DNA of 42,265 nucleotides from Janthinobacterium sp. GW458P (GTDB lineage: Bacteria; Pseudomonadota; Gammaproteobacteria; Burkholderiales; Burkholderiaceae_D). Positions 1-42,265 of this stretch are shown piece by piece (positions within the stretch are counted from its first letter, which is position 1; each line of letters starts with the position of its first letter). The DNA lies in NCBI RefSeq assembly GCF_002127585.1, contig NZ_NEGZ01000049.1, positions 1 through 42,265 of the forward strand, read 5' to 3'. Both the position numbers and the translations under genes were made by a program. The notes below the pieces were generated by a model. The model was not told the origin of the DNA. It saw only the letters and a program-made list of their open reading frames with translations, and ran no database searches.

Positions 1-238
1 CGCGCGCGGGCGCCGCCTCGCCGGCCAGCCGGCCCGCCAGGCGCGCCGCGAATTGAGGGCTCAGCTCGTGACCGCACAGGTCCGAACGCAAAACATCGCC
101 GATGCGGCGATACGCTTCCCAGGCCTGGCGGCCCGTTTCCGTGTCGAGGGCGGCAAAGGCCAGTTCGAGTTCGCTGGCCGCCAGCTCGCCATCGGCCAGG
201 GCGGAAATGTTCTCGTGTAATTGGGTGTGCGTGTCCAT
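1..238 (-). CDS. rseA: anti-sigma-E factor RseA, N-terminal part (cut by window edge)
   Basis: The frame starts at an ATG 72 bases after the rpoE stop and runs off the window without a stop, so only the first 79 or so residues are seen. The visible part begins MDTHTQLHENISALADGELA and contains ELELAFAALDTETGRQAW, the N-terminal sigma-binding pattern of RseA/MucA proteins (short acidic helix, 'SALADGEL', then 'W..Y..IGDVLR'). Family members sit in the inner membrane and hold sigma-E inactive until envelope stress triggers proteolysis. Its position directly after rpoE supports the call. The transmembrane and periplasmic parts lie outside the window. Confidence 0.88.
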   Translation of the reverse strand, partial: MDTHTQLHENISALADGELAASELELAFAALDTETGRQAWEAYRRIGDVLRSDLCGHELSPQFAARLAGRLAGEAAPAR

Positions 239-310
239 GATAGGCCCTGCCATTTCAAGAGTAGCTGTGCGGAAACCGAGCGCAGCCATGCCAACTCCAT
301 ACTCATCACA

Positions 311-913
311 TTACCAGCGCTTGTCAATCGGCATGTCCAACAAAGGCTTCAATTTTTCCGCGATCACTTCGCGCGCGCGGAAAATGCGGCTGCGCACGGT
401 GCCGATGGGACAGGACATGATCTCCGCTATCTCTTCATAGCTGAGCCCCTCGATTTCGCGCAGCACGATGGCCGTGCGCAGCTCGATGGGCAGCACATCC
501 ATGGCCGCGTTGACGGTCGCCGCAATCTGCTTGCTGGCCAGCACCGATTCGGGCGTATTGTTGTCGCGCAATTTATTGCCGTCATCGAAGGACTCCGCCT
601 GCTCGGCATCGGTGTCGCTGGACGTGGCCGCACGACGGCCCTGGGTGACAAGGTGATTCTTGGCCGTGTTGATGCCGATGCGGTACAACCATGTATAGAA
701 GGCGGCGTCGCCGCGAAAATGCCGCAGCGCCCGGTACGCCTTGATAAAGGTTTCCTGCACCACATCTTCGGCCTCCGCCGGGTCATGCACGAGGCGCGAC
801 ACCAGGCGCATCAAGCGACGCTGATACTTCGATACCAGGACGTCAAATGCCCGTTTGTCGCCAGCCTGCACCCGCTCGACCAGTAACTGATCATACTCGC
901 GCTCTGTCCTCAC
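311..913 (-). CDS. rpoE: RNA polymerase sigma factor RpoE (sigma-E, ECF family)
   Basis: This is an ECF sigma factor that directs transcription of envelope-stress genes. Region 2 is visible (AFDVLVSKYQRRLMRL, then DVVQETFIKAYRAL and FYTWLYRIGINTAKN). Region 4 is also visible (LPIELRTAIVLREIEGLSYE, then IAEIMSCPIGTVRSRIFRAR), with its helix-turn-helix. A GTG start is chosen because it gives 200 residues, the usual length, and a G-rich stretch lies just upstream. In-frame ATGs at 934 and 928 would add 5 to 7 residues but have no ribosome site. rseA follows, as is standard. Upstream genes on the same strand are the small membrane protein and fabF, so read-through from the fab cluster is possible. 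Sigma-E usually autoregulates, but I did not identify a sigma-E promoter. Confidence 0.95.
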   Translation of the reverse strand: MRTEREYDQLLVERVQAGDKRAFDVLVSKYQRRLMRLVSRLVHDPAEAEDVVQETFIKAYRALRHFRGDAAFYTWLYRIGINTAKNHLVTQGRRAATSSDTDAEQAESFDDGNKLRDNNTPESVLASKQIAATVNAAMDVLPIELRTAIVLREIEGLSYEEIAEIMSCPIGTVRSRIFRAREVIAEKLKPLLDMPIDKRW

Positions 914-1000
914 GCCGCGTATCCCCATTGGCATGCAGCGTGGGCGCCTGTATGGATATAGAGTTGGCCCGCTGCAAGAAGTTCAGTGTTCGCCCCACTT

Positions 1001-1519
1001 TTATTCTTCCCTTTCCCGCGCCGCGATAGCCCGGCACGCCACGGCCAGCTGGCGAAACGCGGGACAAGCACGCCCCCGCTGCGCCAGCACGGCGCTGCGC
1101 CTGCCGTCGCCATCGGCCAGGCGCAGCACCAGCAGCGACGGCCACAAGGTGGAGCCCGGCAACAGCCGCCGCGGTGACGCCGCCGCCCTGCCCGGCGCCA
1201 CCGCCGCGGCGGCATCCGCCGGCGCCGCGCCATGCTCCAGATATACCGCCAGCCGCAACTGGCCGACCGGCGAAATATCAAGCCTGTGCGGCTTTCTGCG
1301 CCAGCGCAGGGCAAGCAGTAAAAAACTGCCGCCAAGCGCACTGAGCACGGCACCAGGCCAGCCCAGCGCATAACCGTCCACGAGCACGCCGGGTCCGGAC
1401 ACGCCGCGCCACGCGCCCGACAAGGGCCAGGCAGCCGTCAGCGCAGCCACGCCAAGGGCCGCTTGCAGCCAGCACAAACAGACGGGCGTGCGAATAAGCA
1501 GCGATATGGCGATTGACAT
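1001..1519 (-). CDS. small inner-membrane protein, possibly YgfX/CptA-like
   Basis: The protein has 172 residues. Two hydrophobic segments occupy about residues 5-30 (starting ISLLIRTPVCLCWLQAALG) and 50-72 (around GWPGAVLSALGGSFLLLALR). A soluble C-terminal half ends in a charged tail. This two-helix hairpin plus 'L.L...G' tail layout resembles YgfX-type proteins, but the match is weak and I do not claim the function. The ATG at 1519 is preferred over one 14 codons earlier because it places the first membrane helix at the N-terminus. It lies between fabF and rpoE on the same strand and is probably co-transcribed with them. Confidence 0.6.
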   Translation of the reverse strand: MSIAISLLIRTPVCLCWLQAALGVAALTAAWPLSGAWRGVSGPGVLVDGYALGWPGAVLSALGGSFLLLALRWRRKPHRLDISPVGQLRLAVYLEHGAAPADAAAAVAPGRAAASPRRLLPGSTLWPSLLVLRLADGDGRRSAVLAQRGRACPAFRQLAVACRAIAAREREE

Positions 1520-1639
1520 ACAACAAGGGAAAGAAAGGCGCGCCAGCAACATGCCGGGCAAATTCAGGCGCCAACGAACGTTGGCGCCGAATCAGCGCTC
1601 ACTACGGTTGGACCGCAGCGAGCGCTTGAAAGTTCCTGC

Positions 1640-2890
1640 TTATTTCGCTTTACCGAAAATCAGCGTGCCATTCGTACCGCCGAAGCCGAACGAATTCTTC
1701 ACTGCATAATCGATCTTCATATCCCGCGCCGTGTTGGCACAGAAATCGAGATCGCAAGCCGGATCCTGGTTGAAGATGTTGATGGTCGGCGGCGACACCT
1801 GATGGTGCAATGCCAGGACCGTAAACACCGCTTCCAGACCGCCCGCGCCGCCCAGCAAATGGCCCGTCATCGACTTGGTCGAGTTGACAACCAGATTCTT
1901 GGCATGCTCGCCGAAGGTGCGTTTGATGCCCATCACTTCCGCCACGTCGCCTTGCGGGGTCGACGTGCCGTGCGCGTTCAGGTATTGAATCTGATCCGCG
2001 TTCAAGCCGGCGTTGTTGAGGGCCGCGATCACCGATTTGCTGCCGCCGCTGCCATCTTCCAGCGGCGAGGTCATGTGATAAGCATCTGCGCTCATCCCGA
2101 AACCATGCACTTCGGCATAGATCTTGGCGCCACGGGCCACCGCGTGCTCGTAGTCTTCCAGCACCATCACGCCAGCGCCCTCGCCCAGCACGAAACCGTC
2201 GCGGTCGGCATCCCACGGACGCGATGCCGTTGCCGGATCGTCGTTGCGGGTCGACAAGGCGCGTGCCGAGGCGAAACCGCCCAGGCCCAGCGGCGACACG
2301 GTCGACTCGGCGCCGCCGGCGATCATGACGTCGGCATCGCCGTACTCGATCATGCGCGCTGCCGCGCCGATGCTGTGCAGACCGGTGGTACACGCCGTCA
2401 CGATCGCCAGGTTCGGACCCTTCAGACCATATTTGATCGAAAGGTTGCCAGAAATCATGTTAATGATCGAGGCAGGCACGAAAAATGGCGAGATACGGCG
2501 CGGACCGCGCTTTTCGTACTCGGACTTGGTTTCCTCGATCAGCGGCAAGCCGCCGATACCGGAACCGATGATCACGCCGATGCGCTCGGCGTTTTCCTCG
2601 GTCACTTCCAGGCCGGAGTCCTGCATCGCCTGGATGCCTGCAGCCATGCCGTAATGGATAAAGGTATCCATATGGCGGGCTTCTTTACCGGAGATGTAAT
2701 CTTCGATATTGAAGCCTTTGACTTCACCGGCAAAATGCGTGGTGAATGGCTGTGCATCGAATTTGGTAATCGTGGCAATGCCGGATTTACCTTCGACGAT
2801 TGCGCCCCACGCCTCGGCAATAGTATTGCCGACAGGTGAAACGCAGCCCAGGCCGGTGACAACAACACGACGGTTTTTAGAACGGCTCAA
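1640..2890 (-). CDS. fabF: 3-oxoacyl-ACP synthase II (FabF)
   Basis: FabF condenses malonyl-ACP with a growing acyl-ACP in the elongation step of type II fatty acid synthesis in the cytosol. At 416 residues it has the normal length. The thiolase-fold triad is complete: Cys167 in [10 protein letters not shown], His307 in [13 protein letters not shown] and His344 in [14 protein letters not shown], with Lys339 nearby. The C-terminal glycine loop [17 protein letters not shown] is intact. It follows acpP by 29 bases on the same strand, the classical acpP-fabF order. FabF is also the enzyme that shifts membrane lipid composition with temperature in other proteobacteria (family knowledge). Confidence 0.98.
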
Positions 2891-2919
2891 GCGATTCTCC
2901 TGAAGTCGGTCAGACAGGC

Positions 2920-3159
2920 TTAGGCCTTGACGTGTGCAGTGGCGTAGTCGATCGCCTGTTGCACGGTGGTGATTTTTTCAGCTTGTTCGTCAGGGATTTC
3001 CATTTCGAATTCGTCTTCCAGGGCCATGACCAGTTCCACGGTGTCCAGGGAATCGGCGCCGAGATCGTCGACGAAGGAGGATTCGATTTTGATGTCTGCT
3101 TCTGCAACGCCCAGTTGCTCAGCGACGATTTTCTTAACGCGTTGTTCGATATCCGACAT
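2920..3159 (-). CDS. acpP: acyl carrier protein
   Basis: This is a 79-residue acidic carrier protein that carries acyl chains on a phosphopantetheine arm. The attachment serine is Ser37 in the [12 protein letters not shown] motif, just before helix II. The sequence starts [18 protein letters not shown], the typical AcpP beginning. It lies between fabG and fabF. The 178-base gap upstream is larger than the other spacings in the cluster and carries promoter-like sequences and a direct repeat (listed separately). Extra expression from a local promoter is therefore plausible, and would fit the high demand for this protein. Confidence 0.98.
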
Positions 3160-3237
3160 GTTATGGCTCCAAAGTGTGTGTTACGGAAAGTGCGCGCATT
3201 TTATCAGGTTTGCGCGTCCGAATACTAATTTCGGTGT

Positions 3238-3282
3238 CTGCTGCTAATTCGACCGAAGCTGCTGCTAAAAGATGCGATTATA
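3238..3282 (-). promoter_or_regulatory. acpP upstream region: -10-like box and a tandem direct repeat
   Basis: On the minus strand a perfect TATAAT (3277-3282) is followed by two identical copies of TTAGCAGCAG (3259-3268 and 3238-3247). Their starts are 21 bases apart, about two helical turns. A second AT-rich box (GATAAAAT, about 3197-3204) lies nearer the gene. No good -35 hexamer was found for either box. The repeat would lie in the first 30 or so transcribed bases of the distal promoter, or upstream of the proximal one, either of which suits a regulator site. The function is inferred. Confidence 0.45.
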
Positions 3283-3337
3283 GACAAAAACGACCGTTGA
3301 ATCATGCCACAAACGCCCGTTCCGTCTACCGTTCACA

Positions 3338-4081
3338 TCAATTCATATACATTCCGCCGTTCACGTGCAGGGTCGTGCCCGTGATATAGGCCGCTTGCGG
3401 CGAGGCCAGAAAGGCCACGGCCGCCGCCACATCTTCCGGCTTGCCCAGGCGGGACAGGGGAATTTGCGTCAACAGGGCCGCGTGCTGCTCTTCGCTCAGC
3501 GCCTTGGTCATGTCGGTATCGATGAAACCGGGGGCGATGCAGTTCACGGTAATGTTGCGGCTGCCGATCTCACGCGCCAGCGCGCGGCTCATGCCTTCCA
3601 CGCCGGCCTTGGCCGCCGCGTAATTCATCTGTCCCGGATTGCCCGACGAGGCCACTACGGACGTGATATTAATGATACGCCCAGTTTTGGCTTTCATCAT
3701 GCCGCGCAGTACGGCGCGCGACAGGCGGCCCACGGCCGACAGATTCGTCGAAATCACGCTGTCCCACTCTTCATCCTTCATGCGCATGGCCAGCTGGTCT
3801 TGCGTGATGCCCGCATTGTTGACGAGGATGGACAGGCTGCCGTAGGCTTTCTGCACTTCGTCGACGACGGCCGCGCAACGCGCCGCATCGGTCACGTTCA
3901 GGACCAGGCCCTTGCCGGCCACGCCTTCGGCGGCCAGGTAATCGGTGATCGCTTGCGCGCCGCTTTCCGAGGTGGCGGTGCCAACCACGGTGGCGCCCTG
4001 CTTGCCCAGTTCGGTGGCGATGGCGCGGCCGATGCCGCGCGAGGCGCCCGTGACCAGCACGACTTGATTTGCTAAATTCAT
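3338..4081 (-). CDS. fabG: 3-oxoacyl-ACP reductase (FabG)
   Basis: FabG is a short-chain dehydrogenase that reduces 3-oxoacyl-ACP with NADPH. The 247-residue protein shows the cofactor loop TGASRGIGRA (residues 11-20), the NNAG motif at 88-91 and the catalytic Ser141, Tyr154 and Lys158 (SVVASSGNPGQMNYAAAKAG). The C-terminal VNGGMYMN is typical. The ATG at 4081 starts MNLANQVVLVTGASRG and is chosen because upstream in-frame sequence is not FabG-like. It lies 53 bases after fabD. Confidence 0.97.
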   Translation of the reverse strand: MNLANQVVLVTGASRGIGRAIATELGKQGATVVGTATSESGAQAITDYLAAEGVAGKGLVLNVTDAARCAAVVDEVQKAYGSLSILVNNAGITQDQLAMRMKDEEWDSVISTNLSAVGRLSRAVLRGMMKAKTGRIINITSVVASSGNPGQMNYAAAKAGVEGMSRALAREIGSRNITVNCIAPGFIDTDMTKALSEEQHAALLTQIPLSRLGKPEDVAAAVAFLASPQAAYITGTTLHVNGGMYMN

Positions 4082-4134
4082 GAGTATCCTTAAAGATGGC
4101 TGACGGCAGCCACAGCTGCACTGCCGTTTGCTGT

Positions 4135-5076
4135 TTATTTGAGCTGCGTCAAAATGCGTTCCAGCGAGGCCTGGTCGACGATGGCGTCGCCCACCAGCAC
4201 GGGATCGATGCGCTTGGCCAGGCCCATCAGGACCTTGCCCGGACCGCATTCGATCACTTGCGTGATGCCATCCGCGGCGACCTTCTGCATGGTTTCCACC
4301 CAGCGCACGGGGCTGGCTGCCTGGCGCACGAGGGCGTCCTTGATGCCGGCGACATCGTTGACGATGGCCACGTCGACGTTGTTGATCAGGGCGATCTGCG
4401 GCGCCGAGAAGCTCAAGCCGGCCATGTACTCGCGCAAGCGGTCCGATGCGGGTTTGAGCAGCGACGAGTGGAATGGCGCCGAGACAGGCAGCTTCATGGC
4501 GCGCTTGGAGCCCTTGGCCTTGGCCAGTTCGCAGGCGCGCTCGACGGCAGCCGTGTGGCCGGCGATGACGACTTGCGCCGGCGCATTGAAATTGACGGGC
4601 TCGACCACCAGGGCCGGGTTTTCCGCCGCCGCTTCCGCACAGGCGGCGCGCACGTCGTCATCCGACAGGCCCAGCACGACAGCCATCGTGCCCTGCCCGA
4701 CCGGCACGGCTTCCTGCATCGCTTGCGCGCGGAAGCGCACGAGCGGCACGGCATCCTTGAACGAGATCACGCCGGCGGCAACCAGCGCCGAGTATTCGCC
4801 GAGACTGTGACCGGCGACGACCGTCGGCACGGGGCCGCCCGCCGCCAGCCAGGCGCGGTAGAAGGCCACGGCCGCCGTCAGCATCACGGGCTGCGTGTTG
4901 GTGGTCAGGTCCAGCTCTTCCTTCGGACCTTCGGCGATCAGCTTGCCCAGGTCGCATTGCAGGGCGTCCGACGCTTCGGCGACGGTCTGCGCCACCACGG
5001 GGTTGCCGGCAAAGCCGTCGAGCATCGCAATCGCTTGCGAGCCTTGGCCTGGGAAAACAAATGCAAATTGTGTCAT
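4135..5076 (-). CDS. fabD: malonyl-CoA:ACP transacylase (FabD)
   Basis: FabD loads malonyl groups from CoA onto the acyl carrier protein, supplying the extender unit for FabH and FabF. It has 313 residues. The start FAFVFPGQGSQ and the nucleophile elbow GHSLGEYSAL (Ser91) are both diagnostic. The partner histidine is in APFHSSLL, and the C-terminal IECGPGKVLMGL is intact. It is 32 bases downstream of fabH and 53 bases upstream of fabG on the same strand. Confidence 0.98.
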   Translation of the reverse strand: MTQFAFVFPGQGSQAIAMLDGFAGNPVVAQTVAEASDALQCDLGKLIAEGPKEELDLTTNTQPVMLTAAVAFYRAWLAAGGPVPTVVAGHSLGEYSALVAAGVISFKDAVPLVRFRAQAMQEAVPVGQGTMAVVLGLSDDDVRAACAEAAAENPALVVEPVNFNAPAQVVIAGHTAAVERACELAKAKGSKRAMKLPVSAPFHSSLLKPASDRLREYMAGLSFSAPQIALINNVDVAIVNDVAGIKDALVRQAASPVRWVETMQKVAADGITQVIECGPGKVLMGLAKRIDPVLVGDAIVDQASLERILTQLK

Positions 5077-5108
5077 GTCGACTCCGTTCTTTTAATAGTG
5101 TTGCGGGA

Positions 5109-6107
5109 TTACATGCGCGCCAGCACGGCGCCCCAGGTAAAGCCGCCGCCCACGCCTTCCATCATGACGTTGTCGCCCTTCCTGACGCGGCCATCGCGCA
5201 CGGCGATGTCGAGCGCCAGCGGGATCGAGGCGGCCGAGGTGTTGCCATGCTGGTCGACGGTGACGACCATCTTGTCCAGCGGCAAGCCGAGCTTCTTGGC
5301 CGTGCTGTTCATGATGCGGATATTCGCCTGGTGCGGAATCAGCCAGTCGATCTGGTCCGAGGTCATGTTGGCGTGCTCCAGGGCTTCGTGCGCGACCTTT
5401 TCCAGCACGGACACGGCCAGCTTGAAGACGGCCGGGCCATCCATGTACAGGAAGGCGCTGCCGGCCAGCGCGCCGCCGGCCAGGCTGCCCGGCACGCTGA
5501 GGATGTCCGAGTGGCGGCCGTCCGCGTGCAGCTTGGTGGCCAGGATGCCCGGCTCTTTCGACGCCGTCATGACGATGGCGCCGGCGCCGTCGCCGAACAG
5601 CACGCAGGTGCCGCGGTCGTCGAAATTGAGGATGCGCGAAAACACTTCGGCGCCGATCACCAGCACGTTTTTATGCATGCCCGATTGAATGAAGCTATCG
5701 GCAGTTGCCACGGCATAGACAAAGCCGCTGCAGACGGCTTGCACGTCGACGGCGGCGCAGTTGTTCGTGATGCCCAGCTTGTTTTGCACGATGCAGGCGG
5801 TGCTGGGGAAGCTGCCGAAGAAATCGGGGGTCGAGCTGGCGACGATGATCAGGTCCAGGTCGTTGCCGTTCAGGCCGGCCATGTCCAGGGCCTTTTTGGC
5901 CGCTTCCACGCCCAGGTCCGAGGAATTTTGCGTCGGCGCCGCGTAATGGCGCGCCGAGATGCCGCTGCGCGAGACGATCCATTCATCCGAGGTCTCGATG
6001 CCCTTGGCGGCGAGCTGTTCGGTCAGATCCTGGTTGGTGACGCGCTTCTCCGGCAAATAGCTGCCGGTGCCGATAATTTTGCTGTAAGTTTTGCTAAAAA
6101 CAGTCAT
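5109..6107 (-). CDS. fabH: 3-oxoacyl-ACP synthase III (FabH)
   Basis: FabH starts fatty acid synthesis by condensing acetyl-CoA with malonyl-ACP. In 332 residues the triad is present: Cys126 in [12 protein letters not shown], the histidine in [11 protein letters not shown] and the asparagine in [13 protein letters not shown]. The C-terminal glycine-rich loop [15 protein letters not shown] is complete. It begins 15 bases after the plsX stop, so the two are almost certainly on one transcript, the usual plsX-fabH-fabD-fabG order. Confidence 0.98.
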
Positions 6108-6122
6108 GCAAGTACCCGTCCA

Positions 6123-7190
6123 CTAAATGGTAGAGCTTGTTGATGTAGGTTCATCCGGAACTGGCGTGCGCGGCATCAGTTCGGCGATCAGGCTGGCCAG
6201 GTGCGCTTGCACGTCATTTTTTGCCGCATCAAAGGCGCGGCGCAAGGCCCATTCAAACGAATAGGCGTCGGCGCTGCCGTGGCTCTTAAAGACGAGGCCA
6301 CGCAAGCCCAGCAGGCTGGCGCCGTTGTAGCGCGAGGGATTCAGGCGGTTGCCGATGGCTTTCAGGGCGCCGCGGGCGATCAGCGCGCCCAGCATGGTGA
6401 CCGGATTGCGCTTGAATTCGGACGTGAGCACATCCTTCATCAGGCGCGCCAGGCCTTCGATGGCTTTCAGGGTGACGTTGCCGACAAAACCGTCGCAGAC
6501 GACGATATCGGTCGTGCCCTTGAAGATATCGTTGCCTTCTACGTTGCCGTAGAAGTTCAGCGCGCCACGTTCGTGGTCGGCCTGCAGCAGCTTCGAAGTC
6601 AGCTTCACCACTTCATTGCCCTTGATATCTTCCGTGCCCACGTTCAGCAAGCCGATCGTCGGACGGGCTATGCCTTCCATGGCGGAAACGAGCACGGAAC
6701 CCATGATGGCGAACTGGTGCAAGTGATGCGGTTCGCAATCGACGTTGGCGCCCAGGTCCAGCATGTAGGTCGGGCCGTTCTTTTGATTCGGCAAGATGCT
6801 GCAGATGGCCGGACGGTCGACGCCGGACATGGTTTTCAATACATAGCGCGACACGGCCATCAGGGCTGCCGTATTACCGGCGGAAACGGAGGCTTGCGCC
6901 ACGCCGCTCTTGACCTGTTCGATGGCCACGCGCATGGAGGAATCCTTCTTGCGGCGCAGCGCCACTTCCAGGGGATCGTCCATGGTAACTTGTTCGGAGG
7001 CGTGCAGCACCGACAGGCGCGGATGCGTGTCAGCTTTATGTTTCTTCAGTTCGGCACGGATCACGTCTTCCAATCCAACAAGGATCAGTTCGGCTTCAGG
7101 CTCATGTTTTACGAAGGAAATTGCTGCGGGGATAGTGACTGAGGGACCATGATCTCCGCCCATGCAGTCGATAGAAATTTTGATTGTCAT
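6123..7190 (-). CDS. plsX: phosphate acyltransferase PlsX
   Basis: PlsX makes acyl-phosphate from acyl-ACP, the entry into phospholipid synthesis used with PlsY. The chosen start gives 355 residues beginning [19 protein letters not shown], the typical N-terminus. An upstream in-frame start would add 12 atypical residues. Other family patterns are [16 protein letters not shown], the MLDLGAN motif and [16 protein letters not shown]. It is first of the fab genes after rpmF. The 210-base gap holds a possible rpmF terminator, so plsX may have its own promoter. Confidence 0.97.
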
Positions 7191-7327
7191 TTGTGTTGAT
7201 TCAGTACCGCTGCGGGCGTGCGGCAAGATGTGAATCGGACTGGAGCATATGCAGGGCGCAACATATCATGCACAGACCTGGACAGCGTGATTCAAAATGA
7301 CGGGTGTGCAAGATGAATTGCAGCCGA

Positions 7328-7375
7328 TAAAAAAGAAGAAGCGGCGCCACGCCGAATAACCACGCAACACCGCTT
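7328..7375 (-). terminator. possible terminator after rpmF
   Basis: On the minus strand AAGCGG (7370-7375) pairs with CCGCTT (7339-7344) and is followed by a pyrimidine-rich tract containing six T. The stem is only 6 bp with a 25-base loop, so it may be weak or partial. It sits about 25 bases after the rpmF stop and would attenuate rather than block reading into plsX. Confidence 0.4.
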
Positions 7376-7400
7376 TCATCTTACCCAACAAAAACGTCGA

Positions 7401-7583
7401 TTACTCGTCGTTTTTGGTCTTCAACACTTTACGGCCACGATAGAAGCCGTTAGGGCTGATATGGTGACGCATGTGTGTTTCGCCGGTAACTGGCTCGACG
7501 CTCAATTGCGGCGCGACCAGGAAGTCGTGCGAACGGTGCATGCCGCGCTTGGAAGGGGTTTTCTTGTTCTGTTGAACTGCCAT
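7401..7583 (-). CDS. rpmF: 50S ribosomal protein L32
   Basis: The 60-residue basic protein begins [20 protein letters not shown] and contains [17 protein letters not shown], both hallmarks of bacterial L32. The zinc cysteines found in some L32 proteins are absent (GETHMRHH replaces a CxxC), so this is the zinc-free form. A clear ribosome site (TTAGGAGTCATC before the ATG) is present. In most proteobacteria rpmF follows yceD closely. Here 312 bases separate them, filled partly by a palindromic repeat. Confidence 0.97.
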
Positions 7584-7763
7584 GATGACTCCTAATACAT
7601 AAGTTCTAAAATTTTAGCACATTCGATTAGCAAATACATGCGAATCGAGTATCCCAGCGGCAAAGACTACCCGAAAACAGTCCGTACCGACATCGTTTGT
7701 TACAATTACATTTCACTACACTTGCCATACTCGATTACTACACGCGTTTGACACGTTCTTTAC
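7584..7763 (-). promoter_or_regulatory. AT-rich spacer upstream of rpmF, likely carrying its promoter
   Basis: This is the non-repeat part of the gap between yceD and rpmF. It is clearly more AT-rich than its surroundings. On the minus strand it contains TTGCTA followed by GCTAAAAT close to rpmF, but the spacing between them is too short for a standard promoter. I infer a promoter somewhere here because a palindromic element separates rpmF from yceD. No exact start site can be claimed. Confidence 0.35.
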
Positions 7764-7883
7764 AGGAAGCATAAAAAACCTGCTGCGCTTCCCGCTATCG
7801 CCTCGGCGGCGCTCAGTACATTCGTACGCTTGCGCTACTCAAGACGATATCGGGCCGCTCGCTACGGTTTTTTAAGGCTTCCT
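7764..7883. repeat. palindromic intergenic element, copy 1
   Basis: The outer arms AGGAAGC-A-TAAAAAACC (7764-7780) and GGTTTTTTAAGGCTTCCT (7866-7883) are complementary over almost their full length. Inside lies TGCTGCGC, a central GTAC-attc-GTAC hairpin, a TTGCGCT box and CCGCTCGCTACGG. The same core occurs near 11.8, 18.1 and 20.8 kb. The right arm ends about 12 bases from the yceD stop codon, so in this copy the adjoining gene is on the minus strand. The element interrupts the usual yceD-rpmF junction. Confidence 0.8.
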
Positions 7884-7895
7884 TTCTTACACTAC

Positions 7896-8393
7896 TTATT
7901 CTGGCTTCAAGTCTTTCAGTGCCGCGAACGGCGACTTCTTTTCAGTCTTGAGAGCATCGAGCTGCGCCGTATCGGGGCAGACGTCGTGTTTGGCTACCTG
8001 CGGCAGGGCCAGCAAGGCTTCATCTTCGATCAGGGCCGCGGCATCCATGGTGCGGCTGCCAACGATCACGTCGATCGTTTCATCGTTGATGATTTCTTCG
8101 ATCTCGTCCGCGTGCTCGTCATCCTTGCCCAGCATCAAAACAGTCGAAGAATCAATCGCATACGCATACGGAGTCAGGCAGCGCTGGCATACCAGCTGAA
8201 CGGTGCCGTTGACCGACAAGGTCAGTTGCGGGTAGCCCAGCTTGCTGGTGCCGCCGACGATCTTCCAGGCGATGTCGCCGGAAGCATCTGCACAATCCTT
8301 GGTCAACCGGGTCATTTCAGCGACAGGAGTTACACCCTCGCGGCTCCCGCTGATACGACAAAAATCAAAGGCGTCGATCACAAAAGCATTCAT
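7896..8393 (-). CDS. yceD: YceD family protein (DUF177), 23S rRNA accumulation factor
   Basis: This 165-residue protein has the DUF177 zinc-ribbon-like signature LVCQRCLTPYAYAID near the middle and the D.CPD...A.L C-terminal region, ending with a KKSPFAALKDLK tail. In other bacteria YceD is needed for normal 23S rRNA levels, and its gene sits before rpmF as here. The start MNAFVIDAFDFCR matches family N-termini. It is the promoter-proximal gene of the fatty acid cluster in this window. Confidence 0.93.
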   Translation of the reverse strand: MNAFVIDAFDFCRISGSREGVTPVAEMTRLTKDCADASGDIAWKIVGGTSKLGYPQLTLSVNGTVQLVCQRCLTPYAYAIDSSTVLMLGKDDEHADEIEEIINDETIDVIVGSRTMDAAALIEDEALLALPQVAKHDVCPDTAQLDALKTEKKSPFAALKDLKPE

Positions 8394-8559
8394 TGGTAGA
8401 AAATTTCCCCGGAAAACCTGCGATAATAACAGGGTTTTAAGCGCCGAGTCAAAGGCCTGCCATCTTTTTTGACGTACTTATTGAATATTCATCAACGCCG
8501 CCATGCCGCCTGGAGCCTCATAGACGGACTCCACGCCCCGGGGTTCCGGTGGAAACGCC

Positions 8560-9225
8560 ATGGCACAGACCATTACACATACAATCGCGGCCATGCCGGC
8601 CGCCATCCGCTACCGAATGATACCAACTTCCGCCCCATTGCGCTTGATTCTTGCATCGAGTTCAACCTACCGCAAGGAATTGCTGCAACGCCTGCGCCTG
8701 CCTTTCGAGGTGGCCGTGCCCGATCTCGATGAAAGCCCCCTGCCAGGCGAAAGCCCCAGCGCCACGGCCCTGCGCCTGGCCCAGGCGAAGGCGCAGGCCG
8801 TGCTCGAGCGCCATCCTGGCAGTCTCGTCATCGGCTCCGACCAGGTCGCCACCCTGGACGGCGCGCAGATCGGCAAGCCCGGCAACCATGGCAACGCCCT
8901 GCGCCAGCTGCAGGCCATGCGCGGGCGCCAGACCGTGTTCCACACGGCACTGTGCCTGCTCGACGGGCGCAAGTCGCCCGCCGTGGCGCAAGTGGAAGAT
9001 GTGCAGACTGTCGTCACCGTGCGCGACGTGCCCGATGCCGAACTGGACGCCTACCTGCGCATCGAGCAGCCGTATGACTGCGCCGGCAGCGCCAAGAACG
9101 AGGGCCTGGGCATCGCCCTGCTCGAAGGCATCGCCACCACCGACCCGACCGCCCTTACCGGCCTGCCCTTGATCGCCTTGACGGGCATGCTGCGCAAGGC
9201 CGGCGTGGCGTTTTTTACATTTTAA
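8560..9225 (+). CDS. maf: Maf family nucleotide pyrophosphatase
   Basis: Maf/YceF proteins hydrolyse non-canonical or modified nucleoside triphosphates. The domain starts at about residue 29 with LILASSSTYRKELLQRL. It continues with the conserved acidic DLDESPLPGE, LVIGSDQVATLDG (catalytic Asp) and GKPGNHGNALRQL, and later has PYDCAGSAKNEGLG. The ATG used here has a good ribosome site (GGTGGA, 6 bases upstream) but adds 19 unconserved residues. An ATG at 8617 begins closer to the domain but lacks a ribosome site, so the start is uncertain. The gene is divergent from yceD across 166 bases. Confidence 0.93.
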   Translation: MAQTITHTIAAMPAAIRYRMIPTSAPLRLILASSSTYRKELLQRLRLPFEVAVPDLDESPLPGESPSATALRLAQAKAQAVLERHPGSLVIGSDQVATLDGAQIGKPGNHGNALRQLQAMRGRQTVFHTALCLLDGRKSPAVAQVEDVQTVVTVRDVPDAELDAYLRIEQPYDCAGSAKNEGLGIALLEGIATTDPTALTGLPLIALTGMLRKAGVAFFTF

Positions 9226-9231
9226 TCACGC

Positions 9232-9298
9232 GGGGGACAGTCCCGACGGGGGAGCGTGCTCCAATGGAGCACATTCCGATCGTGGCGGGACCGACCCC
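9232..9298. repeat. long imperfect palindrome between maf and the methylase
   Basis: The innermost stem is a perfect GTGCTCC-aat-GGAGCAC (9256-9272). Pairing then extends with small bulges to outer arms GGGGGACAGTCCCG and CGGGACCGACCCC. There is no T tract, so it is not a simple terminator. It fills nearly the whole 94-base gap between two genes on the same strand. It is unrelated in sequence to the four-copy element elsewhere in the window. It may be a processing or attenuating structure or a mobile palindrome. The role is unknown. Confidence 0.65.
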
Positions 9299-9319
9299 GG
9301 CCAATACAAAGCTAATAAT

Positions 9320-10069
9320 ATGACCGGCACCCTGTACCTGATCCCCAACCACCTCGGCCTGTCCGACGGCGCCATCGACCCGCTGGCCCGCATCATTCCC
9401 GAGCAGGTGCGGCACCTCACCTCGCAACTCGATTATTTCGTCGCGGAAAATGCCAAGACGGCGCGCGCTTTTTTGAAATTGATCGGCAACCAGCATCCGC
9501 TGGCCAGGCCGCTGCAGGAAATCACGATTTCGGAACTCAACGTCAATACCCCGGCGCAAGCGCTGGCCGGCTTGCTGGCGCCGCTGCTGGCGGGGCGCGA
9601 TGCGGGCCTGATATCGGAAGCGGGCGTGCCGGCCGTGGCCGACCCCGGCGCCGACCTGGTCCGCCTGGCGCACCAGGTCGGCATCAAGGTGCGCCCGCTG
9701 GTGGGGCCGTCGTCGATCTTGCTGGCCGTGATGGCCAGCGGCTTGAACGGCCAGAGCTTCGCCTTCAACGGCTACCTGCCCACGGATGCGGCCCTGCGCG
9801 CCAAGCGCCTCAAGGAACTGGAGAGCCGGTCACGCAATGAAAAGCAGACCCAGCTGTTCATCGAGACGCCGTACCGCAACGCCGCCATGCTCGAAGCGCT
9901 GGTGGCGCAATGCGCGCCATCGACCCTGATCTGCGTCGCCACCGACCTGAGCCTTGACACGGAAAGCGTGCAGACGTGGAATGGCGGACAGTGGAAGAAA
10001 CAATTGGCCGCCGGCAAGGCGCCGGACTTCCACAAGAAACCCACCGTGTTCTTGCTGCTGGGACAGTAA
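9320..10069 (+). CDS. SAM-dependent methyltransferase, tetrapyrrole methylase fold (RsmI-like)
   Basis: The 249-residue protein has the tetrapyrrole-methylase pattern: TGTLYLIPNHLGL at the N-terminus, LISEAGVPAVADPGADLVRL and VRPLVGPSSILLAVMASGL. It then has FAFNGYLPTDAALRAKRL and LFIETPYRNAAML. RsmI 2'-O-methylates C1402 of 16S rRNA and shares these motifs. This shorter, divergent protein resembles a second paralogue found near maf in Burkholderiales, so the exact RNA target is not certain. It follows maf on the same strand, separated by a long palindrome. Confidence 0.85.
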   Translation: MTGTLYLIPNHLGLSDGAIDPLARIIPEQVRHLTSQLDYFVAENAKTARAFLKLIGNQHPLARPLQEITISELNVNTPAQALAGLLAPLLAGRDAGLISEAGVPAVADPGADLVRLAHQVGIKVRPLVGPSSILLAVMASGLNGQSFAFNGYLPTDAALRAKRLKELESRSRNEKQTQLFIETPYRNAAMLEALVAQCAPSTLICVATDLSLDTESVQTWNGGQWKKQLAAGKAPDFHKKPTVFLLLGQ

Positions 10070-10085
10070 TTCCTCGCCAGCCAAT

Positions 10086-10122
10086 AAAAAACGCCACGGT
10101 CGACTGCACCGTGGCGTTTTTT
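10086..10122. terminator. bidirectional rho-independent terminator
   Basis: The stem ACGCCACGGT / ACCGTGGCGT has a 7-base loop (cgactgc) and is flanked by runs of A on the left and T on the right. It can therefore end transcription from both sides. It lies between the convergent RsmI-like gene and rlmJ. Confidence 0.9.
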
Positions 10123-10150
10123 TATTGCCGCACTACCAAGCCGAGCATGA

Positions 10151-11068
10151 CTACACTCTTCTGGTGCCCGTATTTTTCTGTCCGCCCTTGCCTGTTTCCA
10201 ACACAAACTTGGCGCCATCGTCGCGGCCCAGCACCTTCACCAGGTAAGGCATGACTTCGCGCAACATCGGCTCCAGCGTGTACGGCGGGTTCAAGATGAA
10301 CATGCCGCTGCTGTGCAAGCCGAAACCGTCCGGCGACGGGGTGTTGACGGTCAGGGTCACGTGCAACCAGTCCGAGCTGGGCAGTTGCTTGAGCTTGTCG
10401 GCGAACTGGCGCGATTCCATGCGCTGCAGCACCGGGTACCAGACGGCGTACATGCCGGACGGGAAGCGCACGAGGGCGTCGGCCAGGGTGTCCTTGACCT
10501 TGCGGTAATCCATCTTGTCTTCATACGGCGGATCGATCAGCACCAGCGCGCGGCGCGATGGCGGCGGCAGCAGGGCTTTCAGGCTCTGGAAGCCGTCGGC
10601 CTTGGTGATGATGACGCGCTTGCCGCGCACGGTGGGACGCTCGCCCTGGGCCAGCGCATGCGCCTCGACCTTGCGGAAGTTGTCAGCCAGAATCTTGGCG
10701 TCGGCAGGATGCAGCTCGAACAGGCGCAAACGGTCTTGCTCGCGGCTGACCTTGTCGGCGCAGTACGGCGAACCCGGGTAGTAGCGCATCTTGCCGCTCG
10801 GATTCATTTCCTTGATCAGCTTCATGTACTCGGCCAGCGAAGCGGGCCAGTCCGTGCGGTCCCACAGGGGCGCGATGCCCGTTTCGTACTCGGCATTTTT
10901 CGACGCATAACCGCCGTCGAGCGCATACACGCCCGCGCCGGAATGGGTATCGATATAACTATAGGCGGTATCTTTTTGATTCAGGTACTGCAACAACTGA
11001 ATCTGCACATAATGCTTCAACACATCGGCGTGATTACCCGCGTGAAAGGCGTGGCGGTAACTCAACAT
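10151..11068 (-). CDS. rlmJ: 23S rRNA (adenine(2030)-N6)-methyltransferase RlmJ
   Basis: RlmJ methylates A2030 of 23S rRNA. The chosen start gives 305 residues beginning MLSYRHAFHAGNHADVLKH, the hallmark N-terminus of the family. An in-frame extension of 17 residues is not RlmJ-like. The catalytic motif is DPPYE in ALVLIDPPYEDK. YIDTHSGAGVYAL (SAM-binding region) and YYPGSPYCA are also present. It is transcribed alone, divergent from the thioredoxin gene and convergent with the methylase. Confidence 0.96.
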   Translation of the reverse strand: MLSYRHAFHAGNHADVLKHYVQIQLLQYLNQKDTAYSYIDTHSGAGVYALDGGYASKNAEYETGIAPLWDRTDWPASLAEYMKLIKEMNPSGKMRYYPGSPYCADKVSREQDRLRLFELHPADAKILADNFRKVEAHALAQGERPTVRGKRVIITKADGFQSLKALLPPPSRRALVLIDPPYEDKMDYRKVKDTLADALVRFPSGMYAVWYPVLQRMESRQFADKLKQLPSSDWLHVTLTVNTPSPDGFGLHSSGMFILNPPYTLEPMLREVMPYLVKVLGRDDGAKFVLETGKGGQKNTGTRRV

Positions 11069-11346
11069 AAACTGGCTAATTCCATAATAAAATATAAACA
11101 AAGGCGGGAGCGCTGACACCGGGCAGGGCGTGAAAACAGACTGGAGGAGTCAGGCTGCGGGGCCAGGAAGCAGCAGGGACCAGCGTAATCAGCGCGCAAT
11201 TACCAGCATTATCCACCAGAAAGGTGAGTTACATCAAAAAACACGGTCAAACAAGCTCATGCATTGTCGGGACTGCGCTGGCCGGGCGCGGTAGAATACG
11301 CGCATCGGGCGCCCCGCGCCCATCGGCCCTACAGATATGAACAACC

Positions 11347-11775
11347 ATGCACAGCCTGACCCTCACGACCGATAACCGCGCCGATGTCGCGGCAGCCCTG
11401 GCCGGGCCCCGCTGGACCGTGGCCTGCCTGTGCGCGCTGTGGTGCGGCACCTGCGGCAGCTACCGCGCCACGTTCGAGGAACTGGCCGCGCGCCACCCGG
11501 ACACGCTGTTCGTCTGGATCGACATCGAAGACCAGGCCGACGTGGTGGGCGACCTCGACATCGACAACTTCCCCACCCTGCTGATCCAGCGCGACGACAA
11601 CGTGGCCTTCTTCGGCACCGTGCTGCCCGACGGCGGCCTGGCGCACCGCATGGTGCAGGCGCAGCAGGCGCTCAGCGGGGCCGAACTGGCGGCGCAGGCC
11701 GCCAGCACGCAGGAACGGCGCGACTGGCAGCGCGACTGCAATCTGCGCAACCTGCTGGCCGCCACCCTGGCCTAG
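11347..11775 (+). CDS. thioredoxin-fold protein with CGTC active site
   Basis: This 142-residue cytosolic-looking protein has the redox motif WCGTC (Trp32, Cys33, Cys36) and the cis-proline in NFPTLLIQ. The beta-strand VWIDIEDQADVVGDLDI lies between them, in thioredoxin order. The dipeptide between the cysteines is Gly-Thr rather than Gly-Pro, which usually changes the redox potential. No signal peptide is seen. A C-terminal extension of about 45 residues is charged and helical. Its TAG stop overlaps the left arm of a palindromic repeat. A TAGAAT box lies about 40 bases upstream, but no convincing -35 was found. Substrates are unknown. Confidence 0.88.
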   Translation: MHSLTLTTDNRADVAAALAGPRWTVACLCALWCGTCGSYRATFEELAARHPDTLFVWIDIEDQADVVGDLDIDNFPTLLIQRDDNVAFFGTVLPDGGLAHRMVQAQQALSGAELAAQAASTQERRDWQRDCNLRNLLAATLA

Positions 11776-11911
11776 AACACCCGACAAAACCTACTGCGCG
11801 TCGCGGGTCGCGGCCTCCGATGCTCACTGACTCGGCGCTCCCGTGCATCCGCACAGCTCCGCTTCTCAGCCACAACTCACTGCCGCTCGCTACGGTTTTG
11901 TTAGGTGTTCT
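11774..11911. repeat. palindromic intergenic element, copy 2
   Basis: The arms AGAACACCCGACAAAACC (11774-11791) and GGTTTTGTTAGGTGTTCT (11894-11911) are complementary at 16 of 18 positions. The core has CTACTGCGCG, a GATGCTCA box, a central GTGC-atcc-GCAC hairpin, CGCTTCTCAGCCACAA and CCGCTCGCTACGG. The left arm overlaps the thioredoxin stop codon by two bases. The right arm ends 9 bases before the stop of the convergent oxidoreductase gene, so the element fills the entire gap. Confidence 0.85.
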
Positions 11912-11920
11912 TAATAAACT

Positions 11921-14194
11921 TTACCCCAGGCGCAGCGGCAGGCTGCGCAGGCGTTTTCCCGTCAGCCTGAAGACGGCGTTGGCCACGGCCGGCGCGATCG
12001 GCGGCGTGCCCGGCTCGCCCACGCCTTCCGGGTGTTCCGCGCTGGCGATGACGATGGTTTCCACCTCGGGCGTTTGCCCCATGCGCAGCACGGGATAGTC
12101 GTGGAAGTTGCTCTGCTCGACTTTGCCATCCTTGAACGTGATCTCGCCGGCCAGCGCCGCCGACAGGCCGAACAGCACGGCCGACTCCATCTGCTGGGCG
12201 ATGATGTTCGGATTGACGGCGATGCCGCAATCGATGGCGCACACGACGCGCTGCACGCGGATTTCGCCGTTTTCCACGGACACCTGCGCCACTTGCGCCA
12301 CGATGCTGCCGAACGACTGGTGCAGGGCCACGCCGTGCGCGTGGCCGGGCGGCGCGCTGCCGGCCCTGGCTACCGCCGCATCGAGCACGGCCAGGTGGCG
12401 CGGGTGCTGCGCCAGCATGGCGCGGCGGAAGGCGATGCCGTCCTGCCCCGCCGCGTGGGCCAGCTCATCGATAAAACTTTCCTTGAAGAATGCATTGTGC
12501 GAGTGCCCGACCGAGCGCCAGTAACCGACGGGCACGGCACTGTCGGCAATCACGTGGGCGATGCGCTGGTTGGCGATTTCATACGGCATGTCGAATTCGC
12601 CTTCGGCCGTGGTCTTGTCCGGCCCCGCGCCGGGCAAGCCGAAATTACGCCGCAAAAACTGGTGCGTGATGGAAGCGCTGACGGATTTGTTGTCCCAGGA
12701 CGCGATGCGCCCATGCTCGTCGAGGCGGGCCGCGAAGCGGGCCAGCGCGGCCGGGCGGTACATATCGTGCTGCGTGTCCTGCTCGCGCGTCCACACCAGC
12801 TGCACGGGCGCGCCATGGCACTGCAGCGCGATGGCCACGGCTTGCGCAATCATGTCCACTTCCAGGCGGCGGCCGAAACCGCCGCCCAGCAGCAGCACCT
12901 CGATGGCCACGTCCTGCGCGGCGACGCCGGCGATTTTCGCCGCCACGTCGACGGCGATGCCGGGCGCCTGCGTGGAGACCCACAGCATCACCTTGCCATC
13001 TTTTACCTGCGCGGTGCAGTTGACGGGTTCCATGGCCGCGTGGGCGAGGAAAGGCGCGCGGTACTCGGCCTTGACGCTGCGCAAGGCCTGCGCCGCCTTG
13101 CCTTCGACCTCGCCGCGGGAATAATAGGCAAAACCGGCGTCGCCATCGAGCAGGCGGGAAAATTCGGCATACACGGCGTCGCTGGACAAGCCCGCCTGCG
13201 GTCCCGCCGTCCACTGCACGGCCAGGGCGGCGGCGGCCGTCTTCGCGCGCCAGTACGTGTCGGCCACGACGGCCACGCAGGAGACACCGCGCTGGCCCAG
13301 CGCCGGCGTCAGGTCCGCCACCTTCTTCACGCCGGGCAGCGCCAGCACGCTCGCCGCGTCGAACGAAGCAACGGTATCGCCGAGACGCGGCGGCAGCTGC
13401 AGGGCCGCGTACAGCATGCCGGGCGGGCGCGCATCGATGCCGAAACGCGCGCTGCCATTCACCTTGGACGGCGTATCGCGGCGCGGCGCCGGCTGGCCGA
13501 TCAGTTTGAAGTCACCGGGCTGCTTCAGCACGGGCGCGCCGGGATCGATGGCGGCGGCGCGCTGCGCCAGGCTGGCGTAGCTGGCGCGCCGCCCGTCCGG
13601 GTGAATGACTTCGCCATTCTGCGTGCGGCATTGCGCGGCCGGCACCTGCCACTGCGCGGCGGCGGCTTGCAGCAGCATGGCGCGCGCGCAGGCGCCCGCC
13701 TCGCGCATCGGGCCCCAGCCATCCTTCACGCTCGACGAGCCGCCCGTGACGATCACGCCCAGCTCGCGCGCGGCCTTGGCCACCGTCCACTGCGCCAGCG
13801 CCTTGACGCGGCCCTGGTCGTCCGGATGGAAGGGCAGGCTGTCCTTGAGCATGGCGACATTGCCGAAGATCTTGTCCATGGGCGCCTGGATCAGTTTGAC
13901 GCTGCTCAAAGCCACGTCGAGTTCCTCGGCCACCAGCATGGGCAGGGCCGTGTGCACGCCCTGCCCCATCTCGCTGCGCGGCATGGCCAGCAGCACCGTG
14001 CCGTCGGCCTGGATGGCCAGCCAGCCGTTCAGGGCCACGGCGCCGCCGGGCACGGCCAGCGGCGCGCTGCCGTGCAGGCGCTGGCGCGGCGGCAGCACGC
14101 CCCAGCCCAGCACCAGGGCACCCACGCCGGCCACGCCGAGACCGAGGCCGCCAAGCAGGAAACGGCGGCGCGACGTGGTTTTCTCTGCGCTCAT
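11921..14194 (-). CDS. molybdopterin-binding aldehyde/isoquinoline oxidoreductase large subunit (IorB-like)
   Basis: This is the large subunit of a xanthine-dehydrogenase-family molybdenum enzyme of the isoquinoline 1-oxidoreductase beta type. A Tat signal (SRRRFLLGGLGLGVAGVGAL) shows export of the folded, cofactor-loaded protein. Family motifs include MPRSEMGQGVHTALPMLVAE, LLGGGFGRRLEVD, CAIDCGIAVNPN and EGVGEPGTPPIAPAVANA near the C-terminus (Glu in EPGTPP is the catalytic region). At 757 residues it is complete. The 2Fe-2S small subunit normally encoded beside it is absent on both sides. It starts 18 bases after a GGDEF/EAL gene, suggesting one transcript. The substrate cannot be told from sequence. 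Confidence 0.9.
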   Translation of the reverse strand: MSAEKTTSRRRFLLGGLGLGVAGVGALVLGWGVLPPRQRLHGSAPLAVPGGAVALNGWLAIQADGTVLLAMPRSEMGQGVHTALPMLVAEELDVALSSVKLIQAPMDKIFGNVAMLKDSLPFHPDDQGRVKALAQWTVAKAARELGVIVTGGSSSVKDGWGPMREAGACARAMLLQAAAAQWQVPAAQCRTQNGEVIHPDGRRASYASLAQRAAAIDPGAPVLKQPGDFKLIGQPAPRRDTPSKVNGSARFGIDARPPGMLYAALQLPPRLGDTVASFDAASVLALPGVKKVADLTPALGQRGVSCVAVVADTYWRAKTAAAALAVQWTAGPQAGLSSDAVYAEFSRLLDGDAGFAYYSRGEVEGKAAQALRSVKAEYRAPFLAHAAMEPVNCTAQVKDGKVMLWVSTQAPGIAVDVAAKIAGVAAQDVAIEVLLLGGGFGRRLEVDMIAQAVAIALQCHGAPVQLVWTREQDTQHDMYRPAALARFAARLDEHGRIASWDNKSVSASITHQFLRRNFGLPGAGPDKTTAEGEFDMPYEIANQRIAHVIADSAVPVGYWRSVGHSHNAFFKESFIDELAHAAGQDGIAFRRAMLAQHPRHLAVLDAAVARAGSAPPGHAHGVALHQSFGSIVAQVAQVSVENGEIRVQRVVCAIDCGIAVNPNIIAQQMESAVLFGLSAALAGEITFKDGKVEQSNFHDYPVLRMGQTPEVETIVIASAEHPEGVGEPGTPPIAPAVANAVFRLTGKRLRSLPLRLG

Positions 14195-14212
14195 GGGAAC
14201 TCCCTTATTTAA

Positions 14213-17200
14213 TTAGTCATCGATCCAGCGCTCCAGCATATCCTGTGCCAGCACCGGACGGCTATAAAAATAACCTTGCGCCAGCTTGCAGCCGTGGCGC
14301 AGCAGGAAGGCCGCCTGCTCTTCCGTCTCCACGCCTTCGGCGATGACGGACAATTGCATGCTCTTGCCCAGCTGAATGATGGCAATCGCAATCGCTTCGT
14401 CGTTGACGTCCGTCGAGATATCCTTGATGAAGGAGCGGTCGATCTTCAGCGTCTGCACGGGCAGCTGCTTCAAATAGGCCAGCGAGGAATAACCGGTGCC
14501 GAAGTCGTCGATGGCCAGGCCCACGCCGATGGCGTGCAAGTCGTTGATGAAACCGAGGGCGTCGCCCGTGTTCATGATCACGGACTCCGTCACTTCCAGC
14601 TGCAGCCGCTGCGGCTCCAGGCCCGTCTCCTTCAGAATGTCGGCCACCATGCCGGCGATGCTGCCCCGCTCGAACTGCTTTACCGACAGATTCACGGCCA
14701 TCTTCGGCACGCGCAAGCCCTGCGCCTGCCAGCGCATCATCTGGCGGCACGCCTCGTCGAGCACCCATTTGCCGAGCTGGTTGATGAAGCCGCTGTCCTC
14801 GGCCAGCGGAATGAAGCGGGCCGGCGGGACCAGGCCCAGCTCCGGATGGTTCCAGCGCACCAGCGCCTCGACGCCCACCAGGCGGCCCGTGTCGATCTCC
14901 ACCTGCGGCTGGTAATTGAGGAACATCTCGTTCTTTTCCAGCGAGCGGCGCAAAAAGGTTTCCAGGCGCAGGCGCTCGACGCCCTCGCCCGTCATCGACG
15001 GCGCATAGAAGCGGTAGCCGTTGCGCCCGCGCGCCTTGGCCTGGTACATGGCCACGTCGGCATTGCGGATCAGCATGTTCAAGTCCAGCGCATCGTCCGG
15101 ATACAGGCTGATGCCCACGCTGCAGGTGACGAACAATTCGTGGCCGGCCACCGTGAACGGCTGGTCGAACATGGTCATCAGCTTTTCCGCCACCTGCGTG
15201 GCGCCATACTCGCCGTCTATGCCTTCGAGCAGCACGATGAATTCATCGCCGCCCAGGCGCGCCAGGGTGTCGCCTTCGCGCAGGCGCGCCGCCAGCTGGC
15301 CGGCCACCTTTTGCAGCAATTCGTCGCCGACATGGTGGCCCAGGGTGTCGTTGACGTTCTTGAAGCGGTCCAGGTCGATGAACAGCACGGCCAGCTGCTC
15401 CTGGTCGCGCGCGGCGCGCAGCAGCGCGTGCTGCAGGCGGTCGTGGAACAGCAGGCGGTTCGGCAGCGCCGTCAGCGGATCGTGATGGGCCATGTGGTCG
15501 AGCTTTTCCTGCGACTCCTTGATCAGGGTGATGTCGCTGAACACGCCTACGTAATGGGTGGTGACGGCGCGCGTGTCGCGCACGGCGCTGATGGTCAGCC
15601 ACTCGAGGTAGATTTCACCGTTCTTGCGCTGGTGCCAGACTTCGCCGCGCCAGAAGCCGCTGGCGATCAGCTCGTCCCACAGCGCCTGGTAGAAGGCCGC
15701 GTCGTGGCGCGCCGAGCGGTTCAGCGACGAATGCCGGCCCAGCGCCTCCGCTTCGCTGTAGCCGGTGATCTGCGTAAACGCCGGGTTGACGGTGACGATG
15801 ATGCCGTTCGCGTCGACCACCATCACGCCGTCGGCGATGTGTTCGAGCACGGTGGCCGACAGGCGCAGCTTTTCCTCCGCTTCCTTGCGCGCCGTGATGT
15901 CTGCGTACACCCAGATGCTGCCTTCGTTGGCGCGCTGCGGGTCGAGCGCGCAGCCGCTCACCAGCGCCCAGAACAGGCTGCCGTCGCGGCGCTGGTACTG
16001 GCGCTCTTCGCTGAAGTCGCCCCCCAGGCCCAGGGCCGGGTACTGGCGCTCGCCCGCCTCCTCGAAATCATACGAGGAAGTGAAGACGATGGCGGTCGAC
16101 TTGCCCATCATTTGACCTGGATCATAGCCGAACAGCTCCTCGCAGCGGCGGTTCACGGAAATGATGCGGCGGTGGCGCACGAACATCACGCCGAACATGA
16201 CATTATCGAGAATCGCGCTCTGCTCGGTCAGCAGCGCCTCGATGCGCATTTCGTGGTGCTTGCGCTGGCTGATGTCGGCGATGATGCCGTCGACCCAGGT
16301 CACGCCCTGCTCGCCGGCCTGCGGCTGGCCGTTCTCGGCCACCCAGCGCTCGGTGCCGAAGGCGTCGACGATGCGGTACTCCAGCGCATACGGCTGCACC
16401 TCAAGCACGGCCTGCTTGACGGCGCGGCGGTGCGCGCGGCGGTCTTCCGGGCAGATCAGGTCGGCCCACGCATGCGTGGTGCCGCGCATGAACTGGCGCG
16501 CCGAATAACCGGCGATCTCCTCGATCGCATCGCTGACGAAGTCGATGGGCCCATCGGGCCGGTAGCGGAAGACGGCGCCCGGCACCTGCGTGACGATGGT
16601 GCGGAAGCGCTCCTCGCGCTGGCCCACGTCCTCGAACAGCTGGCGGATAGCCGCGCGCATCTGCTCCAGCTGCGCCGCCAGGCGGCCCAGCTCGTCATTG
16701 CTGCCCGAGTCCAGGCGCGTATCGAAGTCGCCGTGCGACAGGCGGTCGGAAAAGCGCATCAGGCGGCGCAGCGGCTTGAGCAGCCGGCGGTTCAGGAACA
16801 GCACGATCAGCGCCATCGACACGGCCAGTTGCGCGCCCAGCACGAAAATATAGGCGACCTGCTTTTCGCGCAGCTCCTGCTGGCTGCGCGCATCGTCCAT
16901 CTCGACCACCACATGGCCGATGCGCTCGCCGCGCACGAGGATGTCGCGGCCGGCGCGGTACAGATTGCCCACGGGCCGCTGCGGCGCCCGCAGGCTGATG
17001 AATTCGGTATCGCCCTGCCCCAGCACCCTCACCAGCAGCACGGCGCGGTCGCGCATCACCGACTCGACCAGCGAATGGGCCGATTCCGCATTCATGTTCC
17101 ACAGCGACTCCTGCATGCCCAGCGCGAGGATGTCGGCATTGCGCTGCAAGGCCTCGTTCAGGCTGGTGCGCGCCGACTGGCGTTCGTGCACGCCCACCAG

Positions 17201-17329
17201 CAGGTAGCTGCCGATGATGGAGGGAATGACCAGGCCGCCGAATACCACCAGCAGCAGCGCGCCATAGATCGACGAGCCGTACAGGGCGCGCAGGCTGGAG
17301 CGCAGGCGTCGGTAGGCAGAATTAGACAT
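14213..17329 (-). CDS. membrane GGDEF/EAL protein with HAMP and PAS domains
   Basis: This 1038-residue c-di-GMP enzyme has, in order, a membrane helix (about 15-40), a periplasmic sensor of about 120 residues, a second helix (about 160-180) and HAMP. Three PAS domains follow (about 240-355, 365-485 and 490-610), then GGDEF (about 620-780) and EAL (about 790-1030). The GGDEF active site is intact (LARLGGDEFIVLL), as are the EAL motifs (VEALVRWNHP, IDDFGTGYSSLAYL and VIAEGVET). It could make and break c-di-GMP. The ATG chosen avoids a TTG-started 5-residue extension. The oxidoreductase gene follows by 18 bases, a possible signal-output link. Confidence 0.95.
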   Translation of the reverse strand: MSNSAYRRLRSSLRALYGSSIYGALLLVVFGGLVIPSIIGSYLLVGVHERQSARTSLNEALQRNADILALGMQESLWNMNAESAHSLVESVMRDRAVLLVRVLGQGDTEFISLRAPQRPVGNLYRAGRDILVRGERIGHVVVEMDDARSQQELREKQVAYIFVLGAQLAVSMALIVLFLNRRLLKPLRRLMRFSDRLSHGDFDTRLDSGSNDELGRLAAQLEQMRAAIRQLFEDVGQREERFRTIVTQVPGAVFRYRPDGPIDFVSDAIEEIAGYSARQFMRGTTHAWADLICPEDRRAHRRAVKQAVLEVQPYALEYRIVDAFGTERWVAENGQPQAGEQGVTWVDGIIADISQRKHHEMRIEALLTEQSAILDNVMFGVMFVRHRRIISVNRRCEELFGYDPGQMMGKSTAIVFTSSYDFEEAGERQYPALGLGGDFSEERQYQRRDGSLFWALVSGCALDPQRANEGSIWVYADITARKEAEEKLRLSATVLEHIADGVMVVDANGIIVTVNPAFTQITGYSEAEALGRHSSLNRSARHDAAFYQALWDELIASGFWRGEVWHQRKNGEIYLEWLTISAVRDTRAVTTHYVGVFSDITLIKESQEKLDHMAHHDPLTALPNRLLFHDRLQHALLRAARDQEQLAVLFIDLDRFKNVNDTLGHHVGDELLQKVAGQLAARLREGDTLARLGGDEFIVLLEGIDGEYGATQVAEKLMTMFDQPFTVAGHELFVTCSVGISLYPDDALDLNMLIRNADVAMYQAKARGRNGYRFYAPSMTGEGVERLRLETFLRRSLEKNEMFLNYQPQVEIDTGRLVGVEALVRWNHPELGLVPPARFIPLAEDSGFINQLGKWVLDEACRQMMRWQAQGLRVPKMAVNLSVKQFERGSIAGMVADILKETGLEPQRLQLEVTESVIMNTGDALGFINDLHAIGVGLAIDDFGTGYSSLAYLKQLPVQTLKIDRSFIKDISTDVNDEAIAIAIIQLGKSMQLSVIAEGVETEEQAAFLLRHGCKLAQGYFYSRPVLAQDMLERWIDD

Positions 17330-17591
17330 GCAGGAACAGGGCAACAGGGATCAGGCGCGCGATCATCGAACTTTACAGGGGAGTCTGGGTGGAAGTGGCG
17401 GGATGAAACTTTTTCAAGAGCAATTATGCATGCAAAAAGCCCGAAAAGTCACCAATAAACACATCGTGCGGGCCGCCGCATGCCATATGGACAGGCCGGA
17501 AAAACCACAGCTGCGACAGCGCCGCCCGCGGCCGCCAGCAGAAAACCGCGCGACTTGCTATCATCGCGCCACTTCACCTAGAGGAACCATC

Positions 17592-18098
17592 ATGACCTTC
17601 TCCATCTATTCCGCATCGATCCCCGTCTTCAAACAGATCCTGGGCAGCCTGGCCGCCATCCTCGACAAGGCGGAAACCCACGCGCAAGACAAGAAAATCG
17701 ACCCGAACGCCCTGCTGCAGTTCCGTTTGTTCCCGGACATGCTGCCCTTCGTGCGCCAGATCCAGATCGCCACCGACTTCGCCAAGGGCTGCGGCGCGCG
17801 CCTGGCCGGCGTTGCCGTGCCGCCATATGAAGACAGCGAACAGAGCTTTGCAGAACTGAAGGCGCGCATCGTGAAAACCATCGCCTTCCTGGAAAGCCTG
17901 CCGCAAGCGGACATCGACGGCAGCGAAACGCGCGCCATCACCACCGGCAGCGGCGAAAAGACCAAGCACTTCACGGGCCAGACCTATCTGTTCCACTACG
18001 CGCTGCCGCACTTCTTCTTCCACGCGACGACGGCGTATGACATCCTGCGCCACAATGGCATTGAAGTGGGCAAGAAAGACTTTATCGGCAGTTACTGA
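17592..18098 (+). CDS. DUF1993 family protein
   Basis: This 168-residue soluble protein begins MTFSIYSASIPVFKQILGSL. It contains LFPDMLPFVRQIQIATDFAKG, the typical DUF1993 stretch, and a C-terminal FHYALPHFFFHATTAYDILR region with histidines that resembles DinB-like four-helix bundles. The family function is not known to me. A strong ribosome site (AGAGGAA) sets the start, and TATCAT about 15 bases further upstream could be a -10 box. The remaining 250 bases upstream show no other gene. Its stop codon is followed within two bases by a palindromic repeat. Confidence 0.9.
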   Translation: MTFSIYSASIPVFKQILGSLAAILDKAETHAQDKKIDPNALLQFRLFPDMLPFVRQIQIATDFAKGCGARLAGVAVPPYEDSEQSFAELKARIVKTIAFLESLPQADIDGSETRAITTGSGEKTKHFTGQTYLFHYALPHFFFHATTAYDILRHNGIEVGKKDFIGSY

Positions 18099-18099
18099 A

Positions 18100-18217
18100 A
18101 CGCATAGGCAAATCTACTGCGCGGCGCGCTTTGCGGCCTGCGATGCTCGCCGTACTTGAGTACGGCTGCGCTTCTTAGCCACAAATCATCGCCGCTCGCT
18201 ACGATTTGCTTAAGCGT
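18100..18217. repeat. palindromic intergenic element, copy 3
   Basis: The arms ACGCATAGGCAAATC (18100-18114) and GATTTGCTTAAGCGT (18203-18217) are complementary apart from two mismatches. The core has TACTGCGCGG, GGCCTGCGATGCTCG, a central CCGTACT-tg-AGTACGG hairpin, TGCGCTTCTTAGCCACAA and CCGCTCGCTACG. The inner arm bases AATC/GATT replace AACC/GGTT of the other copies on both sides at once. It lies in the convergent gap between the DUF1993 and DUF1289 genes. Confidence 0.85.
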
Positions 18218-18251
18218 CGACGCAATAGGGGGATACTGCTCTATTGCGTCG
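18218..18251. terminator. perfect 11-bp inverted repeat after the DUF1289 gene
   Basis: CGACGCAATAG (18218-18228) and CTATTGCGTCG (18241-18251) form a perfect stem with a 12-base loop, three bases beyond the DUF1289 stop. There is no T tract on either side. It could be an RNA 3'-end stabiliser, or an additional arm of the adjoining palindromic element. It is labelled a terminator only tentatively. Confidence 0.45.
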
Positions 18252-18254
18252 CTA

Positions 18255-18449
18255 TTAAGTATTCCGGCGCGGATACCCTTGCGAAAGAATCCGCACCCAC
18301 ACCACTTCCTTCTCTTCATCCGTCATCGACACCCAGTGGGCCACTTCCACGACGCTGCGGCCGCAGCCGCGGCAGATTTCATCGAAGGTCGTCGAGCACA
18401 CGGCCACGCAGGGCGTGTCTGGACGCAATGGCAATTCCTTGTCAGCCAT
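18255..18449 (-). CDS. DUF1289 family small cysteine protein
   Basis: The 64-residue protein has the DUF1289 pattern of four cysteines, CVAVC (two), then CRGC (two), followed by GRSVVEVAHW. This arrangement suggests a small metal site. Members are widespread and uncharacterised. Its ATG overlaps the stop of the DUF1415 gene by one base (TGATG), so the two are translated from one message and probably coupled. Confidence 0.92.
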   Translation of the reverse strand: MADKELPLRPDTPCVAVCSTTFDEICRGCGRSVVEVAHWVSMTDEEKEVVWVRILSQGYPRRNT

Positions 18450-19024
18450 CAGGAAACCTTCGGCACGCCGAGCTTTTTCCAGCCTTCGATGCCCAGCGCT
18501 TCCAGGGTGGCGATATTCTTGTCGAAAATTTCGGACGCTTCCGGGAACGCTTCCACGGCGCGCTCGATGCTGTCTTCGCGCAGCAGGTGCAGGGTCGGAT
18601 ACGGCGAACGGTTGGTGTAGTTGCTGATGTCGTCCTCGAACGTCTCGGCAAACTGGTAATTCGGGTGGAAACTGGCCACTTGCAGCTCGCCGGCCAGGTG
18701 CATGTCTTCCACGGCGGCGTCAGCCACGTCGAGAAACTCGTTATAGTCGAGGAAATCGTTCAGCGTGTACGGGTGGATCAGCAGGGTCGTGTCGATCTGC
18801 CCGGGGTCCGTGTCGGCCAGCGTTTGCAGCTCGTCCATCAGCATTGCCAGCAAATCTTCGGGATTGCTGGAATCGCACACCACGTAGCGGATCTGCTTCT
18901 TGACGTGCACGGCCTTGGCGAACGGGCACAGGTTCAGGCCGATGACGGCCTTTTCCATCCAGTCAACGGTATTGGCGATGATGACGGCGTGGTCGTCGTC
19001 GTGGCGCGGCGGGGTGTTCATCAT
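18449..19024 (-). CDS. DUF1415 family protein
   Basis: The 191-residue soluble protein has the family signature WMEKAVIGLNLCPFAKAVHV near the N-terminus, then VASFHPNYQFAETFEDDISN, YTNRSPYPTLHLLRE and a conserved KLGV end. The function is unknown. A conserved Cys in LNLCPFA and the His/Asp-rich centre suggest an enzyme, but this is only inference. It is followed by the DUF1289 gene with a one-base overlap, a pairing that also occurs in other betaproteobacteria as far as I recall. Confidence 0.92.
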   Translation of the reverse strand: MMNTPPRHDDDHAVIIANTVDWMEKAVIGLNLCPFAKAVHVKKQIRYVVCDSSNPEDLLAMLMDELQTLADTDPGQIDTTLLIHPYTLNDFLDYNEFLDVADAAVEDMHLAGELQVASFHPNYQFAETFEDDISNYTNRSPYPTLHLLREDSIERAVEAFPEASEIFDKNIATLEALGIEGWKKLGVPKVS

Positions 19025-19361
19025 TGATGCTCTCTATCGGTAACATGGCCGGCGCGCGAATGGCCGGCCCAAAGCCAAATTGTACGCACTCTTTGCGCAG
19101 TCTCATACCCGGCGTGCGCCAGCCTTGCGCCAGAGACGGCGCCATGTATGCTATAACAGCGGCCGAAACACGCATTGGGCAAATTAAATTTGCAATAATG
19201 ACAGCATCAGCGCGGGGAAACTCAGCCGTTTCTGATCTATTGCCGCTTATTTCCTGTCATCATGCTGACATAATTCTTGACTCCGGCATGTGGATATACG
19301 TACACTCGCTGCTTGATCATGGGTCTGTCCGATGTTTCTCCGACGACAACAATGGAACACT
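19025..19361. promoter_or_regulatory. divergent intergenic region with an AT-rich palindrome
   Basis: This 337-base gap separates the DUF1415 gene from the transglycosylase gene and must hold promoters for both. A perfect palindrome GCAAATTAAATTTGC (19179-19193) stands in an AT-rich patch and is a candidate operator. An adjacent AATAAT could be a -10 box for the rightward gene, but no matching -35 was found. Nothing resembling a gene was seen in the gap. Confidence 0.4.
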
Positions 19362-20774
19362 ATGCACGAAAACTCCTTTAAATCTACCGTCCTGGCGGCG
19401 TTGGCCCTGGCGCTCGCGCCCGCCCTCAGCCAGGCGTACGAAGCCGGTGTTGAGAGCGATAACGCGCCAGTCGCCGCCACAGCACCTGCCCTGATCCCGA
19501 TGGCCGCCCAGGTCACGGCGAAACTCCCCACCCTCGACAACCGCCTGCAAAAGACCGACCGCCTGCTGAAAAACCTCAGCGACAGTTCCGATCCGCTGCG
19601 CGAAGCCGACGTCTGGGGCCGCATCCGCAGCGGCTATGCGATTCCCGACATTAACAACCAGCTCGTCACCAACCACGTCAACTGGTACGCCACCCGCCCC
19701 GACTACATCGCCCGCACCACGGCGCGCGCCTCGCGCTACATCTTCCACGTGGTGCAGGAACTGGAAAAGCGCGGCATGCCGACGGAACTGGCCTTGCTGC
19801 CCTTCATCGAGTCCGCCTTCAACCCGCAGGCGTTCTCCAGCGCCAATGCGGCCGGCATGTGGCAATTCGTGCCCGCCACGGGGCGCGATTTCAACCTCAA
19901 GCAAAACATGTTCAAGGACGAGCGCCGCGGCGTGCTGGCCTCGACCGATGCGGCCCTGACCTATCTGCAGCGCCTGTATGACATGTTTGGCGACTGGCAA
20001 CTGGCCCTGGCCGCCTACAACTGGGGCGAAGGCTCGGTACAGCGCGCCATCAAGAAAAACCAGGCGCTGGGCAAGCCGACCGACTTTGAAAGCCTGGCCG
20101 ACCTGATGCCGGCCGAAACGCGCAATTACGTGCCAAAATTGCAAGCCGTCAAGAACATCATCGCCAATCCGGCGCAGTTCGGCCTGACCCTGCCCGTGGT
20201 CGACAACCAGCCCTACTTCACGGCCATCGACAAGACCAGCGACATCGACATCACGGTCGCCGCCCAGCTGGCCGAGCTGTCGATGGATGAATTCAAGGCC
20301 CTGAACCCGCAATTCAACCGCCCTGTCATCATCGGCGGCGAAAAGACCAAGATTCTGTTGCCGCAGGAAAACGCCGCCAAGTTCACCACCAACCTAGCGC
20401 AATGGGGCCATGCCTTGTCGAGCTGGACCACGCACAAGATCACCAACGCGCGCGAACGCATCGAAACCCTGGCGTCGAAATTCGGCACCACGCCCGACGT
20501 GCTGCGCCAGGCGAACAACATTCCGCAGCGCACCAGCCTGCGCGCCGGCTCCACCATCCTCGTGCCGAAGACTTCGGCCACGATGAACAAGGACATCACC
20601 CAGGAAATCGCCGACAGCGCCACCATGCTGCTGGAAGCGGACCGTCCGGAACGGGCCGCCAAGGCGTTGCGCCGCGCCGCCAAGGGCGGCAAGGCGCAAA
20701 CGGCGCCAATTTCCCTGGTGAAGCCGCGCATCCAGCGCGGCGGCGGCAACAACCGGGCAAAAGCGCGCCATTGA
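19362..20774 (+). CDS. mltD: membrane-bound lytic transglycosylase D-like protein with LysM domains
   Basis: MltD cleaves peptidoglycan glycan strands to anhydro products in the periplasm. The chosen ATG gives a signal peptide (STVLAALALALAPALSQA). The transglycosylase domain follows, with the catalytic Glu in LLPFIESAFNPQAFS, then AAGMWQFVPATGRDFNL and LAAYNWGEGSVQRAI. The C-terminal third has two LysM-like regions, the clearer one being IETLASKFGTTPDVLRQANN and the rest of that repeat. A basic tail (KGGKAQTA...NNRAKARH) ends the protein. No lipobox is seen, unlike E. coli MltD. An earlier ATG at 19332 would bury the signal peptide. A palindromic repeat starts two bases after the stop. Confidence 0.93.
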   Translation: MHENSFKSTVLAALALALAPALSQAYEAGVESDNAPVAATAPALIPMAAQVTAKLPTLDNRLQKTDRLLKNLSDSSDPLREADVWGRIRSGYAIPDINNQLVTNHVNWYATRPDYIARTTARASRYIFHVVQELEKRGMPTELALLPFIESAFNPQAFSSANAAGMWQFVPATGRDFNLKQNMFKDERRGVLASTDAALTYLQRLYDMFGDWQLALAAYNWGEGSVQRAIKKNQALGKPTDFESLADLMPAETRNYVPKLQAVKNIIANPAQFGLTLPVVDNQPYFTAIDKTSDIDITVAAQLAELSMDEFKALNPQFNRPVIIGGEKTKILLPQENAAKFTTNLAQWGHALSSWTTHKITNARERIETLASKFGTTPDVLRQANNIPQRTSLRAGSTILVPKTSATMNKDITQEIADSATMLLEADRPERAAKALRRAAKGGKAQTAPISLVKPRIQRGGGNNRAKARH

Positions 20775-20776
20775 GT

Positions 20777-20909
20777 ACACCTGACATAAGCTACTGCGCG
20801 TCGTGATTTGCAGCCTGCGATGCTCACCGTACTAAAAGTACGGTTGCGCTTCTCAGGCCAACGGGGGCGCCGAGCCTCACTTCCGCTCGCTACGGTTCTG
20901 TCAGGCGTT
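20777..20909. repeat. palindromic intergenic element, copy 4
   Basis: The arms ACACCTGACATAAGC (20777-20791) and GGTTCTGTCAGGCGTT (20894-20909) share the complementary CCTGACA/TGTCAGG block with a few mismatches. The core has CTACTGCGCGTCG, GCCTGCGATGCTCA, a central CCGTACT-aaa-AGTACGG hairpin, TTGCGCTTCTCAG and CCGCTCGCTACGG. It begins two bases after the transglycosylase stop. A second TTAGGCGTT copy follows directly, so the right arm is partly duplicated. Confidence 0.85.
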
Positions 20910-21013
20910 GTTAGGCGTTGCAAACCACCCGACATCTGATTTCCACCGGCCGCCACAGCTTTGCTGTCGCGGCCGGTTGCACATCCGACCTACCCACCCA
21001 GACAGGAGTCATC

Positions 21014-21802
21014 ATGGCTTTCTTGCAAGGCAAAAAAATCCTCATCACGGGCTTGCTGTCGAACCGCTCCATCGCCTATGGCATCGCCAAGGCTTGCCAC
21101 CGCGAAGGCGCGACGCTGGCCTTCACGTATGTGGGCGAACGCTTCAAGGAGCGCATCACGGAATTCGCGGCGGAATTCAACAGCGAACTGGTGTTCGACT
21201 GCGACGTCGGCAACGACGAGCAGATCGCGGCCGCCTTCCGCGACCTGGCGCAGCACTGGGAACACCTCGATGGCCTCGTGCACGCCATCGGCTTCGCCCC
21301 GCGCGAAGCGATCGCGGGCGACTTCCTTGACGGCCTGTCGCGCGAGAGCTTCCGCATCGCCCACGACATCTCCGCCTACAGCTTTCCCGCCATGACCAAG
21401 GCCGCCCTGCCCCTGCTGCGTCCGGGCGCCTCGGTGCTGACCCTGACCTACCTGGGCGCCGTGCGCGCCGTGCCCTATTACAACACCATGGGCCTGGCCA
21501 AAGCGTCGCTGGAAGCGTCCGTGCGCTACCTGGCCGAATCGCTGGGCCCGCGCGGCATCCGCGCCAACGGCATCTCGGCCGGCCCCATAAAGACCCTGGC
21601 CGCCTCCGGCATCAAGGATTTCAGTAAACTCCTCGGTTTTGTCGCCGAACACGCCCCGCTGCGGCGCAACGTCACCATCGAGGAAGTGGGCAACACGGCC
21701 GCCTTCCTGCTGTCGGACCTGGCCTCGGGCATCACGGGCGAGATTACCTACGTCGATGGCGGCTTTTCGCAAGTGATGGCCGTCAATCCCGAAGTGGAAT
21801 AA
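21014..21802 (+). CDS. fabI: enoyl-ACP reductase (FabI), NADH-dependent
   Basis: FabI carries out the last reduction in each round of fatty acid elongation and is the target of triclosan in other bacteria. The 262-residue protein starts [20 protein letters not shown] with the FabI-type cofactor loop. It has the catalytic pair in [13 protein letters not shown] (Tyr-x6-Lys), [14 protein letters not shown] and a [11 protein letters not shown] end. A clean ribosome site (ACAGGAG) fixes the start. It lies 13 kb from the other fab genes and is preceded by a palindromic repeat. It completes the elongation cycle apart from the dehydratase, which is not in the window. Confidence 0.97.
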
Positions 21803-22024
21803 TGCGGTGACGTGTACCGATCTGGCGGCATGCCAAGGGAAAGTATCAGCTGGAGCCCGGCCTGCACGACAGACGCCGCCGCTGCCCGCCGACATCGTGG
21901 CCATGCTCAATTAAGCGCGCAAAATCTACGTATTTCTACTGATTTCACATAGAAAACAGCATCAAAACGTGGTAGGACGCGCGTTTCTTCCCATTTAGGC
22001 AGTGCAAAACGGCGGCAAATACGG
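21803..22024. other. gap after fabI with no supported gene
   Basis: The stretch holds a GTG-started frame of 35 codons (21807-21914, ending LPADIVAMLN) without a ribosome site. It might be the tail of a lost gene or chance. From about 21915 the sequence becomes AT-richer, leading to the promoter region of the helicase gene. No terminator with a T tract was seen after fabI. Confidence 0.4.
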
Positions 22025-22296
22025 TATAGTGTCGTTGTGCGCTGCAATATGTTCCCTTGAAGCGATGGCAACACCGCAGTTATATGCACTACAAACTTAG
22101 CAGCTTCGCAAGCCTTAGCGCATCCACAGGATGCCGCTTATAAAGCCCTCCCGCCTTGTGTGTCGCACCTGACACCGTCCCGGCGCAAAGCTTTTGTGCC
22201 GAAATTTCTTTCTAGTTGAGTCATTTCGTTTTGGTTGGCGTTGCTATTTTGCGTTCTGCTTTTTGCAAGAACGCTGATTTTTACGAAAGAAAAAGA
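22025..22296 (+). promoter_or_regulatory. putative promoter and long structured leader of the helicase gene
   Basis: TATAGT (22025-22030) could be the -10 box, with no clear -35. If used, it gives a leader of about 260 bases. The leader contains GGCGCAAAGCTTTTGTGCC, which folds into a hairpin, then a T-rich stretch, then CGTTCT...AGAACG flanking a T-rich loop close to the ATG. Long leaders occur on cold-inducible and self-regulated DEAD-box helicase genes. The start site and the regulation are inferred. Confidence 0.4.
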
Positions 22297-23703
22297 ATGA
22301 CATTTGAATCCTTAGGCCTGCATCCGTCCATCCTCGCCGCTCTGACCGAATCGGGCTACACCGCGCCAACCGCGGTACAGTCGCAAGCGATTCCAGCCGC
22401 GATCGAAGGCCGTGACCTGCTGGTCTCGTCGCAGACCGGTTCGGGCAAGACGGCAGCTTTCATGCTGCCATCGCTGCACAAACTGGCCAGCGCCGAACAA
22501 AGCGCCGCCGGCAAGACGCCGAACCAGGAAATGCAGGCATCGCGCGCCCGCGGCGAGCGTCCACGCTTCAAGGCTGCCCAGCCAAAAATGCTGGTGCTGA
22601 CGCCGACGCGCGAGCTGGCCCTGCAAGTGACCACCAATACCGACAAGTACAGCACCGGCATCCGCCGCATCAAGGCTGTGTCGATCCTGGGCGGCATGCC
22701 TTACCCTAAACAGATGCAATTGCTGGCCAAGAATCCCGAGATTCTGGTCGCTACCCCAGGCCGTCTGATCGACCACATGGATTCGGGCAAGATCGACTTC
22801 TCGCAACTGGAAATCCTGGTGCTGGACGAAGCCGACCGCATGCTGGACATGGGTTTCATCGACGACATCGAAAAGATCGTCGAAGCGACGCCGGAAGGCC
22901 GCCAGACCATGCTGTTCTCGGCAACCCTGGACGGTGTCGTCGGCAACATGGCGCGCCGCATCACGAAAAACCCGCTGGTCATCCAGGTGGCGAGTTCGAG
23001 CAACAAGCATGAAAACATCACGCAGCGCGTCCACTTCGTCGACGACCTGTCGCACAAGAACCGCCTGCTGGACCACCTGCTGCGCGACGAAACGCTGGAC
23101 CAGGCTGTTGTGTTTACCGCCACCAAGCGTGACGCCGACACCATCGCCGACCGTCTGAACATCGCCGGCTTCTCGGCTGCCGCCCTGCACGGCGACATGC
23201 ATCAGGGCGCGCGCAACCGCACCCTGGACGGCATGCGCCGCGGCCAGGTCAAGGTGCTGGTCGCCACCGACGTTGCCGCCCGCGGCATCGACGTGCCGAC
23301 GATCACCCACGTGTTCAACTACGATCTGCCGAAGTTCCCGGAAGACTACGTCCACCGCATCGGCCGTACCGGCCGCGCTGGCCGCAATGGCCTGGCCATC
23401 TCGCTGGTGAACCACGCTGAAGGCATGAACGTCAAGCGCATCGAACGCTTCACCAAGCAATTGATCCCGGTCAATGTCATCGAAGGTTTCGAGCCGAAGA
23501 AAACAGCATCGGCGCCACGTTCGAGCGCCCGTCCAGGCGGCTGGAAACCAGGCGACAACCGTGGCGGCGCGAAGCCGGGCCAACGCACGTTCAGCAAGCC
23601 GGGCGCACCACGCAAGGACGGCGCGCCGAGCACCGGCGGCGGCTACAAGGGTTCCAACCCGCGCAGCACCGACGGCGCGCGCCGCAGCTACGGCGACCGT
23701 TAA
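22297..23703 (+). CDS. rhlE: DEAD-box RNA helicase, RhlE type
   Basis: This 468-residue ATP-dependent RNA helicase has all core motifs: a Q-motif region (FESLGLHPSILAAL), motif I SSQTGSGKTAAF, PTRELALQV, TPGRLIDH, VLDEADRMLDMGF, FSATLD, ATDVAARGIDVP and HRIGRTGRAGRNG. A basic glycine/proline-rich tail of about 70 residues probably binds RNA. RhlE-type enzymes act in ribosome assembly and RNA decay, often in the cold. The ATG at 22297 is used because the 27-codon extension from a TTG is not helicase-like. A strong terminator follows. Confidence 0.95.
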   Translation: MTFESLGLHPSILAALTESGYTAPTAVQSQAIPAAIEGRDLLVSSQTGSGKTAAFMLPSLHKLASAEQSAAGKTPNQEMQASRARGERPRFKAAQPKMLVLTPTRELALQVTTNTDKYSTGIRRIKAVSILGGMPYPKQMQLLAKNPEILVATPGRLIDHMDSGKIDFSQLEILVLDEADRMLDMGFIDDIEKIVEATPEGRQTMLFSATLDGVVGNMARRITKNPLVIQVASSSNKHENITQRVHFVDDLSHKNRLLDHLLRDETLDQAVVFTATKRDADTIADRLNIAGFSAAALHGDMHQGARNRTLDGMRRGQVKVLVATDVAARGIDVPTITHVFNYDLPKFPEDYVHRIGRTGRAGRNGLAISLVNHAEGMNVKRIERFTKQLIPVNVIEGFEPKKTASAPRSSARPGGWKPGDNRGGAKPGQRTFSKPGAPRKDGAPSTGGGYKGSNPRSTDGARRSYGDR

Positions 23704-23735
23704 TCACGGTTTGCCATTGCCTCTAGGCATGCAAT

Positions 23736-23774
23736 AAAAAACGGCCGCCAGATCGCTCTGGCGGCCGTTTTTTT
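23736..23774. terminator. bidirectional rho-independent terminator
   Basis: The stem ACGGCCGCCAGA / TCTGGCGGCCGT has a 4-base loop (tcgc), with a run of A before it and seven T after it. It separates the helicase gene from the convergent thioesterase gene. Confidence 0.95.
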
Positions 23775-23788
23775 ATGTCCGCAACGCT

Positions 23789-24247
23789 TTATTTCTTCGA
23801 CACCTTCTGGCGCGACAGCTTGCGCAGCTTGGCCTGCTCGAAGCGCAGCTGCTGCTCCGGCGTTTCCAGCGCCAGCGGCGGCACGGCCACGGGCTTGCGG
23901 TTGGCGTCCACGGCCACCATGGTGAAATAGCAGCTGTTGGCGTGGCGCACCAGGCGCTGCTGGATGTTTTCCGTCACCACGCGGATGCCCACCTCCATCG
24001 AGGTCGTGCCCGTGTAATTGATCGAGGCGAGGAACGTCACCAGCTCGCCCACGTGGATGGGCTGCAGGAACATCACCTGGTCCACCGACAAGGTCACCAC
24101 ATAGCTGCCCGAATAGCGGCTGGCGCAGGCGTAGGCGACGCTGTCGAGGTATTTCAGGATGGTGCCGCCGTGCACGTTGCCGGAAAAGTTGGCCATATCG
24201 GGCGTCATCAGGACCGTCATCGTCAGTTCGTGGGCCGACCAGTTCAT
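23789..24247 (-). CDS. acyl-CoA thioesterase, hotdog fold (YciA/ACOT type)
   Basis: This protein of about 152 residues hydrolyses acyl-CoA thioesters. It has the hotdog signature MANFSGNVHGGTILKYLDSV with the family Asp, then ASRYSGSYVVTLSVDQVMFL and the strand VTFLASINYTGTTSMEVGIR. The basic C-terminal tail (LRKLSRQKVSKK) is common in this group. The start is uncertain. The ATG used has only a weak ribosome site, while a TTG four codons upstream (24259) has GGAG at good spacing. It is the last gene of a leftward run after two small unknown genes. Confidence 0.92.
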   Translation of the reverse strand: MNWSAHELTMTVLMTPDMANFSGNVHGGTILKYLDSVAYACASRYSGSYVVTLSVDQVMFLQPIHVGELVTFLASINYTGTTSMEVGIRVVTENIQQRLVRHANSCYFTMVAVDANRKPVAVPPLALETPEQQLRFEQAKLRKLSRQKVSKK

Positions 24248-24330
24248 CGCGCTGTCCAAAGTATTCTCCAAGGGGAAATAATAGGGGGATGTGAAAACCG
24301 GCCCCAGGGGCCGGCGTCAGGGACAGGCTG

Positions 24331-24699
24331 TTACAGTCCCAGGGTGTCGATGTCGGCCAGCGATTCGCGGCCCTTGTCGGAAATGTCGTGGCCCTCGCCC
24401 TCGGCGCGCGCCACGATGTGGGCTTTCTTGCCCAGGAAGTAAGCCACGTCCGTGTCCAGCTTGGTCAGCGGATCGCTTGCCACGGCGCGCAAGCCCATGA
24501 TGCAGCGGCGCAGGAACAGCAGTTGCTGCGCCTTCTCGGTGATGGACAGACGGCCATCGCGGGCGTAGCTGAGCAGCTTCAGGCCGGACAGGCGCTTGGC
24601 ATTGCGGGCAACGCAAGCGCTGGGGCGCTCGGTCTTGATGCCGCGTGCAACCTGCTCCAGCGCGTCATATTCATCGGTTGTTAATTTCTCGTTCTTCAT
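24331..24699 (-). CDS. hypothetical protein (122 residues)
   Basis: I do not recognise this protein. It is soluble and helical. It starts MKNEKLTTDEYDALEQVARG and has a middle part (NAKRLSGLKLLSYARDGRLS, then ITEKAQQLL) that reads like a winged-helix DNA-binding segment: a helix, a basic helix and a 'G.L.IT..' hairpin. The ribosome site GGAAAAG before the ATG supports the start, while a 25-residue upstream extension does not look coding. A DNA- or RNA-binding role is only a guess from this pattern. Confidence 0.75.
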   Translation of the reverse strand: MKNEKLTTDEYDALEQVARGIKTERPSACVARNAKRLSGLKLLSYARDGRLSITEKAQQLLFLRRCIMGLRAVASDPLTKLDTDVAYFLGKKAHIVARAEGEGHDISDKGRESLADIDTLGL

Positions 24700-24828
24700 T
24701 ACTTTTCCATAAAAGGCCAGGTGTTCGGCCCCCATGGTACGCGCCCCGCTGCGCATCGGCAACAGGCAACGCAAATCTGGCGCCGCCCGCCGTGCGGCCG
24801 GGCGGCTGAAACACGGGCGTGAGCGCCC

Positions 24829-24966
24829 TTATTTGTAGGTGCGCAGCAGCAGCCATGCCAGGCCGCAGCCTGCCACGGCGCCGGCCAGCGCCAGCGCCAC
24901 GAGGTGTTTGCTGCTCATCACAGGACGCCGTCCCAGGTAGATTTTGTTATGCAAGGAATTGCCCAT
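24829..24966 (-). CDS. small single-helix membrane protein (45 residues)
   Basis: A short frame begins MGNSLHNKIYLGRRPVMSSK and continues as one hydrophobic helix (LVALALAGAVAGCGLAWLLL) ending RTYK. The ribosome site AGGAG lies 6 bases before the ATG, which is strong support for translation. The topology would be a positive N-terminus of about 20 residues, one membrane span and a 4-residue tail. It is the first gene of a possible leftward unit with the 122-residue protein and the thioesterase. The function is unknown. Confidence 0.7.
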   Translation of the reverse strand: MGNSLHNKIYLGRRPVMSSKHLVALALAGAVAGCGLAWLLLRTYK

Positions 24967-25201
24967 GATGGTCTCCTGTACAAGAATTTTTATGATGTCT
25001 CATTATAAGAACAGAATCGTGACGGCCGCATGACACACAGCAGTTAGAGCTTGATTTGTATCCACTCGGCAACGTTTATTGGCATTTTTGTTGTTTAATT
25101 GGCGTGGCAATCCAGCCGCCCGCGCAATCCATTTCCGACTAGAAATAGGCAGCGCGGCGGCGCATGGCCGGCCGCCCAGGCGGGCGGCGGGAGCCTTGCG
25201 G

Positions 25202-25375
25202 TCAAGCCATCCTAACGGGCGGCGGCGGCGGCGTCGGTTCCTCGACGGGCACGGGGTCCGTATGCGGCGGCTTTTCCGGCGGCGGCTTGAGCGGATCGCC
25301 TTCGGGCGGCGGCGGGATATCCGGTTCGGGCGTGCTGTGCGCACGCAGCGTGGCGTGACGGGATAGTGGCTGCAT
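25202..25375 (-). CDS. small proline-rich protein (57 residues)
   Basis: The frame starts MQPLSRHATLRAHSTPEPDI and is followed by runs of Pro with alternating acidic and basic residues (PPPPEGDPLKPPPEKPP, EEPTPPPPPVRMA). A near-perfect ribosome site (AAGGAGATCACC before the ATG) argues that it is made. No signal peptide or membrane span is present, and it is likely disordered. The function is unknown. It is divergent from the glycosyltransferase gene across 148 bases. Confidence 0.7.
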   Translation of the reverse strand: MQPLSRHATLRAHSTPEPDIPPPPEGDPLKPPPEKPPHTDPVPVEEPTPPPPPVRMA

Positions 25376-25523
25376 GGTGATCTCCTTTGCCCCCACTGTA
25401 GCCGATGGTGCAAATCCCCGTCGCCCGCCTGTGGCAGGCGCCGGGGAACCAAACGGCGCGGCGCCACTCCAACCTTGCACGCATGAGCGTTACCTCGCGG
25501 GAAAGCTGGCAAGACGGCAAGCA

Positions 25524-26732
25524 ATGGCGCGCAAAAAAATTCTTTTCATGGCCGAGGCAGTAACCCTGGCCCATGTCGGCCGCCCTCTGAGCCTGGCTCA
25601 AGGCCTGGCCGAGGATGACTACGAGGTGCATTTTGCCTGTACCGACGGCTACGACTTCTGCTTCAAGCAGGCGTCCTTCCGGCGCTGGCATATCGACAGC
25701 ATTTCCTCTCAGCAATTTCTGCAGGCGTTGGCCAGCGGCAAGCCTGTCTACACGGAAAGTACGCTGCTGCGCTACGTGGAAGACGACCTGCGCCTGCTGC
25801 AAGCCGTCCAGCCCGACCTCGTGATCGGCGACTTCCGCCTGTCGCTGTCCGTCAGCGCCCGCCAGCAGCATATTCCCTACCTTGCCGTCAGCAACGCCTA
25901 CTGGAGCCCTTACGTGCGCCAGCATTACACGGTGCCCAGCCTGCCCCTGACGGGCATGCTGCCCATCTGGCTGGCCGATCCCCTGTTCCGCCTGGTACGC
26001 CCGCTGGCCTTCGCCTCGCACGCCGTGCCGCTGAACCGCGTGCGGCGGCGCCACGGCCTGCCGTCCCTGGGCGGCGACCTGCGCCGCACCTACACGGATG
26101 CGGACCGCACCCTGTATGCGGATATTGCGCAACTGTTCCCGCCCCATGCCATGCCGCCCACGCACGACTACCTGGGCGCCGTCATCTGGGCGCCGCCGCT
26201 CGAACTGCCGGACTGGTGGCAGCGCCCTGAACTGAGCAGCGGACGCCCCATCATCTATGTCACCCTGGGCAGTTCCGGCCAGGGCCAGCTGCTGCCGCGC
26301 GTGCTGCGCGCGCTGGCGCCCCTGCCCGTCACCGTGCTGGCGGCCACGGCCGGCACCGTCCGCCTCGACGCCGTGCCGCCGAACGCCTTCGTCGCGCCCT
26401 TCCTGCCCGGCGACGCGGCCGCCCGGCGCGCCAGCCTGGTCATTTGCAACGGCGGCAGTCCCACCAGCCAGCAGGCGCTGACGGCGGGCGTGCCCGTGAT
26501 CGGCATCGCCGGCAACCTCGACCAGTTCCTCAACATGCATGGCGTCGCCGGCGCCGGCGCCGGCCTGCTGCTGCGCGCCGACCGCTTCCAGGAAACGGCC
26601 CTGCGCCATGCCGCCACGCGCCTGCTCGACGACGCCCCCACCCGGCTGGCCGCGCGGCAACTGGCGAACGCCTTCCGGGCTTGCCTGCCGGGACCGCGCC
26701 TGCTCACGCATATGCGAGCGCTGCTGCAGTGA
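25524..26732 (+). CDS. glycosyltransferase, family 1 (UGT/MGT-like)
   Basis: This 402-residue GT-B enzyme starts ARKKILFMAEAVTLAHVGRP with the N-terminal acceptor-domain pattern ('H.GRP..LA..L'). Its C-terminal nucleotide-sugar domain has PIIYVTLGSSGQGQLLPRVL, APFLPGDAAARRASLVICNG and GGSPTSQQALTAGVPVIGIA, the UGT/MGT donor signature. NLDQFLNM stands where family members have the 'DQ..NA' sugar-contact residues. The acceptor (macrolide, flavonoid, lipid or pigment) cannot be told. The ATG chosen has only a weak ribosome site, and the in-frame upstream extension is not coding-like. The gene is transcribed alone. Confidence 0.88.
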   Translation: MARKKILFMAEAVTLAHVGRPLSLAQGLAEDDYEVHFACTDGYDFCFKQASFRRWHIDSISSQQFLQALASGKPVYTESTLLRYVEDDLRLLQAVQPDLVIGDFRLSLSVSARQQHIPYLAVSNAYWSPYVRQHYTVPSLPLTGMLPIWLADPLFRLVRPLAFASHAVPLNRVRRRHGLPSLGGDLRRTYTDADRTLYADIAQLFPPHAMPPTHDYLGAVIWAPPLELPDWWQRPELSSGRPIIYVTLGSSGQGQLLPRVLRALAPLPVTVLAATAGTVRLDAVPPNAFVAPFLPGDAAARRASLVICNGGSPTSQQALTAGVPVIGIAGNLDQFLNMHGVAGAGAGLLLRADRFQETALRHAATRLLDDAPTRLAARQLANAFRACLPGPRLLTHMRALLQ

Positions 26733-26823
26733 CGGCCCGGCGTCGGCTTTTTTTACAGCACGCCTGACAACACCTGCATTACGTCAACAAAAGCACGCCA
26801 AGTCCTTGATTTCACACGCACCT

Positions 26824-26837
26824 CATGCCTTGGCATG
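26824..26837. promoter_or_regulatory. short palindrome upstream of the PEP-CTERM gene
   Basis: CATGCCTTGGCATG is a perfect 6+2+6 palindrome about 85 bases before the PEP-CTERM start, in the only non-coding stretch upstream. It could be an operator for this gene. No promoter boxes were matched with confidence. Confidence 0.3.
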
Positions 26838-26921
26838 GAAGTCGCTTAGGTCTGGCCATGAGCACCTGCCCACAGGACTCAGGCAAGACTTCCAGACTCA
26901 CTCAACCACGAGGTGAACAAA

Positions 26922-27902
26922 ATGAAATTTTCTAAACTGAAACTGCTCCCGGCCGCGGCGGCACTGGCCATGCTGTGCGCCGCCGGTAGCGCACAGGCGG
27001 GCGCCTACGGCTATTCCTACAACAACATCTTCGGCCTGCAGATCGCCGCCGCCACGGGCTCCATCACCGCCCTGAACAGCACCACGATCTCGCGCGCCAC
27101 GGCCACCCTGAATGGCGTGAGCGTCATCAATGGCGGTCCCGGCCTGCTCGACTCGCCCCGCGCCGCCGTCGGCGCCGTCACCAAAGGGGAAAACAATTTC
27201 ACGCAACAAGGCCCCACGGGCAACTACTCGCGCGGCGACGCGCAGATCGTCAGCACGCAGTTCCCCTCGTTTCCGCCCGGCTCCACCTCCACGCAGGCCG
27301 TGAACGTGGCCGAAGCCCACCTGGACGACCCTGCCGGCACTGCCGACGCCTCCGGCCGCAACGGCTCGACCACGGGCTTCTCGGTCAACTTCGTCGTCGG
27401 TTCGCCAACGGCAACGCTGAGCTTTGACTTCTTCTCGTCGCCATTCATGCAAGTCTTCCTGCAAAGCACGGTGGGCCAGCTGTCCACGGCGACAGCCAAC
27501 CTGGTGGTGACCTTCACCATCACGGACTCGACCGGCGCGACCGTCTTCAACTGGACCCCCGATGGCGTCATCGGTTCCGGCATCTTCGGCGGCACGGAAT
27601 CGGCCGACGCGGCCAACCTGAACACCAGCCTGGCGACCAACTTCCTGACGCGCGGCAACCTGTTCACGTATGACCCCACCGGCTGCGGCACGCCTGGCGG
27701 CACGGGAGTGGGCACGGCTTGCGGCGGCAACTTCAGCGCCGTCAGCAATGCCCTGGCGGCCGGCAACTACACCCTGACCTTGAATGCCGTGGAAAGCGTG
27801 GACCTGGTGAAGCAAGCTGCGCCCGAGCCCGGCACCCTGGCCCTGCTGGGCCTGGGCCTGGCAGGCCTGGGCTACGCCAGCCGCCGGAAGATCGCAGCCT
27901 GA
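26922..27902 (+). CDS. PEP-CTERM sorting-domain exported protein
   Basis: This 326-residue exported protein has a signal peptide (LKLLPAAAALAMLCAAGSAQA) and starts its mature part AYGYSYNNIFGLQI. A Ser/Thr/Asn/Gly-rich beta-type body carries two cysteines flanking a glycine loop (PTGCG...GTACGG). It ends with PEPGTLALLGLGLAGLGYAS and RRKIAA: a PEP motif, hydrophobic helix and basic tail. This is the PEP-CTERM signal processed by exosortase at the cell surface, often in exopolysaccharide producers. The ribosome site GAGGTGA fixes the ATG. A paralogue follows, with a terminator in between. Confidence 0.9.
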   Translation: MKFSKLKLLPAAAALAMLCAAGSAQAGAYGYSYNNIFGLQIAAATGSITALNSTTISRATATLNGVSVINGGPGLLDSPRAAVGAVTKGENNFTQQGPTGNYSRGDAQIVSTQFPSFPPGSTSTQAVNVAEAHLDDPAGTADASGRNGSTTGFSVNFVVGSPTATLSFDFFSSPFMQVFLQSTVGQLSTATANLVVTFTITDSTGATVFNWTPDGVIGSGIFGGTESADAANLNTSLATNFLTRGNLFTYDPTGCGTPGGTGVGTACGGNFSAVSNALAAGNYTLTLNAVESVDLVKQAAPEPGTLALLGLGLAGLGYASRRKIAA

Positions 27903-27926
27903 ACCATGTAACCGGGGGGCATTCAC

Positions 27927-27955
27927 AGGCGAGGGAAGTCTCCTCGCCTTTTTTA
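27927..27955 (+). terminator. rho-independent terminator after the PEP-CTERM gene
   Basis: AGGCGAGG (27927-27934) pairs with CCTCGCCT (27942-27949) around a 7-base loop and is followed by a run of T. It would end the first PEP-CTERM message before its paralogue. Confidence 0.9.
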
Positions 27956-28008
27956 TGCCGCGCACTGTCGGCTTTCCTTACAACGTACGCCAGCACATGA
28001 GGATTTTC

Positions 28009-29070
28009 ATGATGACTTTTTTCTGTACACGGCTGCCGGCGGCCGTGCTGACCCTGCTCTTGCTAGGAAGCAGCGGCGCTGCCAGGGCGACGGCGTACGG
28101 CTATTCGTATATCAACGCCTATGGCCTGACCATCAGCAACCCCAGCGGCTCCATCAGCCTGGTCAGCAATATCGACTTGTCGCGCACCACGGCCAGCCTC
28201 AATGGCAGCGGCGTGATACGGGGCGGCAGCAACGAAATCGATGCGCCGCAGGCGGCGCGCGGCGCCGTCAGCAAGGGCCAGAACGATTTTACGCAGCAAG
28301 GCATGGGCAATGCCTCGTACGCGCGCGGCGACGCGCAAATCATCAGCTCGCAGATTCCCCCCTTCCCGCCCGGCTCGACCAGCACGCATACGGTGAATGC
28401 GGCGGAAGCCTTCCTGACTGGCGCCGGCACCGCCGATGCATCGGGGCGCAACGGTTCCAGCACCGCCCTGGCCATCAACATCGTTGTCGGCGAGCCCGGC
28501 GCGACCCTCGCGTTCAATTTCCAGGCCCAGCCCTACATGCAGCTGTTTCTGGACGCCCAGGCCGGCCTGGGCTCGTCCGCCAGCGCGAACGTGGGGCTGA
28601 CCTTTACCCTCATCGATGAAAATGGCCAGGTCGCCTTCAACTGGGCGCCCGACGGCACGCTCGGCTCCGGCATACTGGGCGGCACCGAACTGGCCGACAG
28701 CGCCAACCTGAATACCGGCTACGCGCAGAGCCCGCTCACCAGCGGCAGCCTGTTCACCTACGATCCCACCGGCTGCGGCGCCCCCACGGGCACGGGCAGC
28801 GGCACCGATTGCGGCGGCCTGTTCAGCGCCGTCACCGACAACCTGGCGGCTGGCAGCTACACGCTGGTCTTGAACATGATCAACAGCACTGAACTGGCCT
28901 ACGTGCCGTCGAGCACGCCCATGCCGTCGCCAGGCACGCTGGCCCTGATGGCGGCGGGATGCGCCGCGCTGGCCAGCATGCGGCCAAGATGGCGCGCGCC
29001 ATGGCGTCAAGCCGGGCCATCGCCAGACGCCCTATTCGCCCGGGCCCGAGGCCACGATCAGATCCCGTAG
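28009..29070 (+). CDS. exported paralogue with degraded PEP-CTERM-like end
   Basis: This 353-residue paralogue of the preceding gene shares AYGYSY at the mature start, GDAQIISSQIPPFPPGSTST, GTADASGRNGSS and FTYDPTGCG, with the same cysteine pair. The signal peptide is clear (LPAAVLTLLLLGSSGAARA). The C-terminal signal is altered: MPSPGTLALMAAGCAALAS has PSP where the partner has PEP. The protein then continues for about 30 residues past the basic RPRWRAPWR, ending inside the opposite gene. The start ATG has AGGA 5 bases before it. Its sorting may be lost or handled by a variant exosortase. Confidence 0.85.
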   Translation: MMTFFCTRLPAAVLTLLLLGSSGAARATAYGYSYINAYGLTISNPSGSISLVSNIDLSRTTASLNGSGVIRGGSNEIDAPQAARGAVSKGQNDFTQQGMGNASYARGDAQIISSQIPPFPPGSTSTHTVNAAEAFLTGAGTADASGRNGSSTALAINIVVGEPGATLAFNFQAQPYMQLFLDAQAGLGSSASANVGLTFTLIDENGQVAFNWAPDGTLGSGILGGTELADSANLNTGYAQSPLTSGSLFTYDPTGCGAPTGTGSGTDCGGLFSAVTDNLAAGSYTLVLNMINSTELAYVPSSTPMPSPGTLALMAAGCAALASMRPRWRAPWRQAGPSPDALFARARGHDQIP

Positions 29071-30141
29071 CGGCCGGCGCAAGGAACGCGCCTGGGCCGC
29101 CGGTCCGGCGCCTATGCGCCCGAGAAACACGGCCCGGTCAAACGCCGCCGGCCCCAGCACGGTCTGGCACTGCACGGCCAGCTCCTGCGCCAGCTCCAGC
29201 ATGCCCTCGGTGCGCGAAAAGGTGCGCCGTTCGCGCACGTAGCGGGCGAAGATCAGCGGCGTCAGTTCCGGCTGCAATTGCAGGCCCAGCCGCGTGGCCG
29301 TCAGCCAGAAGCGCTGCATGGCGCGCCCGGCCGCCACGTAATCGTCCGTGTGGCGCGGCGGCGCGGCGGCCAGCAGGGCGAAATGCGCGGCGCACGAGAT
29401 GCCAGGCAGCAAGTCCATCTGCAGCCGGGGCGCCAGCGTGCCGGCCAGCCAGGTATTGAAGAAATCCACGCGGCGCCAGCTTTGCATGACCCAGCGCATC
29501 AGGCGCGCCGTCATCGGGTCCACGCCCAGCGCCTGGTCGGGGATGCGGTCGGCGCTGAAGCGCGCGCCCCATTCGATGACGTCGCGGTGCACCTTGTGCG
29601 CCTCGGGCATGGTCAGGCGCAGCTTCGCATTGTCGAACATCAGCCGCGCGCAGGCCAGGCGCGCGCGCCCGCCCTCGTACCACTGCACCGTGTAGCCGGG
29701 CGGCAAACAGGCATCGAGCGCGGCCTTTTCGCTGGCCCGCAGCCGGCGCGTGCTGAGCCGCCGCCGCTGCACGCTGCGCCGTGGCAAGAAGGCCGCCAGC
29801 GGGTCGGGCGGCATGCCGGGGCTGTCGACCAGCAGCACGTCGAAGGTAGGCAGGGTGTCGGGCATGGCCATGCGCCGCCGCGCCTCCATGCGCAAGCCGT
29901 GGCTGCTGGCCGCCAGCGCCAGGCTTTCGAGCAAGGCGCCCAGCGACAGCTGGCTGGGATGGCCGTCGAGGTCGTACACGCAGTGGCTGCGCGTATCGAA
30001 GCCATGCACGACGACGTGGCGCGGCTCGACGATTTCAAAGCGCCATGGCTGCGTGTTGTCGCCGCTGGGCGCCCAGCGCGCCTGGTCGAGGATGTTTTCC
30101 AGCATAGAATCAATCTGCGCGATCTGCGCTGCCTGCCCCAT
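29032..30141 (-). CDS. nitroreductase-fold protein paired with a ThiF-like gene
   Basis: This 369-residue protein begins with the nitroreductase FMN-site pattern ILDQARWAPSGDNTQPWRFE. A YDLDGHPSQLSLGALLESLA stretch and a C-terminal region with AAGRAMQRFWLTATRLGLQL and other family features follow. The middle is longer than in classical nitroreductases. The ATG follows the TAA of the ThiF-like gene with no spacer (TAAATG), and its ribosome site GGAGG lies inside that gene, so the two are coupled. The last 39 bases overlap the end of the convergent exported paralogue. The reaction is unknown; flavin-dependent oxidation or reduction of an adenylated partner product is a guess. Confidence 0.82.
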   Translation of the reverse strand: MGQAAQIAQIDSMLENILDQARWAPSGDNTQPWRFEIVEPRHVVVHGFDTRSHCVYDLDGHPSQLSLGALLESLALAASSHGLRMEARRRMAMPDTLPTFDVLLVDSPGMPPDPLAAFLPRRSVQRRRLSTRRLRASEKAALDACLPPGYTVQWYEGGRARLACARLMFDNAKLRLTMPEAHKVHRDVIEWGARFSADRIPDQALGVDPMTARLMRWVMQSWRRVDFFNTWLAGTLAPRLQMDLLPGISCAAHFALLAAAPPRHTDDYVAAGRAMQRFWLTATRLGLQLQPELTPLIFARYVRERRTFSRTEGMLELAQELAVQCQTVLGPAAFDRAVFLGRIGAGPAAQARSLRRPLRDLIVASGPGE

Positions 30142-31011
30142 TTACGCCTCCTGCGCCGCGCGGCGGCGCTTGATGATGGCCATTGCCAGCCGTTGCAGCG
30201 GGTGGCGGTTGCCGCCCGGGCGCCAGGTATGCACGAGCTTGTTGCGGTAGGCATCGAAATGCATGCCGTGCGGCGCCGCCAGGACCTTGCCCCTTTTCAA
30301 TAAAATCTTCAAGGCTTCCGTGGCGGCCGCGCCCGCGCACAGCTGGCAGCCCATGATGGTTGACGGCCCGCGCCGCGCCTTCAGGTTGATGGCGGACGGA
30401 TCGACCAGATACGGGCCGTGCAGGCCGGCCGGCGCCAGGCCGACGAGAAAACGCAGGGCTTTTTCTTCTTCCGGCAAGTCGCCCCAGCCAAAGTATTCTT
30501 CGAACGTCATGCCGCCCGGCAAGAAATTGAGCACCGCCGTGCCCATGCCCAGCGGTGCGGCCGTGATGGCGGGTATGCCCAGGCGCGCGCAGGTGACGAA
30601 GGTGGCCTGGCGCGCGGGAAAGGCGAAGAAATCCAGGCCGTCCACGTACAGGTCGACGCCGTCGAAAAACGCCGCCAGGTTGCTCGCGTGTATGCCGTCG
30701 GGAAACTGCTTGATGTCAAGCTCGGGATTGATGTCCGCCGCCATGCGCGCCAGCACGTCGGCCTTGGGCTGGCCCAGCGTGGACATCATGGCGCCGGCCT
30801 GGCGGTTGAAATTGGCGATATCGAAGGTGTCGAAGTCGGCGATGTGAAAGGCGCCGATGCCCAGCCGGGCCAGGGTCAGCAAGTGCACGCCGCCCACGCC
30901 GCCCATGCCGGCGATGGCCACGCGCTTGCCGCGCAAGCTGTCCTGCTCTGCCTGCGTGACCCAGCCCAGGTTGCGGGCGAACGCCGCGTGGTAGGAAAAA
31001 CCGTCCGTCAT
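30142..31011 (-). CDS. ThiF/MoeB/HesA family adenylyltransferase (E1-like)
   Basis: This 289-residue E1-like enzyme uses ATP to adenylate a carboxyl group. The nucleotide loop AGMGGVGG (34-41), Asp59 in HIADFDTFDI and NFNRQ (67-71) are the standard E1 residues. The segment LYVDGLDFFAFPARQ matches the 'D..D....R' part. Only one CxxC (CQLC in IMGCQLCAGAAATEAL) is seen, where ThiF and MoeB have two for zinc, so it is a divergent branch. The start has GAGGTGAGC before the ATG. It is coupled to the nitroreductase-fold gene. No small ubiquitin-like carrier or YcaO gene is nearby. Confidence 0.87.
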   Translation of the reverse strand: MTDGFSYHAAFARNLGWVTQAEQDSLRGKRVAIAGMGGVGGVHLLTLARLGIGAFHIADFDTFDIANFNRQAGAMMSTLGQPKADVLARMAADINPELDIKQFPDGIHASNLAAFFDGVDLYVDGLDFFAFPARQATFVTCARLGIPAITAAPLGMGTAVLNFLPGGMTFEEYFGWGDLPEEEKALRFLVGLAPAGLHGPYLVDPSAINLKARRGPSTIMGCQLCAGAAATEALKILLKRGKVLAAPHGMHFDAYRNKLVHTWRPGGNRHPLQRLAMAIIKRRRAAQEA

Positions 31012-31123
31012 GCTCACCTCGTATCGACATCCCCAGGGGACCAAGGAAGGTTCGACAGCCGGCCAGGTGAAAAGTTCCTCCAACGCTGAAGGAACCTGTG
31101 CTGCTTCTACAGAGGCGCCAAGG

Positions 31124-32701
31124 CTAGCGCGGCAAACGGGCCTGCGCCGCCCTGCCGGCCGGACGCGGCGCCGCTGCCGTGGCGCCCACCTTGAACACGC
31201 TGACGATCTGCGCCAGGCCGGCCGCCTGCTCGTTCATGGCTTGCGCCGCCGCCGACGCCTGCTCCACCAGCGCCGAGTTTTGCTGCGTCATGTTGTCCAT
31301 TTCGACGATGGCCTGGTTGATCTGCTCGATGCCGGCGCTCTGCTCGGCGCTGGCCGAGGAAATCTCGGCCACGATATCGGTTACATGCCGCACGCTGGAG
31401 ACGACCTTTTCCATCGTCTCGCCCGCCAGCGCCACGAGTTTTTCACCGGCGCCCACCTGTTCGGCGGAACTGTCGATCAATTGCTTGATTTCCTTGGCGG
31501 CCGCGGCCGAGCGCTGCGCCAGGTTGCGCACTTCCGACGCCACGACGGCAAAGCCACGGCCCTGCTCGCCTGCGCGCGCCGCTTCCACGGCCGCGTTCAA
31601 GGCCAGGATATTGGTCTGGAAGGCGATGCCGTCGATGACGGCGATGATGTCGCCGATCTTTTTCGACGAGGCATTGATGGCGCCCATGGTGTCGACCACC
31701 TGGCTGACGACGCCGCCCGCCTGGCTCGCCACTTGCGAAGCGGAAATGGCCAGCTGGTTGGCCTGGCGCGCATTGTCCGCATTCTGGCGCACGGTCGAGG
31801 TCATCTCTTCCATGGTCGAGGCCGTTTCTTCCAAGGAACCCGCCTGCTGCTCCGTGCGCGCCGACAGGTCGTGGTTGCCCGAGGCGATCTCGCCCGAGGC
31901 CGTGGAAATGGCGTCGGCATCGTTGCGTACCTGGCTTACCAGGTGCGCCAGGTTGTCGCGCATGGCCTTGATCGCCATCAACAGACTGGACGTATCGCCG
32001 GGGCGCGTGTCGATGTGCGTCGTCAGGTCGCCCTTGGCGATCTGTGCCACGATGGCGGCCGCATAGTCGGGTTCGCCGCCGAGCTGGCCCAGGATGCGGC
32101 GCAGCATCAGGGCCGCCAGGGCGCCCACCACCAGCATCAGCGCGCCGCCGATGGCCAGCAGCACGCCCGCCTGGGCCCAGAACTTGTGGTTGATGTCATC
32201 GATGTAGGTGCCCGTGCCGACCACCCAGTCCCACGGCGCAAATTTCACCACCGCATACATCTTCGCCACCGGATCCTTCACGCCGGGACGCGTGCCATCC
32301 GCCTGCACCATGCCGATGCGGCTGTTGGCCAGGGCCGCGCGGTAGCGGTCGCCCGACTGCTTCATGTTCTTTTGCGGCGTGCCGATACGCGCAGGATTCG
32401 GGTGCACGTACAGCAAGTCGGTGCTGAAATCGCGCACGAAGTAATACATCTCGTCCTTGACGAAGCTGCCGATGGCCAGCTTGGCCTGCTGCTGCGCCTG
32501 CTCACGCGTGAGTTTGCCCGACTGTTCCAGCGCATACGCCTTTTCCACCGAGGCATTGGCCAGCTCGACCAGCACCGTCAATTGCTCGACGCGCTCGGCC
32601 ATCATGGTCTGGCGCAGGGAATACAGGGAAAAGGAAGCGATGAGGACGATGCCCAGCAAGGTGCTGAAACACAGGAGGAGAACGCGCGAACGGAGAGTCA
32701 T
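31124..32701 (-). CDS. methyl-accepting chemotaxis protein with single Cache domain
   Basis: This 525-residue chemoreceptor has a membrane helix (about 7-29), a periplasmic Cache domain (about 35-180, with [20 protein letters not shown] and YIDDIN), a second helix (about 185-208) and HAMP. The signalling tip is intact ([20 protein letters not shown] followed by [13 protein letters not shown]). The C-terminus lacks a clear NWETF-type CheR tether, ending in an Ala/Arg-rich tail. This type of Cache often binds small organic acids (family knowledge). No chemotaxis genes are adjacent. The upstream region has a perfect 18-bp palindrome beside a TATAAT box. Confidence 0.96.
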
Positions 32702-32730
32702 GGGAGCCTGGGTAAAGATTAAAATGTGGA

Positions 32731-32757
32731 ATTATAAACAATTTCCACGTGGAAATT
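32731..32757 (-). promoter_or_regulatory. chemoreceptor promoter with a perfect palindrome
   Basis: AATTTCCACGTGGAAATT (32740-32757) is a perfect 18-bp palindrome directly upstream, in the leftward direction, of TATAAT (minus strand, 32731-32736), about 30 bases before the chemoreceptor ATG. No -35 match was found. The palindrome would lie in the spacer and -35 zone, as expected for a repressor or activator site. On the plus strand it is followed by six T and might also act as a weak terminator. Confidence 0.5.
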
Positions 32758-32773
32758 TTTTCAGAAAAGCGAA

Positions 32774-32816
32774 GCGGGCGGCGCTACCAGGCTGATGCCC
32801 GGCAGGCACCGCCCGC
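32774..32816 (-). terminator. hairpin after the 65-residue gene
   Basis: GCGGGCGG (32774-32781) and CCGCCCGC (32809-32816) form an 8-bp GC stem with a structured loop, about 30 bases past the stop of the leftward 65-residue gene. A short pyrimidine-rich tract follows on the minus strand. It is a weak-looking terminator. Confidence 0.5.
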
Positions 32817-32844
32817 ATATGTTTTGCTGAAGTCTGACTGAAGG

Positions 32845-33042
32845 TCAGGCCAAGGCTTCCTTGGCCGCCTCTTCGGGCGTCAAGCCATCATAGAACTGGT
32901 CGGTAAACCACTCGACCTGCTCTTCGATATGATCCTGCGCCTGCGCCACGGTGGCGCCGCCGGCCACGAGGAAGCCTTCGACTTCGATACACCAGTTGAT
33001 CAATTCCAGGGTTTCCGGATCGAGTTCTTCTTTCTTAGCCAT
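32845..33042 (-). CDS. small acidic protein of unknown function (65 residues)
   Basis: The protein begins MAKKEELDPETLELINWCIE and ends FYDGLTPEEAAKEALA. It is acidic and helical and has a single Cys. No signal peptide or membrane span is seen. AGGA lies 8 bases before the ATG. It lies between the chemoreceptor and protease genes, both on the same strand, but the flanking hairpin and gaps suggest its own unit. I do not recognise the family. Confidence 0.75.
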   Translation of the reverse strand: MAKKEELDPETLELINWCIEVEGFLVAGGATVAQAQDHIEEQVEWFTDQFYDGLTPEEAAKEALA

Positions 33043-33148
33043 CGTGCTGTCCTTGCGTATTTACGTTATAAAACTGCGGTATCACATCCATTGCCGACAG
33101 TTTAACAGCTTCGCCGCCATGCCGATGCATGCACGTGATCAAGGAACA

Positions 33149-35992
33149 TTACTTTACCGCAACATTCTTGCGCTCGGGATACAAGACCACCTGCACATAG
33201 TTGTTCATGTCCAGGTAGCGCTGCGCCGCCAGCTTGACGGCTTGCGGCGTGATGGCCCGCACGCGCTGCTCGTAGCGCAGGATGTGCGCGGGGTCGCGGC
33301 CCTGGGTCACGGACGCCAACAGCTGGCTCATCCAGTAGTTGTTTTCCCGCAAGGACTTCTGCTGGCGCGTGATCCAGTTCAGCTTGACCTTTTCCAGGTT
33401 CGCCGCCGAGGGTCCGTCCGTCTTCATCTTGCCGATTTCGGCAAAGGCGGCCGCGATCACCTTGTCCACGTTTTCCGGTCCCGTCGGCAAGTTCAGCGCC
33501 ACCGAATAATAGCCATACGGATGCTGGCCCATGGCCGTCTCGAAGCCGCCGCCATAGATCATGCCCATCTTTTCACGCAGCACTTCGATGACTTTCAGGT
33601 TCAGCACCTCGCCCAGCGCCTGCAGGGTCAGTTTCTGCTCGTCCGAATACGCCACCTTGCCATTGAAGGAGATGGAAATCGTGCTCTTCGGCTCGCTGCC
33701 CATGTAGACATCCTTCTTGACCACGCCGCTCACGGGGCGCAAGCCCACGTCGCGGTAGGCATGCGGCACGTCGCCCACGGGCAAGGTGCCCAGGTAGCCG
33801 GCGATCAGCGGCTTGATCTTGTCGATCTGAAAACTGCCCGCGAAGATGAAAGTCATGTCGCGCGCGCTGGAAAAGCGCTGGCGGAAGATCTCCAGCGAGC
33901 GCTCCAGGCCCACCTTGTCGAAATCGGCCGCGCGCGGCACGCCGTCGACGCGGGGACTGTCGCCGAACGTGGCGCGCTGGACGGCATCATAAAACACGGC
34001 TTCCGGCTGCGCCATGCTGTTTTTCGCCAGGTCCTGCTGCTTGCCGATGAAGGACTGGTACAGGCCCGCATCCTTGCGCACGTCGTTGAAATACAAATAC
34101 ACCAGCTGCAGCATGGCTTCCACGTCGGCGCTGCTCGAGGACGCGCCAAAGCCTTCGCTCAGCTCGCCCAGCGAGGCGCCTACGTTGACGGTCTTGCCCG
34201 CCAACACCTTCTGCAGATCCAGCGGCCCCAGGTCCTTCAAGCCCATGCTGCCGACGACGGCGCTGGCATAGCGGGCGTTATAGATGTCGGCGTCGCCGAA
34301 CAGCGACTGGCCGCCGAAGCGGGTCGAGCCCATCAGCACCTGGTCGTTCTTGAAGTCCGTCGGTTTCAGCAGCACGCGCACGCCATTGCCCAGGATCAGT
34401 TCCGTCACGCCGATGGCGCTGTTGAGCTTTTCCGAAACGATGCTGCCGCCGGCCGGCGGGCCGTCCATCAGCTTGCTCGCCAGCACTTTCTCCGTGCGCG
34501 GCTCGATAGTTTGCTGCTCGGCTTTCGCCACGGCATCGAGCAATTGCTGCTGCGTCGGCACGTTCGAGGCCGCATCGCCCGCCTGCGGTTCGGCGCCCAT
34601 GAAGACCACCAGTTTCTTTTGCTGGTCGGGGATGACCTTGGCCACCGTTTCGTTGATTTCCTGCAAGGTCACCTGCGGCAGGAGCTGCTGCGCGTACAGC
34701 AATTCATTGGCGATGCCGGGGATGGCTTCCTGTTCCAGGAAGTTGCGCGAATACTCGGCCACGAAGCCCGAGGAATCGGATTTGTCGCGTTCGCTGTACG
34801 CACGCTCGTAGTTGCGCAGCATGTCCTTGCGCGCGCGGTCCAGTTCGTCCTGGCTGAAACCGAAGCGGCGCGCCCGCTCGTCTTCCTGCACCAGCGCATC
34901 GATGGCTGGCTGCACGCCGCCCTTGCCCAGCAAGGCGTACGCGCTGAACGATTCATAGCCGCGCACCAGCTTGCCCATGCTGCTGCCGCCCTGGATGAAC
35001 GGCGGATTGGCTTGCTGCGACAATTCCTGCATGCGCGCGCTGAGCATCTGGCCATACAGGTTCTCGATCATCTGGCGCCGGTAGTCGGCGATGGTGACGG
35101 GCTCCTGCGCGGGACGGATGGGGTAGCGGATGAAGACGCTGTCATCGGGCGCTTCCTTGTCCGTGATCACCAGCGCTTCCGTCTGCGCGCGCTGCGGCAC
35201 TTCCGCATACAGGCGCGGACGCGGCTGCGCGGGATTTTTCAGCTTGCCGAAATGCCGGCGTATCATCGCTTCGGCCTGCTTCGGCTCGACGTCGCCCACC
35301 ACCATCACGGCCATCAGGTCAGGACGGTACCAATCCTTGTAGAAACGCCTGATGGCTTCGGGCTTGAAGGTTTTCAGCACGGATTCCTTGCCGATCGGCA
35401 TGCGCTGCGCATAGCGCGAACCGTTCAGCAGCTTCGGATACAGCACCTTGTTCATGCGGTCGCTGGCGCCCTTGCCCAGGCGCGCCTCTTCCAGCACGAT
35501 GCCGCGTTCGCTGTCGATGTCGGCCGGATTGAATTTCAAGCCGTGCGCCCAGTCTTCCAGCACGAGGAAACCCTTTTCCAGGTTGCCCTTCCTGTTCGTC
35601 GGAATCGGCAGCACGTAGACGGTTTCATCAAAGCTCGTGTAGGCGTTCAGGTCGGCGCCGAATTTCACGCCGATCGATTGCAAATAGGAAATCAGCTCAT
35701 TGCGCTTGAAATGCGTGGAGCCATTGAAAGCCATGTGTTCCGTGAAATGCGCCAGGCCTTGCTGGTCGTCGTCTTCCAGGATGGAACCGGCTTTCACCAC
35801 CAGGCGCAGTTCGACTTTCTGCGCCGGACGGGCATTTTTTTTGATGTAGTAGGTCAAGCCGTTCGGCAATTTTCCTACGGTAACTTCTGGCGCCAGCGGC
35901 AGCGGATCGCTCAAACGGATTTCCGCCTGGGCCATGCAGGCGCACGCCAGCAAGACGGCGCCCGAGATCAGGCGTAATGTACTCAGCTTCAT
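33149..35992 (-). CDS. M16 family zinc metallopeptidase (PqqL-like)
   Basis: This is a 947-residue periplasmic or outer-membrane-facing protease. A signal peptide (LISGAVLLACACMAQA) is followed by the inverted zinc motif HFTEH (His82, Glu85, His86) in GLAHFTEHMAFNGS. The third ligand region is ERGIVLEEARLGKG. The second half has an inactive M16 copy (AGSFQIDKIKPLIAGYLGTL, then a long helical part), giving the usual two-half clam shell. The RP...G.....R-type segment near the C-terminus is present. The length matches the PqqL group. It is transcribed alone and divergent from the FMN riboswitch and ribB. Confidence 0.94.
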   Translation of the reverse strand: MKLSTLRLISGAVLLACACMAQAEIRLSDPLPLAPEVTVGKLPNGLTYYIKKNARPAQKVELRLVVKAGSILEDDDQQGLAHFTEHMAFNGSTHFKRNELISYLQSIGVKFGADLNAYTSFDETVYVLPIPTNRKGNLEKGFLVLEDWAHGLKFNPADIDSERGIVLEEARLGKGASDRMNKVLYPKLLNGSRYAQRMPIGKESVLKTFKPEAIRRFYKDWYRPDLMAVMVVGDVEPKQAEAMIRRHFGKLKNPAQPRPRLYAEVPQRAQTEALVITDKEAPDDSVFIRYPIRPAQEPVTIADYRRQMIENLYGQMLSARMQELSQQANPPFIQGGSSMGKLVRGYESFSAYALLGKGGVQPAIDALVQEDERARRFGFSQDELDRARKDMLRNYERAYSERDKSDSSGFVAEYSRNFLEQEAIPGIANELLYAQQLLPQVTLQEINETVAKVIPDQQKKLVVFMGAEPQAGDAASNVPTQQQLLDAVAKAEQQTIEPRTEKVLASKLMDGPPAGGSIVSEKLNSAIGVTELILGNGVRVLLKPTDFKNDQVLMGSTRFGGQSLFGDADIYNARYASAVVGSMGLKDLGPLDLQKVLAGKTVNVGASLGELSEGFGASSSSADVEAMLQLVYLYFNDVRKDAGLYQSFIGKQQDLAKNSMAQPEAVFYDAVQRATFGDSPRVDGVPRAADFDKVGLERSLEIFRQRFSSARDMTFIFAGSFQIDKIKPLIAGYLGTLPVGDVPHAYRDVGLRPVSGVVKKDVYMGSEPKSTISISFNGKVAYSDEQKLTLQALGEVLNLKVIEVLREKMGMIYGGGFETAMGQHPYGYYSVALNLPTGPENVDKVIAAAFAEIGKMKTDGPSAANLEKVKLNWITRQQKSLRENNYWMSQLLASVTQGRDPAHILRYEQRVRAITPQAVKLAAQRYLDMNNYVQVVLYPERKNVAVK

Positions 35993-36180
35993 GTATTCTC
36001 AACGGTAAAATTCAGTAGGCATACCTTACACTGAAATTCTGTTTCCGCCATTAAAAACAGCTTAGGGAAAACTGCTTTCCCCAGGCAACTTTGCCGAAGA
36101 ACAAACTCAACAGTGCCCTGCCAGGTTTTTTCAATTGTGCTAAAGTATTGCCGCCGGTCATGTGGACCGGCACAACAATA
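35993..36180. promoter_or_regulatory. divergent promoter region between M16 gene and riboswitch
   Basis: This stretch must hold promoters for the leftward protease and the rightward ribB leader. A possible rightward -10 region is CTAAAGTAT (about 36140-36148). A hairpin CCGGTC-atgtg-GACCGG (36154-36170) lies immediately before the aptamer and would be transcribed with it. No gene is seen in it. Confidence 0.4.
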
Positions 36181-36325
36181 CGTCTTCGGGGCGGGGTGCG
36201 ATTCCCCACCGGCGGTAAGACCGGCAACGGTCAAGCCCGCGAGCGCTTTCCAGGCACCGCTTGGCGAGGTCAGCAGATCCGGTGTGATTCCGGGGCCGAC
36301 GGTATAGTCCGGATGAAAGAAGATG
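36181..36325 (+). ncRNA. FMN riboswitch (RFN element)
   Basis: The conserved parts occur in order: TCTTCGGGGCGGGGTGCGA, ATTCCCCACCGGCGGTA, AAGCCCGCGAGCGC, GGTCAGCAGATCCGGTG, ATTCCGGGGCCGACGGTA and TAGTCCGGATGAAAGAAG. Helix P1 pairs the GTCTTC start with the GAAGA end. It lies about 97 bases before ribB. FMN binding would reduce ribB expression. No T-tract terminator lies between aptamer and gene, so control is probably of translation initiation through the GAGGAG site. Confidence 0.97.
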
Positions 36326-36422
36326 TGCAGTAGTGTGATGTCCCGTCGCCACGGCGATGCGGCCAGTTGCGTCTATTCGCTTGCCCTGCAGCGTTTTTCG
36401 CCTATGCGAGGAGCGTTTCACC

Positions 36423-37070
36423 ATGTTAGTCAACAGCTATACCCTGCTTTCCAACGACCTGGAAGGTCGCATCCAGTCCGCCCTGGCCGCCATGCGCGCC
36501 GGCGTGCCCGTCATCCTGCTCGACGATTTCGACCGTGAAAACGAAGCCGACCTGATTCTGTCTGCCGAGAAAATCACGCATGAAACCATGGCTTTGCTGA
36601 TCCGCGAATGCAGCGGCATCGTCTGCCTGTGCCTGCCGACGGATGTCGTCAGCGCGCTGGAGTTGCCGCCCATGTCGTCCGACAACGGCAGCCGCTACGG
36701 CACGCCGTTTACCGTCTCCATCGAGGCGCGCGACGGCGTCACGACGGGCGTGTCGGCCGCCGACAGGGTCACCACCATCCGCGCCGCCATCGCGCCAAAT
36801 GCCAAGCCGGCCGACCTGGTGCGCCCCGGCCACGTATTCCCCCTGCGCGCCGCGCCCGGCGGGGTGCTCGAGCGCCGTGGCCACACGGAAGGCTCCGTCG
36901 ACCTGTCGCGCCTGGCGGGCCTGAACCCGGCCGCCGTGCTGTGCGAGCTGATGAATCCGGACGGCACCATGATGCGCGGCGACGATATCGAACGCTTCGC
37001 CGAACTGCACGGCATGCCGATCCTGACCATCGAGGAACTGGTGGAATGGCGCAGCAAGCACGGCCAATAA
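36423..37070 (+). CDS. ribB: 3,4-dihydroxy-2-butanone-4-phosphate synthase (RibB)
   Basis: RibB converts ribulose 5-phosphate to 3,4-dihydroxy-2-butanone 4-phosphate for riboflavin synthesis. The 215-residue protein has the active-site patterns [18 protein letters not shown] and [15 protein letters not shown], plus PGHVFPLRA with [16 protein letters not shown]. It ends with [14 protein letters not shown]. There is no GTP cyclohydrolase II part, so it is the stand-alone form, typical of a second, riboswitch-controlled copy. The ATG has GAGGAG at good spacing. The gene is convergent with the MFS gene, 15 bases away. Confidence 0.97.
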
Positions 37071-37085
37071 GCGCGCAGTAAGCGT

Positions 37086-38459
37086 TCAGGCGGCCGCCGC
37101 GGCCTTCGGCAACTGCACGTGTTTGTACACGAGGCCGGCCGCCAGGCCATACGCGGCGGCGATCGTCGCGTAGGCCAGCGGCAGGCGCAGCGACCAGTCC
37201 GGCAGCGTGTGCAGGATGCTGCCGATCAGGGCCACGCCCACCAGCGCGCCGATCTGGCGGTTGGCGTTCAGGGCCGCCGCCGCGCTGTTCGCATGCCGCT
37301 TGCCCGCCACGCGCATCACGGTGGCCGTCATGGCGGGAATGGCGATGCCGATGGCGATATTCATGACGGCCGTGCCCAGCGCCAGCCAGCCATACGACGT
37401 GCCCGGACGCAAGCTCATCAGCAGCAAGGCCATCACGGCCCCCACCAGCAAGCCCGCCAGCATGGGCAGGCGCGTGCCATGACGCGCCGCAATACTTCCC
37501 GCCATATAGTTTCCCACGGTATAGGCCGCCATCATGGGCAGCAGGCGCAAGCCCGATTGCAGGGCGTCCGCGCCGCCGGACTGCTGCAGGAACAGGCTCA
37601 GCAAGAACAATTGCCCGAACACGCAGAAATTGATCAGGAAACCCACGCCATTGGCCGCGCCAAAGCTGCTGCTGTGAAACAGTTCACGCGGCAACAACGG
37701 ATGGCTGCCGCTGCGCTCGCGCCGCAGCAGTTGCGCGGCCGACAGTACCGTCAAGGCCCCCGCCGCCAGCACGCCGGCCGACAGCCAGCCCAGCACGGGC
37801 CCTTCGATCAGCACGAAACTGAGGCCCGCCAGCGCCGCCACGCCCAGCGCATGGCTGAACAGAGACAGATCGCGCGGCTGGCGCGCCGGCGCCACCAAGA
37901 GCAGCTGCGCCATGACGATGGCCAGCAGGCCCAGCGGCACATTCACCCAGAACACGCTGCGCCAGCCGAACTGGTGCACGAGGATGCCGCCGATCAGGGG
38001 GCCGGACGCGCCGGCCACGCCCACCAGCGCCGACCAGGCACCGAGCATGCGCGTGCGTTCGCGCTCGTCGTCAAAGCTGTGCGTGAGCAGGCTGAGCGAA
38101 CTGGGCATGAACAGGGCCGCGCCCGCGCCCTGCAGCAGGCGCGCCGCCGTCAAAAAATGCCCGTCGGGCGCGGCGCCGCACAACACCGAGCCGAGGATGA
38201 AGACGCCGAGGCCGCCCTGGTACACGGCTTTCGGCCCGTAGCGGTCGGCCAGTGCGCCGCCGGCCAGCAGCAGCGCGGCAAACGTCAAGGTGTAGCCGTC
38301 GACCACCCATACCAGGCCCGTCAGCGGGATGCTCAGGTCCAGCGCGATATCGGACAGCGCCACGTTGACGGCCGTGACGTCGAGCATGGCCATGACGAAG
38401 CCGAAGGCCAGGGTCAGCAGGATCAAGCCGCTGGCGCGGCGTGGTGGTGAGGCAGTCAT
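37086..38459 (-). CDS. MFS drug exporter, DHA2 (EmrB/QacA) family
   Basis: This 457-residue protein has about 14 hydrophobic segments. The DHA2 pattern is clear: the first helix with MAMLDVTAVNVALSDI, then LVWVVDGYTLTFAALLLAGG and ALADRYGPKAVYQGG (motif A). Motif C follows (GVAGASGPLIGGILVHQFGW) with RSVFWVNVPLGLLAI. It probably exports toxic organic compounds across the inner membrane by proton exchange. No membrane-fusion partner (EmrA) is adjacent. The divergent LysR gene and the inverted repeat between them suggest that this is its target. Confidence 0.94.
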   Translation of the reverse strand: MTASPPRRASGLILLTLAFGFVMAMLDVTAVNVALSDIALDLSIPLTGLVWVVDGYTLTFAALLLAGGALADRYGPKAVYQGGLGVFILGSVLCGAAPDGHFLTAARLLQGAGAALFMPSSLSLLTHSFDDERERTRMLGAWSALVGVAGASGPLIGGILVHQFGWRSVFWVNVPLGLLAIVMAQLLLVAPARQPRDLSLFSHALGVAALAGLSFVLIEGPVLGWLSAGVLAAGALTVLSAAQLLRRERSGSHPLLPRELFHSSSFGAANGVGFLINFCVFGQLFLLSLFLQQSGGADALQSGLRLLPMMAAYTVGNYMAGSIAARHGTRLPMLAGLLVGAVMALLLMSLRPGTSYGWLALGTAVMNIAIGIAIPAMTATVMRVAGKRHANSAAAALNANRQIGALVGVALIGSILHTLPDWSLRLPLAYATIAAAYGLAAGLVYKHVQLPKAAAAA

Positions 38460-38535
38460 GGTATTCCTTGCAGTAACATGGGCAGCCAGTATGCGAGCAT
38501 TGCGCGATGCAGTAAACAGGCATAAACTCGGCACC

Positions 38536-38555
38536 TTGATGCAAAAATGCATCAA
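38536..38555. promoter_or_regulatory. inverted repeat in the LysR/MFS divergent region
   Basis: TTGATGCA and TGCATCAA flank four A, a perfect 20-base inverted repeat in the 129-base divergent gap. It contains a T-N11-A type core, as LysR-family regulators bind. It is 33 bases before the LysR ATG and 76 bases before the MFS ATG, a good place for autoregulation and divergent control. Confidence 0.7.
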
Positions 38556-38588
38556 TATAACGACAGGAAAAAACCATGGATCGGGCTT

Positions 38589-39461
38589 ATGGACTGGGAT
38601 AACGCGCGCATCTTTCTGGCCATCGGCCGGGCCGGCACCCTGCGCGGCGCGGCTGCCCTGCTGTGCATCGACCAGGCCACCTGCGGGCGCCGCCTGACCG
38701 CGCTGGAGGCGTCGCTGGGCGCCACCCTGTTCCTGCGCACGCCATCGGGCTACGTGCCCACGCCGGCCGGCGAGCTGGCCTTGCACGCCGCCGAAGCGAT
38801 GGAGCGGGCGGCCGACAAGCTGCAGCGCGAGATGCAGGGCGTCGACACCCGTTTAAGCGGCCTGGTGCGCGTGGCCACCACCGACACCATGGCCAGCCAT
38901 TTCGTCATCCGCGCCATGCAGCGGCTGCACGCGGCCCACCCGGACATCCGCATCGTGCTCAACGTGGCGCCCGCGCTGGCCAGCCTGACGCGGCGCGAAG
39001 CGGACCTGGCCGTGCGCGGCGTGCGCCCCACCGACCCGGACCTCATTTCGCGCCACCTCGTCAAGCGCAGCCTGGGCCTGTACGCCTCAAAAAGCTACCT
39101 GGCCGAACGGGGCGAACCCGTGCGCGGCACGGCGCTGGCCGGCCACGACATCGTCATCTACCACCAGTCCGTGACGCCGCGCCATGGAGAGAAGATCGCC
39201 GGCGAGCCCGTCGCCAATGCCCGGGTCGCCATGGAAGTCAATTCGGCGGCCATGCTGCAGGAAGCCACGCGCGCGGGGCTGGGCGTGGCCGAGCTGGCCA
39301 CCCACCTGGGCGACATCGACCCGCAGCTGGTGCGCATCTGGCCCGAGCGGGCGGAAAGCTATGACGTGTGGTTGGTCATGCATGCCGACCTGAACCGCTC
39401 TGCCCGCGTGCGGGCGGCGGCCGACGCCATCATTGCCAGCGTGGCCGTCCCGCCTGCGTAA
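38589..39461 (+). CDS. LysR family transcriptional regulator
   Basis: This 290-residue regulator has an N-terminal winged helix-turn-helix (FLAIGRAGTLRGAAALLCID, then QATCGRRLTALEASLGATLF). A periplasmic-binding-protein-like effector domain follows (LVRVATTDTMASHF, LNVAPALASLTRREADLAVR and GLGVAELATHLGD). The start MDWDNARIFLAI is typical of the YafC/DsdC-type subgroup that begins with 'DW....F'. An upstream ATG would add 14 residues. It is divergent from the MFS exporter and probably controls it; the effector is unknown. Confidence 0.95.
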   Translation: MDWDNARIFLAIGRAGTLRGAAALLCIDQATCGRRLTALEASLGATLFLRTPSGYVPTPAGELALHAAEAMERAADKLQREMQGVDTRLSGLVRVATTDTMASHFVIRAMQRLHAAHPDIRIVLNVAPALASLTRREADLAVRGVRPTDPDLISRHLVKRSLGLYASKSYLAERGEPVRGTALAGHDIVIYHQSVTPRHGEKIAGEPVANARVAMEVNSAAMLQEATRAGLGVAELATHLGDIDPQLVRIWPERAESYDVWLVMHADLNRSARVRAAADAIIASVAVPPA

Positions 39462-39481
39462 GCGCGAATAGTCATTCCTAA

Positions 39482-39498
39482 AAGAAACTATATTTCTT
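39482..39498. promoter_or_regulatory. small inverted repeat upstream of the membrane protein gene
   Basis: AAGAAA-ctata-TTTCTT lies about 82 bases before the ATG of the 107-residue membrane protein and just before GATAAAAT, a possible -10 box. It is a candidate promoter/operator region. No -35 match was made. Confidence 0.35.
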
Positions 39499-39579
39499 GT
39501 GAATCTGATAAAATTCGCCCCCGCCGCGCGCAGCAGCCGCCACCCGCCGCGGAATCCCTCAATCCCCTGGAGAATTTTT

Positions 39580-39903
39580 ATGCTTATCTGGCAAGGCTTC
39601 GGCATACTCGCCCCCGTCATCTGTTTCATCGTCGTCGTAGCCGCGCAAGCGCTGTTCGGCGCCACCCTGGGCGAGGCATACACAACCAGCCACACGTGGC
39701 CCCTGGCCCTGGCCTTCCTGCTGGCAGCGGCCGCCAGCTGGTCTGCGGGCGTGCGCCTGAACAGCGCGCCCGGACGCGAACTGATCGACCCGGCCACGCA
39801 GGAGCGCGTGATCCTGCGCCAGCGCCACACCCTGTTCTGGATCCCGATGCAATACATCGCCGTGCTGATGGTCGTCATGGCCGGCTTCGCCCTGTTCAAA
39901 TAG
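39580..39903 (+). CDS. small inner-membrane protein (107 residues)
   Basis: The protein has three hydrophobic segments: WQGFGILAPVICFIVVVAAQ, WPLALAFLLAAAASWSAGVR and a C-terminal helix IPMQYIAVLMVVMAGFALFK. A polar loop (SAPGRELIDPATQERVILRQ) lies before the last one. GGAG stands 6 to 7 bases before the ATG. I do not recognise a named family. It is followed 48 bases later by the MlaE-like permease on the same strand and may share its transcript. Confidence 0.8.
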   Translation: MLIWQGFGILAPVICFIVVVAAQALFGATLGEAYTTSHTWPLALAFLLAAAASWSAGVRLNSAPGRELIDPATQERVILRQRHTLFWIPMQYIAVLMVVMAGFALFK

Positions 39904-39951
39904 GCGCGCACGCCAGCCGTGGCCGCAAGGCCGGGCTGATGTTAAGATGCC

Positions 39952-40770
39952 ATGATGACCGCATCCGTCTCCCTCATCATCAGCCTGCGCCGCCTGCACC
40001 GGGCCACCATCGCCTGGCTGGGCAGCTGGTGGCGCCTGCTGCATTTCGCCATCCTCGTGTTTTCGCTGGCCCTGTCGCCATCGAGCTATAACCGCGACCA
40101 CCGTCCCATCCTCGCGCACCGCCTGGTGACGAACACGGCGCCCAATCTCGTGTGGTTCAGCGTCGCCTGCGCGCTCGTCAGCCTGGTGCTAATCCGCATC
40201 GTCGTCGTCAGCGCGCAAAGCTACGGCCTGTCGCGTTATGCGCTGGAAATGGTGGTGCGCGTGCTGGTGCTGGAACTGATACCGCTGACGGCCGCCCTGT
40301 TCGTCGCCCTGCGCCTGACCCTGCCTGACGGCATTGCGTTTGCGCAAATGCGCTCTTCCGGCATGCTCGACACCATGCAGCGCCAGGGCACCGACCTGCT
40401 GCGCCGCGAATACTTTCCGCGCGTCATGTCCGGCATCTTCGCCGTGTGGATGCTGGCCATCGTCAGCTGCGTCACCTCGCTGGTCCTCGCCTACCTGACG
40501 ATCTACGGTTTTACGCCATGGGCGCTGCAAGGCTACACGCGCGTCGTGGGGCAGATATTCAATCCGGCCGTGGCCCTGATCCTGATGCTCAAGGTGGTGT
40601 TCTTCAGCTTTGCCGTGGCCCTGATCCCGCTGGCCTCCTCGTACTACCCGGAAGACCCGCGCGGCCGGCGCAACCGCCTGTGGGCGGCGCACGGCCTGTC
40701 CGAAATGCTGCGCCTGTTTTCCGTCATCCTGCTGATCGAAGTGGCCTCGCTGATGGGCAATTACTACTGA
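39952..40770 (+). CDS. MlaE-like ABC permease (divergent)
   Basis: The 272-residue membrane protein fits the MlaE permease of MCE lipid transporters. It has an amphipathic N-terminus and about five hydrophobic segments. The central EVVR-like region reads LEMVVRVLVLELIPLTAALF, and the coupling-helix-like stretch FAQMRSSGMLDTMQRQGTDLL precedes RREYFPRVMSG. It is clearly diverged from MlaE but keeps this layout. It should act with an ATPase (MlaF), which is not next to it, and with the MCE protein that follows after 52 bases. Two adjacent ATGs are possible starts. Confidence 0.82.
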   Translation: MMTASVSLIISLRRLHRATIAWLGSWWRLLHFAILVFSLALSPSSYNRDHRPILAHRLVTNTAPNLVWFSVACALVSLVLIRIVVVSAQSYGLSRYALEMVVRVLVLELIPLTAALFVALRLTLPDGIAFAQMRSSGMLDTMQRQGTDLLRREYFPRVMSGIFAVWMLAIVSCVTSLVLAYLTIYGFTPWALQGYTRVVGQIFNPAVALILMLKVVFFSFAVALIPLASSYYPEDPRGRRNRLWAAHGLSEMLRLFSVILLIEVASLMGNYY

Positions 40771-40822
40771 TGCCCGCCCGTTGCCAGCGATCCCGATTTC
40801 CCCCATACCAGAGCCCGACGCC

Positions 40823-41848
40823 ATGAGCCAACCCCAAAATCCCGACCAGGTCGACGTCACGGCGCCCGCCGGTCTCACGCAAGATCCCGTCCTGCCCGCG
40901 CCGCCGCCCGTGCGCCACGCCGAACTGAAGGCGGCCATCCTGCTCGTCTTCATGTTCGTGCTGGTGGTCGGATCGGTCGTCTACCTGATGTATGCGCGCG
41001 GCGCCTTCGAGGCCACGCAAACCCTGGTGCTGACGGCCGACGATTCCGACGGCGTGGGCGTGGGCGCCGACCTGACCTTCTCCGGCTTTCCCATCGGCCG
41101 CGTGCGGCGTATCGAACTGGCGCCGGACGGCCGCGCGCGCGTCATCATCGACGTGCCGCGCAAGGATGCGCACTGGCTGCGCAGCAGCTCCATGTTCACG
41201 CTGGAGCGCGGCATCGTGGGCGGCGCCAAGCTGCGCGCCTACAGCGGCATCCTGACGGACCCGCCGCTGCCCGACGACGCCACGCGCGACCTGCTGGTCG
41301 GCGACATGGCGGCGGAAATCCCGCGCCTGCTGGCCGCCGCGAAAGACCTGCTCAACAATGTGGCCAGCCTGACGAGCGCCGATTCCGCCCTCGACGGCAC
41401 CCTGCGCAATGTGCAGGCCGTGACGGGCAAGCTGAGCGGCCCGGGCGGCGCCATGGGCTTGCTGACGGGCGACGACAAGCAGTCGCGCCTGCTCGTCGAG
41501 CGGGCCAACGCCCTGCTGGTCACGGCCGACCAGCTGGCGCGCCGCACGGATGGCCTGGTGGCCAACGCCGATACGCGCGTGTTCGGCGACAAGGGCGTGA
41601 TGACGGATGCGCAGGCCACCATCGTGCAATTGAACGCGCTGCTGGCCGATACGCGCGCCAGCCTGAAAAAGGTCGACGCCGTGCTGGTCGAGGCGCAGGC
41701 CGTGGGCGCCAACGCCCGCGCGGCGACCGCCGACCTGGGCCCGCTGCGCGCCGACGTGGAAAGCAATCTGCGCAAGGTCGAGCAGCTGGTCAATGAAATC
41801 AACCGCAAATGGCCGTTCAAGCGCAATCCGGAGATCAAACTGCCATGA
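40823..41848 (+). CDS. MlaD/MCE domain lipid-transport protein
   Basis: This 341-residue protein is a membrane-anchored substrate-binding subunit. It has a proline-rich cytoplasmic N-terminus, one membrane helix (KAAILLVFMFVLVVGSVVYL) and an MCE domain starting at DDSDGVGVGADLTFSGFPIG with RVRRIEL. A long helical C-terminal region follows (AAEIPRLLAAAKDLLNNVAS and LVEQ-like heptads), resembling the tails that form barrels or needles. It ends WPFKRNPEIKLP. The ATG is preferred over a TTG 14 codons earlier. Its stop overlaps the next ATG (ATGA), so translation is coupled. Confidence 0.93.
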   Translation: MSQPQNPDQVDVTAPAGLTQDPVLPAPPPVRHAELKAAILLVFMFVLVVGSVVYLMYARGAFEATQTLVLTADDSDGVGVGADLTFSGFPIGRVRRIELAPDGRARVIIDVPRKDAHWLRSSSMFTLERGIVGGAKLRAYSGILTDPPLPDDATRDLLVGDMAAEIPRLLAAAKDLLNNVASLTSADSALDGTLRNVQAVTGKLSGPGGAMGLLTGDDKQSRLLVERANALLVTADQLARRTDGLVANADTRVFGDKGVMTDAQATIVQLNALLADTRASLKKVDAVLVEAQAVGANARAATADLGPLRADVESNLRKVEQLVNEINRKWPFKRNPEIKLP

Positions 41849-42265
41849 GAAATATCAATATCGTCCTGTCCGCCCTGGCCCCGCTGTTGTGCACCGCGCT
41901 CGCCGCCTGCTCCGGCGGCCCGCCCGTGCCCGACTGGAAGATGAATGCGCAAAGCTCGGTCGAGCGCTTCCAGGCCGCCTACCTGGGCGGCAACGCCCTG
42001 GTCGAACAGACGGAATTCCGGCGCGCCCGCAGCCAGGTGGCGGGCACGGGCAAGCTCGAACTGGTGGCGCGCATCGAACTGCTGCGCTGCGCCGCGCGCG
42101 TGGCCAGCCTGGCCTTCGAGGACTGCGCGGGCTTCGACGCCCTGCAGGCCGACGCGAACGACGCCGACCGCGCGTATGCGGCTTACCTGGCCGGCAAGGC
42201 GCAAGCGGCCGAGGTCGCCCTGCTGCCGGAAGCGCAGCGGGCGGCCGCCGGCGCCGCATCCGACA
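41845..42265 (+). CDS. lipoprotein of the MCE cluster, N-terminal part (cut by window edge)
   Basis: The frame begins MRNINIVLSALAPLLCTALA with a lipobox ending at Cys22 (ALAAC), so it is a lipoprotein. The 140 visible residues are Ala-rich and helical, with a second cysteine pair (LLRCAARV and FEDCAGFD). It is coupled to the MCE gene by a 4-base overlap, suggesting an accessory lipoprotein of the transporter. The sequence does not resemble the usual ABC auxiliary lipoprotein that I know. The end is outside the window. Confidence 0.8.
   Translation, partial: MRNINIVLSALAPLLCTALAACSGGPPVPDWKMNAQSSVERFQAAYLGGNALVEQTEFRRARSQVAGTGKLELVARIELLRCAARVASLAFEDCAGFDALQADANDADRAYAAYLAGKAQAAEVALLPEAQRAAAGAASD

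Follow-up and report, generated by a model that had tools for sequence, protein, structure and literature searches.

A hairpin-forming repeat with covarying arms, candidate MITE-like element of Janthinobacterium and related genera

In Janthinobacterium sp. GW458P, the window (i.e., the whole stretch of DNA that was analysed, 42,265 nucleotides in length) contains palindromic elements whose outer arms differ from copy to copy while staying self-complementary. The question that this locus raises is how the two arms of a copy come to match. A preliminary description of this DNA offered two answers: (i) selection on pairing; and (ii) the one it favoured, insertion of the element into the loop of an older stem, such as a terminator. 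The reading preferred here, with a probability of about 0.6, is that the element is a non-autonomous, MITE-like transposon which folds over its whole length into one imperfect hairpin. The arms, for their part, appear to belong to the repeat and to come and go with its core.

Plan, copies and spread of the repeat

The repeat measures about 120-140 bases and folds, in its entirety, as one imperfect hairpin. It has a fixed plan, in which an end (15 paired bases plus one) is followed by a core (CTRCTGCGC ... CGCTCGCKACG, whose inner stem has mismatches and whose tip covaries) and by a second end. In the window, the covariance model R1 matches four copies, all of them on the forward strand. E1 (7764-7882; ends 7764-7779 and 7867-7882) is a diverged copy (R1 match 7760-7887, 56.7 bits) flanked by TAC and TTT, so that TNA, the target motif considered below, is absent from the expected places. 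E2 (11775-11910; 109.2 bits), the element of the preliminary description, consists of a left end (11775-11790), a core (11791-11894) and a right end (11895-11910). At its left TNA position stands CTA (11772-11774), overlapping the TAG stop codon (11773-11775) of ORF 11347-11775, and at its right one TTA (11911-11913), an assignment based also on the enrichment of TNA at offset 16. E3 (18098-18219; 122.4 bits; ends 18098-18113 and 18204-18219) overlaps a TGA stop codon (18096-18098) and is flanked by CTG and ACG, without TNA. Finally, E4 (20775-20910; 84.6 bits; ends 20775-20790 and 20895-20910) has at its left TNA position TGA (20772-20774), which is the stop codon of ORF 19332-20774, and at its right one TTA (20911-20913); it also carries an additional inner stretch (20861-20876) whose partner is missing.

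The arm pairs reported at the outset, varying between copies yet self-complementary, are present in the sequence and belong to these four related palindromes. The range to which they had been assigned, 11774-11911, holds one element, E2, while the remaining pairs lie in E1, E3 and E4. The pairing is imperfect, with a bulge in E1 and one G.T plus one C.A in E2. Regarding the features of intrinsic terminators, a GC-rich stem is there and a regular T run after the right arm was not seen by eye. Rfam 15 returned no match to the element at gathering score in the window, and nothing reached that score in nine relative loci searched at E up to 1. The sole Rfam match in the window is an FMN riboswitch (36178-36328, forward strand, 120 bits). 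In another part of the window (26913-29070), two related ORFs lie side by side, with direct repeats about 1090 bases apart.

In the home genome, 144 of the best 150 scored matches to R1 were matches to the element; nine of them are opposite-strand repeats of places already listed, which leaves at least 135 places. Another genome, G174, has 59 matches. The element was detected in 106 of the 195 sampled genomes of the family group, corresponding to 32 of 44 genera, and, of 273 other genomes from the class, 12 gave matches that were weaker and longer. A 37-base core pattern retrieved 83 stretches from a named collection (where the home genome may be omitted), and all 80 among the matches listed were from Janthinobacterium. 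One 166-base query matched nothing in a plasmid collection; in IMG/VR, two contigs (L378, L379) carry the core motif as searched with one exact core pattern. In the open literature, no title or abstract beginning was found that describes this repeat. Copies can also be clustered in tandem, three at G000:C139:12644-13224 and two at G000:C91:73691-73947. At L242:1467-1853 (+), a reading frame passes through the element into fis, and the repeat is therefore open in one frame of that strand.

Arm covariation between copies and within sites

The covariation test on many genomic copies that the preliminary description had called for came out in favour of its claim: 22 of 41 pairs changed on both sides, and none of 500 shuffles was as high. 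In an ungapped alignment of 46 Janthinobacterium copies, 91.8% of cells pair, versus a shuffled mean of 83.3%, and 178 cells changed on both sides, versus a shuffled mean of 54; no shuffle of 500 reached the observed values, in a test which takes no account of relatedness. When the partner columns are slid by 1-3 positions, pairing falls to 33-44%. The central hairpin, likewise said to covary, does so (column 61-68 is GC in 26 copies and AT in 20; column 58-71 is CG in 23, TA in 22 and TG in one). In a second genus (G174 and G059, 40 copies), where the arms are nearly copy-specific and still paired, there were 231 two-sided cells versus 72.5 in shuffles, and the count of further pair types was reached by two of 500 shuffles, in an alignment which was fitted to the model and thus leans towards structure. 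Among 31 copies from other genera inspected by eye, the outer arms and the middle stems share little sequence from copy to copy, and CTACTGCGCG, TGCGATGCTC, the GTAC tip, TGCGCTTCTC and CGCTCGCTACG are mostly kept.

The arms have a definite length. From offset 15 to offset 16 outside the core, Watson-Crick pairing drops from 57 to 30 of the 82 Janthinobacterium sites, from 28 to 10 of the 40 copies of the second genus, and from 18 to 11 of the 23 usable copies (out of 24 chosen) of a third set. By eye, the Janthinobacterium arms follow a common consensus, and in L248, L074 and L039 the paired length shifts on both arms together.

In order to separate change in place from differences between sites, 163 elements, chosen by the core pattern with at most two substitutions, were reduced to 156 by taking out exact duplicates; five more, which were wrong motif pairings or a doubtful copy, were left out. 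Because of this selection, decayed copies are under-represented. Grouping by flanks gave 82 sites, 27 of which had two or more alleles. When one pair was taken from each of 25 orthologous Janthinobacterium sites, 79 arm columns had changed on one side and seven on both, where independence predicts 9.0. Pairs from different sites had, on average, 33% two-sided columns, and none of 2000 draws was as low as the 8% of the orthologues; in matching these draws for divergence, on average 17.1 of the 25 pairs could be matched, the unmatched ones having mostly small differences. Counts binned by divergence, whose pairs are not independent, are unaffected by this incomplete matching: up to 0.15, one-sided to two-sided columns were 159:9 in orthologues (7.4 expected) and 395:102 between different sites (35.6 expected); from 0.15 to 0.35, they were 244:33 (39.7 expected) and 4041:2951 (1345 expected), respectively. 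Settled copies therefore decay, and copies at different sites diverge with their arms still matched. At equal divergence, orthologous copies do not behave here like non-orthologous ones, and even strong covariation among dispersed copies is not in itself a sign that RNA pairing is selected in place.

Over longer times, matched arm change in place occurs too. Between dusB and fis, where the same insertion is present in four species (L380, L381, L383 and L384), the six pairs sum to 18 one-sided and 20 two-sided columns (single pairs: L380-L384 1:6, L383-L384 0:5, L380-L381 4:1); with the addition of L382, whose register is shifted, the count is 37:43. Three orthologous G174-G059 pairs gave 8:11, a fourth (L254-L413) having been left out as its flanks matched only left to right.

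The matching of the arms could also be mutational and free of selection, if template switching during replication (quasipalindrome correction) homogenised them. Template switching is described as a process that creates stems and fixes them (PMC8794818), and also as one by which arms are homogenised and spacers inverted (PMC8604942). The symmetric Watson-Crick exchange and the paired indels agree with it, as do, by eye, a seemingly inverted core remnant in L155 and an inner stretch that copies the left module in L013, L015 and E4. Nevertheless, the Y.Y mismatches of the core persist, and the one-sided changes of the Janthinobacterium orthologues remain uncorrected; as the whole explanation, template switching is possible but doubtful. 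The inner stretch itself, ACGGGGGCGCCGAGCC (20861-20876 in the window), is complementary to the left module found in other copies and is unpaired in E4; it resembles an arm copy made by template switching.

The other alternative, considered rather unlikely, is that the folded strand (RNA after a stop codon, or single-stranded DNA) is selected where it sits, with compensatory change, the repeat being kept because it is useful, for instance at mRNA 3' ends. Several strand-specific features speak for it. The core has recurrent Y.Y mismatches (T.C, C.T, C.C and T.T), seen as R.R when the opposite strand is read; the mismatch at arm offset 5 is Y.Y in 36 of 82, 23 of 40 and 7 of 23 copies of the three sets, and R.R in four, none and none; and in two inner columns the wobble is strand-specific, with 34 G.T versus one A.C. 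These mismatches speak for a single strand that is folded at some stage. The arms are different: A.C exceeds G.T there by 84 to 37 (21 of the A.C cells being in one inherited column), and therefore G.U is not tolerated on that strand as it would be in RNA, nor was ordinary RNA covariation by G.U steps seen. The position of stop codons is likewise a point in its favour: at the 82 Janthinobacterium sites, a gene runs towards the left arm in 47, and in 32 of these the stop codon ends between -2 and +6 of the start of the 17-bp arm, versus 1 of 32 on the right. This contact is weak in G174 and G059 (left 4 of 23, right 0 of 19). Moreover, each copy at E2-E5 is absent from most relatives. In short, selection on pairing, as first suggested for this locus, finds support in the Y.Y mismatches, the strand-specific core wobble and the matched change at older sites (dusB-fis, G174-G059), but not in the short-term change of the arms, which proceeds one side at a time, two-sided change not being in excess among the Janthinobacterium orthologues.

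Target sites, mobilisation and comparison with known systems

A three-base TNA target duplication is clear in distant relatives; in Janthinobacterium TNA is enriched, but the duplication itself is weak. In the distant relatives (G252, G398 and G360, with 171 pattern matches among them), 35 loci yielded 17 copies that are complete and distinct; 16 of these have identical 3-bp flanks, 15 of which are TNA, where re-pairing of the flanks predicts 6.1; the outer eight bases of the two ends are unlike in 7 of the 17. At the 82 Janthinobacterium sites, TNA stands at offset 16 in 23 on the left and 25 on the right, versus a background of 4-6%. It is on both sides in nine (7.0 expected), seven of them with identical triplets; with flexible ends, TNA/TNA occurs in 14 of 82, which is not significant (re-paired mean 9.0, maximum 17). 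In G174 and G059, TNA at offset 16 is found on the right in 16 of 40 copies and on the left in eight, not sharper than at offset 15 (nine). A scan for duplications of 2-9 bp gave, in Janthinobacterium, excesses mainly of 2-3 bp, with a single one of 4 bp; several of them lay at offsets 15-17. In G174 and G059, the excesses were nearly all of 2 bp and scattered. At the dusB-fis site of another genus, the empty sequence CCTGGTTAAATG corresponds, by eye, to CCTG-TTA-GGGGTGG...CCACCG-TTA in L381, in which the TTA of the empty alleles is doubled. TNA targets can explain the contact with stop codons; the orientation bias towards the left side in Janthinobacterium, which they leave unexplained, may reflect selection.

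With these data, the MITE-like reading may be put as follows. An enzyme acting in trans would move the element into TNA sites, which include the stop codons TGA and TAA, and duplication of the target would preserve these stops. The arms would be the terminal inverted repeats of the element, different between lineages and copies. Their agreement inside one copy would arise because a unit whose ends do not match neither moves nor persists; now and then, template switching might also restore one arm from its partner. Once settled, copies would decay, mostly a single arm at a time.

The element is short, geneless and repeated (about 120-140 bp, at least 135 places), has terminal inverted repeats (15 paired bases in three sets), and its target duplication is seen in G252, G398 and G360 (16 of 17), with TNA enrichment in Janthinobacterium. 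Bacterial MITEs such as RUP, Correia/NEMIS and ERIC/RU-1 are described as geneless, intergenic sequences below 200 bp with terminal inverted repeats, target duplication and a long stem-loop (PMC2229807, PMC10969869). The element resembles them in all these traits, but its core is preserved among many genera, both as a sequence and as a structure, and its terminal repeats vary; moreover, it uses TNA and not TA, and a donor insertion sequence was not found.

Insertion sequences of the IS1031 group, in the IS5 family, produce a 3-bp TNA duplication. The element shares this duplication, but it has no transposase inside and none was found nearby. Partner-end searches covered the DDE_Tnp_1 and Y1_Tnp families, and no autonomous relative with the same ends was found among the loci of these families that were tested. 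With the DDE_Tnp_1 profile, an arm was found in none of 30 loci examined in G398, G252 and G360 (45 matches); the profile matched nothing in either G004 or G013, and G000 gave a single weak fragment. Of 11 further DDE_Tnp_1 loci, eight were searched, and four of these had only single loose arm-like matches, that of L431 falling within a probable transposase reading frame, and their best inverted pairs were unlike the arms. In G079, a search for the same arm gave 10 matches, i.e., the six ends of three element copies and four single loose ones; a backwards control also gave six.

The evidence that weakens the MITE-like reading is that: (i) no mobilising gene was found in the searched loci; (ii) the duplication is not significant in Janthinobacterium, E1 and E3 lack TNA, and 7 of 17 copies have unlike outer ends; (iii) the arms are more variable than is usual for ends read by one enzyme; and (iv) matched change in place occurs at dusB-fis and in G174-G059. 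A tentative version of the mechanism would accommodate such variable arms. In it, the enzyme would recognise the conserved, mismatched core of the folded strand and make its cuts at the hairpin base, a fixed 16 nt beyond the core in either direction. Any sequence would then do for the ends as long as they pair, which amounts to a structure-guided transposition with sequence-free ends. The machine that recognises the core and measures 16 nt is an inference. If true, sequence-free ends would explain how one core can occur across genera and families with unrelated terminal repeats, and a widespread repeat for which no Rfam match was found would separate the sequence needs of movement from its structure needs.

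The plan of the element is, thus, MITE-like, and its covariation between copies resembles that of REPINs, mobile hairpin-forming units of fixed length in which compensatory changes between copies are reported as common (PMC3116915). That the element is itself a REP or REPIN moved by a RAYT tyrosine transposase is very improbable, despite its palindromic form, many copies, compensatory changes and the GTAG in its complement, since the right-hand core motif was found in none of 17 Y1_Tnp loci (from seven of nine genomes; 2.4-3.4 kb each) and the two GTAG copies are direct, not inverted. Furthermore, REPINs have conserved ends and a variable middle, while the element is the reverse, with no RAYT near it in the loci tested and with a TNA duplication in its relatives. 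GTAG-tagged REPs share with the element that their ends often provide a stop codon to flanking ORFs, but they are units of 20-40 bp, and Janthinobacterium, Burkholderia, Herminiimonas and Herbaspirillum are not named in the text that describes them (PMC3733652). As a separate candidate, an integron attC site was rejected. Sites of this class have conserved RYYYAAC/GTTRRRY ends and occur in cassette arrays; the arms of other genera lack these motifs by eye, and the copies are dispersed.

Core-less alleles and older hairpins

Relatives that lack the core at a given site bear on whether the arms were there before it. Presence or absence at six sites, with core-less alleles free of arms, supports the MITE-like reading. 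At the E2 site, where 17 of the 20 relatives looked at have both flanks, 15 of the 17 lack the core, the best arm match being 7-9 of 16, as in shuffled sequence. The core is absent in 16 of 17 at E4 (best match 9-12, the 12 being possibly a remnant; L148 appears to be one), in 16 of 19 at E3 (L155 alone reaching 14) and in 8 of 12 at E5, a site found in relatives (9-10). At E1, whose alleles were compared in 30 genomes of the genus, it is absent in 17 of 29, with L136 and L138 at 13-14 and part of the core retained. At dusB-fis, a loose pattern scored 12 of 29 alleles as filled and 17 as core-less (7-10), and inspection by eye gives more empties, with the element at the insertion point in five of 30 (L380-L384); L392 has another copy, located further along. 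The preliminary description had proposed asking whether empty sites are simple hairpins with the same arms: of the 89 core-less alleles, only three hold an arm at 13 of 16 or better, and all three retain core fragments. As core-less alleles are without arms, the arms arrive together with the core.

Insertion of the core into the loops of pre-existing hairpins or terminators is, consequently, most improbable: arms-only hairpins at E1 (L127, L129), a short one at E3 (L155) and the wholly different arms of some copies might suggest it, but the length of the arms is fixed (pairing stops at offset 15/16 in three sets), their consensus is common, core-less sites are arm-free but for the three with core remnants, the target duplication falls outside the arms, and at E5 the native terminator is unbroken beside the element.

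This terminator is intact in the carriers checked (L144, L148, L152, L158 and L161) and present in non-carriers too; the idea that the element replaced it was dropped, as it also stands in carriers. L127 and L129, with no core, have the arms of other alleles (L124-L126). All the short hairpins in which the arms are present and the core is reduced or missing (L127, L129, L136, L138 and L155) are read as probable internal deletions, the tree of the E1 locus being too mixed to polarise them. Two E1 alleles, L121 and L123, have left and right arms of different types, and recombination can therefore unmatch arms. Wholly different arms between conserved flanks occur at two sites, pstB-phoU and the TTAATATGC site, which probably means that the element was replaced, or that a second one inserted at the same place.

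Other hairpins were observed at the same sites. At E1, five genomes (L128, L132, L133, L134 and L137) carry a small unrelated hairpin, GGGGAAAACCCC. At E3, the core-less L162 has a different copy in the opposite orientation, and other species (L146, L148, L152, L154 and L159-L161) have a second palindromic repeat with GGGGTCAGACCC/GGGTCTGACCCC ends. The latter palindrome was also found at L172:1178-1206, about 300 bases from a match to Y1_Tnp (RAYT-type), and is possibly a REP family with its own transposase.
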